In this document: positions 1 through 44,763 of the stretch, in pieces
Position numbering within the stretch: position 1 is the stretch's first letter
Layout of the letters: each line of letters opens with the position of its first letter
From: Aphanizomenon flos-aquae FACHB-1287
GTDB lineage: Bacteria > Cyanobacteriota > Cyanobacteriia > Cyanobacteriales > Nostocaceae
Direction of reading: 5' to 3'
Length of the DNA stretch: 44,763 nucleotides
Assembly: GCF_014698755.1 (NCBI RefSeq)
Contig: NZ_JACJTO010000036.1
Location: forward strand, 1-44,763
The notes under the pieces: generated by a model
What the model saw: the letters and a program-made list of their open reading frames with translations, nothing else
Told to the model about the DNA's origin: nothing
The model's database searches: none
Made by a program: the position numbers and the translations under genes

Positions 1-2
1 GA

Positions 3-116
3 CACAGCGTTACAGACTTAAAGATTTATTTGGTCTGTGTTACGAAATATCGTCGGGCTGTGTTTACTGGTGAAAGCCTTGATTTGATTGAAAAAACATT
101 TCGTGAGGTGTCCTAG
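3..116 (+). pseudogene. IS200/IS605-family TnpA transposase fragment (left-edge partial)
   Basis: Reading frame 3 from the window edge gives 37 residues beginning HSVTDLKIYLVCVTKYRRAV and ending in FREVS before a TAG. This is the recognisable N-terminal beta strand and helix of IS200/IS605 Y1 transposases (the HLVFVTKYRR type). The stop falls where the family normally continues for about another 90 residues, so the HUH metal-binding pair and the catalytic tyrosine are absent. The start lies outside the window. I infer a dead insertion-sequence remnant. Confidence 0.75.
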
Positions 117-119
117 AAG

Positions 120-143
120 GACGGGGCTTGTGTCCCGTCTTTT
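120..143 (+). terminator. Hairpin plus T-run after the transposase fragment
   Basis: GACGGG (120-125) pairs with CCCGTC (134-139) across an 8-base loop and is followed by TTTT. It could be a rho-independent terminator or part of the subterminal hairpin typical of IS200/IS605 ends; the sequence alone does not separate these. Confidence 0.45.
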
Positions 144-245
144 CGGTCATTCATCTGGTTGAGGCTGGTAATTTGGTTATGAATAATAGGTAATTGGTGA
201 TAAAATATTTTTGGCTTAGATATATACTCAAAACCCGCATTTTTT

Positions 246-407
246 ATGCGTTCTACTTATTCCAAATCCAATTTACCGGAAAAAATCTGTATAGTCTGTC
301 AACGTCCCTTTACTTGGCGGAAAAAATGGCAAGATTGTTGGGATGAGGTAAAATATTGCTCAGAACGTTGTCGCCGTCGTCGTTCTCACCCTAAAAATGA
401 GACTTAG
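246..407 (+). CDS. DUF2256 domain-containing small zinc-ribbon-like protein
   Basis: A 53-codon ATG-to-TAG frame. The product has two Cys pairs, CIVC near residues 15-18 and CSERC near 38-42, a central PFTWRKKW block, and a basic tail (RRRR) ending SHPKNET. This is the pattern of the DUF2256 family of 50-60 residue proteins, often found near photolyase or cryptochrome genes in bacteria. The Cys spacing suggests one bound zinc. No function is established. It stands alone 62 bp before the asparaginase gene on the same strand. The family assignment is from memory of the CxVCxRPFxWRKKW signature. Confidence 0.8.
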
Positions 408-469
408 GAAACATTGACCACGACTGACAATTAACATTTAATATGATAATGAAAAAATAAGAAAATAAC

Positions 470-1420
470 ATGACATTACAAGTACAACCTAAATTAATTA
501 TTCATGGTGGCGCTGGTAGTTCTCTCCAAGGTAAGGGAGGATTAATAGCGGTTCGCAACTCTTTATCTAAAATTGTTGCAGATATTTATACTCTTCTACT
601 AAACGGTGGGACGGCAACTGAAGCTATAGTCAAGGGTTGTCAAATGTTAGAAGATGAACCACGCTTTAATGCTGGTACTGGTTCTGTATTGCAATCTGAT
701 GGACAAATCCGCATGAGCGCTTCTATGATGGATGGGACTACTGGCCGTTTTAGTGGTGTAATTAATGTGTCACGGGTAAAAAATCCTATTGCAATGGCAC
801 TATTTTTACAAAGTTCTGATGACCGGGTTTTGTCTGATTATGGTGCAGCCGAGTTAGCGCGAGAGTTGCAAATTCCTATTTATAATGGTTTAACTGATTT
901 GCGCTTGCAAGAATGGACACTGGAACGCCAGGGTAATTTTCAAAGAACTATGGCTGGTGTGGTAGCAGAACCAGAAATGGCAGTAAGTAGTAATGCTGGT
1001 AGAGGTACTATTGGTGTTGTAGCTTTAGATGGTTATGGTAAATTAGCTGCTGGTACTTCTACTGGTGGTAAAGGCTTTGAAAGAATTGGTCGCGTCAGTG
1101 ATTCAGCGATGCCGGCTGGTAATTATGCAAATATTCACGCGGGTGTTAGTTGTACAGGTATTGGTGAAGATATTATTGATGAGTGTTTAGCCGCTAAGGT
1201 TGTGATAAGAGTAACCGATGGAATGTCTTTACAGGATGCAATGCAGAAATCATTTACAGAAGCGAAGAAGAATAATAGAGACTTTGGAGCGATCGCTCTG
1301 GATGCCACTGGCATGATATCCTATGGTAAAACCTGCGAGGTATTACTAGCTGCTTACCATAATGGAGAAAACATTGGTGATACTTTAGAATGGAATGATC
1401 AAGAATTAATTGGTCATTAG
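470..1420 (+). CDS. Isoaspartyl peptidase / plant-type L-asparaginase (Ntn hydrolase)
   Basis: 316 residues, the usual length for the family. The N-terminal strand carries the HGGAG motif (residues 12-16) and RFNAGTGS follows near 65-72. The autocleavage site is the Gly-Thr in RGTIGVVALD, so Thr180 would become the N-terminal nucleophile of the beta subunit. Downstream TSTGGKGFERIGRVSDS supplies the substrate-binding Arg and Asp region. The enzyme hydrolyses L-asparagine and beta-aspartyl (isoaspartyl) dipeptides; in cyanobacteria the latter activity fits cyanophycin turnover after cyanophycinase. No signal peptide is visible, so it should be cytoplasmic. No operon partner is evident: recQ starts 88 bp later after a tandem repeat. 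Confidence 0.93.
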   Translation: MTLQVQPKLIIHGGAGSSLQGKGGLIAVRNSLSKIVADIYTLLLNGGTATEAIVKGCQMLEDEPRFNAGTGSVLQSDGQIRMSASMMDGTTGRFSGVINVSRVKNPIAMALFLQSSDDRVLSDYGAAELARELQIPIYNGLTDLRLQEWTLERQGNFQRTMAGVVAEPEMAVSSNAGRGTIGVVALDGYGKLAAGTSTGGKGFERIGRVSDSAMPAGNYANIHAGVSCTGIGEDIIDECLAAKVVIRVTDGMSLQDAMQKSFTEAKKNNRDFGAIALDATGMISYGKTCEVLLAAYHNGENIGDTLEWNDQELIGH

Positions 1421-1439
1421 TCAGTTGTCAGTTGTCAGT
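1421..1439. repeat. Heptanucleotide tandem repeat (TCAGTTG)
   Basis: Nearly three copies of TCAGTTG directly after the asparaginase stop codon. This is the STRR class of 7-bp tandem repeats typical of intergenic regions in heterocystous cyanobacteria. Confidence 0.6.
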
Positions 1440-1508
1440 GGGAAGAGTAAAGATAAATATTTTCCTTATTTTCCCATTTATTCTTTTTTGTGATTTTGTG
1501 GTAAAAAA

Positions 1509-2954
1509 ATGAATCTTCCTTTAACACAATCTGATCATGATGTTCGCGCAGCATTAAAAACAATTTGGGGATATGATGATTTTCGTCCTCCCCAAAAGGA
1601 AATTGTTAACAGTTTAATCTTACAAAAAGATGCTTTAATTATTATGCCTACAGGAGGGGGAAAATCTATTTGTTTTCAACTTCCCGCACTACTAAAAACG
1701 GGATTAACTTTAGTAATTTCCCCTTTGGTGGCGCTAATGGAAAACCAAGTTGAGGAATTACGTCAAAAACAGCAAAAAGCAGGACTTTTACACAGTGAAT
1801 TACCCGCATTACAACGACAGAAAACTTTACAAGCTTTAGAAAAAAAGGAATTAAGATTATTATATTTATCTCCTGAAACCTTACTGAGTCCAATAGTTTG
1901 GCAAAAATTGTCTAATCCTCAACTACAAATTAATGGTTTAATCCTAGATGAAGCCCATTGTTTAGTCCAATGGGGTGATACTTTTCGTCCAGCTTACCGA
2001 CGCTTGGGAACTGCGCGGGAAGCGTTGTTAAAATCAAAACCACCAGGAACAAAAATTAGTATAGCAGCTTTTACGGCCACTGCTGACCCTTTAGCTCAAA
2101 AGATTATTTCTCAAGTTTTAAAATTAGACAAACCTGATATTTTTAAGATTAATCCCTACCGACAAAATTTAAATCCTATTGTCCGAATTGCTTGGACTCC
2201 TAAAGGGAGAAAACAACAATTATTAAATTTTATTCAAAAAAGACCAAAGCAAGTTGGTTTAATTTATGTAAGAACTCGAAAAGATAGCGAATATCTCAGT
2301 CAATGGTTAATAGAAAATGGCTATCAAACAGCTAGTTATCATGCGGGGTTGAGTCCAGCAGAACGTCGGAATATTGAAGCTAATTGGTTAGGTGGAAAAA
2401 TCCTGTTTGTCGTCTGTACTTGTGCTTTTGGTATGGGGATAAATAAATCTGATGTCCGTTGGGTAGTTCATTTTCACGCACCACATTTATTATCTGAATA
2501 TGTACAAGAAATAGGAAGAGCGGGAAGAGACGGGAAACCTGCTGATGTTTTAACCTTGGTCAGTGAACCGACAGGATTTTTAGATTCTGGGGATAAACAA
2601 AGACAGAAATTTTTTGAACAACAACTACAATTACAACAACAAAAAGCGCGAAAATTAGTTAAGAAGTTACCACCCCAAGGGGAAATAAATAGTGTAATTA
2701 AAGAATTTCCAGATAGTGCGGTGGCGCTTTCTCTTCTCCATAGTAACGGACAATTGGAATGGCTTGATCCTTTTCATTATTCTATTTCTTCTCAGTCAGT
2801 AAATTCGTCAAAAACCCAATTACAAGCTGGTAAACAAATGACTTCATATCTAACGATTAAACAGTGTCGTTGGCGGTTTTTATTAAATGCTTTTGGCTTT
2901 GAAATACCAACTGTTAATTGGTGTTGTGGACATTGTGATAATTGTAAAAATTAA
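1509..2954 (+). CDS. recQ: RecQ-family ATP-dependent DNA helicase, short form
   Basis: 481 residues. The N-terminus has the RecQ motif 0 (GYDDFRPPQKEIV, about 21-33). Walker A is MPTGGGKS (about 46-53), the DEAH box is in LILDEAH (about 144-150), and motif VI is QEIGRAGRDG. The C-terminus ends in the RecQ zinc site, with Cys453 followed by a CCGHCDNC cluster (Cys473, 476, 479). The protein stops right there, so the winged-helix and HRDC domains of E. coli-type RecQ (about 610 residues) are missing. A 3'-5' helicase in recombination and replication repair is expected. The gap to the asparaginase gene and the repeat in it argue against tight co-transcription. Confidence 0.93.
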   Translation: MNLPLTQSDHDVRAALKTIWGYDDFRPPQKEIVNSLILQKDALIIMPTGGGKSICFQLPALLKTGLTLVISPLVALMENQVEELRQKQQKAGLLHSELPALQRQKTLQALEKKELRLLYLSPETLLSPIVWQKLSNPQLQINGLILDEAHCLVQWGDTFRPAYRRLGTAREALLKSKPPGTKISIAAFTATADPLAQKIISQVLKLDKPDIFKINPYRQNLNPIVRIAWTPKGRKQQLLNFIQKRPKQVGLIYVRTRKDSEYLSQWLIENGYQTASYHAGLSPAERRNIEANWLGGKILFVVCTCAFGMGINKSDVRWVVHFHAPHLLSEYVQEIGRAGRDGKPADVLTLVSEPTGFLDSGDKQRQKFFEQQLQLQQQKARKLVKKLPPQGEINSVIKEFPDSAVALSLLHSNGQLEWLDPFHYSISSQSVNSSKTQLQAGKQMTSYLTIKQCRWRFLLNAFGFEIPTVNWCCGHCDNCKN

Positions 2955-2958
2955 TTTT

Positions 2959-2984
2959 TAATTCTTAATTCTTAATTCTTAATT
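2959..2984. repeat. Heptanucleotide tandem repeat (TAATTCT)
   Basis: Three and a half copies of TAATTCT lie between convergent recQ and the lipoprotein gene. The repeat reaches into the last codons and stop of the lipoprotein gene (its Ile-Lys-Asn end), so repeat slippage would alter that C-terminus. Confidence 0.6.
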
Positions 2985-3460
2985 GATTCTTCTGGGCTAC
3001 AATATTTATTCAACTGAACACCTAAAGTATCCGATTGTTTACCAGCGGTTTTAGCTGCGGTTGTCAGTGCGGAATCAATTTCTTTTCTAGCTTTTTGAAT
3101 TTTTATTGTACCATCTGAAGATGCTTCTGCTGTTTTAGTATCACCAAGAGCCTTAGAAGCTTTACCTATGGCTTGACTGAGATGATCAAAGATTTTGATA
3201 AAACTGGTTTCAAATGCTTTTAATTTGGGATCTTTTAAGTTTAATTTCTCAAGTTCCTGAGTGACATTTTTTAAATCCTTAGATAATTTTAAACTACTTG
3301 ATACTTGTTGACCTTTTTTAGTGTCAATCAGTAATGTACCATGATTAACGGCTTTAATCAATCGTTGACATTGGGAGGTTTTACTGTCACTACAACTGGT
3401 AATTAATAAAGCAATGCTCAGAGCAACAGGAGCAATAACTGGATAACGAGAAAACAACAT
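2972..3460 (-). CDS. Putative lipoprotein, unknown function
   Basis: 162 residues. The N-terminus has a short hydrophobic segment (VIAPVALSIALLI) followed by a lipobox ending at Cys23 (LITSC), so signal peptidase II processing and membrane anchoring are expected. The mature part is Lys-rich and predicted mostly helical with heptad-like spacing, and it has a single further Cys near the C-terminus. I do not recognise a catalytic motif. It resembles small lipoproteins of unknown function in filamentous cyanobacteria, but that likeness is an impression only. It is convergent with recQ, and no partner gene lies on its strand within 200 bp. Confidence 0.7.
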   Translation of the reverse strand: MLFSRYPVIAPVALSIALLITSCSDSKTSQCQRLIKAVNHGTLLIDTKKGQQVSSSLKLSKDLKNVTQELEKLNLKDPKLKAFETSFIKIFDHLSQAIGKASKALGDTKTAEASSDGTIKIQKARKEIDSALTTAAKTAGKQSDTLGVQLNKYCSPEESIKN

Positions 3461-3578
3461 TTAAGAATTTAAAAAGTTAAGATTAAAAAGAATTGGAAAC
3501 GGGGATTTAAACCCCCAAATTTAGGAAAATAGGAAGCAGAGCATAGATTAAAGATATGACCGCAGTTTTTATCTATTT

Positions 3579-3649
3579 AAACCACAGATTACCTTCTTTC
3601 TTCGCGCCTTTCCTACTTCGCGCCTTTGCGCGAAACAAAAACCGTGGTT
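3579..3649. repeat. Dispersed-type inverted repeat with AACCAC/GTGGTT ends
   Basis: The ends AACCAC and GTGGTT are inverted and enclose two copies of a TTCGCGCCTTT-like word. Sequences of this type (ACCACAGA, CGCGCCTTTGCGCG) are common dispersed intergenic repeats in cyanobacteria. Confidence 0.45.
3617..3634 (-). terminator. Perfect GC-rich hairpin downstream of cbiO
   Basis: TTCGCGC (3617-3623) and GCGCGAA (3628-3634) form a perfect 7-bp stem with a 4-base loop, about 50 bp past the cbiO stop on the minus strand. It could end the transporter operon. There is a weak T-rich stretch but no long T-run, so it may only be part of the surrounding repeat. Confidence 0.4.
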
Positions 3650-3682
3650 CATTGACCAGCAAAATCCCTGTCAGCCGACACT

Positions 3683-4447
3683 TTACCAATCTACTGGTAA
3701 ACCCAGTTTATCTAAGGTTTTGCCATCTTGCAATAGTGGTTGAATATCGCTATCTATTTGGATTTTACCATTAGATAAGACTAAAGCCCGTTGGGTGACT
3801 CTTCCTAGCCACTGGAGATCATGTGAAGCTATTAACATCACTTTTACAGGTAATTCTAATAATACTTGGGCTAAATGTCGTCGCCATGCTGGGTCTAGTC
3901 CGTTAGTTGGTTCATCTAAGATGAGAATGTCAGGATTTAGGGCTAAAATCGCTGCTAAGGCGGCTAAACGTCTTTGTCCTCCAGAAAGTTCATGAGCGGA
4001 ACGGTGGGCGTAGGATTCTAATCCAAAGTTGGCTAATAGTTGATGAGCTTTATCTTTTGCAGCTATGGATGAAATACCATAGTTAAGGGGTCCAAAGGTG
4101 ATATCTTCGAGGATTGTGGGCATAAATAATTGGTCATGAGGATCTTGAAAGCTAAAACCAATTTGTTGCCTGATTTGCGGTAAAGTGTTTGGCAATATCG
4201 GTATACCGTTAATCCAAATTTTGCCGCTTTGGGGATGTTTTAAGCCAATGAGGTTTTCTAATAAGGTGCTTTTGCCTGAACCAGTAGCACCCATTAAAGC
4301 GACGCGATCGCCTGTCTGTAAGCTAAAAGAAATTTCTTGTAATACAGGGTGCTGTTGTGAATAAGCGTAAACCAGATTTTGGACGGTAACAACAGCAGTA
4401 TGGGGTTGAGAAAGAGAAATTTGGGGATTAGAAGTTAATGATGTCAA
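3683..4447 (-). CDS. cbiO: Energy-coupling factor ABC transporter ATPase, cobalt/nickel (CbiO/NikO type)
   Basis: 254 residues. Walker A is GATGSGKST, the Q-loop is in FSFQDPHDQLF, the ABC signature is LSGGQRR, and Walker B is ILILDEPTNGLDP, followed by the switch His in IASHD. The FQDPxDQ stretch is characteristic of ECF-type ATPases. It hydrolyses ATP to drive Co2+ or Ni2+ uptake through CbiM and CbiQ. It is the last gene of a minus-strand operon: it begins 10 bp after cbiQ ends. The first 15 or so residues are a low-complexity extension before the ABC domain, so a slightly later start is possible. Confidence 0.93.
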   Translation of the reverse strand: MTSLTSNPQISLSQPHTAVVTVQNLVYAYSQQHPVLQEISFSLQTGDRVALMGATGSGKSTLLENLIGLKHPQSGKIWINGIPILPNTLPQIRQQIGFSFQDPHDQLFMPTILEDITFGPLNYGISSIAAKDKAHQLLANFGLESYAHRSAHELSGGQRRLAALAAILALNPDILILDEPTNGLDPAWRRHLAQVLLELPVKVMLIASHDLQWLGRVTQRALVLSNGKIQIDSDIQPLLQDGKTLDKLGLPVDW

Positions 4448-4457
4448 GATTCACCAC

Positions 4458-5117
4458 TCAAATAACAGTAAGGTAAGAACTTAGGGTTAAACAAGCAGCT
4501 ATCACCCCAGCTATTAACAAGATAAAACGTTCTTTCGGTTTGGGGGGGGAATCTAGGGGTAATTGTCCATTATATCCACGGGCTACCATAGCACCATAAA
4601 CTCTTTCGGCTCTGTCGAGGGTGCGGAGATATAAAGCCCCAATCATGGCAGCACTAGCATAACGTAGCCATCCTGCTGTACCATTTAAACCACGTAGTTG
4701 GGCACTGCGCTGCATTCGTGTTACTTCTAAGAGTAATATTTCTAAGTATTGTCCAGCGAGAATCAGGTTTTCCTTTAATGGTGCAGGTATGGGTAAGCTT
4801 TTGAGCGCAATACCCAAACTGTGGGGAGGTAAGGTTAATAAAAAGCCATTCATGACAATTAAACAAATTAGGGAACGCACAAGCAAAAAACTAGCTCGTT
4901 CCCATCCCAATGGTAAGGCCACCAGGGATAAAAAAATTAATTCTGTACCCAGTAGACCGCCTAATTTGGGTAGGGGTACTTGTAACAAATAAATCCAAAC
5001 AAGAGCGATCACCCCGTATACTAGTAAATTAGACCAAGTATGATACTTTAAAAAAGCTGCCCCAATTACAATAATTAGGGACAATTGCAAGCGTAATGGT
5101 AGGGAAATTTGCATCAT
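4458..5117 (-). CDS. cbiQ: Energy-coupling factor transporter T component CbiQ
   Basis: 219 residues with about five hydrophobic segments. The conserved coupling-helix region reads EVTRMQRSAQLRG and later AERVYGAMVARGY, matching the two Ala-Arg-Gly-type signatures of ECF T proteins that contact the ATPase. It is the transmembrane scaffold linking the substrate-binding CbiM to CbiO. At roughly 220 residues it is near the usual CbiQ length. It begins 2 bp after cbiM ends and is followed 10 bp later by cbiO, so the three are almost certainly co-transcribed. Confidence 0.92.
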   Translation of the reverse strand: MMQISLPLRLQLSLIIVIGAAFLKYHTWSNLLVYGVIALVWIYLLQVPLPKLGGLLGTELIFLSLVALPLGWERASFLLVRSLICLIVMNGFLLTLPPHSLGIALKSLPIPAPLKENLILAGQYLEILLLEVTRMQRSAQLRGLNGTAGWLRYASAAMIGALYLRTLDRAERVYGAMVARGYNGQLPLDSPPKPKERFILLIAGVIAACLTLSSYLTVI

Positions 5118-5119
5118 AA

Positions 5120-6043
5120 TTAAGCATTGTTCGGTCTAATAATTTTGGCAATTCCAAAAGCTATACCAAAGCAAGCTGTAGCACCTATCAAACCAGCAAT
5201 ACTTGTACCGATTTTCCCTAAACCCTGAATACTGTAATCAGCTAAAGGTGTGGGGACAATTACCCGCACATTTTCCGCTAAATCAATAAATCCTAAGTTG
5301 ATTGCTACCTTTTCCAAACCATCAGGCCAAGCAGAAGCACCTAGGGATAATACACCAGAAATCAGTAAAATACTGACAATGGGAACTAACCAGCCTCTAA
5401 TTTTCTGTTCTTCACCTGGTAACAAATCTGGACGAGTTGTAGCTAAGTAATTTAGTACCCCCCCAGTAATTAATCCTTCACCTACACCAATAAGAATATG
5501 TACACCCGCCATGGTGGGTAAAACTAGGTTGACTGCTGCTGTTCCAGACAGAGCTAATTCAATAGCACAAGCTATAGCGGCAACAACTACACTAACTCCC
5601 GCTGCTATCCCTGCCGCTAGGGGTAAACGCCCTTGAGAACCGCCAAATAGTCTTTGTAAAGTTTGCGTTAATCCCCAAGCCACCCACACGCCGATGACTC
5701 CCATGTTAAAAATATTTGCTCCCAAGGCAGTAATTCCACCATCGGCAAATAACACGGCTTGAATAATTAAAACCGTGGCAATACATAACATTCCTGCCCA
5801 AGGACTACCCAAGATAATGGCTGCTAAAGCCCCTCCCAATAGGTGGCCGCTTGTCCCCCCCGCTACGGGAAAATTAATCATTTGGGCGGCGAAAATAAAG
5901 GCTGTGGTTAAACCGAGAATGGGGGCGCGACGAATGCCAAAAGCTGTTTGCGATCGCTCAAAAGCAACAAATAAAGCTGCCGCACTGGCTAAACTGGTAG
6001 CGACTGCAACTGGCACAGAAATAAATCCATCGGGTATGTGCAT
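5120..6043 (-). CDS. cbiM: Cobalt/nickel transporter substrate-binding membrane subunit, CbiM fused to a PDGLE domain (NikMN type)
   Basis: 307 residues. The N-terminus is exactly MHIPDGF; in this family the metal is bound by the free amino terminus and His2, so the ATG start at 6043 is firmly fixed. About six membrane segments form the CbiM part (roughly 1-205). A C-terminal PDGLE domain follows (WPDGLEKVA near 240, then a final membrane helix), which in other genomes is a separate NikN/CbiN-type protein. Fused MN architectures are often nickel systems, while the gene names default to cobalt; the metal cannot be decided here. I see no cobalamin riboswitch in the 280 bp upstream. Confidence 0.92.
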   Translation of the reverse strand: MHIPDGFISVPVAVATSLASAAALFVAFERSQTAFGIRRAPILGLTTAFIFAAQMINFPVAGGTSGHLLGGALAAIILGSPWAGMLCIATVLIIQAVLFADGGITALGANIFNMGVIGVWVAWGLTQTLQRLFGGSQGRLPLAAGIAAGVSVVVAAIACAIELALSGTAAVNLVLPTMAGVHILIGVGEGLITGGVLNYLATTRPDLLPGEEQKIRGWLVPIVSILLISGVLSLGASAWPDGLEKVAINLGFIDLAENVRVIVPTPLADYSIQGLGKIGTSIAGLIGATACFGIAFGIAKIIRPNNA

Positions 6044-6324
6044 GAGATTGGTGTTTTTTTAATGTGTTTTTTGCAGACTAATTATCAGTAATATAACGAC
6101 TAACAAAATTAATAGCAAACTAAAATTTGTCTGTCTTGACAATACCCTATTGGTGGATATTTGGGAATTTATTTAGAGGATTTTTGTAATAAAAAATACG
6201 TCAAGTTATATATTTATTTTTTAAATTGTTAACATCTATAAATCTTTATGACATATTCTCACATTTCTATCCGCTTCAATAGATAAGGAGTTTCAAGCTT
6301 TGTTAATTTAAGTCTGAATTAGGC
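6044..6324. other. AT-rich intergenic stretch upstream of cbiM and the xisH relic
   Basis: About 280 bp without an open frame of note. It must hold the cbiM promoter on the minus strand. I looked for a cobalamin riboswitch and for NikR-like dyads and recognised neither. The right end grades into the xisH relic, and the lost 5' half of xisH is not recognisable here. Confidence 0.5.
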
Positions 6325-6605
6325 AGACAATCGAAAAAGAAGGACAAAAAATAGCTATAGAAATCAAAAGTTTTCTTAATCCTTCAAAAATTACAGAACT
6401 TTATGCTGCATGAGGACAATTTATAATTTATCGTCTTGCTTTACAAGAACAAGAACCAGAACGGACATTATATTTAGCAGTTCCTATTACTGTTTACAAT
6501 GAATTTTTTATACTGCCTTTTATTCAAGCAGTGATTAAAATGAATCAACTTTATTTAGTAGTTTATAATATTGAAAAAGAGGTAATAGCAGAATGGCAAA
6601 ATTAG
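6325..6605 (+). pseudogene. xisH: xisH relic (fdxN-element excision controlling factor XisH)
   Basis: The frame from about 6333 to TAG at 6603-6605 reads EKEGQKIAIEIKSFLNPSK, then ELYAA, an in-frame TGA (6411-6413), then GQFIIYRLALQEQEPER and LYLAVPITVYNEFFILPF. This is the C-terminal two thirds of XisH, a PD-(D/E)XK-like protein. The N-terminal third is missing and Trp is replaced by TGA. The last codons overlap the xisI start at 6593, the usual xisH-xisI overlap. In Anabaena the pair controls fdxN-element excision, but many paralogues are scattered in genomes with no such element. I infer a dead copy. Confidence 0.85.
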
Positions 6606-6913
6606 AAGAATATCGGCAATATATTCAGAACTTACTGAAACAACACGCTAGTATGGTTTGGGATAAACGCATTCAAGCACAGACAATTTTTGATCTTGAA
6701 AATAACCATTATCAATTAATTTATGTAGGTTGGCGTGATCAAACTCGTATTTATGGACCTGTTTTACATCTAGATATTATTGATGATAAAATCTTACGTG
6801 GCTATTTAGAAAGTTTGAAATCTTCTGATATTGACAAATATATCAGTTTGGGTAATGAATGCTTTCATAAAAAGGACTACAAGGGAGCAATTAATAATTA
6901 CGATGAAGGTTGA
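6593..6913 (+). pseudogene. xisI: xisI relic with its C-terminus replaced by a TPR-like scrap
   Basis: The ATG at 6593 opens a 106-codon frame. Residues 1-67 are clearly XisI: YRQYIQNLL, QTIFD, HYQLIYVGW, and YGPVLHLDI followed by DDKI. An intact XisI continues for about 40 more residues (GDELLxxGI and the final catalytic-looking block). Here it switches to residues including YISLGNECFHKKDYKGAINN, which is a tetratricopeptide repeat helix pair, and it stops in a segment duplicated from the HNH operon start. The frame is open, so a chimeric protein could be made, but I infer decay. Confidence 0.8.
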
Positions 6914-6968
6914 ACCATTAATTGAGTAATCATTATCCGTTCACAGTTTCTTTATTTCCATTATGTCA
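6905..6968. repeat. 64-bp duplication of the HNH-operon start (copy 1)
   Basis: This segment matches 7761-7824 at most positions. On the minus strand it would begin a peptide reading MITQLMVQPSS, against MATQLMVQPSS in the intact gene ending at 7789. After both copies come ATCCTG-type repeats and the same GACAAATAAAATATCA word. The duplicated piece therefore includes the start codon and promoter side of the small gene. Confidence 0.8.
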
Positions 6969-7002
6969 GCAAAAATCCTGAAAATCCTGATTCTGACAAA
7001 TA

Positions 7003-7093
7003 AAATATCAGGTTCTACCCCCAGCTTTCTTAACTGTTCTATCAATCTTTCCTTTTGTCTTCTTTCCTGTTCTGTCAGAGTCAACATCCAAGG
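7003..7093 (-). pseudogene. Uma2-type C-terminal coiled-coil tail relic
   Basis: On the minus strand the sequence reads LTEQERRQKERLIEQLRKLG, then VEPD. This is the Gln/Glu/Arg-rich tail with a final LRxLGxxP that closes many cyanobacterial Uma2 (DUF820) proteins, including the one ending at 31533 here (LLAQLRAKGINP). No Uma2 core precedes it; upstream on that strand lies the HNH gene's 3' end. I infer a stranded gene fragment. Confidence 0.65.
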
Positions 7094-7103
7094 AAATTGA
7101 TTT

Positions 7104-7550
7104 TTATTCTTGACGAGGATCTGATAGTGGTGGATGCCAACCCGCTTCTACCCAAAAACGCCGAGCAACTTGAATAGAAGGCTCATCACGTCTTTCATCA
7201 TTGAAGTCAAAGCGATCGCTAGTAGCTCTTCCTGTAGGCGTTGTACCTACAATTTTTATACCATCTTTTGTCCAAATGAAATTCTCTGACCATTCTTGCT
7301 GACGAGGGTTAAATAAAGCAACTTGCTCTTGAGTTTTAGGATCAGTAGCTACTATAAAATTATAATGACGCTCATTACAGCGATGACAAGCCAAGGCTAA
7401 ATTCTCCAGTTCATCTGAACCCCCCAAAGACTGCGGCATAATATGATCAATGGTAAACCGGTCGGGACTCAGATATTCAGGAGAGTGGCAATATTCACAG
7501 AGAAATTTAGCTCGTTTTCTTATAAGTCGTCGAGTTGGTTCGGACACCAT
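7104..7550 (-). CDS. HNH endonuclease
   Basis: 148 residues. An N-terminal CEYC zinc pair (Cys18, Cys21) is followed by the HNH core: IDHIMPQSLGG with Asp35-His36, then LALACHRCNERH with Cys55, Cys58 and Asn59. This is the Cys4-HNH fold found in many small bacterial endonucleases. It is predicted to cut DNA, but the target is unknown. The C-terminal 80 residues (FNPRQQEW, WTKDGIKIVGTTPTGR) are typical of the cyanobacterial subgroup. Its start overlaps the end of the small upstream gene by 31 bp, so the two are translated as a pair. Confidence 0.9.
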   Translation of the reverse strand: MVSEPTRRLIRKRAKFLCEYCHSPEYLSPDRFTIDHIMPQSLGGSDELENLALACHRCNERHYNFIVATDPKTQEQVALFNPRQQEWSENFIWTKDGIKIVGTTPTGRATSDRFDFNDERRDEPSIQVARRFWVEAGWHPPLSDPRQE

Positions 7551-7789
7551 TTACTTTTAGCCGCTAGTTGAGCATTAATTAAGGTAAATATTCGCTGTAA
7601 CTCCGAGATACCTACATATTCCGCTTCCTCTTCAGAAGTCAGCGTATCAGATTTTTTCTTTGCTAATAGTTCTTCAAAACGTATCTGCAGTTCTTCGGTA
7701 AATTTAAATAGATAAATATTACCAAATTCACTCATCTTCATACCAGAAGATATTAAAGACGAAGGTTGAACCATTAATTGAGTAGCCAT
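7520..7789 (-). CDS. Small conserved protein paired with the HNH endonuclease
   Basis: 89 residues, acidic and helical, without membrane segments. The central part reads FTEELQIRFEELLAKKKSDT, then LTSEEEAEYVGISELQRIFT and INAQLAAKS. I recognise this as a small family that repeatedly precedes HNH endonuclease genes in cyanobacteria, but I know no assigned function. The 31-bp overlap with the HNH gene suggests translational coupling. The arrangement would fit a nuclease with a partner or inhibitor, which is inference only. The beginning of this gene is duplicated at 6905-6968. Confidence 0.7.
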   Translation of the reverse strand: MATQLMVQPSSLISSGMKMSEFGNIYLFKFTEELQIRFEELLAKKKSDTLTSEEEAEYVGISELQRIFTLINAQLAAKSKWCPNQLDDL

Positions 7790-7824
7790 TGTATGTTCAC
7801 AGTGTCTTTATTTCTATTATCTCA

Positions 7825-7931
7825 TAAAAAATCCTGTAAATCCTGTAAATCCTGAAATCCTGGATATCCTGATTCAGACAAAAATCCTGAAAATCCTAAA
7901 ATCCTGGACATCCTGATTCTGACAAATAAAA
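7825..7931. repeat. Degenerate ATCCTG-type direct repeats
   Basis: About nine units beginning ATCCTG (ATCCTGTAA, ATCCTGAA, ATCCTGGAT and similar), twice interrupted by a TTCWGACAAA word. A shorter version stands at 6972-7011. This repeat family is common between genes in filamentous cyanobacteria. Here it separates the divergent HNH operon and the Uma2 gene. Confidence 0.75.
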
Positions 7932-7970
7932 TATCATATAATAGTGAATAAATAGTCACCTTAATTAACT

Positions 7971-8546
7971 ATGCAAACCACAGAATCACCCTTACAATTA
8001 CGGCTGTGGACTGTTGATGAATACCACAGAATGGCTGAAGCAGGAATATTTGAACCAAGTGAACGGGTAGAATTATTAGAGGGGAAAATAATCTGGATGA
8101 TTGCTAAAGGAACAGCCCACCGTTCAGCAGTGGGAAGAACATATAAGTTGTTGGAAAATAGAATTGGTCATAAAGCTTGCATAGCTATTCAAGACCCTGT
8201 AAAATTAAATGAAAGGTCTGAACCAGAACCAGATATTGCTGTGGTGAAAATAGATCCCCTAGACTATGCAGATCATCATCCTACCCCAGCAGAAATTTAT
8301 TTAATTATCGAAGTTGCAGATAGTAGTTTAAAACTAGATACAGAAATCAAAGCTAAAGCTTATTCTCAAGCAGGAATTAAGGATTATTGGGTATTAGATG
8401 TAGTGAAACGCGAGTTAATTGTATTTAGAAATCCCACAGCAGAAGGTTATCAAAATCGAGAAATTATCACAGAACATCAAAACATATCTCCTTTAGATTT
8501 TCCTGATTTAGAAATTGTAGTTTTCCAGATGCTACCTCTTGTCTAA
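7971..8546 (+). CDS. Uma2-family (DUF820) putative endonuclease
   Basis: 191 residues. The Uma2 layout is complete: WTVDEYHRMAEAGIF, ERVELLEGKI with Glu37, HRSAVGR, the PEPDIAVV block with Asp88, then LIIEVADSSLKLDTEIKAKA and the AGIKDYWVLD strand. The fold is PD-(D/E)XK, with Asp88 and Glu114 the likely metal ligands. Members are hugely amplified in cyanobacteria and their biological role is unproven. The ATG at 7971 is preceded by no strong ribosome-binding site. The gene stands alone after the ATCCTG repeats. Confidence 0.88.
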   Translation: MQTTESPLQLRLWTVDEYHRMAEAGIFEPSERVELLEGKIIWMIAKGTAHRSAVGRTYKLLENRIGHKACIAIQDPVKLNERSEPEPDIAVVKIDPLDYADHHPTPAEIYLIIEVADSSLKLDTEIKAKAYSQAGIKDYWVLDVVKRELIVFRNPTAEGYQNREIITEHQNISPLDFPDLEIVVFQMLPLV

Positions 8547-8722
8547 ATACTGTTAAATTATCTTCCAAAGCGATCGCTTTTACTCGCAATCTTACATCTT
8601 TAATAGCTGCCCCTGTAGTGCTATCCTTGACCTCAAACGCTAAATTTGCTCAAAGTTTCCCACAGTCGCCATTGTATCCGCTGTAATCCCCAATGTACTA
8701 GGGTGCAAGTGCCATTTGTTCT
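8547..8722 (-). pseudogene. Degenerate coding relic of unknown family
   Basis: The minus strand contains two in-register pieces separated by a frameshift near 8648: one reads LGITADTMATVGNFEQ and the other AFEVKDSTTGAAIKDVRLRV followed by KAIALEDN. The second piece looks like an immunoglobulin-like or YtkA-like beta domain (xxxVxDxxTGxxIxDV). Stops interrupt both. I infer an eroded gene, but the family is not certain. Confidence 0.35.
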
Positions 8723-8784
8723 CTAGTCAGCGGTAAATGAACCAATATATCATAAATAGTCCTGAAAATTATTTTTCCAAGTTA

Positions 8785-8813
8785 TTGACAATAATTCCTG
8801 ATTCCTTTACTAT
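8785..8813 (+). promoter_or_regulatory. Candidate sigma70-type promoter of the multicopper oxidase gene
   Basis: TTGACA (8785-8790) and TACTAT (8808-8813) are separated by 17 bp, about 60 bp before the ATG of the oxidase. The -35 box is perfect. No operator is obvious around it. Confidence 0.5.
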
Positions 8814-8873
8814 ACATAAAGCTAAGTGTAAATTATTTATAACTTACCGTACCTGCATACCCTTATTAGTCTT

Positions 8874-9878
8874 ATGTCTGACAACTTTACTGAGAGTAAA
8901 AATAAAATTTGGCATCGTCGTCAACTGCTACAACTGGGATTTTCCGGTGCATTCATGATCACGACAGGGACAATTTGGCAAATTTTAAACAGCAAAAATT
9001 ATGCCAGTGTCAAAATACCACCCATAAAAATAACAGCTTCTAATGGTGCTACTAACCCCATGCAGGTGTTACGAGATTTTGATTATGGGACAATTAAACA
9101 GGAAAATGGGCGCGTAGTCCGCGAATTTCGCTTAATTGCTGGTACTTCCACCATTCAGCTTAATAGTGCTGTCTCCTATAATATTTGGGATTTAAACGGA
9201 CGCATTCCTGGACCCACACTCCGGGCTAAAGAAGGAGAAAAAATAAGAATACTTTTTCTCAATAATGCCGGACATTCCCATTCTTTGCACTTTCATGGAG
9301 TTCATCCCGCTGAAATGGATGGTATCAAACCCATAGGTAATGGCAAGGCAACCATATATGAATTTGATGCCGAACCCTATGGCGTTCATTTATACCACTG
9401 TCATGTCGCTCCGGTTACTCGTCACGTTGCCAAGGGATTATATGGAATGTTTATTATTGATCCTCCTAAACCCCGTCCCCCTGCTGATGAAATTGTTTTA
9501 ATCATGTCTGGCTATGATGTAAATGATGATAACCGCAATGAGTATTATGCTTTTAATGGCGTGCCACATCATTATATGCACCATCCTATTCAAATTTATC
9601 AAAATCAGTTAATTCGTGCCTATGTTTTGAATATTATTGAATTTGACCCCGCTGTAACGTTTCATCTTCACGCTAATTTCTTCGATGTTTATCCTTCGGG
9701 AATGACAATGAATCCCAGTGTAAAAACGGATGTTTTAACCATGGGTGTAGCAGAAAGACATATTTTAGAATTTGCTTTTAAGTATCCAGGTAAGTATATG
9801 TTTCATCCTCACCAAGATGCTATTGCTGAAAGCGGTTGTATGGGACAATTTGCAGTAATTTCAGAAAAAGACTCCTAA
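8874..9878 (+). CDS. Two-domain multicopper oxidase, Tat-exported
   Basis: 334 residues. The N-terminus HRRQLLQLGFSG (Arg15-Arg16) followed by a hydrophobic stretch is a twin-arginine signal, so the protein should fold with copper and cross the membrane. Domain 1 has LHFHG (His139, His141) and YHCHVAP followed by His184; the Cys176-x7-His184 spacing matches the type 1 copper site of NirK-like proteins, with Leu189 where the axial Met would be. Domain 2 has FHLHAN (His264, His266) and FHPHQDAIAESGCMG (His311, His313) and no T1 Cys in the motif. This is the type C two-domain layout. Ferrous iron or cuprous copper oxidation is likely given the downstream FTR1 permease, but nitrite reduction or laccase activity cannot be excluded. 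Confidence 0.88.
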   Translation: MSDNFTESKNKIWHRRQLLQLGFSGAFMITTGTIWQILNSKNYASVKIPPIKITASNGATNPMQVLRDFDYGTIKQENGRVVREFRLIAGTSTIQLNSAVSYNIWDLNGRIPGPTLRAKEGEKIRILFLNNAGHSHSLHFHGVHPAEMDGIKPIGNGKATIYEFDAEPYGVHLYHCHVAPVTRHVAKGLYGMFIIDPPKPRPPADEIVLIMSGYDVNDDNRNEYYAFNGVPHHYMHHPIQIYQNQLIRAYVLNIIEFDPAVTFHLHANFFDVYPSGMTMNPSVKTDVLTMGVAERHILEFAFKYPGKYMFHPHQDAIAESGCMGQFAVISEKDS

Positions 9879-10274
9879 AATTTTGAGTATTGAAAAAGTT
9901 AAGAATTTTGTATTTTGAAAATATATTGAGACTAAAATATTTATGCAATCAAGTTTTTATCTAAAAACCCGTTCCCAGATCAAATATAGTTCTATAAATT
10001 TTCATATTCTGACAAATTTATTAGCTTCATATATAAGTAATAATTATCATAAATCAAGGAAAATATAAAAAAAAATCACAAAAGATATTTCTTTTTTTGC
10101 TAAAAGAATGTATGATTTAATAATCACAAAAATATCATCCCATTATCAAATTAATAGCACATCTGAAAAAGTTAATTTTGCTAAGACAATTCCCAACTAA
10201 ATATTAACTTAGAAGTTATTTGGGGTAAATTTAGCAGTTATAAATCATGATGAGATAGAGATTTTGGTAATTAA
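9879..10274. other. AT-rich intergenic region between the oxidase and the membrane-protein genes
   Basis: 396 bp with no credible coding frame. It contains long A and T runs and one dyad resembling half of a Fur box (listed separately). It is long enough for its own promoter, so the genes from 10275 onward may be regulated independently of the oxidase. Confidence 0.5.
10038..10049. promoter_or_regulatory. Possible Fur-like box
   Basis: TAATAATTATCA is one base from the palindrome TGATAATTATCA. The surrounding 19 bp match about 12 positions of the classical GATAATGATAATCATTATC consensus. It lies about 225 bp before the first membrane-protein gene. In so AT-rich a region chance matches are frequent. 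Confidence 0.25.
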
Positions 10275-10934
10275 ATGAATATTTTTGATCACATCATTAC
10301 AGGAGCATTGATAGTGTTAGACTCAGGCATTAATTCAACTTCAGAAACCTTTCCCAAACAGCTAGATATCGCCAAAGTTACTGTGTATGGATTGAGTATT
10401 TTATCAGCAGGAATGTTTCTATTTTTGCCATTTTTTAATCTTTTACATCCCAGCCCTTGGCAGCGTTCCATAGGCACAATTCACGGCGTAGGAGCATTGC
10501 TGGCAACAGTTGTTGCTGTGTATACAGGACATTTAGCCTTTCCCTTGCTACGAGGTGCAAGTAAGATATTACCGCAGATGCGTACCCTAACATTTTGGTC
10601 TAGTGTAATTGCATTTTTGGGTATCGCTACAGGCAATTTAGCATATATGCGTTATCGGGCTGGAATAGAATTTGGTGGTGCAAGAGCTTGGCTAAAAGAA
10701 AACTCCCCTTTAGTCCAATATGTACTTATGGAATACCACGAATTTAGCGTTTTATTTACCTTGCCATTAGGGGTAGCTTGTAGCTGGATTTTATGGCAAT
10801 ATGGCGACTCAATTTTAGAAAAACAAAACCGTCCCGTTCTCACAGCTACTTGTGTGGCTTTAATAGCCATGATGTTTTTTGCCATGGGTGGTTTAGTAAC
10901 TGGAATTGGTGTCGCTAAAATTCACGCTTTGTAA
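10275..10934 (+). CDS. Five-helix membrane protein with conserved-looking histidines, unknown function
   Basis: 219 residues with about five hydrophobic helices (roughly 35-54, 65-88, 100-124, 145-175, 189-215). Histidines sit at helix ends or inside helices: TIHGVGA in helix 2, YTGHLAF at its end, and YHEFSVLF in helix 4. This distribution resembles DUF2231-like and cytochrome b-like membrane proteins, so heme or metal binding is possible. I do not recognise the exact family. It starts the run of genes leading to FTR1 and is 34 bp before the next membrane protein. A role as electron acceptor or partner of the exported oxidase is inference only. Confidence 0.75.
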   Translation: MNIFDHIITGALIVLDSGINSTSETFPKQLDIAKVTVYGLSILSAGMFLFLPFFNLLHPSPWQRSIGTIHGVGALLATVVAVYTGHLAFPLLRGASKILPQMRTLTFWSSVIAFLGIATGNLAYMRYRAGIEFGGARAWLKENSPLVQYVLMEYHEFSVLFTLPLGVACSWILWQYGDSILEKQNRPVLTATCVALIAMMFFAMGGLVTGIGVAKIHAL

Positions 10935-10968
10935 TTAGCTTTGTAATTAAATTCTTGAGGATTATTTG

Positions 10969-11445
10969 ATGAATAAACAATCTCAATTTTCTGAAATCGC
11001 ACCAGAACCACAACCTATATATGGTAGATTTTGGCAGTCATGTAAACAATTTCCCCGATTTTTAGCAGCAGGTTCAAATCATCCACCAACGGTTTCTGGA
11101 CCGGCAGCGGCAGCTTTAATTAGTGCAGCAATTGGATGTTTTACAATGATGGTGGCACATCATTTTTCTGATACTAATAAAAACATAGAGAAAATGATTT
11201 GGTCATTGGGAAGTTGGATACCAGGCAGCCATAACCCCAGTAAAATGTGGGGTAATATTGGCAGTTATTCTGGGAAAGAAACAATCTTACTTATTAGTTG
11301 GTTGGTGAGTTGGGCTATTCTTTCCCTACTTTGGAACAACAAAAAGATTAAATCGAGAACGATATTTTTCTGGCTGTTTACCTTAATGGTTGCTGCTACA
11401 GCAATGAGTTGGCATCCTCTTTTTCCCTATTTACCATTAACCTAA
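10969..11445 (+). CDS. Three-helix membrane protein, unknown function
   Basis: 158 residues from the ATG at 10969. The GAGG at 10956-10960 gives a ribosome-binding site with normal spacing; an in-frame TTG one codon earlier is less likely. About 45 hydrophilic residues are followed by helices near 46-69 (ending MMVAHHFSD), 103-123 (ETILLISWLVSWAI) and 130-158 (ending SWHPLFPYLPL). His-His and Trp-His pairs lie at membrane edges. I know of no named family, though similar short proteins occur beside FTR1-like genes in cyanobacteria. It is 34 bp after the preceding gene and 28 bp before the next, an evident operon. Confidence 0.7.
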   Translation: MNKQSQFSEIAPEPQPIYGRFWQSCKQFPRFLAAGSNHPPTVSGPAAAALISAAIGCFTMMVAHHFSDTNKNIEKMIWSLGSWIPGSHNPSKMWGNIGSYSGKETILLISWLVSWAILSLLWNNKKIKSRTIFFWLFTLMVAATAMSWHPLFPYLPLT

Positions 11446-11473
11446 ATCAAGCAAAAAATCAAGGGACTGAATT

Positions 11474-11686
11474 ATGCAAACACAAACAACAGAGAATACT
11501 AGCAAAGAAAAGATACTAGGGAGAGATTTACACAAATATATCTGGCTTTTAGTCGGGGTTTTTGCTCTCTTGACTGTTACTTATCCTACATCTATGATGC
11601 GCGTTAGTCAGAAGGAAAAGTTTAAAGGCTTTCATATTAAGTCCTTACCCGCTGAAAGCAAATATTACTCCGATTCTGCAAAGTAA
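11474..11686 (+). CDS. Small single-pass membrane protein, unknown function
   Basis: 70 residues: a hydrophilic N-terminus (about 20 residues), one membrane helix (YIWLLVGVFALLTVTYPTSM, about 23-42) and a basic then polar tail of about 28 residues. The AAGGGAC sequence before the ATG gives a usable ribosome-binding site. It is the third gene of the operon starting at 10275, and its size suits a small subunit or assembly factor of the neighbouring membrane proteins. Nothing in it indicates catalysis. Confidence 0.65.
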   Translation: MQTQTTENTSKEKILGRDLHKYIWLLVGVFALLTVTYPTSMMRVSQKEKFKGFHIKSLPAESKYYSDSAK

Positions 11687-11725
11687 AGACCCCATGCAGC
11701 TTTGACACAAGCATTTGCAATGGAG

Positions 11726-11795
11726 TCTAATTAGGTTTTCTTGTTTTTAGTTTCTCATTTCCAGGCGGCCACCTGGGAATGAGTACCCAATTAGA
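11726..11795. repeat. Nested palindromic repeat unit
   Basis: Outer arms TCTAATTAGG (11726-11735) and CCCAATTAGA (11786-11795) enclose an inner 10-bp hairpin CATTTCCAGG / CCTGGGAATG (11756-11781) with loop CGGCCA. The nesting and the compact 70-bp size suggest a mobile palindromic element rather than a simple terminator. It lies in the 315-bp gap before the lipoprotein gene and could also end transcription of the membrane-protein operon. Confidence 0.6.
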
Positions 11796-12001
11796 TTATA
11801 AGCTTTAATACCTTGAAATCGGAGCATTAAGAGAAAATAAAAATAAAATATTAAAATTATACTCAATTTCTCTAACTAGTTGATAAAAACTTTTATTTAT
11901 GATAAATTACCATAGACAGCTATTGCAAATACTTATTAGTTTTTGACTGGATATCAGAAAAATAGCTAAAACTTTGACTTAAATCCTATTTTGGAGTAAA
12001 A

Positions 12002-13030
12002 ATGATTAAATTCCGTTATTTATTCCTGTCTATTGCTGCTTGTACCTTAATTTCCTTGAGTTCTTGTACCGGCAATACAGTAAAATCAGATATTAAATCA
12101 ACACCAACTGTAGCCCAAGTGGCAGAAACTAGCACCCATAGCGGTCATAGTGGTAAAGCTAAAATTAATATCAATAATGCAATTTTATCGCAGTTAGATA
12201 AATTAGAAGCTACATTAGGAATTCCGGCTTTATCTAACAAAATTCAAGCTAATCGTCCTTATGGTAATCCAGCAGATTTAGTCAGCAAAAAAGTAATTAC
12301 TCAACCACAGTTTGACCAAATTAAAGATATGGTGACAGTGGAGGAAGTTGTATTAACAGGTGAAGCCAAAGATATTGACTATATGACAAAATTGGGATTA
12401 ATGAAAGGACATCTTTTAGTAGCCCAAGAACTGTTAGATCAAAATCAACCCAAACAAGCTCAACCCCATATTGGACACCCAGTAGAAGAGATTTATATTG
12501 ATATTGAAGAACAATTAGATGAACGTAAAGTTAAAGAATTTAAAAGTAACTTAGTCAGTTTAACAGATTTAGTGAAATCCAATCCCAAGGATGCCAAAAT
12601 AAAAACTAATTTTACCACTGCTATGCAAGCTGTTGATAATGCTATTGCTGTTTTACCAACCGAACAACGCAGCCAACCCGAATTTATTCTACCAGTAATC
12701 AACAGTTTATTAGATGCCGCTAACTCAGAATATGGTGCAGCAGTAGCAAAAGGTAAAATTAGCGCCCCCATTGAATATCAAGATTCTCGTGGCTTTGTAG
12801 TCTATTCTCAAGAACTATATAAAAGTATTTCTAGTCAAATGATCCAAGAAAATCCCGAAGCACACAAAGCCATAGATACAGCTTTTGGAGAATTAGTCAA
12901 AGTTTGGCCTGCTGCTATTCCCCCAGCGCAAGCAGTCAAAACCCCGGAAGATGTTACCAAACTAGTGAAAACCATTGAGGAAAATACTCAAAAAGTGCGA
13001 GAAAAAACTCACAGTAAAACCATGAGTTAG
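12002..13030 (+). CDS. Lipoprotein with helix-hairpin-helix domain and helical C-terminal domain
   Basis: 342 residues. The signal ends in a lipobox at Cys22 (LSSC), so it is membrane-anchored outside the cytoplasm. A His/Ser-rich linker (THSGHSGK, about 45-52) precedes a ComEA/PsbU-like helix-hairpin-helix domain (ININNAILSQLDKLEATLGI, then RPYGNPADL, about 54-112). The rest is helical with several His and Glu (HIGHPVEEIYIDIEEQL) and may be a four-helix bundle comparable to imelysin or EfeO-type iron-binding domains. That comparison is based on composition only. GGAG before the ATG is the ribosome-binding site. Its position between the membrane proteins and the ferritin and FTR1 genes suggests a periplasmic iron-handling role. 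Confidence 0.75.
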   Translation: MIKFRYLFLSIAACTLISLSSCTGNTVKSDIKSTPTVAQVAETSTHSGHSGKAKININNAILSQLDKLEATLGIPALSNKIQANRPYGNPADLVSKKVITQPQFDQIKDMVTVEEVVLTGEAKDIDYMTKLGLMKGHLLVAQELLDQNQPKQAQPHIGHPVEEIYIDIEEQLDERKVKEFKSNLVSLTDLVKSNPKDAKIKTNFTTAMQAVDNAIAVLPTEQRSQPEFILPVINSLLDAANSEYGAAVAKGKISAPIEYQDSRGFVVYSQELYKSISSQMIQENPEAHKAIDTAFGELVKVWPAAIPPAQAVKTPEDVTKLVKTIEENTQKVREKTHSKTMS

Positions 13031-13128
13031 CATTTTCACAATATTAAAAGTCCAGAATAAACAGTTTAAAATCATAAATAAGGGAGAAAATAATTTATAG
13101 CTAAGGGTGAGAATATTTTCATTTTGGA

Positions 13129-13221
13129 TAGGACTTACGCACAAATCACGGAATAACGAACCACAGAGGCACGGAGGACACGGAGGAATGAGGTTTTCAG
13201 AGATATTTTGCGTAATTCCTA
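13129..13221. mobile_element. MITE-like element with TAGGACTTACGCA ends
   Basis: The 13-bp ends TAGGACTTACGCA and TGCGTAATTCCTA are inverted with one mismatch and enclose 67 bp, including ACGAACCACAGAGGCACGG. This is a very common dispersed element in filamentous cyanobacteria. No transposase frame fits inside, so it must depend on an enzyme elsewhere. Confidence 0.75.
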
Positions 13222-13299
13222 TCTAAAAAAGTGTAATTTATTGCTCATAATTAGTAACTCAAGACTCTCCTCATGTAATTTTGCTCAACTTAACAACTA

Positions 13300-13734
13300 A
13301 TGCAAGAACTCGACCACCAAAAAACCATTGATATTCTCAATTCCATTATGGAATTTGAATTAGCAGGGGTAGTTCGCTATACCCATTATTCCTTAATGGT
13401 GACAGGTCCAAATCGTATTCCTATTGTGGCATTTTTCAAGGCCCAAGCCGCAGAATCTTTATTACACGCTCAACAAGTCGGAGAAATTCTTACAGGTTTA
13501 GAAGGACATCCTACATTAAGAATCGCTCCCATGGAAGAAACTTTCAAACATAATGTTAAAGACATTTTACAAGAAAGTTTATCCCATGAAAAGAAAGCTT
13601 TGGATATGTACAAAAGTCTTCTAGAAACCGTCGCAAATGCTAGTATTTATCTAGAAGAATTTACCCGTGGTATGATCGGACAAGAAGAAATGCACAATCT
13701 CGAACTCAAAAAAATGTTACGGGATTTCAGTTAA
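13300..13734 (+). CDS. Ferritin-like / bacterioferritin-type iron-storage protein
   Basis: 144 residues, all helical, four-helix-bundle size. The iron ligands appear as Glu18/Glu20 (MEFELAGVVRYTHY), Glu52 and His56 (AAESLLHAQQ), His96-Glu97 and Glu129/Glu130 with His132 (GQEEMHNLE). The spacing ExxxH in helix 2 differs from the ExxH of E. coli Bfr but is seen in cyanobacterial relatives. No haem-ligand Met is certain. It would oxidise and store iron delivered through FTR1, 95 bp downstream. The ATG lacks a strong ribosome-binding site. Confidence 0.88.
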   Translation: MQELDHQKTIDILNSIMEFELAGVVRYTHYSLMVTGPNRIPIVAFFKAQAAESLLHAQQVGEILTGLEGHPTLRIAPMEETFKHNVKDILQESLSHEKKALDMYKSLLETVANASIYLEEFTRGMIGQEEMHNLELKKMLRDFS

Positions 13735-13770
13735 TACAACAGCAGTCAGGAGTCAGGAGAAGCAAAATCT

Positions 13771-13824
13771 ACAACTGACAACTGACAACTAACAACTAAC
13801 AACTAACAACTAACAACTAACTAA
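13771..13824. repeat. Heptanucleotide tandem repeat (CAACTAA)
   Basis: About seven uninterrupted units of CAACTGA/CAACTAA sit between the ferritin and FTR1 genes and end 6 bp before the FTR1 start codon. It replaces the usual ribosome-binding region, so FTR1 translation initiation may be weak or coupled. Copy number is likely to vary between strains. Confidence 0.8.
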
Positions 13825-13829
13825 ATAAA

Positions 13830-14801
13830 ATGAATTTTAGTACCGCCTTACCTACTTTTGTAATTACCCTCCGAGAAGGTGTAGAAGCCGCTCTAGTTGT
13901 GGGTATTGTCCTCGCATTATTGAAAAAAGCTAAACAATCTCAACTCAATTCTTGGGTATATGCTGGTGTTATTGTTGGTATTATAGTTAGTGGTTTAATC
14001 GGTATTTTATTTACTGGGATCATTAAATTCCTAGCATCTATTAATCCTCAGTATACCCCTGTAGTTGAGCCAACATTAGAAGGTGTATTTAGCATTTTAG
14101 CAATAGTCATGCTCAGTTGGATGCTAATCTGGATGACAAAACAAGCCAGATTCATGAAAGCACAAGTTGAGGGAGCAATTACCCAAGCACTGGGAAAAAA
14201 TTCAAATGCAGCTTGGGGAGTTTTTAGTTTAATTTTAGTCGCCATTGTCCGCGAAGGATTTGAAACTGTTTTATTTGTCGCAGCTAATTTTCAACAAGGT
14301 TTATTACCAACTTTAGGCGCGTTTGGTGGTTTAGCTACAGCCGCAGCAATTGGTTTTTTATTGTTTAAATGGGGGGTGAAAATTAATATCCGTCAATTCT
14401 TCCAAGTTATGGGCGTTTTATTAATATTAATTGTTTCCGGTTTAGTAGTATCTGGTTTACAACATTTTGATGAAGCTATAGCTAATTTAGCTCTGAGTAG
14501 TCGTTCTTCAGAAAATCTTTGTTTCTATTACGAACACTTCACAAGCATTCACTCTTGTATTTTAGGTCCAATAGTTTGGAATACTGAAAATATCTTATCT
14601 GATGAACAGTTCCCCGGTATCATTCTCAAATCATTATTTGGTTATAGAGACAAAATTTATATTGTTCAAGCCGTAGGATATTTAGTATTTCTTGTTAGTA
14701 TTGGTGGACTATATTTCCGCAGCATTACAGGCGATAATAATCAAACTAGCAAAAATAAAATCATGACCAGTAACATCAAGGAGGAATTAAAAATTAAGTG
14801 A
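13830..14801 (+). CDS. FTR1-family iron permease
   Basis: 323 residues with about seven membrane helices. Both FTR1 iron motifs are present: REGVE (Arg15-Glu19) in helix 1 and REGFE (Arg141-Glu145) in helix 4. In yeast Ftr1 and bacterial EfeU these ExxE-type sites carry ferric iron made by a ferroxidase. The C-terminal region is longer than minimal FTR1, with a Cys pair in NLCFYY and SIHSCILG, and it ends in a hydrophilic tail. With an exported multicopper oxidase, a lipoprotein and a ferritin in the same run, high-affinity iron uptake is the natural reading. The start directly follows a tandem repeat. Confidence 0.92.
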   Translation: MNFSTALPTFVITLREGVEAALVVGIVLALLKKAKQSQLNSWVYAGVIVGIIVSGLIGILFTGIIKFLASINPQYTPVVEPTLEGVFSILAIVMLSWMLIWMTKQARFMKAQVEGAITQALGKNSNAAWGVFSLILVAIVREGFETVLFVAANFQQGLLPTLGAFGGLATAAAIGFLLFKWGVKINIRQFFQVMGVLLILIVSGLVVSGLQHFDEAIANLALSSRSSENLCFYYEHFTSIHSCILGPIVWNTENILSDEQFPGIILKSLFGYRDKIYIVQAVGYLVFLVSIGGLYFRSITGDNNQTSKNKIMTSNIKEELKIK

Positions 14802-14864
14802 CAATTCACCACATTTGCAAACGAGTTTCAAATCAGTAATTTATAGATTAAAATCGTCAATACG

Positions 14865-14889
14865 CAAGAGCGCGGAGTTTGCGCCCTTG
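14865..14889 (+). terminator. Hairpin downstream of FTR1
   Basis: CAAGAGCGC and GCGCCCTTG form a 9-bp stem with one mismatch and a 7-base loop, 64 bp after the FTR1 stop. No T-run follows. It may end the cluster's transcription or be a repeat remnant. Confidence 0.35.
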
Positions 14890-14955
14890 AATATCTTGAC
14901 CAACACTAACAAACAGAAAAGGGTAAAATTATTACCTCTTCCCTATTCCTAGCAT

Positions 14956-15111
14956 TCAATCCAAAGCCTTAAAATTCCAAGTAATTTCAGGCCATGACAT
15001 TTCCGCAAGAGGAGAGACTGTTTTCTGGTGTAGTGGAGTATTATTACCCAACACCGCTATCAGTTCCAACAAAAATGTAATCAAGACCGCTTGTATAAAT
15101 TTTTCTGACAT
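14956..15111 (-). CDS. Possible small single-pass membrane protein
   Basis: A 51-codon frame on the minus strand starting at 15111 with a good ribosome-binding site (AGAGGA 5 bp upstream). The product has one hydrophobic stretch (FIQAVLITFLLELIAVLG) followed by a polar tail rich in Trp near the end (SWPEITWNF). I do not recognise it. The ribosome-binding site and the clean hydrophobicity pattern make it plausible, but it could be chance. Confidence 0.4.
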   Translation of the reverse strand: MSEKFIQAVLITFLLELIAVLGNNTPLHQKTVSPLAEMSWPEITWNFKALD

Positions 15112-15534
15112 AACATCCTCTCTTTATTTATATGGATGGGACTTCCATGTAAATTTGTTATTCTAAATACACTTTGTGTTATTGATTTATTTGGATACGG
15201 TGAATATAATTTGAGAATATCTTAGAAATCAATGAAAGAATGTGATCTAGTTTTCCATTCATATATACCTAACAATTTAGACGTTTGTTTTTCCTGAAAA
15301 GTGTCTTAAAAATACAAATTTATTTTTAGATTTATAGAAATAACTAATTCTTATACCCCAGGTAATTAATTATTGGAAACTGTACAAACACTGGCATTTA
15401 CGTAAAATATATTTCTTTACATTGACTTTTAGCTGCTCTCTTTATCTCGCTTAAACTAATGTTCATTGGTAATTTCAACACAATCAGCCATTGTCACCGA
15501 TAGAATAAATGAAAAATAGCTAAAAACACGCTAA
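15112..15534. other. Intergenic region upstream of clpP
   Basis: About 420 bp, AT-rich, holding the clpP promoter and, on the other strand, any promoter of the small gene at 14956-15111. I see no convincing -35/-10 pair or structured RNA. Confidence 0.4.
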
Positions 15535-16140
15535 ATGATTCCTATCGTTATTGAACAATCGGGTCGAGGCGAACGCGCCTTTGATATCTATTCACGGCTG
15601 TTGCGTGAGCGGATTATTTTTTTGGGAGAACAAGTTGATAGCAATCTAGCCAACTTGATTGTGGCCCAACTGCTGTTTTTAGATTCTGAGGACGCGGAGA
15701 AGGACATATATATGTACATTAATTCTCCTGGTGGTTCAGTGACAGCAGGAATGGGAATTTTTGACACTATGAAGCATATTCGCCCTGATGTTTGTACAAT
15801 TTGTACTGGATTAGCGGCAAGTATGGGAGCTTTTCTTCTCAGTGCTGGTACAAAGGGTAAACGTATGAGTTTACCCCATTCACGGATTATGATTCATCAA
15901 CCCCTGGGTGGTGCTCAGGGACAAGCGACTGATATTGCAATTCAAGCCCGGGAAATTCTGTACCACAAGCAACGACTGAATGAGTTTCTCGCTGAACACA
16001 CTGGTCAACCTTTTGAGCGGATTTCTGAAGATACCGAACGTGATTTCTTTATGTCTCCGGCTGAAGCTAAAGACTATGGCTTAATTGACCAAGTAATTGA
16101 CCGTCATGCCGCAGGTAGTCGTCCTGTCGCTCTAGTTTAG
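15535..16140 (+). CDS. clpP: ATP-dependent Clp protease proteolytic subunit ClpP
   Basis: 201 residues, standard length. The catalytic triad is visible: Ser96 in GLAASMGAF, His121 in MIHQPLGG and Asp170 in DTERDFFM. The substrate-binding [19 protein letters not shown] loop is intact. The peptidase forms tetradecamers with a ClpC or ClpX ATPase and degrades cytoplasmic proteins. Cyanobacteria encode several clpP paralogues; this one stands alone, without clpX or clpR beside it, like the ClpP1 type. It is followed by a GGTCAGT tandem repeat and a convergent hypothetical gene. Confidence 0.95.
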
Positions 16141-16145
16141 TTATT

Positions 16146-16175
16146 GGTCAGTGGTCAGTGGTTAGTGGTCAGTGG
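16146..16175. repeat. Heptanucleotide tandem repeat (GGTCAGT)
   Basis: About four units of GGTCAGT/GGTTAGT between convergent clpP and the following hypothetical gene, another STRR-class repeat. Confidence 0.65.
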
Positions 16176-16210
16176 TAAAGGAAAAAACTAACGACTAACA
16201 ACTGGCCAGT

Positions 16211-16930
16211 TTAAAATCCCGCAATTGGGTCTGGTTGGGATTTTAGGTAAGTGAGAAAATTGCGTAATTCTTCTTCACTCAGAAGAGAACGTCCTCGTTT
16301 ATTGTAGGTTTTCACCAAATAATCTTTTCCTTGTTCTGGTGTCCAACCTAAACGCTCAATTTCTACATCTGTTTGGGCAATTACATCAGATAAATTTACT
16401 GGTTCATTATGTCTTTTCTTTTTACCGATGACTGACTGAACACCAGCATCTTCATAAGGGGTATAATTCCGAGGAGTAAACGGTGTGACATTACTAAGAG
16501 AGACTTCTGTTAAAGGTGGATATTCTGGTTCTGAATGAGGAAATATCTCTGGTTTTGTAGCTTTATCAGTATTAAGCTCTTCTAGAACAGGTGGTGTATA
16601 TATTGGTGTATTGCTGCTGACAGGAGAAACAGGTTTTGATTCCTGTAAACTAGGTTGGATTGGTGGTGGGGGAACTAATAGTGGGGCCGATTTTGTAACT
16701 TCTACTGGTAGATTCTTGATTCCTAAAACTGTTAACGCCCTAATTCTAGCTTGGTCTTCTGCAGCTTCCACCGTTTCTGCTCCGGCAATTCCCGTTGCAC
16801 GGATGATACCTTCAAGTTGTATACTGACACGGACGATATATTTACCTTGAAAAATTTCTATTAATTCCGAGATTATACTGCCGTTGGGGTACAAGTTTTG
16901 GAATTGCGCCAACATCATACTTTCAACCAT
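16211..16930 (-). CDS. Hypothetical protein with a Rad52/dsRNA-binding-like N-terminal domain
   Basis: 239 residues. The N-terminal 70 residues (NGSIISELIEIFQGKYIVRV, then EGIIRATGIAGAETVEAAED and QARIRALTVLG) have a beta-beta-alpha pattern with AEDQARIRAL, similar to Rad52-like or dsRNA-binding folds in cyanobacterial hypothetical proteins. A Pro-rich disordered linker (about 84-160) follows. The C-terminus (IERLGWTPEQGKDYLVKTYN, then SRGLLSEEE-type and FLTYLKSQP) looks like a small helical DNA-binding or UBA-like domain. Nucleic-acid binding is my guess from this layout. It is convergent with clpP. Start is the ATG at 16930, with internal Met5 and Met6 as alternatives. Confidence 0.65.
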   Translation of the reverse strand: MVESMMLAQFQNLYPNGSIISELIEIFQGKYIVRVSIQLEGIIRATGIAGAETVEAAEDQARIRALTVLGIKNLPVEVTKSAPLLVPPPPIQPSLQESKPVSPVSSNTPIYTPPVLEELNTDKATKPEIFPHSEPEYPPLTEVSLSNVTPFTPRNYTPYEDAGVQSVIGKKKRHNEPVNLSDVIAQTDVEIERLGWTPEQGKDYLVKTYNKRGRSLLSEEELRNFLTYLKSQPDPIAGF

Positions 16931-17641
16931 TTTATCTAAATTCTCGTAACTACATAAATTTCTAGTCAGGGAATAACGGACAAGGATAATTAACTACTCC
17001 TAGACATAAGGGCATATTTCCGTATAAAGTCCTACTGAGAACCGGACAGTTAAGACACAAGACATTAGATATGACCTGATTCTAGCAGTTATTGATCAGA
17101 AATTGTCATCTTCACCTAATTAAATGCTATACTAATTACCCAATTAGATATCTAGAAGTATTTTTAAAGAAGTGCGCTCTAAATCTACAATAGTAAAGAT
17201 AAGGTTCGCCCTCACTGCCTGTGTTTTACTGCTTACCTGATTGTTACCGATTCTACAGAAGGGAGAATTGGGGTTTTTCGGCAGTTTCTCCTAGTTAAGA
17301 CATGGCTAACGCTACGCTATCGGATGCTAATGGTGTGAAATTACCTTCGTTCTAAACAATCAAAAACCTATGGTTAAGCGTGTTTATAGCTTCTGGGTGG
17401 TATGAAGAGTTCTTCAAACCAAGTCTCTCCCTAACCCATAATCTATACATCTAGTGGTTAATCATTAAGTATCAGAGTGTATGGTGGAAATTGTTTAGAG
17501 CCGGGGAAGCAGTCACGCTGACAAACTCTGAGTGTCATAAAGCGAGAAATCGGAGCAGGCGCTTTCTCCTACCATGACGGCAACTAGCGGAAAACCAGAT
17601 TCGACAAAAAATGATGTTTTGACCAAAGGTCGGTTCACTGC
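16931..17641. other. Long non-coding leader region upstream of the RNB-domain gene
   Basis: 711 bp without a credible gene. A candidate structured RNA segment is at 17534-17578. A stretch near 17306-17325 (GCTAACGCTACGCTATCGG) is typical of dispersed cyanobacterial repeats. I found no ribosomal protein genes here, although rpmG and rpsR sit next to RNase genes in some cyanobacteria. Confidence 0.45.
17534..17578 (+). promoter_or_regulatory. Possible structured leader RNA before the RNB-domain gene
   Basis: GTCAT (17534-17538) can pair with ATGAC (17574-17578), and inside it GAGAAA (17544-17549) can pair with TTTCTC (17563-17568). The structure ends 64 bp before the start codon. RNase genes are often autoregulated through leader structures, which is only an analogy here. 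Confidence 0.25.
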
Positions 17642-19978
17642 ATGGAATTTTCAATCGCTACACTTCTTGCCAATTTTACAGATGATAAATTGGTAGCTCG
17701 TAAAGTCCTAGAAAAGAAACTGGGTTGTGAGAATGAGGAAAGTCTAGAAAAACTACAAATTACTTTAGATGTACTGGAAAAAATTGGGCTTTTGGTGAAG
17801 GAACGGGGAAAATATCGCCGCGTCACCGAGGAGGGGTTAATTGAGGCTAAACTACGCTGTTCCAGCAAGGGCTTTTGCTTTGCAATTCAAGATAGCGAAG
17901 GCTCAGAGGATATTTACATCCGTGAAAGTCATTTGAGTAATGCCTGGAATGGCGATCGCGTTTTAGTTAGAGTCCTCAAGGAAGGCAGTCGACGGCGATC
18001 GCCCGAAGGTGAAGTTAAATTGATCATGGAACGGTCTAATCACACCTTACTCGCTAGAATTAAGCAGGTAGAGGAAGGTTTTCGGGCTGTACCCTTAGAT
18101 GACAGATTGCTGTTTGAACTAAAACTACAACTCAACAGCATGAATCTGGAAGAGGCAATTGATCATTTAGCTCATGTAGAAATTCTCCGTTATCCCTTGG
18201 CACAATATCCCCCCTTGGGTCGAGTGGTGCAAATTCTGGGCAGTGATGCTGAAGCCGCAGCAGATATAGATTTGGTAACTTGTAAACATGATTTATCCCG
18301 AACTTTTCCTGATGCAATCCTCGATGTCGCCACAAAGTTACCCAAAAGACTCCTGAAAGCAGACCTGAAAAATCGTCTCGATTTACGTGATATTTTTACC
18401 TTCACGATCAAAAGTGTCAACAGTGATGAATCTGTGGTGGAAAATGCCTGGAGTTTGGAAAAAACTACCGCTGATAATTGGCGATTAATTGTTCATATTA
18501 CGGATGTGTCCCACTATATCCAACCAGATGAAGCCTTAGATAGGGAAGCCCTGAAGCGCGGTAAATCAGTATATTTAGGAGAATCCTTACTGCCAATGTT
18601 ACCAGCAGCGGTGACAGAACGGTGTTCTCTGATCCCTGGTAGCGATCGCTTGGCTCTTTCCTTTATCATTACCATTAACCCCCAATCGGGAGAAGTGGAG
18701 GAATGGGAAATTCAACCTAGTGTCATTAGTGTAGATACATCTGTAAGTCAAACAAATGCAGTCAGCATTCTCACAGGTAAAACCACCAAAGTGACAGCCG
18801 AAGTTCAAGAGAAACTGCTAGATTTGCAGACTTTGGCTATGGCTATTAAACAGGTACGTTTAGAGCGGGGTAGTTTACAGTTAAATCTCCCACCCACTCA
18901 TAACCCTTACCATGATGAAGGATCAATGGGATCTGTGGTACTAAATGACTTACCACCAGCGTCGCTGATCACAGAGTTGGTAATATTAGTTAACCAACTC
19001 ATGGCCAACCACCTCAACGCTCTAGACATTCCTTGTCTATGGCGAGTCCAAGGTACACCTGACCCCGAAGATGTTCAGGAAATGCTCAAACTAGCTGTGA
19101 ATTTAGGTGTGGAATTAGGACTAGACCCAGAATTGGAAATCCAACCCCTAGATTATCAACACTTGACAGGAGCTTTTACCGAATCTCCATCGGAACAAGT
19201 TCTCACTTACTTGTTACAGGACACTCTTAAGCCCTCTGTCTACAGCGTCACCAAGAGTTCTCACTTTGGACTGGCCTTATCTCAATATGTCCACATCACC
19301 GCCCCCCTCCGTCGTTATCCAGATATCCTCTTACAACGGGTGTATCATAACTTAATAGAACATGGGCGCGATCGCCGGAATACCCGCGTCAAAGAACGAA
19401 TTAATCTCCGCCATTCCAATTGTCATGAAGAAATTAATTGGAACGTTCTTCCCCCAGAACTCCAACAAGAAATCCAAAGTGACTTAACTAGAGTTGTTGT
19501 TCAGATTAATGACCGAGAAAAAGAAGTCCAAGAAGCAGAAGCTGATTTAGCCGGACTGCAAAAAGCCTCCTTGATGAAACAACGCATTGGCGAAATATTT
19601 CCTGGAGTAATTACTGGTGTTCAATCCTATGGTTTCTTTGTAGAAATCGAAGTCCCAGTAGAAGCACCGATCCGGGGCAATCTCGCCAATACCTTACGGG
19701 TAGAAGGGCTAGTTCACGTCAGTTCCCTCAAAGATGATTGGTATGAATATCGGGCTAGACAACAAGCTTTATTTGGGCGGAAAAATCGAGCTTCCTACCG
19801 ACTCGGCGATAGCTGCATGGTGCAAGTCAAGAGTGTTGATTATTACCGTCAACAAATTGATTTAGTTACCGTTGGCGCTGATGGTTTACCTAAAAGCACG
19901 GGCGCAAATATAAATAATGAAGATCTAGGAGACATTTATTCACCCAATGAAACCGACTCTTTCGACCAAGAACCATAA
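17642..19978 (+). CDS. RNase II/R-family (RNB domain) protein with a degenerate active site, Zam-like
   Basis: 778 residues: an N-terminal winged-helix-like part, cold-shock-like domain, RNB domain (about 245-580) and a C-terminal S1 domain (IGEIFPGVITGVQSYGFFVE, near 650). Family signatures are present: LDLRD, IVHITDVSHYIQPDEALDRE, RGKSVYLGESLLPMLP and ITAPLRRYPDILLQR with the conserved Arg pair. The metal-binding stretch that should read TIDxxxARDxDDA reads TIKSVNSDESVVENAWSLE, so the catalytic aspartates are absent. I infer a catalytically weak or dead RNA-binding member; cyanobacterial Zam (acetazolamide-resistance protein) is the likely relative. ubiX follows about 200 bp downstream on the same strand. 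Confidence 0.85.
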   Translation: MEFSIATLLANFTDDKLVARKVLEKKLGCENEESLEKLQITLDVLEKIGLLVKERGKYRRVTEEGLIEAKLRCSSKGFCFAIQDSEGSEDIYIRESHLSNAWNGDRVLVRVLKEGSRRRSPEGEVKLIMERSNHTLLARIKQVEEGFRAVPLDDRLLFELKLQLNSMNLEEAIDHLAHVEILRYPLAQYPPLGRVVQILGSDAEAAADIDLVTCKHDLSRTFPDAILDVATKLPKRLLKADLKNRLDLRDIFTFTIKSVNSDESVVENAWSLEKTTADNWRLIVHITDVSHYIQPDEALDREALKRGKSVYLGESLLPMLPAAVTERCSLIPGSDRLALSFIITINPQSGEVEEWEIQPSVISVDTSVSQTNAVSILTGKTTKVTAEVQEKLLDLQTLAMAIKQVRLERGSLQLNLPPTHNPYHDEGSMGSVVLNDLPPASLITELVILVNQLMANHLNALDIPCLWRVQGTPDPEDVQEMLKLAVNLGVELGLDPELEIQPLDYQHLTGAFTESPSEQVLTYLLQDTLKPSVYSVTKSSHFGLALSQYVHITAPLRRYPDILLQRVYHNLIEHGRDRRNTRVKERINLRHSNCHEEINWNVLPPELQQEIQSDLTRVVVQINDREKEVQEAEADLAGLQKASLMKQRIGEIFPGVITGVQSYGFFVEIEVPVEAPIRGNLANTLRVEGLVHVSSLKDDWYEYRARQQALFGRKNRASYRLGDSCMVQVKSVDYYRQQIDLVTVGADGLPKSTGANINNEDLGDIYSPNETDSFDQEP

Positions 19979-20035
19979 TGATAAAGAATAGTCAGTTATT
20001 CTTTGCCAGTTGTCAGTTGTCCATCCATTGTTATT

Positions 20036-20141
20036 ACAGCACTTCCCGGTGTTATGAGGTACATATCTAGCGGGAAAGATGCCCGCACCACAGGAGTTTC
20101 ATAATTCAACCTTGTACCTCATCTTCAGCGGAAAACGCTGT
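20036..20141. mobile_element. MITE-like palindromic element with ACAGC/GCTGT ends
   Basis: The ends ACAGC and GCTGT bound a 106-bp unit. Inside, ATGAGGTACA (20054-20063) and TGTACCTCAT (20113-20122) are perfect inverted repeats, and GCGGG...CCCGC forms a central hairpin. I recognise it as a widespread cyanobacterial dispersed repeat. It splits the RNB-protein gene from ubiX. Confidence 0.7.
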
Positions 20142-20174
20142 AAATACTGACTACCAACCACCGACCACTGACTA

Positions 20175-20795
20175 ATGACTAATAACACAAAACCTTTAAT
20201 CCTGGGCGTAACAGGTGCATCTGGTCTAATTTACGCCGTTCGCGCTCTTAAATTTCTCTTAGCAGCAGAATACGAGATTGAACTGGTAGCCTCTAAATCA
20301 ACTTACATGGTTTGGCAAGCAGAACAGGAAATCCGAATGCCAGGAGAACCAGATAAACAAGCACAATTTTGGCGGGAACAAGCGGGAGTTCCCGCACAAG
20401 GCAAACTCCGCTGTCATCCTTGGAGTGATGTTGGCGCTGGTATTGCCAGTGGTTCTTTTCGCACTTTGGGGATGATCATTATGCCTTGTAGTATGAGTAC
20501 AGTCGCCAAACTAGCTGGTGGATTAAGTTCCGACTTACTAGAACGAGCCGCAGATGTACAAATCAAAGAAGGACGTAAACTAGTAATTGTCCCCAGAGAA
20601 ACTCCTTTGAGTTTAATTCACCTGCGAAACCTGACCACCTTAGCAGAAACTGGAGTCAGAATTGTCCCGGCTATTCCTGCTTGGTATCACAACCCTCAAA
20701 CCATTGAGGATTTAGTTGATTTTGTTGTTGCTCGCGCTCTGGATCAATTAGACGTTGATTGTATACCAATTCAGCGATGGCAAGGTCATTTATAG
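20175..20795 (+). CDS. ubiX: Flavin prenyltransferase UbiX
   Basis: 206 residues. The N-terminus LILGVTGASGLIYAVRALKF is the flavin-binding glycine loop with the Ser of GASG. MPCSMSTVAKLAGGLSSDLL is the conserved phosphate-binding loop, and VPRETPLSLIHLRNLTTLAE completes the signature of the family. It transfers a dimethylallyl group to reduced FMN to make prenylated FMN, the cofactor of UbiD-type decarboxylases used in quinone synthesis. The ATG lies in a GACTAATGAC repeat-like context, so the ribosome-binding site is poor. A strong terminator follows the stop. Confidence 0.95.
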   Translation: MTNNTKPLILGVTGASGLIYAVRALKFLLAAEYEIELVASKSTYMVWQAEQEIRMPGEPDKQAQFWREQAGVPAQGKLRCHPWSDVGAGIASGSFRTLGMIIMPCSMSTVAKLAGGLSSDLLERAADVQIKEGRKLVIVPRETPLSLIHLRNLTTLAETGVRIVPAIPAWYHNPQTIEDLVDFVVARALDQLDVDCIPIQRWQGHL

Positions 20796-20798
20796 CCT

Positions 20799-20819
20799 TT
20801 CCCCGTTAGGGGTTTTTTT
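20799..20819 (+). terminator. Rho-independent terminator of ubiX
   Basis: CCCC-GTTA-GGGG stem-loop followed directly by seven T residues, starting 4 bp after the ubiX stop. A classic intrinsic terminator. Confidence 0.85.
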
Positions 20820-20861
20820 CTCTGATGTATTTTCAATTTCTGCAGCAATTTTGAACTTTTT

Positions 20862-21479
20862 ATGGCTGTAATTCGCTTAATTATCTTAGTGGCGGCAATA
20901 CTGGGACTAATAATCATATTAGCCCAAAATTTATCGCCCTTACTATCCCTAGTATTTTTGGGAATGCGAAGTCAATCATTACCATTAGGATTGTGGATTT
21001 TATTGAGTATCATTGCTGGTATTTTTACATCTTTAATAATTACCAGGTTATTAAAGTTGGCGACGGATTTAAATTTACAACAACAACCTACACCTAAATC
21101 AATTCCCACCCCACCCCGTGTTAGACCATATACTCCACCTTCTCAAAGTCCTCCACCCCCAGTTAGTCAATTTCATGATCAAGATGATTGGAATACAAAT
21201 CAAAATCAAGATGATTGGGATGATGGTGATAATTATCAATCAGTACCAGAGACCTCTCAAAACAATTCCCGAACTAGTTCTGTTTATTCCTACAGTTCCC
21301 AAGCACCAAAAAATACTGCTGTAGGTAAAACCGAATCAATCTACGATGCTGATTATCGGGTAATTGTTCCCCCTTATCAAGAATCAAGCAAAAATCAAGT
21401 AACCGATGATGATGACTGGGATTTTTTTGAAGATGATGATTTTGATGATAATAACGAAAATAAACCACAGAAACGCTAA
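20862..21479 (+). CDS. LapA-domain (DUF1049-like) membrane protein with acidic tail
   Basis: 205 residues. Two N-terminal membrane helices (about 2-22 and 40-63) frame the loop NLSPLLSLVFLGMRSQSLPL, the layout of LapA/DUF1049 proteins. The rest is cytoplasmic and low-complexity: Pro-rich (TPPRVRPYTPPSQSPPPP), then Asp/Asn-rich, then ending in an acidic run (DDDDWDFFEDDDFDDNN). LapA proteins assist envelope assembly in proteobacteria; cyanobacterial members are uncharacterised. The acidic tail may be a protein-binding region. It has its own transcription unit, since the ubiX terminator lies just upstream. Confidence 0.75.
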   Translation: MAVIRLIILVAAILGLIIILAQNLSPLLSLVFLGMRSQSLPLGLWILLSIIAGIFTSLIITRLLKLATDLNLQQQPTPKSIPTPPRVRPYTPPSQSPPPPVSQFHDQDDWNTNQNQDDWDDGDNYQSVPETSQNNSRTSSVYSYSSQAPKNTAVGKTESIYDADYRVIVPPYQESSKNQVTDDDDWDFFEDDDFDDNNENKPQKR

Positions 21480-21863
21480 TTTAATATAAATTTGATAGAA
21501 GTAGAAAATGGCAGAAGTTAACTTAAATATCAGTAGTTTTTCTCCATCAATCTTATTTATTTTTTTGATCTTCCATTTCTTAAATCCTCTCTGTACAAGC
21601 TTTCTAACCTTTAATCACCGTCAAAATCACGTTAAATCATTCCTTTATATCTAAACATCATGGAAATAACACGGGCTTATCTTGTATTTTTTGAAAAACT
21701 GTGTATAATAACATATTATACCCTTGCATATAGTAACCTTATCTAAATTTGTGCAACCTGGTTTTCTAACTAACTACTTTACGCTTAAAGAGAATAAGAA
21801 ACGTTTTCACAAATATTTTAGATAGGATTGCTAACCGATAACACAAATCAAGAGATTTCTGCC
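21480..21863. other. Intergenic region upstream of the DAHP synthase gene
   Basis: 384 bp, AT-rich. It holds the promoter and palindrome given separately. I see no further gene, riboswitch or attenuator; a Phe/Tyr-rich leader peptide was looked for and not found. Confidence 0.45.
21682..21721 (+). promoter_or_regulatory. Candidate promoter with an overlapping 19-bp palindrome
   Basis: TTGTAT (21682-21687) and a perfect TATAAT (21704-21709) are spaced by 16 bp. The -10 box is the left arm of a perfect palindrome GTATAATA-ACA-TATTATAC (21703-21721). A dimeric repressor bound there would block transcription of the DAHP synthase gene, about 140 bp downstream. AT-rich palindromes also arise by chance. 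Confidence 0.45.
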
Positions 21864-22904
21864 ATGATTCATAAATTAATTAACACTAATATTAAGAGTT
21901 CTCATGTTTTGCTAACTCCTAATGAAGTTAAGGACAAATTACCTTTAACCAAAACCGCTGAACATACAATTTTAAAATTCAGACAACAAATAGAACATAT
22001 TCTAGATTTTCAAGATAGACGTAAATTCCTTGTCGTGGGTCCTTGTTCCATTCATGATCCCAAAGCCGCTATAGAATATGCCGAAAAATTGCAACCTTTA
22101 GCCGAAAAAGTTCAAGATAAATTGCTGTTAATTATGCGGGTTTATTTTGAAAAACCGAGAACTACTGTAGGTTGGAAAGGATTAATTAATGATCCAGAAA
22201 TGGATGATTCCTTTAATGTAGAAAAAGGGATATTAATTGCCAGAAACTTATTATTAAAGTTGGCAGATTTAGGATTACCAACCGCCACAGAAGCACTTGA
22301 TCCCATTATACCCCAATATATCAGCGAATTGGTATCCTGGTCAGCAATTGGGGCAAGAACAACTGAATCGCAAACACACCGAGAAATGGCTAGTGGTCTA
22401 TCTATGCCCGTCGGATTTAAAAATGGTACAGACGGGAATATTCAAGTAGCTGTAAATGCCCTCAAATCTGCAAAAACACCACATAATTTTCTAGGGATTA
22501 ATCAAAAAGGACAAGTAAGCGTATTTCAAACTCGGGGAAATGCCCATGGTCATGTAATTTTGCGGGGTGGAACTCAGCCTAATTTTGATGCAGAAAACAT
22601 CAAATTAGTAGAGGAACAATTAAAAGCAGCCAACCTATCACCCAGAATAGTTGTTGATTGTAGTCATGGTAATACTAATAAAGATTACAGATTACAATCT
22701 ATGGTTTTTGAGAATATTATTCAGCAAATAGTTGATGGTAATAGTTCCATTGTAGGAATGATGCTAGAATCAAATTTGTATGAAGGTAGTCAACCGATTA
22801 CAGGAAATCGTGAAGACCTACAATATGGTGTTTCCGTAACTGATAAATGTATTAATTGGGAAGAAACAGAAAGAATTATTTTGGCCGCTCACGCCAAATT
22901 ATAG
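21864..22904 (+). CDS. aroF: Class I 3-deoxy-7-phosphoheptulonate (DAHP) synthase
   Basis: 346 residues from the ATG at 21864; the frame continues 12 codons upstream to a TTG, but the ATG gives the usual family N-terminus and AAGAG lies 9 bp before it. Motifs: VVGPCSIHD (PEP and metal site), RVYFEKPRTTVGWKGLINDP (about 95-115), IGARTTESQTHREMASG, and VDCSHGNTNKD near the C-terminus. It condenses PEP and erythrose 4-phosphate in the first step of the shikimate pathway. It is the AroFGH type, usually feedback-inhibited by an aromatic amino acid; which one cannot be read. Confidence 0.95.
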   Translation: MIHKLINTNIKSSHVLLTPNEVKDKLPLTKTAEHTILKFRQQIEHILDFQDRRKFLVVGPCSIHDPKAAIEYAEKLQPLAEKVQDKLLLIMRVYFEKPRTTVGWKGLINDPEMDDSFNVEKGILIARNLLLKLADLGLPTATEALDPIIPQYISELVSWSAIGARTTESQTHREMASGLSMPVGFKNGTDGNIQVAVNALKSAKTPHNFLGINQKGQVSVFQTRGNAHGHVILRGGTQPNFDAENIKLVEEQLKAANLSPRIVVDCSHGNTNKDYRLQSMVFENIIQQIVDGNSSIVGMMLESNLYEGSQPITGNREDLQYGVSVTDKCINWEETERIILAAHAKL

Positions 22905-22911
22905 CATTAGG

Positions 22912-22929
22912 GGCGGGGAAACCCGCCCA
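22912..22929 (+). terminator. GC-rich hairpin after the DAHP synthase gene
   Basis: GGGCGGG and CCCGCCC form a perfect 7-bp stem with a 4-base loop, 8 bp after the stop codon. No T-run follows, so termination efficiency is uncertain. Confidence 0.55.
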
Positions 22930-22952
22930 GAATCTATTAATACATATACAAA

Positions 22953-23026
22953 TGGGATTGGTGCGGATCGAACGCACGGCCTAGCGCTTAGGAGGCGCTC
23001 GCTCTATCCAACTGAGCTACAACCCC
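22953..23026 (-). tRNA. tRNA-Arg (anticodon CCU)
   Basis: The minus strand folds as a 74-nt cloverleaf: acceptor GGGGTTG/CAATCCC, D arm GCTC...GAGC, anticodon stem AGCGC/GCGCT with loop CTCCTAA (anticodon CCT), and T arm GTGCG-TTCGATC-CGCAC. Discriminator base A; CCA is not encoded. It reads the AGG codon. Confidence 0.95.
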
Positions 23027-23060
23027 AAAGACCTAACTAAATACCATAATAGCAGTATTT

Positions 23061-25130
<2,070 letters not shown>

Positions 25131-26549
25131 ATGCTGGAGATAGGATTTGAGACCCATAGAGGCGGTATTCAGTTAGTAAAACTTCCACGCCTTATACCTT
25201 TATTTCTGATTGTGGGCGATGTTTTTGGCCTATTTGTCTGTTTGGGAATTAGTTCCTACTTGACTTTAGATCATCCATTGGCGGGATTTGACTTATTTGT
25301 GTATGGATTTATATTAATGGTTTTAACTGGAATGTATTTGTTAGATACATACCATCCAGAAAAAGAAATTGCAGGTTTACAAGCTCCAGCTCGCATCCTC
25401 CTCAACAGTTTAGTAGTTACTGTCATCACCTCCTTGATAATTTATTTATCAGGAAGTTGGCAACAGCATACAGGAGGACTGAGGAGTATATTGCTAATTA
25501 ACTTAGGAATATTTACAATCTGGGCAATTATATTAAGACTATTGTCCTTGAATTGGTGGCGATCAAAGTCCCAACAAGGTCGTTGGTTAATGCTAGGCTC
25601 TAGTAATCATGCCATAAAATTTGCCCAAATGTTCTTAACGCGGAATCCATTAGGGCGATTAGTGATTCTCACTGAAAATCCTCAACAGTTTTCTGACTTA
25701 GCAGAAATAGAGCCCCAACTCAGTCATGAAGGCTGCTTCAGCGAATTATCTTATTGGAGTCAACAACCCTTGTCAGGGGTAGTAGTAGGGGCAAAAATAG
25801 GCCTCACCGATGCACAGATACAGAGTCTGATGGAACTGCGACTAAAAGGCATACCTATTTATCGGTTGCCTGACATTTGGGAAACTTTATGGTATAAATT
25901 GCCTTCATCTTTACTTGAGGATGAGTGGTTTGCGTTTAGCAATGGTTTTAACTTAGTCTTTTGTGGTACTAGTCTCAAAATCAAACGGTGTACAGATATC
26001 TTATTGACCGGGCTATTACTCTTACTACTGTCACCACTCATGGTAATTGTCGGATTCATAATTAGATTAGATAGCCCAGGTCCAATTTTTTATAGTCAAT
26101 TAAGAACAGGATTATATGGTAAACCATTTCGGGTTTACAAGTTTCGTTCCATGTATCAAGATGCTGAGAAAAGAGGAGCACAATGGGCAAGTCAGCGAGA
26201 TCCACGCATTACCAAGGTAGGACATTGGCTTAGACTTCTGCGAATTGACGAACTACCACAGATTATAAATGTGTTACGTGGAGAAATGAGCCTAATTGGA
26301 CCTCGTCCAGAAAGGCCAGAGTTTGATGTTAAGCTCAAAGAAGCAATTCCTTATTATGAAATGCGTTATTTAGTCAAACCAGGAATTACTGGTTGGGCCC
26401 AGGTGCTTTATCCCTACGGGGCTTCCCTGGAAGATGCTTATGAAAAGCTATCTTACGACCTTTACTATATTAAGAACTATTCTTTATTCTTGGATATGGT
26501 GATAGTCTTGAAAACCATCAGAGTTGTTTTGTTGGGTAAAGGCAGATGA
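25131..26549 (+). CDS. Undecaprenyl-phosphate sugar phosphotransferase (polyisoprenyl-phosphate hexose-1-P transferase)
   Basis: 472 residues from ATG 25131; a TTG 15 codons upstream is in frame but less likely. Four N-terminal membrane helices, a central CoA-binding-like domain, then a fifth helix (CTDILLTGLLLLLLSPLMVI, from about 285) leading into the catalytic domain: SPGPIFYSQLRTGLYGKPF, YKFRSM, RITKVGHWLR, IDELPQIINVLRGEMSLIGP and PGITGWAQV. This is the WbaP/CpsE layout. It loads the first sugar phosphate onto the lipid carrier and so starts repeat-unit synthesis. It overlaps galE by 4 bp (ATGA). Confidence 0.93.
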   Translation: MLEIGFETHRGGIQLVKLPRLIPLFLIVGDVFGLFVCLGISSYLTLDHPLAGFDLFVYGFILMVLTGMYLLDTYHPEKEIAGLQAPARILLNSLVVTVITSLIIYLSGSWQQHTGGLRSILLINLGIFTIWAIILRLLSLNWWRSKSQQGRWLMLGSSNHAIKFAQMFLTRNPLGRLVILTENPQQFSDLAEIEPQLSHEGCFSELSYWSQQPLSGVVVGAKIGLTDAQIQSLMELRLKGIPIYRLPDIWETLWYKLPSSLLEDEWFAFSNGFNLVFCGTSLKIKRCTDILLTGLLLLLLSPLMVIVGFIIRLDSPGPIFYSQLRTGLYGKPFRVYKFRSMYQDAEKRGAQWASQRDPRITKVGHWLRLLRIDELPQIINVLRGEMSLIGPRPERPEFDVKLKEAIPYYEMRYLVKPGITGWAQVLYPYGASLEDAYEKLSYDLYYIKNYSLFLDMVIVLKTIRVVLLGKGR

Positions 26550-27559
26550 ATCAAAAGATCTTGGTAACTGGAGGTGCCGGCTATATTGGCTCTCATGTCG
26601 TGCGTCAACTGGGTGAAGCTGGTTATGACCTAGTTGTATATGACAATTGCTCTACGGGTGTTCCTCAATCTGTACTGCATGGTGAACTAATTATTGGCGA
26701 CTTAGGAGATATAGACCACCTTTACCAAGTCTTTGCCAAACATCAATTTAGTGCAGTCTTGCACTTTGCCGCCAGTCTAATTGTACCAGAATCCGTTGCC
26801 CATCCCCTAGATTACTACACCAATAACACCCGGAATACTTTGAATTTACTCCAGTGCTGTAGTATCATGGGTGTTGACAAATTGATCTTTTCTAGTACAG
26901 CCGCAGTTTACGGCGAACCTGAAGAAAATCCTGTCACAGAGTTTACTCCCACATTACCGATTAACCCCTACGGGCGCTCTAAACTAATGAGTGAATGGAT
27001 GATTCAAGATCATGGAATAGCATCTCAGTTGCGATATGTAATTCTCCGCTATTTCAACGTTGCGGGAGCAGACCCCGGTGGTAGAATCGGACAAAACTCC
27101 AGGAATGCAACTCATCTGATTGCCAATGCCTGTAATACTGCCCTGAAACGCCAATCAGAATTTAAGATATTTGGCACTGATTTTCCCACCCCAGATGGTA
27201 CAGGAATTCGAGATTATATCCATGTCGAAGACCTAGCCACAGCCCATGTTGATGGGTTACGCTATCTAGAACAGGATGGAGAAAGTCAAATTTTCAACTG
27301 TGGTTATGGACAAGGTTATAGTGTCAGACAAGTTGTAGAAAGGGTTAAGGCGATTTCTGGGGTAGATTTTCCAGTCATCGAAGTACCGCGTCGTCCGGGA
27401 GATCCAGCCTGTGTGACTGCTGCTACAGAAAAAATTAAGCAGGTATTGAATTGGCAACCTAAGTATAATAATCTAGATAATATCATCTCCAGTTTTCTCG
27501 CTTGGGAAAAAATTAAATGCCAAAAACCACTGATGACTAGTTTTTGTTCGGACAAATGA
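26546..27559 (+). CDS. galE: UDP-glucose 4-epimerase
   Basis: 337 residues. The NAD-binding Rossmann loop is GGAGYIGSHVV (9-19). The catalytic Ser/Thr are in FSSTAAVYG, and the Tyr-xxx-Lys pair is Tyr142 and Lys146 (NPYGRSK). GTGIRDYIHVEDLATAHVDG is the family substrate-binding block. It interconverts UDP-glucose and UDP-galactose, supplying galactose for the surface polysaccharide. The ATGA overlap with the preceding gene indicates translational coupling. Confidence 0.95.
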   Translation: MNQKILVTGGAGYIGSHVVRQLGEAGYDLVVYDNCSTGVPQSVLHGELIIGDLGDIDHLYQVFAKHQFSAVLHFAASLIVPESVAHPLDYYTNNTRNTLNLLQCCSIMGVDKLIFSSTAAVYGEPEENPVTEFTPTLPINPYGRSKLMSEWMIQDHGIASQLRYVILRYFNVAGADPGGRIGQNSRNATHLIANACNTALKRQSEFKIFGTDFPTPDGTGIRDYIHVEDLATAHVDGLRYLEQDGESQIFNCGYGQGYSVRQVVERVKAISGVDFPVIEVPRRPGDPACVTAATEKIKQVLNWQPKYNNLDNIISSFLAWEKIKCQKPLMTSFCSDK

Positions 27560-27621
27560 TCTATAATTTTTACACTGCCTAATTTCTATACTTAGGGTAT
27601 TTTCTGAAATTAAATTAATTT

Positions 27622-29811
27622 ATGTCCATTAACCAAGAAACCCAAGATTCCTCTGTTGATATCCAACAATACTGGCTGATATTCAAAAGACGTTGGCTGG
27701 TAGCATCAATTGTTTTTGCCTCCGTCTTTGGAGCTACAGCCCTGGTCACTTATTTGACAAAACCAGTATATGAATCGGAAGGGAAATTGGTTTTTACTAA
27801 AAAAAGTGGGGCTTCATCACTCTCAGGTCTATCCCAACAGATGGGAGAATTGGGTGCACTGACAAACCTTAGCAACCCAGTAGACACGGAATCTGAGATC
27901 ATCCGCTCTTACCCTATCGTTATAAAAACTATTACCACACTAAAGTTGACAGATGATCAAGGCAAACAACTTTCCTTGGGAGTTTTTCTCAAAAAACTGA
28001 AGTTGAAGACTGTCCGAGGAACAGATGTAATGCAGCTTTCGTATAAAAGCACAAATCCCCAGGAAGCAGCAAATGTGGTGAATTCCTTGATGAAATATTA
28101 CTTAGAGAGTAATGTTCGCACTAACCGTAGAGAAGCTACATCAGCGCGAGAATTTTTATCCAAGCAATTACCAGAGGTTGAAAGCCGAGTTACCAAAGCA
28201 GAAATGAACCTGCGGAGGTTTAAAGAAAATAACCGAGTAGTAGCTTTAGATGTAGAAGCGAAAACTGGTCTGGAATCTCTAGGAAGGCTGAATGAAGCAA
28301 TTACCCAAAGCCAAGGGCAATTAGTGGCGGCCTTGACTCGTTCCGTAGCCTTACAGAATGAAATGAAACTGGATAGACAACAGGCAGTAGATTTGAGTAC
28401 ATTAAGTCAATCCCGTGGTGTACAACAGGTTCTCACAGAATACCAAAAAACGCAATCGGAACTAGCAGTAGCGCGAACACTATATACTGATGATAATCCA
28501 AAAGTTGTGGATTTAGTCATGAAAGAGGCATCTCTGAAAAAATTACTAGAAGAACGAGTCGGCCAGACCGTTGGTAATTTTGAGTCCCTATCTCAACAGA
28601 ATTTGCAAATAGGAGAACTGAAACAAACATTAACTCAAGACCTTGTCAAATCGGAGGTAGAAAGGTTAGCATTAACAAAACAAGTTGAGGAATTGCAAAG
28701 GGTATTTATATTTAACAGAAGACGTTTAGATAGCTTACCTCGACTGGAACAACAACAGCTACAGCTACAGAGACAGTTAACTGTCGCACAAATCACCTAC
28801 CAAGAATTTCTGAAGCAGTACCAGTTAGTTCAAGTATTAGAGAATCAGAACGTAGGTAATTCCCGGGTAATTTCCGAGGCTTTAGTTCCTGAACTTCCCG
28901 TCTCTCCTAAGATTCCCCTCAACTTAGCACTGGGCGGATTTTTAGGGGTGCTTTTAGGCGCGGGCACGGCGCTACTGTTGGAATCCATGAATCAATCCCT
29001 CAAAAATATTGAAGAGGCCAATCGTTTGTTGGGCTTTCCTTTACTGGGGACAATTCCTCAACATGGGGAAAAGAATCCGAAAAATCCGCAGGAAGGTCGG
29101 CAAGAGTTACCATTGTTGGATGACCCCTATTCACCAGTTAGTACGTCTTTTGAAATGCTCCAGACTAACCTGGGGTTCACCGTCTCTGACAAGAAATTGC
29201 GGGTAATTTTGGTAACTAGTGCAACCCCTGGAGAAGGTAAGTCTTTTGTAGCAGCAAATTTAGCTCTAGCAGGAGCTTATGTAGGAAAACGAGTGTTGTT
29301 AGTGGATGCGGATATGCGTCGTCCTCGTCAGCACCGGGTTTGGGAAATACACAATTTGCTGGGGTTAAGCAATATCTTAGCCGGTCAGACACAGTTAAAA
29401 AATGCGGTTCAGGAAGTATCCCCCCTGGTAAAAATGTTACCAGCAGGAAAAATTCCGCCTAACCCGGTGACACTGTTGGATTCCCAGTGCATGGCTGACT
29501 TGGTTGAAGAAGCTAGTAAGGATTATGACTTTGTAATTATTGACACGCCTCCGTTGACGGCTGTTACTGATCCCCTGATTGTTGGTAAGTATGTAGATGG
29601 ATTATTGCTGGTTGTCCGTCCTGGAAAGGTGGAGTATTCAGCGGTAAATGCGGCGAAGTCATTACTCACTCAGGCTAAATTACCTATTTTAGGCATGGTG
29701 GTGAATGGTATTGTCAAGGAAAGCGGTTATGGTGGATATTACTATTCTAGTGGTTATTACGGGGACAAAGGAGAGCGGAATAAGCAGCACGCGGAGGCTA
29801 GTGTGCGGTAA
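27622..29811 (+). CDS. Wzc-like polysaccharide co-polymerase with tyrosine autokinase domain
   Basis: 729 residues. Membrane helix 1 (about 27-45) is followed by a Wzz domain, a long coiled-coil region (about 170-410), a GNVR-like segment (LPVSPKIPLN) and helix 2 (about 433-455). The cytoplasmic BY-kinase domain has Walker A ATPGEGKS (near 534-541), Walker A' VLLVDADMRRP (near 558-568) and Walker B FVIIDTPP (near 637). The C-terminus has a tyrosine cluster (GYGGYYYSSGYYGDKGE), the autophosphorylation site. It controls chain length and export of the capsular or exopolysaccharide. It starts 62 bp after galE. Confidence 0.94.
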   Translation: MSINQETQDSSVDIQQYWLIFKRRWLVASIVFASVFGATALVTYLTKPVYESEGKLVFTKKSGASSLSGLSQQMGELGALTNLSNPVDTESEIIRSYPIVIKTITTLKLTDDQGKQLSLGVFLKKLKLKTVRGTDVMQLSYKSTNPQEAANVVNSLMKYYLESNVRTNRREATSAREFLSKQLPEVESRVTKAEMNLRRFKENNRVVALDVEAKTGLESLGRLNEAITQSQGQLVAALTRSVALQNEMKLDRQQAVDLSTLSQSRGVQQVLTEYQKTQSELAVARTLYTDDNPKVVDLVMKEASLKKLLEERVGQTVGNFESLSQQNLQIGELKQTLTQDLVKSEVERLALTKQVEELQRVFIFNRRRLDSLPRLEQQQLQLQRQLTVAQITYQEFLKQYQLVQVLENQNVGNSRVISEALVPELPVSPKIPLNLALGGFLGVLLGAGTALLLESMNQSLKNIEEANRLLGFPLLGTIPQHGEKNPKNPQEGRQELPLLDDPYSPVSTSFEMLQTNLGFTVSDKKLRVILVTSATPGEGKSFVAANLALAGAYVGKRVLLVDADMRRPRQHRVWEIHNLLGLSNILAGQTQLKNAVQEVSPLVKMLPAGKIPPNPVTLLDSQCMADLVEEASKDYDFVIIDTPPLTAVTDPLIVGKYVDGLLLVVRPGKVEYSAVNAAKSLLTQAKLPILGMVVNGIVKESGYGGYYYSSGYYGDKGERNKQHAEASVR

Positions 29812-30027
29812 GGGTTTTGGGGTCGAGCGTAACTTCTTATACTGACCTCTGACAAGATTAATTAAATTATCTGTGTTTTAGGAGTTGAGCTTTGATGGTC
29901 TTTTGATCTCAGTTCCTCCCTCGCAACCTGCTCGTAACTGGGGAGGCCGGAGTAGGGGAAAGCTATGTCTAAATTATGGTACAATTATTAAAACGATGTC
30001 GACTAAGGGCTACAATAATCATCCTTT

Positions 30028-30588
30028 ATGACCATCAGCACCATAAAATCTCTCACATTGCAGGAGTTTCTGATGCTACCGGAAACAAAGCCAGCATCGG
30101 AGTTCTTGGGTAGAGAAATTATTCAAAAACCTATGCTGAAAGGAAGACACAGCAGACTGCAAGGGAAACTTAGCACCGAAATTAATTTGGTGAGTGAATC
30201 TGAAAAAATTGCCTATGCTTTCCCTGAACTTAGGTGTAGCTTTGGTAATCGCTCAATTGTTCCTGATATAGCAGTTTTTACATGGGAACATATTCCTTTC
30301 CTTAGCAGTGGAGAAGTCCCAGATAGATTTGAACTAGCTCCCGATTGGGTAATTGAGATTCTTTCTCCTGAACAGAAATCAAATAAAGTGATTGGCAATA
30401 TCTTGTATTGTATGGAGCATGGGTGTAAATTGGGATGGTTTCTTGATCCTGATGATTTAAGTATTCTAGTATTTTTATGCGATCGCCAACCAATACTGAT
30501 GGAAAAAACCGATATTCTGCCTGTATTGGCGGGAGTAGAGTTAAAATTAACTGTTAATGATGTATTTGGCTGGTTGAGAATGGCTTAA
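30028..30588 (+). CDS. Uma2-family (DUF820) putative endonuclease
   Basis: 186 residues: LTLQEFLMLPETKPASEFL, GRHSRLQGKLSTEIN, then IVPDIAVFTWEHIPF with the metal-binding Asp, DWVIEILSPEQKSNKV with Glu, and a C-terminal LKLTVNDVFGWL. This is the Uma2 subgroup with the VDDVFxWL ending. It opens the non-glycan island between wzc and the flippase. A broken paralogue lies at 32341-32612 with closely similar sequence, so the island has duplicated Uma2 genes. Function is unproven. Confidence 0.88.
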   Translation: MTISTIKSLTLQEFLMLPETKPASEFLGREIIQKPMLKGRHSRLQGKLSTEINLVSESEKIAYAFPELRCSFGNRSIVPDIAVFTWEHIPFLSSGEVPDRFELAPDWVIEILSPEQKSNKVIGNILYCMEHGCKLGWFLDPDDLSILVFLCDRQPILMEKTDILPVLAGVELKLTVNDVFGWLRMA

Positions 30589-30666
30589 CTAAGCAATACC
30601 TTAGAGAAGTTATCTCCCCGCCACCAATGTTAAATTAGTCCCTATGGGAATGCTATCGCAGGATAT

Positions 30667-31533
30667 ATGACTGAATCAACATTGTCTAAACTAAATACAC
30701 AGATAGATAGTTTATCACCAGATTTTGTTAAGCCGCCGACACAAGATGAATTACTCTACGATGATGGGATTCCCATGGAGACTTACCGCCATAAAATGCA
30801 AATGGATTTACTAGTTGATCCTTTGTCATATTGGCTACGCGATCGCAATGCCTTTGTGGGCGGAAATATGTTTGTTTATTTTAGCCCCCATCAATTAAAA
30901 AATCATGATTTTCGCGGTCCAGATATGTTTGCTGTGCTAGACGTTCCCAAAGGTGAGCGTAAATGCTGGGTAACTTGGGAAGAGGGTAAAAGTCCAGATG
31001 TTGTAGTAGAGTTACTGTCTTCAAGCACCGCGTCGCAGGATAAAACAGAGAAAAAAGAAATTTACCAAAAACGGCTGCGAGTACCAGAGTATTTCTGGTT
31101 TGATCCCTTTAACCCTAGTGATTTTGCTGGGTTTAGTATGGGCAGTGATGGTTATGAACCGATAATTCCCGATGACCAAAATAGACTGGTTAGTAAGCAG
31201 TTAGGGTTAGCATTAGTGCAGTGGTCGGGGGTGTTTGGCTATGCCGATACTGTTTGGTGTCGGTGGGCAACTTTGGATGGGGTTCTTTTACCTACGGAGC
31301 ATGAACTGGCTGAGGAAGCACAACAGCAAGCTCAGGAAGCACAACAGCAAGCTCAGGAAGCACAACAGCAAGCTCAGGAAGCACAACAGCAAGCTCAAGA
31401 GGCACAACAGCAAGCTCAAGAGGCTCAACAAAGAGCAGAGGGAGCAGAATTATTACTAGCACAAGAACAACAGAGAATGGAAAAGTTGCTGGCACAATTA
31501 CGGGCAAAGGGAATCAATCCCCATGAACTCTAG
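30667..31533 (+). CDS. Uma2-family protein with a C-terminal heptad-repeat coiled coil
   Basis: 288 residues. The Uma2 core covers about 35-200: FRGPDMFAVLDVPKGERKCW (Asp), SPDVVVELLSSSTASQDKTE (Glu), KRLRVPEYFWFDP. From about 217 to 258 come five perfect EAQQQAQ heptads and one variant, then GAELLLAQEQQRMEKLLAQ and LRAKGINP. The heptads would make a long amphipathic helix able to oligomerise. The family commonly has such tails, but this perfect copy number is notable. It begins 78 bp after the previous Uma2 gene. Confidence 0.88.
   Translation: MTESTLSKLNTQIDSLSPDFVKPPTQDELLYDDGIPMETYRHKMQMDLLVDPLSYWLRDRNAFVGGNMFVYFSPHQLKNHDFRGPDMFAVLDVPKGERKCWVTWEEGKSPDVVVELLSSSTASQDKTEKKEIYQKRLRVPEYFWFDPFNPSDFAGFSMGSDGYEPIIPDDQNRLVSKQLGLALVQWSGVFGYADTVWCRWATLDGVLLPTEHELAEEAQQQAQEAQQQAQEAQQQAQEAQQQAQEAQQQAQEAQQRAEGAELLLAQEQQRMEKLLAQLRAKGINPHEL
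31315..31440 (+). repeat. 21-bp tandem repeat encoding the EAQQQAQ heptad
   Basis: Five units of GAAGCACAACAGCAAGCTCA plus one G (nearly identical, with GAG/CAA drift in the later ones) and one degenerate sixth unit. Near-identity at the DNA level points to recent slippage expansion. Confidence 0.9.
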
Positions 31534-31635
31534 TAGAATCAAAAAAACTATCAAGAATTTCTCTAAAATTACCATTGCTAAAATCTAGAATGAAATAACC
31601 CGGCATACAAACCATACTCCCCAAAGAGCAAAATC

Positions 31636-32226
31636 ATGTCCTATAATCAGTACAAAAATATTGCCCAAGTCTTAGGGGACTTTCCTTTAACTTATCAAGA
31701 AGAGAATTTCATCCAAGAAAGTCCCTTAGAGATTGATGATTACTTTCGTAATCGTTTTGAATTGGTTTTACGGGAAGGAGTTGTATTTAACTCAGAGTAT
31801 GCCATTTGTGAAGGAGTTATTTTCCCTATTTTAATTGAAATTTGGCAAAAGTATAAAGATAAGTTATTAATATGGAGTCATCAGCCATTAAATTTTGATG
31901 AAAGACTATCAGGTATCCCTGATTATATTGTTGCTAAAAGATCGCCTAGAGGTAAAATTGTTTTTGAGTCTCCTTATTTAATATTAGTAGAGGCTAAAAA
32001 AGACAACTTTGAGGAAGGTTGGGGACAATGTTTAGCCGAATTAATTGCCGCTCAGAAGATAAATAATCAACCGGAACAATTATTATATGGTATTGTTTCT
32101 AATGGTAAAATATGGGAATTTGGACAACTGCGAGAACAGAATTTTATTAAAAATATTCAAGAGTATAGTATATCTAATTTAGATAAATTATTTGCCGGAC
32201 TTAACTATGTTTTTGGACAAGGTTAG
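31636..32226 (+). CDS. Putative PD-(D/E)XK-type nuclease-like protein
   Basis: 196 residues, no membrane segment. The core reads LSGIPDYIVAK (Asp near 96), then ESPYLILVEAKKDNFEEGW with an E-A-K motif (near 118-120), followed by a helix GQCLAELIAAQKI and a strand LLYGIVSNGKIWEFGQL. The D...ExK spacing is that of PD-(D/E)XK restriction-like folds. I do not know a named family. It follows two Uma2 genes, which share that fold, so the island is a cluster of nuclease-like genes. A defence role is only a guess. Confidence 0.75.
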   Translation: MSYNQYKNIAQVLGDFPLTYQEENFIQESPLEIDDYFRNRFELVLREGVVFNSEYAICEGVIFPILIEIWQKYKDKLLIWSHQPLNFDERLSGIPDYIVAKRSPRGKIVFESPYLILVEAKKDNFEEGWGQCLAELIAAQKINNQPEQLLYGIVSNGKIWEFGQLREQNFIKNIQEYSISNLDKLFAGLNYVFGQG

Positions 32227-32340
32227 TTATTTATGCCAGGAAATATGCCCAAAATGAAAATTAGCTCATGCTAAATAAATTAAATTTCAATAAAAAGTTG
32301 TCATTTCTTAAATCAATTGATAAACTGAGGGGGATTATTG

Positions 32341-32612
32341 CGAATTCAGATCACCAAACCAATATCGATGAAAAAAAACGGTGTTCTACCTGTCCTAGTA
32401 GGATTAGATTTATACTGAAAACGGTTCATAGTTTAACCAAATATGAAACCCCTCTGGTAAACCTCTCCCCGCAACGGGGAGAGGCTTTGAACCTTGTTCT
32501 TTGTATGATAAAAAAGTCCAGCTTCTAGCCGTTTTGAGTATAAAAATTAACTGTTGATGATGTCTTTGACTGGATAAAATTGATATCTAGGCGATATTTA
32601 GCTACTTTATAA
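32341..32612 (+). pseudogene. Uma2 3'-end relic interrupted by a MITE
   Basis: The left part (to about 32410) encodes KPISMKKNGVLPVLVGLDL and the right part (from about 32543) KLTVDDVFDWIKL. Together they match the end of the intact Uma2 protein at 30028-30588 (QPILMEKTDILPVLAGVELK, then LTVNDVFGWL). The two pieces are separated by an inverted-repeat element at 32411-32542. The 5' part of the gene is missing. A clear case of a mobile element inserted into a Uma2 gene or its relic. Confidence 0.8.
32411..32542. mobile_element. MITE-like element with TATACTGAAAACGG ends
   Basis: The 14-bp ends TATACTGAAAACGG (32411-32424) and CCGTTTTGAGTATA (32529-32542) are inverted with one mismatch. Inside is a perfect 10-bp hairpin CCTCTCCCCG/CGGGGAGAGG (32462-32484). 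The outer TA dinucleotides fit a TA target-site duplication as made by Tc1/mariner or IS630-type enzymes. There is no transposase inside. Confidence 0.75.
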
Positions 32613-32630
32613 GGAAAATATTAGGTCAAT

Positions 32631-32690
32631 ATGCAAAACGCAAAAAATTCATCGCCAATGGCGTTCACTTTCAACAGTTGCTCAATATGA
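32631..32690 (+). CDS. Possible 19-residue upstream peptide overlapping the flippase start
   Basis: An ATG frame of 19 codons (MQNAKNSSPMAFTFNSCSI) with AGG upstream ends with TGA inside the flippase's ATGA start region. The overlap would couple translation of the flippase to the peptide. It could be a chance frame. Confidence 0.3.
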   Translation: MQNAKNSSPMAFTFNSCSI

Positions 32691-34192
32691 CTAAATCCCA
32701 ATTCCAGAATTTAACAAGTGGACAACTATTAGCCCGAAATACAATTTACAGTCTTATAGGTCAGACCGCACCATTACTAGTAGCTGTTTTTGCGATTCCG
32801 CAACTAATAAAAGGACTAGGTACTGATCGTTTTGGTATACTAACCCTGGCTTGGATGGTTCTTAGTTATTTCAGTTTGTTCGATTTGGGTTTGGGTAGAG
32901 CCTTAACTCAACTTGTAGCTGAAAAATTGGGACAGGAAAGTGGTGAGGAAGAAATTCCTGCTTTAGTTGGGACAGCCTCTTTCTTAATGTTGATTTTAGG
33001 GCTAATAGGAACATTAGTTTTTGTAATTTTATCACCTACGATAGTTTATAATCTTCTCAAGATTACTACTGAATTACAAAGCGAGACTGTTGTTGTATTT
33101 TATCTACTTTCAGCCTCAGTTCCCCTTGTTACTAGCACAGCAGGAACCGTAGGGATATTATCTGCTTTACAAAGATTTGACCTGATTAATGCAGTTCGCA
33201 TTCCCTTGGGTCTATTGATGTTTCTTGGACCTCTGTTGGTATTGCCATTTTCCCATAGTCTTGTTCCAGTTATCGCTGTTTTATTAGTAGTTAGATTCTT
33301 AGCTTGGGGAGTTTATATATGGCTATGCCTTCGCGCCATGCCAGCGTTACAGCATCAGATACAATTTAGAAAATCATTATTAGTGCCTTTGTTAAAATTC
33401 GGTGGTTGGATGACTGTAACTAACATTGTCGGTCCACTCATGGTGTACACGGATAGATTTTTAATTGGGGGGTTAATTTCTGTTACTGCTGTTGCTTACT
33501 ACACTACACCATATGAGGTCGTAACTAAGCTCTGGCTGATTCCTAGTTCTTTAGTTAGTGTTCTTTTCCCCGCTTTTTCTACTAGTTTCGTCCAAGAACC
33601 TCTGCGTGCAAAGCAAATGTTTAATAGGGGTGTGAAATATATTTTTTTGATATTATTCCCCATTACCTTAATAATTATTACTTTTGCCAATGAGGGATTA
33701 ACTCTTTGGATAGGAAAAGATTTTGCTCAGAATAGCACCTTGGTATTGCAATGGTTGGCTGTTGGGGTTTTAATTAATAGCCTTGCTCAAGTTCCTTTTG
33801 CCCTTATTCAAGGTGTTGGACGACCAGATATTACGGCAAAATTCCATTTTATTGAGCTGCCATTTTATATGCTGATACTGTGGAAGTTTACAACAGCTTT
33901 TGGAATTGTAGGTGCATCTTACGCCTGGGTATTAAGGACAATGATAGATACTATACTTTTGTTCTATATAGCATCTAGGTTTATACCAAATAATAAATCA
34001 CTAATGCAATTTATGGGTTTTGCTGTGGGTGTAACTTTATTGATTTTGGGTTTGGCAAGTTTAAAGTTAGAACTTTACATGAAAGGAATATATTGCGTAT
34101 TGATATTGTTCACTTTTATGGTCACAACATGGGTTCTAATTCTAGAAACTGATGAACGCACAATGATCAAGAACAAACTAAAGGCAGTTTAA
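32687..34192 (+). CDS. Oligosaccharide flippase family protein (Wzx-like, MOP superfamily)
   Basis: 501 residues from ATG 32687; a TTG three codons upstream is in frame. About 14 hydrophobic helices. The beginning (ARNTIYSLIGQTAPLLVAVF, then IPQLIKGLGTDRFGILTLAW) and FDLGLGRALTQLVAE are the typical MATE/Wzx N-terminal repeats. YTDRFLIGGLISVTAVAYYT and IQGVGRPDITAKFHFIELPF are also family-like. It moves lipid-linked repeat units across the membrane to the Wzy polymerase. Same direction as the rest of the locus; 22-25 bp before the next methyltransferase. Confidence 0.92.
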   Translation: MTKSQFQNLTSGQLLARNTIYSLIGQTAPLLVAVFAIPQLIKGLGTDRFGILTLAWMVLSYFSLFDLGLGRALTQLVAEKLGQESGEEEIPALVGTASFLMLILGLIGTLVFVILSPTIVYNLLKITTELQSETVVVFYLLSASVPLVTSTAGTVGILSALQRFDLINAVRIPLGLLMFLGPLLVLPFSHSLVPVIAVLLVVRFLAWGVYIWLCLRAMPALQHQIQFRKSLLVPLLKFGGWMTVTNIVGPLMVYTDRFLIGGLISVTAVAYYTTPYEVVTKLWLIPSSLVSVLFPAFSTSFVQEPLRAKQMFNRGVKYIFLILFPITLIIITFANEGLTLWIGKDFAQNSTLVLQWLAVGVLINSLAQVPFALIQGVGRPDITAKFHFIELPFYMLILWKFTTAFGIVGASYAWVLRTMIDTILLFYIASRFIPNNKSLMQFMGFAVGVTLLILGLASLKLELYMKGIYCVLILFTFMVTTWVLILETDERTMIKNKLKAV

Positions 34193-34217
34193 TTTTTTAG
34201 GGAATCAAGGAATTATG

Positions 34218-35213
34218 ATGGAAACGAAAGATGATAATGAAATCCGCACCTATTCTTGTCCAAAGTGTTATTTATGTGGCGATGAAGGTAAGCTGCTTTA
34301 TCAGAGTTTAAAGGACCGCCTGTTTGGTGCGCCAGGTGAATGGAATTTAAAGAAATGTACAAATCCTGAATGTGGTTTAGTATGGTTAGATCCAATGCCG
34401 CTTGAGGAAGATATTGGAAAAGCATATCAAAACTACTATACTCATAACATAGAATACACGAAACAAAGTGTGCTAGGGATTTTTCTCCGTAAATTTTATC
34501 ATGTAGTGAAGATAATACCTTCACACTTTCTAGGAATCAGGCAAGAAGAGATACGACTTAATAATATGTATCTGGATGATATCAGTCCTGGCAAGTTGCT
34601 AGAAGTTGGTTTTGGCAATGGCAAATTTCTAAATCAGATGAGACTGGCTGGCTGGGAAGTTGAAGGGGTTGACTTCGATTCTAAAGCAGTGGAAGGTGTT
34701 CGTACAAGATATGGTTTCAATGTTCACGTTGGTAGTTTAGAGCGCATTGCTTATCCAGCTAACACTTTTGATGCAATCACCATGAGTCATGTAATCGAGC
34801 ACGTATCCAAACCAGTGGTTTTATTACAAGAGTGTTACCGTATTCTTAAACCAGGTGGTTATTTAGTTTTAGTAACTCCTAATATTAATAGTTGGGGACA
34901 TACAATCTTTAGATATAATTGGCGTGGACTGGAACCACCAAGACACCTTCATTTATTTGCACAAAATACAATACGAAAATGTGCTACGGAAGCAGGATTC
35001 AATAATATTAATACTTGGACTACTGCCACTAACTCAATAGGTGTGTTAAACGGTAGTCTTAGTATCCAGAAATTTGGAAATCACGAAGTATCACGAGAAC
35101 CAAAATTGTTGATTTTCTTTATAGCATTAATACTTCACTATTATGAAGTGTTTTTAACTAGAAATCAGTTTGATGATGGTGAAAATCTTGTCCTATTGTG
35201 TAGAAAACACTAA
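34218..35213 (+). CDS. Class I SAM-dependent methyltransferase with N-terminal zinc ribbon
   Basis: 331 residues. The N-terminus has CPKCYLCG and CTNPECGLVWLDP, two Cys pairs forming a zinc ribbon found in sugar-modifying methyltransferases. The SAM domain follows: LLEVGFGNGKFLNQM (motif I), VEGVDFD, FDAITMSHVIEHV (motif II/III) and ILKPGGYLVLVTPN. A C-terminal hydrophobic stretch (LLIFFIALILHYY) may associate with the membrane. There are two ATG codons in a row one codon apart (34215, 34218); the second has better ribosome-site spacing. It probably methylates a sugar or lipid-linked glycan. Confidence 0.88.
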   Translation: METKDDNEIRTYSCPKCYLCGDEGKLLYQSLKDRLFGAPGEWNLKKCTNPECGLVWLDPMPLEEDIGKAYQNYYTHNIEYTKQSVLGIFLRKFYHVVKIIPSHFLGIRQEEIRLNNMYLDDISPGKLLEVGFGNGKFLNQMRLAGWEVEGVDFDSKAVEGVRTRYGFNVHVGSLERIAYPANTFDAITMSHVIEHVSKPVVLLQECYRILKPGGYLVLVTPNINSWGHTIFRYNWRGLEPPRHLHLFAQNTIRKCATEAGFNNINTWTTATNSIGVLNGSLSIQKFGNHEVSREPKLLIFFIALILHYYEVFLTRNQFDDGENLVLLCRKH

Positions 35214-35218
35214 AAAAA

Positions 35219-35449
35219 GTGACCGTTCAGGGGGTGATCAAAAAAATACCCTGTATAAGATTAAATGGAATCATCATGAAAACCAACCCAAATTTGATTT
35301 TTACAGGTTATTTTAAATAAGCAAAAGTTCTTTTTATACTGAGATTTAAACTTATTCTTTAGGCATTTATGGCATAAATCATCCCAAAACCTTGCACAAA
35401 AACAACTGTAAACATTTAGAGTAATATTCTACCCCCCGTGAACGCTTAC
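35219..35449. mobile_element. MITE-like element with GTGACCGTTCAGGGGG ends
   Basis: Left end GTGACCGTTCAGGGGG (35219-35234) and right end CCCCCGTGAACGCTTAC (35433-35449) are imperfect inverted repeats sharing GTTCA and the G/C run. The 231-bp interior has no gene. It fills nearly all of the gap between the methyltransferase and the glycosyltransferase, so it must contain or replace the glycosyltransferase promoter. Confidence 0.65.
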
Positions 35450-35469
35450 AAAAAAATCAGATATTAATT

Positions 35470-36471
35470 ATGATAAATACAAATAAAGTTTACATTATCC
35501 TCGTAAATTGGAATGGTTGGGCTGACACTATAGAATGCTTAGAGAGTGTTTTTAGGAATAATTATCCTAATTATTGCGTTATTGTATGCGACAACAATTC
35601 AAGTAACGGCTCTTTAGACTATATAAAAGCTTGGGCAGAAGGTAAAATAGATATTTTTTTGCCAAAAAGCCATACTTTCCACTCTTTAAGCTTCCCTCCA
35701 ATTTCTAAGCCAGTTTCTTATGTACAATATGATCTAGTCCAAGCAGAAGCAGGAGGAAATAAGGAAGATGCTGATGCTAACTTGATACTAATTCAGACTG
35801 GCGCAAACTTAGGCTTTGGTGGTGGAAATAATGTTGGCTTACGCTACGCTTTATTACAAAATGACTGTGAATATGTTTGGTTACTTAATAACGACACCGT
35901 TATTGATAATGCAGCAATCAAAAAAATGGTTGAAGCTTCTAATGATTGTCTCAGCATGACTGGATCTATACTTAAATTTTATTCCCAACCTGAAAAAGTT
36001 CAAGCCTATGGGGGTGGTTATTTCTCTTCATTCACTAGTAGAGTGGTCAGCGAAACCAAGATTTTTCCCAAAAAACTGGATTTTATAAATGGAGCCAGTT
36101 TAATGATGAGTAGAGAAGTTATACAGAAGATTGGACTGTTTGATAGCAATATCTTTATGTATTTTGAAGAAAATGAGTATTGCATACGTGCCCAAAAACA
36201 AGGGATTCAAATGAAATGTGCAGATACTGTTGTCTATCATAAAATAGGTGCTTCCAGTAATGATTCGCGTGTCTATACATCATGGTTAAATATTTATAAA
36301 AACAAAATCTTCGTAATGAAGAAGCACTTTGGCTATGATTTTTGGTTATTGTTTTTTATCATATCTCTATTTTTTAATCTTATAAATCCCAAGATTAGCC
36401 AACCCAAAAAACTTGCAGTTATAGAGATTATTTTCAAGCTTCCCAAACTCTTAACAGTTTTCTCTGACTAA
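35470..36471 (+). CDS. Glycosyltransferase family 2
   Basis: 333 residues. GT-A fold signatures: VYIILVNWNGWADTIECLES at the start, VCDNNSSNGS, GANLGFGGGNNVGLRYALL, and the DxD-equivalent LLNNDTVID. FINGASLMMSREVIQKIGLF and FMYFEENEYCIRAQKQG complete the rhamnosyltransferase-like pattern of the family. A C-terminal hydrophobic segment (FWLLFFIISLFFNLI) suggests membrane contact. A loop of about 45 residues between the first two motifs (35-80) is longer than usual. Donor and acceptor sugars cannot be read. Confidence 0.9.
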   Translation: MINTNKVYIILVNWNGWADTIECLESVFRNNYPNYCVIVCDNNSSNGSLDYIKAWAEGKIDIFLPKSHTFHSLSFPPISKPVSYVQYDLVQAEAGGNKEDADANLILIQTGANLGFGGGNNVGLRYALLQNDCEYVWLLNNDTVIDNAAIKKMVEASNDCLSMTGSILKFYSQPEKVQAYGGGYFSSFTSRVVSETKIFPKKLDFINGASLMMSREVIQKIGLFDSNIFMYFEENEYCIRAQKQGIQMKCADTVVYHKIGASSNDSRVYTSWLNIYKNKIFVMKKHFGYDFWLLFFIISLFFNLINPKISQPKKLAVIEIIFKLPKLLTVFSD

Positions 36472-36623
36472 TGAAGTAACGAAGGAGTGTGTATTGATAG
36501 CGATATGCAATTGAATGAGATAGAGTCATTAAAATTGCAAAACCTGCTTTGTTATTAGATGCTAATTAACTTGGCATTTTGTCTAATAATTTAGCATAAC
36601 AAATACTGAAAAGCCAAAATTAT

Positions 36624-37967
36624 ATGTTCGATATGATTTTTGATTGGATATGTCTATACATACAAATTGGTCTACTAGGGATTCTAATTGTTCGAGAGTT
36701 TCTTTATAGTCGCAACCGTAACTTGTATATAATATTAATTTCATTCACGATGTTGGTTTTAGTTCAAGGACAAGCATGGTGGATTTTAAATCAGTTCCAA
36801 CAAGGAGAGGCAAATATTGTACATCTGTATCAATCAATAAGTTTAGAAGGCACACGATTAGCAAATCTTTATGCTGGTTTATGTGTTATTAGTCTAGTCA
36901 TAACTTATGTATTTATGGCACGGCACAAATTCAAACTACCCTTGCCATCACAGTTATACGACCAAGTTTTAATTCCAACGCAACAGACAAACTCTCTTTT
37001 TTCATATGTCCTAATAGCAAGTTGGGTTATTATATTTGGTACGATGTTGATACTTCTTCTAGGTGGATTGCAAGCAGCTATAGATAGTCCAGGAACATCT
37101 GTTGGTGGTCAGACTATGCTGTTGATATTTGTAAGTTTAGGGAAGATGCCTTTGCTTCATAAAATTTCAGTTAAACAAAGGGTAAACATTTATGACATAC
37201 TAATTTTCGCTATAACTTTCTTCCTCACTTTGATCAATTCCCGCTTTATAGGCGTATTTATGCTTGTTCAAGTGCTGTTATTATTTAACTACTGCCATAA
37301 ACAAGTTTCGCGTCGTTGGATGCTTGGTGGTATTTTAATACTTATTTTTATCTTTATTGTATATGGATTGTATAGAGATAATGGTGCTACAAATATTGGT
37401 TTGGACTGGCATGAAAAGTTAGATGACTTGTTTAACCGCTTCAGTCAGGACGAAAACCCGGTTAATTGGTTTTATCGTACTAATGTTGAAGGATTTGTGG
37501 GTTTAGCAGGTATTCTAACTTATGAAGGCCAAGTTGGTGGAATTGACCATGATTTTGGGTTATCGAACCTCACCTTATTTACGCAACTTATACCAAACGT
37601 AATTCGTAATGACCAATATTTAGTTGCTGCTCTAGCAGACTTTTTAGATTCCTTGTATCCATATTCTCAAGGTTCAGTTGTTGCACCAGGACTTGAAATT
37701 GCCTATGCCCACTTTGGGTTGTTTGGCATTATACTTATGGGTTTTTTGCTCGGCTATTTAGCAGATTTTTTACATAGAAAAATGCTTGACCACAGACAGG
37801 ATCGATTTCTAGTAGCTTTGCTGTCAGTACAATCTATGAATATAGTCCGAAATATGCTTCGGATTGTTCTGTTTTTTGGATTGGCAGATTTAACAATGCT
37901 CTTAGCTTATAGACTGATATTAAATTTTGGAAAAAAGCAAGATAAGCGAGCAGATTCCAAGAGTTAA
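36624..37967 (+). CDS. Wzy-like oligosaccharide repeat-unit polymerase
   Basis: 447 residues with about eleven hydrophobic segments and a large polar loop (about 250-340, containing NVEGFVGLAGILTYEGQVGG and ADFLDSLYPYSQGSVVAPGL), then IAYAHFGLFGIILMGFLLGY. This is the Wzy/O-antigen polymerase topology; members share little sequence. With a Wzx flippase, a Wzc kinase and a priming transferase in the same locus, Wzy function is the best reading. It lies 152 bp after the glycosyltransferase and is followed by a MITE-like element. Confidence 0.8.
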   Translation: MFDMIFDWICLYIQIGLLGILIVREFLYSRNRNLYIILISFTMLVLVQGQAWWILNQFQQGEANIVHLYQSISLEGTRLANLYAGLCVISLVITYVFMARHKFKLPLPSQLYDQVLIPTQQTNSLFSYVLIASWVIIFGTMLILLLGGLQAAIDSPGTSVGGQTMLLIFVSLGKMPLLHKISVKQRVNIYDILIFAITFFLTLINSRFIGVFMLVQVLLLFNYCHKQVSRRWMLGGILILIFIFIVYGLYRDNGATNIGLDWHEKLDDLFNRFSQDENPVNWFYRTNVEGFVGLAGILTYEGQVGGIDHDFGLSNLTLFTQLIPNVIRNDQYLVAALADFLDSLYPYSQGSVVAPGLEIAYAHFGLFGIILMGFLLGYLADFLHRKMLDHRQDRFLVALLSVQSMNIVRNMLRIVLFFGLADLTMLLAYRLILNFGKKQDKRADSKS

Positions 37968-37973
37968 GTACCT

Positions 37974-38060
37974 GGACAGAATTAATTACATATTATTTAT
38001 TTACCAATCCTTTGTCCATTAAGGATTTCATTCCAAATGTTTGTGTAATTAATTTTGTCC
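37974..38060. mobile_element. MITE-like element with GGACAGAATTAATTACA ends
   Basis: GGACAGAATTAATTACA (37974-37990) and TGTAATTAATTTTGTCC (38044-38060) are 17-bp inverted repeats with one mismatch around a 53-bp core. No coding capacity. It begins 7 bp after the polymerase stop. Confidence 0.75.
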
Positions 38061-38124
38061 CATTACTTATTAGGTTGTTTATTTGATGACAACGAAATTG
38101 TTCTTTTATATAAGGAATTGTAAA

Positions 38125-38901
38125 ATGATTAAAAGCTTTGAATCAGACTGTCAATATATCATTAATGCAGCACATAATTTTGCAGTCAAAAATCCAGATT
38201 TTACATCTGATGTAGGACATATTGATAATTTTCCAGGTGCCGCAGTTTACGTTCGAGATGCTGCTAAAATTTCTTCTTATTTGCTACCTGGAAGCAGGAT
38301 TCTTGATTGGGGTTGTGGTTACGGACAGCTATCTTATCTGCTAGCAAAAAATGGCTATCAAGTTGATGCTTGTGATTGATCAAAAGATCTTAAAATACCA
38401 GAATTTCTGGATTCAGGGATAAACTATTTTCCCTTGACTTCGCCTGTTCAGATTCATGTTCCTGATGCCTCATTTGATGTTGTGATTTCCAGTGGAACTC
38501 TAGAACATGCTCACAACATTATCGATTCATTAAAAGAAATTCGTAGAATCCTCAAACCAGGCGGTTGGTTTTTCATATTTCGGTTTCCTGCAGAGTATTC
38601 TATTTCTGAATACATCGCCCGTAAATCCGGGCGCTGGTCTCATGCAGTACGTATGTCAAAATCAGAATTGCAATTTATGTTAAGGATGTTCAGCTTCAGG
38701 GTTGATCAGATTGGGTATGATAGCTTTCTGCCCATCTTTCTAGGAAGACAATTAAAATTCTTGCGCCCGATACGTGAACAGCTAGATACCCCAATAACAT
38801 ATCTTGATAAAGTTTTGACATCGCTCCCAATTATATCAGCTTTCTCGACATCAATATATTGCTTTGCTCAGATTAATACCGAATACACTGAAAATTTTTA
38901 A
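38125..38901 (+). pseudogene. SAM-dependent methyltransferase interrupted by an in-frame TGA
   Basis: The frame from ATG 38125 (AAGGA ribosome site) runs to 38901 with one in-frame TGA at 38377-38379. Before it: SRILDWGCGYGQLSYLLAKN (motif I) and VDACD. After it, in the same frame: SKDLKIPEFLDSG, then SFDVVISSGTLEHAHN, LKEIRRILKPGGWFFIF. The stop sits at the end of the second beta strand, where an aromatic or acidic residue is common, so TGG or a similar codon mutated to TGA is likely. The two halves cannot make one protein unless the stop is read through. The frame is otherwise clean, so the loss is recent or a sequencing error. Confidence 0.85.
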
Positions 38902-38957
38902 TCGTGATATTTCATTTAGTCAAGGTTCTCTTTGGTTTCTGCTAAAGAGGTTTATCG

Positions 38958-39032
38958 ATAAATTATGGTGGGTTATAGGCTATAAGCCTTAATTATGCTG
39001 GATTATTACTTTGCATCAGCACCATAATTTAT
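38958..39032. mobile_element. MITE-like palindromic element
   Basis: Perfect 13-bp inverted ends ATAAATTATGGTG (38958-38970) and CACCATAATTTAT (39020-39032) with a small internal hairpin GGCTATAAGCC. A wider inverted pair TATTTCAT/ATGAAATA (38908-38915, 39039-39046) encloses it. Confidence 0.7.
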
Positions 39033-39102
39033 TTCAACATGAAATAGTCATTAACCCTACCTGCTATTTACGATTACGTCAAGACTGAAGGAGTACCTTT
39101 AA

Positions 39103-40260
39103 TTGATTATTGGAATTGATACCCGCTTTGCACTCAAAAAGCGTAGGGGAATAGGCAACTATACCCTCAATTTATTGCAATCTTTAGCAAAAATAGATCA
39201 GGAAAATCAGTATTTTCTTTATACAGATCAACCTGATTCTGAAAATATTTTACCAAAAGCTGCAAATTTTGAAGTTAGAATCCTAGTCCCAGCCAATTAT
39301 TTACTATGGGAACAGCTAGTTCTGCCAAGACAAGCAATTAAAGATGGTATAGACGTACTTCATTGCACTGCTAACACATCTCCAGTTTTTCTAAAAAAAA
39401 GTACAAAACTGATAGTCACTATTCATGATGTGATGTATCTGAAAGATTCCGTACTATTGCCAAAGTCAAATGTTGCTTATCAAAGACTAGGTAGGATATA
39501 CAGAAGTGCTATTGTCAGCAAAACTATTAGAAATGCTACTAAAGTGATTACAGTTTCTAACTTTTCTAAAAGTGATATTTTGCATCACTTCCCCAGTCTT
39601 CAAACAAGCTCAATTATAACTACCTATGAAGCACCGGATGCTTCATTTAGCATACTTGACAGGGGAAACGCATCTAAAATTATCAAGAATAGTTTTAATC
39701 TATCTGGAAAGTATTTATTAACTTTAGGTGGTACAGATCCACGAAAAAACACAAAATTAGTTATTAGAGCTTTTTCAAAGCTAAAGCAAACGAAAAACAT
39801 TAATGAAAAGTTAGTTATCGTAGGAATTCCAAACTGGAAGCAGTCTGAATTTTATGATCTTGTTTGTTTGCTTCAATGCGAAAATGATGTTATTTTTACG
39901 GACTATGTTACTCAAGAGGAATTAGTATATCTCTATAATTGTGCCACATTATTTATCTATCCTTCTTTATATGAAGGCTTTGGTATCCCACCCTTAGAAT
40001 CAATGGTTTGTGGTACTCCAGTTATTACCTCCAATACAACATCTATTCCTGAAATTGTTGGAGATGCGGCTTTGCAAGTAGACCCCACCAATCAAGAAGA
40101 ACTTGAATCAGCAGTATATAAATTATTAGTTGACCATTCTTTAAGAGATAACTTAATTCAACGTGGATTAGCAAGAGCAAAGCAATTTTCTTGGCGAAGA
40201 ATGGCTGAAGAAACTCTAGATATCTATAAATCTATTATTGCCGATGATAATAACTTATGA
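39103..40260 (+). CDS. Glycosyltransferase family 4
   Basis: 385 residues. The start is TTG at 39103: an AAGGAG ribosome-binding site lies at 39088-39093 with 9-bp spacing and there is no ATG at a fitting place. GT-B fold: [20 protein letters not shown] at the N-terminus, then [16 protein letters not shown] and [20 protein letters not shown] with the EGFGxxxLE nucleotide-sugar motif, and [18 protein letters not shown]. It adds a sugar from a nucleotide or lipid donor to the repeat unit. The stop overlaps the next gene's ATG (ATGA). Confidence 0.92.
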
Positions 40261-41438
40261 AAATACTTTTTGTTACTCCGAGATTTCCTTATCCTCTGTT
40301 ACGAGGAGATCAGTTTATACCTTATCATCGCCTTCGCATATTAAGTCAGCGACATGAACTTACATTGTTAACCCTTTATCATAGTGCCTGGGAACTAGAA
40401 AATATTGATCGGATACGTCCGTACTGTAAAGCAATATATCCTGTTCATCTCCCTAAATGGCAATCACTTATCAATGTAGGAAAAGGTTTATTTACTTCAC
40501 AATTACCTCTTCAAGCTTGTTACTACTTTTCTAGTAAATTTCAGCAACAGCTAGATTCGATTTTGGCAGCCAATAAGTTTGATGTAGTTCATACTTTTAT
40601 GATGAGGATAGCCCCTTATTTTCATCATATACATACCCCTAAAATTATAGAACTGATTGACTCGATGCAATTAAATTTAGAGCGTCGTGTAGCTTTAGAA
40701 TCTTTTCCTAAGCGCTTGATTTTTCAGAAGGAACTTCGACGAGTCACCCGTTATGAACGTGATTTACCTAACTTATTTAATAATTTGGTAGTTGTATCTG
40801 AAAAGGATGCACAACTAATTCCTAGTGAACGAGTAAAGGTTATCCCCTTCGGAATAGATACTGAATTTTTTAGTTTACAAAAACAACCACCAATAGAACC
40901 AACCCTAATTTTTTCTGGAAATATGAGTTATGCACCTAATATTCATGCTGTTAAGTGGTTTGTTGAACTTTGTCTACCCATAATTCAACAAACAATTCCT
41001 GATATTACACTTTTGATTGCTGGAGCAAACCCTACAACAGAAGTTCGCAGTTTAGAGCAAAAGAGAGGAGTTATAGTCACTGGCTTTGTAAAGTCTATGC
41101 CAGAAACTCTAAAAAAAGCTAAGATTGCGATCGCTCCCATGCAATCAGGATCAGGGATGCAAAGCAAAATCTTGGAAGCAATGGCTTCTGGACTACCTGT
41201 AGTTACTACAAGTTTGGGACTTGGTTCTCTGAGTGCAAACCCTGACAAGGAAATTTTGATAGCAGATAGTCCAGAAGATTTTGCGAAAGCTACGATTACT
41301 CTACTACAAAACTCTGATCTAGCTAGAGAGATTAGAAATCTTGCAAGACAATTTGTTGTTAATAAATATAGCTGGGAATTTTCAGCTAACCAAGTTGAAA
41401 ACCTTTACAATCATATAATGCTTGATATAAGCAGATGA
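40257..41438 (+). CDS. Glycosyltransferase family 4
   Basis: 393 residues. The N-terminus [20 protein letters not shown] is the typical first strand and loop of GT4 enzymes that work on exopolysaccharides. Later come VIPFGIDTEFF, LIFSGNMSYAPNIHAVKWFV and IAPMQSGSGMQSKILEAMAS with the donor-binding Glu, then PVVTTSLGLGSL. It is coupled to the preceding gene through a 4-bp ATGA overlap. Linkage and substrate are not readable. Confidence 0.92.
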   Translation: MKILFVTPRFPYPLLRGDQFIPYHRLRILSQRHELTLLTLYHSAWELENIDRIRPYCKAIYPVHLPKWQSLINVGKGLFTSQLPLQACYYFSSKFQQQLDSILAANKFDVVHTFMMRIAPYFHHIHTPKIIELIDSMQLNLERRVALESFPKRLIFQKELRRVTRYERDLPNLFNNLVVVSEKDAQLIPSERVKVIPFGIDTEFFSLQKQPPIEPTLIFSGNMSYAPNIHAVKWFVELCLPIIQQTIPDITLLIAGANPTTEVRSLEQKRGVIVTGFVKSMPETLKKAKIAIAPMQSGSGMQSKILEAMASGLPVVTTSLGLGSLSANPDKEILIADSPEDFAKATITLLQNSDLAREIRNLARQFVVNKYSWEFSANQVENLYNHIMLDISR

Positions 41439-41491
41439 ACTGAGGTTTTCAAGCAAAAAAATCTAGATAATACATAGGAGGAATTTAAATT

Positions 41492-42268
41492 ATGTTTGGA
41501 AGATCATTGAGTAGAGTTTTTAGAGCATTATTTGACTACAGAAATTATCTATCAGTTATAAAAGCACCTTTTGTATACGTAAATCCTATCCAGGACTTTC
41601 TGCAAGGCTATATTCTCTAAAAAGGTAATTATCCACATATAGTGCGTCTCCAAACTCCAATTGGAGTTAATTCAATAGAGATATTGAACTCCTTAGACAC
41701 ATTCACCATTAATGAAATATTTTGTTGGGAAATTTATTATACAGACAACCAACCTAAAGTAATTGTTGATCTCGGCTCAAATATTGGTGTCTCCCAACTA
41801 TATTTTTTATCTAGGAATAATAGCAATATTGTGTATGGTTTTGAACCAGTATCTAAACTCTATGATCAACTTCAAAACAACATAAGTAAATTTAAGGATA
41901 GAGCTTTCAATCAGAAGCTTGCTATAAGTAACATAAATGGTACAACTCAGATGGGGGTAGAAAGTTCGGGTAGATACGGGGGAATCGGAGTCAAAAGTGA
42001 ATCTCAGATAACAGTTCAGACTATTGATATTAATTTCGCACTATCACAAGTTCTGGATTCTCATAAATTTATTGATATTCTCAAAATGGATATTGAAGGT
42101 TTGGAAGAGATAGCAATAAACTCAATAGATCTAGACATTCTCTCAAGGATAAAACTAATCTACGTTGAGGCTGGCGATGATAACAAGTTTTTTCCACAAA
42201 ACCTAAAAAAAAGCTTCAAACATTTTTCTCATCGAGGAATCTGTAAATACGTCAATACTTTATTATAA
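41492..42268 (+). pseudogene. FkbM-family methyltransferase interrupted by an in-frame TAA
   Basis: A frame from ATG 41492, with a strong AGGAGG ribosome-binding site, runs to 42268 with one TAA at 41618-41620. Before it: YRNYLSVIKAPFVYVNPIQD and FLQGYIL. After it: KGNYPHIVRLQTPIGVNSIE, then VIVDLGSNIGVSQLYFL, YGFEPVSKLYDQLQ, KMDIEGLEEIAI. The split is in the pre-SAM lead-in (FLxGYILxKGxYP), so a single Gln-to-stop change (CAA to TAA) explains it. A GTG at 41642 could start a truncated protein that keeps the SAM domain. It most likely O-methylates a sugar; whether it still works is uncertain. Confidence 0.85.
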
Positions 42269-42271
42269 AAA

Positions 42272-43237
42272 ATGACTAAAAAAGCGCTAATCACCGGATT
42301 AACGGGTCAAGATGGCTCATATCTTGCCGAACTCCTCCTATCCAAAGGATACCAAGTATTTGGCTTAGTCCGTCGTTCCAGTTCTGGAAACCTTGAACGG
42401 ATTAATCACCTCAGTGGTACTGTTGAAATTCTTTCTGGTGATCTCCTAGATCAATCCTCACTCATGGATGTGATTACAGAATCCCAACCCGACGAAATTT
42501 ATAACCTGGCTTCTCAAAGCTATATTCCTACATCCTGGACACAACCATCTCTCACTGCGGAATACACTGCTTTGGGTGTTTCTCGTCTCTTAGAATCCAT
42601 TCGTCGTTGTAAATCTGATGCGAGATTTTACCAAGCCTCCAGCAGTGAAGTTTTTGGTCAGCCTGACGTATCTCCCCAAAACGAGCTTACTGCCTTCCGC
42701 CCCCGCAATCCCTACGGTGTCGCCAAGGCATATGCCCATTGGATGACTATCAATTATCGCCAACAATATAACCTTTACACTTGCTGCGGTATTACATATA
42801 CTCACGAATCACCCCGACGTGGTGCAGAATTTGTATTTCGTAAAATCACCCGAACTGCGGCCATGATTAAGCTGGGATTAGCTAATCAATTAAAATTGGG
42901 AAATTTAGATGCCCATCGTGATTGGTGCTACGCCAAAGATGCTGTACACGCTATGTGGTTGATGTTACAGCAACAGCAGCCTGATGATTATATTATTGCT
43001 AGTGGTGAAACCCACTCAGTTAAGGAATTGGTAGAGTGTGCTTTTAACTTTGTTCGGTTAAACTGGCAAGATTATGTAGTAGTTGATCCGTCCTTTTACC
43101 GACCAGATGAATCAGTGCAATTAGTGGGTAATATTGATAAAATTCACAACCAATTAGGTTGGAAACCTGAATATTCCTTTGAACAATTGGTAGAACTAAT
43201 GGTAGATCATGACCTGAAGGAATTAGTAAACAGTTAA
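42272..43237 (+). CDS. gmd: GDP-mannose 4,6-dehydratase
   Basis: 321 residues. NADP-binding GLTGQDGSYLAE (9-20), RRSSSGNLERI (34-44), the SSSEVFG strand with the catalytic Ser/Glu, and the Tyr148-xxx-Lys152 pair in NPYGVAKAYAHW. ESPRRGAEFVFRKITR and NLDAHRDWCYAKDAVHAMW are strongly conserved in Gmd. It makes GDP-4-keto-6-deoxymannose, the precursor of fucose, rhamnose or perosamine residues. No GDP-fucose synthase lies in the window, so the next step must be elsewhere. It closes the polysaccharide locus. Confidence 0.94.
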   Translation: MTKKALITGLTGQDGSYLAELLLSKGYQVFGLVRRSSSGNLERINHLSGTVEILSGDLLDQSSLMDVITESQPDEIYNLASQSYIPTSWTQPSLTAEYTALGVSRLLESIRRCKSDARFYQASSSEVFGQPDVSPQNELTAFRPRNPYGVAKAYAHWMTINYRQQYNLYTCCGITYTHESPRRGAEFVFRKITRTAAMIKLGLANQLKLGNLDAHRDWCYAKDAVHAMWLMLQQQQPDDYIIASGETHSVKELVECAFNFVRLNWQDYVVVDPSFYRPDESVQLVGNIDKIHNQLGWKPEYSFEQLVELMVDHDLKELVNS

Positions 43238-43530
43238 CTTCTTGTAAATATTGATGGTATGATGGTATGTGAAAAAAATAGAAGTACATTTTAAGTAAAA
43301 ATTCTGACCTATATCCCAATGAAGGTACAGCAATAGGTGTAACTACAATCCCTTCACTACCAAGGACAATAGCAACTAACTGCTTGCAGCAGCGCTTCGC
43401 TATCGCTTTTGACCTTTGGATTTAATGTAGGGGTCGTAAGGGTAGCGCCCCCGTGCCTACCCCGATTTATGGGCAACCACAGGGGGTTTGCCCCCTACAA
43501 AATTAATTGATTTAGGGATTTTTAAAATAT
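43238..43530. other. Intergenic stretch after gmd
   Basis: About 290 bp. It contains the inverted-repeat unit at 43426-43499 and a GCTTCGCTATCGC word of the dispersed cyanobacterial repeat kind. A plus-strand frame at about 43319-43390 (EGTAIGVTTIPSLPRTIAT) looks vaguely protein-like but has no start and I cannot place it. Confidence 0.4.
43426..43499. repeat. Inverted repeat with TGTAGGGG/CCCCTACA ends
   Basis: Perfect 8-bp ends TGTAGGGG and CCCCTACA enclose a 58-bp G/C-rich core (GGGTAGCGCCCCCGTGCCTACCC). This is a common dispersed cyanobacterial repeat unit, possibly a small MITE or a transcription terminator. Confidence 0.6.
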
Positions 43531-43885
43531 TCAATGCAGTAAATTCGCCATAGATGTAAATTTAGTTACTGTATCTGTAAATATGCCATCAAACCGCAAT
43601 TGGTGATTAGGAACACCAAACCGTTGAAAAATGCGGCGATTATAATTAATTCAGGTGAGAGTCACAATCAGAAACCCAAATATCTAAGTCTTTGTGCGAT
43701 CGCCAAAACTGGGCGGCGAATTCCATTCTTTTATAATCACCCCTCAACACAAAAATTACCTGGGGTAAGGAAGTTTTGTGAAAAGCAATCGCTATCCTCA
43801 CAGGAATTATAGTAGATAAACCAAGGGCGATCGCTAAAACCAGCCATACTAATCTATACTTGCCTTTTTTAAAAATACTACTCAT
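43531..43885 (-). pseudogene. YdcF-family (DUF218) relic with frameshift
   Basis: From ATG 43885 the minus strand encodes a membrane helix (YRLVWLVLAIALGLSTIIPV) and the DUF218 core PQVIFVLRGDYKRMEFAAQF, then DIWVSDCDSHL. After a frameshift near 43650 the family pattern continues as NYNRRIFQRFGVPNHQLRFD and TVTKFTSM, ending at a TGA (43531-43533). The downstream half of the domain is missing. DUF218 proteins act on envelope polysaccharides in some bacteria. The frameshift and truncation make this copy non-functional. Confidence 0.75.
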
Positions 43886-44193
43886 AGCGATCGCGTCAGC
43901 AGTTCGCCATTGAAATCTCACTAACAACTGCTCACGAGATAAATTACCTTACCTATCCTCAAACTTTCTTTTCCTGTGCTAAAGTCAAAACCTGCACATA
44001 CAGCCGGTCTGAAATTCTCATTTCCTATGCTTGCATCTTATTTAAAACATCCTTAACACTAGCCAACACACCCTATAGTGTACAAATTGTATAGGTTAAC
44101 AGAAGAGGAGATTAAGATAATTCAGGATAGTGTAAAACAGAAATAACTGGCGATCGCTATAATAAAACTAGACTAATTAACTTGTAACTTATC

Positions 44194-44415
44194 ATGGAAA
44201 ACATTACCATTCAAGTTGACCCAGAAATTGCCAAAGCGTACCGAGAAGCAGAGCCAGAAAAACAGCAAAAAATCCAAATATTTCTCAACATAATGCTGCA
44301 AAAAGCAGTCAGTCAAAAACCACTCTTAGATATCATGGAAGAAGCGAGTCAACAAGCCATTGCTAAGGGAATGACCCCGGAAATTTTAGAATCTATTCTC
44401 AAGGATGAAAACTAA
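44194..44415 (+). CDS. Putative antitoxin of a PIN-domain toxin pair
   Basis: 73 residues, acidic and helical: ITIQVDPEIAKAYREAEPEK, then QQKIQIFLNIMLQKAV and EEASQQAIAKGMTPEILESI. It matches the small cyanobacterial proteins encoded directly before PIN-family toxin genes. It overlaps the PIN gene by 11 bp, the usual antitoxin-first coupling. It would bind and neutralise the PIN nuclease and autoregulate the operon, which is inferred from arrangement. Confidence 0.75.
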   Translation: MENITIQVDPEIAKAYREAEPEKQQKIQIFLNIMLQKAVSQKPLLDIMEEASQQAIAKGMTPEILESILKDEN

Positions 44416-44734
44416 CCGTATCGTAATTGATACAAATGTAATTGTCAGTGCATTAATCTTCTCTAAATCTACCACAATGCAAGCTCTTAGAGAAGCCAAA
44501 CAAAACGGAGTAATCTTAATTTCTGTGGAAATTTTATCAGAATTAATTGATGTACTCAGTCGTCCAAAATTTGACCGCTATCTATCGAGAGAAATTCGTG
44601 AAGACTTTTTAGCCAGTTTAGCTAGAGAAACAGAATTAATCACAATTAATGCAGAAGTGTTGAATGTTAAGAAAAGCCTGATAAAAATAGCCAAAAATAT
44701 GTTAAATTTTGGGCGAAGGATTAAAATATTTTGA
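44405..44734 (+). CDS. PIN-domain toxin (putative toxin-antitoxin component, PIN family), 3' end degraded
   Basis: 109 residues. The PIN start is intact: RIVIDTNVIVSALIF with Asp9, then SVEILSELIDVLSRPKFDRY with the acidic ligands around Glu41-Glu46. An intact member continues with ECRDPKDNKFLELA carrying further Asp residues. Here the frame instead reads NVKKSLIKIAKNMLNFGRRI and stops. In another frame the DNA resembles a mutated ECxxxKDN block, so a frameshift is likely. The last active-site Asp residues would be lost, giving an inactive toxin. The window ends 29 bp later. Confidence 0.7.
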   Translation: MKTNRIVIDTNVIVSALIFSKSTTMQALREAKQNGVILISVEILSELIDVLSRPKFDRYLSREIREDFLASLARETELITINAEVLNVKKSLIKIAKNMLNFGRRIKIF

Positions 44735-44763
44735 TTAACCATGATCATAAACTCATTTCCCAA

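Follow-up and report, generated by a model that had tools for sequence, protein, structure and literature searches.

A group of seven genes in Aphanizomenon flos-aquae FACHB-1287 probably includes an oxidase-dependent module for ferrous iron uptake assembled from a new combination of parts, and a two-domain multicopper oxidase (MCO) and a lipoprotein form the conserved core of this cluster. The genes lie within a window of 44,763 nucleotides, the whole stretch of DNA that was analysed (contig NZ_JACJTO010000036.1 of assembly GCF_014698755.1), and the features discussed are listed in Table 1.

Organization of the locus

A reading of the sequence alone had described here a co-oriented MCO, three unnamed membrane proteins, a helix-hairpin-helix (HhH) lipoprotein, a ferritin and an FTR1 permease, and positions 8874–14801 do contain these seven open reading frames, all transcribed rightwards. 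The three membrane protein genes, memA, memB and smlC (A-B-C), are separated by 28–34 bp and the remaining intergenic gaps are 95–396 bp, spacing that does not by itself point to a single transcript for all seven genes. The arrangement is not a matter of chance, because MCO, lipoprotein, ferritin and FTR1 genes co-occur again in many genomes. The memB reading frame opens with a TTG at 10966; translation more likely begins at the ATG at 10969.

Table 1. Features of the iron-related region and its divergent neighbour.
Feature	Coordinates	Strand	Basis or remark
MCO, two-domain multicopper oxidase, 334 aa	8874..9878	+	Pfam Cu-oxidase_2 and Cu-oxidase_3 over cut-off
Membrane protein A (memA), 219 aa, about five long helices	10275..10934	+	alignment; structure model
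Membrane protein B (memB), 158 aa counted from ATG	10969..11445	+	alignment; local CcsA/CcmC likeness
Small single-helix protein C (smlC), 70 aa	11474..11686	+	near memA in 72/80 loci
Lipoprotein, N-terminal HhH (PsbU/ComEA-like) and C-terminal domain of eight long helices with GHPVEE	12002..13030	+	
Ferritin-like protein, 144 aa	13300..13734	+	PF00210
FTR1/EfeU-family iron permease, two REGxE motifs	13830..14801	+	PF03239
ECF transporter cbiO-cbiQ-cbiM(N), divergent	3683..6043	-	frequent neighbour; no claimed role in mechanism

The oxidase, ferritin and permease are readily assigned. The MCO has the two cupredoxin domains, trinuclear histidine set and T1 cysteine of two-domain multicopper oxidases; H136, H139, H141, H175, C176, H177, H184, H264, H266, H311 and H313 are invariant in a 21-row alignment, the best PDB relatives are 3gdc and 7rab, and the start carries a twin arginine (residues 15–16) which we take to be a Tat motif. 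The ferritin matches PF00210 with 69 bits (cut-off 24.5, E 5.5e-19), and the Glu/His set that is invariant over 35 rows (E18, E20, E52, H56, E97, E129 and H132) supplies its putative ligands. FTR1 matches PF03239 with 186 bits (cut-off 25.3) and has the motifs REGVE at 15 and REGFE at 141, two REGxE motifs being present in 50 of the 53 sequences of its set; it scores below its own NCBIfam cut-offs (EfeU, 187 bits against 255; TIGR00145, 235 bits against 304). Synechocystis ftr1 goes up under iron deficiency according to PMC11221513, where the gene is printed as slr0964 in Table 3 and as slr0696 in the text.

Conservation of the core

Gene linkage was surveyed in 244 cyanobacterial genomes, with neighbours defined as lying within 8 kb and with further pieces of an already counted gene (the lipoprotein in genomes G231 and G133, memA in G099) left out of the counts. 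The expectation that the neighbourhood would recur in other cyanobacteria is borne out for the MCO, lipoprotein, ferritin and FTR1 genes. First, 39 of the 48 lipoprotein places have an MCO gene as neighbour, and 39 of the 44 MCO places a lipoprotein gene. Secondly, lipoproteins bearing the HhH domain have FTR1 nearby in 30 of 31 places, the 31st being on a separate contig, and the forms without HhH are mostly beside an MCO and away from FTR1. Thirdly, the 92 FTR1 loci have ferritin (45), lipoprotein (30), MCO (26) and memA (7) as neighbours.

Several of the pairs of MCO and HhH-less lipoprotein that lie away from FTR1 adjoin other iron genes, as typed by HMM: FeoA (loci L229 and L232), an Fe2+-dependent dioxygenase (L233 and L235), an iron uptake porin (L235 and L240), and bacterioferritin with Bfd (L235). 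An iron role is thus supported independently of FTR1. The lipoprotein family spans cyanobacteria from small-genome forms to the Nostocales, together with two alphaproteobacterial plasmids, and the relative on a Roseovarius plasmid adjoins an annotated Fe2+-dependent dioxygenase.

The lipoprotein

Residue C22 of the lipoprotein is by position the lipobox cysteine and is invariant in 21 of 21 rows. The HhH domain is genuine; its HHH_3 match has an E value of 4.8e-5, under the Pfam cut-off. The C-terminal helical domain is the part common to the relatives that pair with an MCO, and within it H159 and E162 of the GHPVEE motif (HxxE) are invariant in all 21 HhH-bearing rows. In a wider set of 19 rows the motif is kept in most, reads GHPVDE in three and is lost in L239 and L242. 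From its sequence the HxxE is an Imelysin/EfeM-type motif, the equivalence of the site being putative.

A Foldseek search of the lipoprotein model against 350,542 PDB chains returns EfeO, EfeO and EfeM as its top three matches (probability 0.91–0.97, with weak E values of 0.1–0.3) and Algp7 at ranks 11 and 18, which hints, at the level of fold only, that the C-terminal domain may be EfeO/EfeM-like. VIA-align comparisons of the lipoprotein and memA models give unspecific helical bundles, and the lack of EfeO and EfeM in that list is no evidence against an EfeM-like fold. We rejected the lipoprotein as a sequence-recognisable imelysin: the window protein has no PF09375 match at E 0.1, and hhalign against an M75 alignment built from 12 of 16 PF09375 matches gives probabilities of 1.6% and 15.8%, with no profile support. 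PF09375 matches nothing anywhere in the source genome, and 2 of 19 lipoprotein relatives, with a best E value of 0.0018.

The A-B-C cassette

The three membrane proteins are a separate cassette that is often inside the cluster. Among 80 memA loci memB is present in 73 and smlC in 72. We rejected the seven genes as one conserved unit, memA, memB and smlC forming a cassette of their own; the single cluster of the sequence-only reading stands for the MCO, lipoprotein, ferritin and FTR1, and is partly borne out for its membrane proteins. That reading would have been undone by membrane proteins lying mostly away from FTR1, and the counts are in between: of the 44 memA loci flanked by 8 kb or more on each side, 26 have FTR1 within 8 kb, and FTR1 is near 8 of the 16 memA places in the 244 genomes, one of which (G016; a weak memA match, E 3.8e-4, with no memB or smlC match alongside) is counted though not taken for a cassette. 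No memA was found in the plasmid collection searched.

Neither memA (window protein and alignment members) nor memB and smlC of the window match any Pfam or NCBIfam family over cut-off, and searching PDB sequences with the profiles of memA and memB yielded no usable match. In memA H70, H86 and H155 are invariant over 60 rows, and Foldseek with its structure model (pLDDT 83) finds cytochrome c oxidase chains, b561 and bd oxidase, all weakly (E 0.07 or more). In memB, counting residues from the TTG, H66 is invariant and H150 almost invariant over 40 rows. PF01578 is matched by 21 of the 40 memB members at E up to 1 (best E 4.2e-5) and NCBIfam ccmC by two, and hhalign against a CcsA alignment (15 of 37 matches used) gives a probability of 18% and an E value of 0.0013. 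The likeness is to a 40-column stretch (GSY..KET..LI.WL) with a conserved memB histidine on either side; the differences are that memB is about half the length of CcsA/CcmC, that the window member is under the Pfam cut-off (15.5 bits against 29.9), and that the WxWD (WWD) haem-binding motif is absent from memB in this comparison. By sequence, memB thus weakly resembles CcsA/CcmC haem-handling proteins. The earlier proposal that the membrane proteins are redox partners draws weak support from this local likeness.

The cassette seems to have joined the MCO-FTR1 locus more than once. Parsimony on the memA tree requires at least six changes in its linkage, of which at least two are forced by starred branches, and its order and its side relative to the MCO, lipoprotein and FTR1 genes differ among lineages. 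It is plausible, if short of probable, that the cassette is an unrelated passenger which settles here because this region, with its ECF transporter, tolerates insertions, as half of the cassette places are elsewhere, cassette and ECF genes are frequently found together, and nearby HNH and Uma2 genes hint at a variable region. However, the different orders and sides are unexpected from one fixed site, and one genome keeps two cassettes, one (L058) with that genome's sole MCO match and the other (L052) with lipoprotein, ferritin and FTR1.

We regard it as somewhat unlikely that A-B-C is a working part of the cluster, as a haem-containing membrane electron carrier or a ferric reductase supplying Fe2+ to the MCO and FTR1. 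The enrichment of FTR1 in genomes with memA (14 of 15, against 65 of 229 without; Fisher p 7e-7, uncorrected for kinship) points in this direction, as do the several arrangements beside the cluster, the repeated linkage changes, the invariant memA histidines, the CcsA/CcmC likeness of memB and the memA fold matches; yet those fold scores are all weak, roughly half of the cassettes have no FTR1 nearby, the recurrent neighbour families read beside these distant cassettes include no iron gene, the cassette is missing from most loci with MCO and lipoprotein, and Fur boxes are not enriched upstream of memA.

Fur-box scans

The 300 bp upstream of genes were scanned with the E. coli Fur consensus against dinucleotide shuffles. 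A first run, limited to the first 25 usable rows in each of the larger families and with 60 shuffles, found sites at p<=0.05 for memA in 1/25, memB 0/25, ferritin 2/25, FTR1 1/25, MCO 3/22, lipoprotein 1/22, CbiM 4/25, CbiQ 3/25 and control genes 0/60. In a second run with all usable rows and 150 shuffles there was no enrichment for memA (3/74), ferritin (1/40), FTR1 (1/40), MCO (2/22) or lipoprotein (1/22) relative to controls (4/150), and CbiM was enriched (8/34, Fisher p 1.8e-4, among related rows). Because the Fur sites of cyanobacteria may not follow the E. coli consensus, the scan neither supports nor excludes iron control. We note that the ferritin upstream sequence of L146 matches the consensus at 17 of 19 positions.

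A model for iron uptake

In the uptake module that we propose, Fe2+ would enter the periplasm and be oxidised there with O2 by the Tat-exported two-domain MCO, for which the family and the intact copper ligands are the basis and the genomic context suggests iron as substrate. The helical domain of the lipoprotein, perhaps EfeO/EfeM-like, would take the Fe3+ and dock it to FTR1, with the HhH domain as a putative FTR1-specific adaptor, in keeping with the observed association of HhH and FTR1 genes. FTR1 would then import Fe3+ through its REGxE helices, as expected from its family, and ferritin would store the iron; A-B-C may be an optional membrane complex apart from these proteins, perhaps a b-type cytochrome or one that handles haem. 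We favour this model because the four core and partner genes are linked across the 244 genomes, because the HhH-less pairs and the Roseovarius relative adjoin iron genes, and because the lipoprotein model finds EfeO and EfeM first and the FTR1 and copper motifs are intact.

Iron detoxification, with the MCO and lipoprotein oxidising and holding excess periplasmic Fe2+, ferritin storing it and FTR1 merely clearing the periplasm, is unlikely; it would agree with ferritin, or elsewhere bacterioferritin and Bfd, beside these genes and with pairs that have no FTR1 nearby, but FeoA, the porin and FTR1, all named as uptake genes, are among the neighbours as well. Many two-domain MCOs resemble laccases and the names of the nearest PDB relatives state no substrate, but a mainly cuprous or manganese oxidase with iron secondary is quite improbable given that its constant lipoprotein partner sits amid iron genes in several settings and that no copper-transport gene was noticed in an unsystematic reading of the stretches around the pairs. 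For the uptake module, the near-perfect association of HhH and FTR1 provides a simple, testable rule.

Comparison with known iron uptake systems

The routes other than FutABC and FeoB by which cyanobacteria carry iron across the inner membrane are of importance to blooms and aquatic productivity. In bacteria, FTR1 proteins have for the most part been attributed to EfeUOB or to systems of the P19 type. The open-licence PMC literature searched yielded no description of an MCO-lipoprotein-ferritin-FTR1 cluster in cyanobacteria, and the cluster is neither EfeUOB nor FTR1 with P19, as had been read from the sequence. It shares with EfeUOB and EfeUOB-M the EfeU-family permease, the EfeO and EfeM matches of the lipoprotein model and the HxxE motif; it differs in that the seven genes include an MCO instead of a DyP peroxidase (EfeB; no Pfam or NCBIfam DyP family match among the seven proteins) or a sequence-recognisable M75 protein. 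The likeness to FtrABCD and FetM-P19 lies in an FTR1-family permease accompanied by a copper protein of the periplasm for which oxidation of ferrous iron has been proposed (FtrB or FtrA; PMC11966278), and none of the seven proteins is a P19-type protein, a single-domain cupredoxin (FtrB) or a polyferredoxin by Pfam at E 0.1. We speculate, and consider it doubtful, that the cluster represents a further bacterial FTR1 class: here EfeO and EfeB would give way to a two-domain MCO and a new family of EfeM-like lipoproteins, a PsbU/ComEA-type HhH domain would serve as docking module for FTR1 instead of acting on DNA, and an optional new three-protein haem membrane complex would feed it electrons or iron.

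A yeast-like pair of oxidase and permease with a definable lipoprotein family offers direct targets for knock-out. As in yeast Fet3p-Ftr1p, the MCO is encoded with an FTR1 permease bearing two REGxE motifs. Fet3p has a membrane anchor, and the cyanobacterial cluster has a helical lipoprotein and a ferritin in addition. The oxidases also differ in architecture, the MCO here having two domains and a Tat-type start whereas Fet3p has three cupredoxin domains (PMC9174327).

The seven-gene cluster

The cluster comprises seven genes in one orientation (see table), and the sequence-only reading, which had seen in it an exported oxidase, three unnamed membrane proteins, a lipoprotein, a ferritin and an FTR1 permease, described it correctly. 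The T1 cysteine, the eight trinuclear-site histidines, H136 and H184 of the multicopper oxidase (MCO) are invariant in an alignment of 21 rows, and its best solved-structure relatives, 3gdc and 7rab, are both MCOs; FTR1 contains the motifs REGVE and REGFE. Among the matches listed, memA of Dolichospermum planctonicum NIES-80 is 100% identical to that of the window, whose organism is a cyanobacterium close to this species. The gap between the ECF transporter genes and the MCO looks variable, as HNH and Uma2-type genes sit there.

Features of the cluster and its surroundings in the window
Feature	Position	Strand	Remarks
ECF Co/Ni-type transporter, cbiO-cbiQ-cbiM	3683-6043	-	CbiN-like tail; divergent, adjoins cluster
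HNH endonuclease	within 7104-8546	-	between ECF genes and MCO
Uma2-type putative restriction endonuclease	within 7104-8546	+	between ECF genes and MCO
Seven-gene cluster	8874-14801	+
Gene 1, MCO		+	named by Pfam
Genes 2-4, memA, memB, smlC		+	nothing over cut-off (Pfam, NCBIfam)
Gene 5, lipoprotein		+	HhH match, sub-threshold
Gene 6, ferritin		+	named by Pfam
Short-repeat run	~13774-13826		units like CAACTAA; directly 5' of FTR1
Gene 7, FTR1		+	named by Pfam

Linkage in other cyanobacteria

Each cluster part was sought in one set of 244 cyanobacterial genomes, with linkage taken as within 8 kb. FTR1 occurs at 94 places in 79 genomes (one place falling under the family cut-off), the lipoprotein at 48 places in 48 genomes (two second pieces dropped), the MCO at 44 places at E up to 1e-60, and memA at 16 places in 15 genomes (one second piece dropped). 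The MCO is linked at 39 of the 48 lipoprotein places and the lipoprotein at 39 of the 44 MCO places, with FTR1 linked at 32/48 lipoprotein, 27/44 MCO and 8/16 memA places. The 92 FTR1-bearing loci include ferritin (45), the lipoprotein (30), the MCO (26), CbiM (15), memA (7) and a protein with M75, the imelysin domain of EfeO/EfeM (3); 36 are without any tested gene, some of these being short of flank. From these counts the MCO-lipoprotein pair is a firm core, FTR1 and ferritin are its frequent partners, and the membrane trio (memA, memB and smlC, the A-B-C cassette) is an occasional one. Two genomes, G125 (loci L103, L251) and G167 (L190, L252), each have two FTR1 systems, one adjoining an M75 protein and the other of the MCO-lipoprotein-ferritin type (L104, L216).

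The lipoprotein profile picks up two forms, with and without the N-terminal HhH domain. The HhH-bearing form adjoins FTR1 at 30 of 31 places, the exception (G048) having the two on different contigs; in one of the 31 (G231) the gene is split over contig ends. The remaining 17 places are HhH-less or partial, with the MCO within 8 kb at 11, and two (G019, G051) are remnants adjoining FTR1. Reading 14 of these loci revealed iron genes in nine, five typed by HMM and four (L234, L236, L237, L241) judged by eye. The HMM assignments are FeoA (L229, L232), Fe2+-dependent dioxygenase (L233, L235), the iron uptake porin NF033921 (L235, L240), and two bacterioferritins with Bfd (L235); no recognised iron gene was read in the neighbourhoods of L230 (a 3-kb contig), L231, L238, L239 and L242. 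Among 72,556 plasmid records, tblastn picked out two, both from alphaproteobacteria, that encode relatives of its C-terminal part (36% and 27% identity). On one of them an annotated Fe2+-dependent dioxygenase comes next, and on the other a MauG-like protein that contains a cupredoxin domain. The iron-gene neighbours of the HhH-less forms and these plasmid contexts tie the lipoprotein family to metal, most often iron, independently of FTR1. A FeoA-domain protein lies directly 5' of the MCO-lipoprotein pair in L229 and L232, which hints at an additional role of the pair in a Feo-type system. In L240 and L241 (family f25) the MCO and HhH-less lipoprotein adjoin a porin, of iron-uptake type by HMM in L240 only; searches of these genomes gave no FTR1 match.

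The membrane cassette

Scanning the memA alignment against contigs of 84,980 species gave at least 80 loci, and those listed are all cyanobacterial by title except one MAG titled Gracilibacteria; memB is present in 73/80 and smlC in 72/80. Of the listed loci, 44 have flanks of 8 kb or more on each side; within that distance 26 of them carry FTR1, 28 carry one or more of FTR1, ferritin, MCO and lipoprotein, and 24 carry a CbiM relative. Overall, CbiM relatives occur in 31 of 42 iron-linked loci listed versus 1 of 38 unlinked. Odds are inflated by common descent, and weight is therefore placed on the differing gene orders between lineages: MCO-ABC-lipoprotein-ferritin-FTR1 in the window and other Nostocales, ABC-MCO-lipoprotein in Oscillatoria, ABC-ferritin-FTR1 in Microcoleus, and a divergent arrangement in L160. 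On the memA tree (60 rows, 45 of them labelled for linkage and the other 15, whose flanks are short, omitted) the label changes at least six times, with starred branches forcing two. One genome has two cassettes (L058 and L052), one adjoining the sole MCO match of that genome and the other lipoprotein-ferritin-FTR1. Among the recurrent neighbour families listed (those in at least four loci), no iron gene was recognised next to stand-alone cassettes. smlC has a C-terminal extension of ~170 residues in L060 (3856-4578) and L059 (8049-8795), and a fragment like it persists in L062, where memA is broken.

Three memA histidines are invariant (60 rows), and its model (pLDDT 83) gave weak Foldseek matches to cytochrome c oxidase chains, b561 and bd oxidase. 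With an E limit of 1, PF01578 was matched by 21/40 memB members (best E 4.2e-5; next family, 4), and the commonest NCBIfam match was ccmC (2/40, best E 0.0022). Against 15 CcsA-type proteins hhalign gave memB a probability of 18% (E 0.0013, 40 columns, 38% identity) and memA 0.9%; H66 and H150 of memB flank the 40-column stretch, and the WxWD motif is absent from memB. Given the weak scores and missing WxWD, a role in haem handling or as a cytochrome is a lead only.

Fold of the lipoprotein

The lipoprotein motif GHPVEE, spotted ahead of any fold search, resembles the HxxE of EfeO/EfeM proteins (described in PMC9174327); all 21 HhH-bearing rows share it, and its conservation is looser in a wider 19-row alignment. 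In the model (pLDDT 81, 21-row alignment) the HhH domain is followed by eight long helices. Foldseek against 350,542 PDB chains ranked EfeO (two chains) and EfeM first (probability 0.91-0.97, E 0.1-0.3), with Algp7 at ranks 11 and 18, and for the HhH part it placed PsbU at ranks 6 and 7; matches by a second structure aligner were unspecific. With 12 cyanobacterial M75 proteins hhalign gave probabilities of 1.6% and 15.8%, and Pfam M75 was matched by 2 of 19 relatives (best E 0.0018). A GGEGG segment occurs in 6/19 wider-alignment rows, 4/12 M75 rows and 0/21 HhH-bearing rows. The modelled likeness to EfeM is no more than suggestive.

Regulation and comparison with known systems

Scored with the E. 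coli consensus, the upstream regions of the cluster genes showed no enrichment of Fur sites (MCO 2/22, lipoprotein 1/22, ferritin 1/40, FTR1 1/40, memA 3/74; control 4/150). The regions upstream of CbiM relatives, for example in L134 and L152, are enriched in Fur-box-like matches (8/34 versus the same control, Fisher p 1.8e-4, the rows being related), and another Fur-family regulator could use such a site.

The analysis establishes the genes with their intact motifs, their linkage and the iron neighbourhoods; beyond this we infer a mechanism in which the MCO would act as ferroxidase, the lipoprotein would carry Fe3+ and dock to FTR1, and transport by FTR1 would be followed by iron storage; the A-B-C cassette may take some part. 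The rise of Synechocystis ftr1 under iron deficiency, described in PMC11221513, agrees with an uptake role for the FTR1 permease family in the cyanobacterial phylum.

No published description of this cluster was found in the open-licence PMC papers searched. In its proposed working the cluster resembles both Fet3p-Ftr1p and EfeUOB; however, its MCO is two-domain, and family profile searches of the seven genes identified no DyP, sequence-level M75 or P19. As judged by this membership it is therefore neither system, and we place it among oxidase-dependent uptake systems of the FTR1 kind, as a new form.
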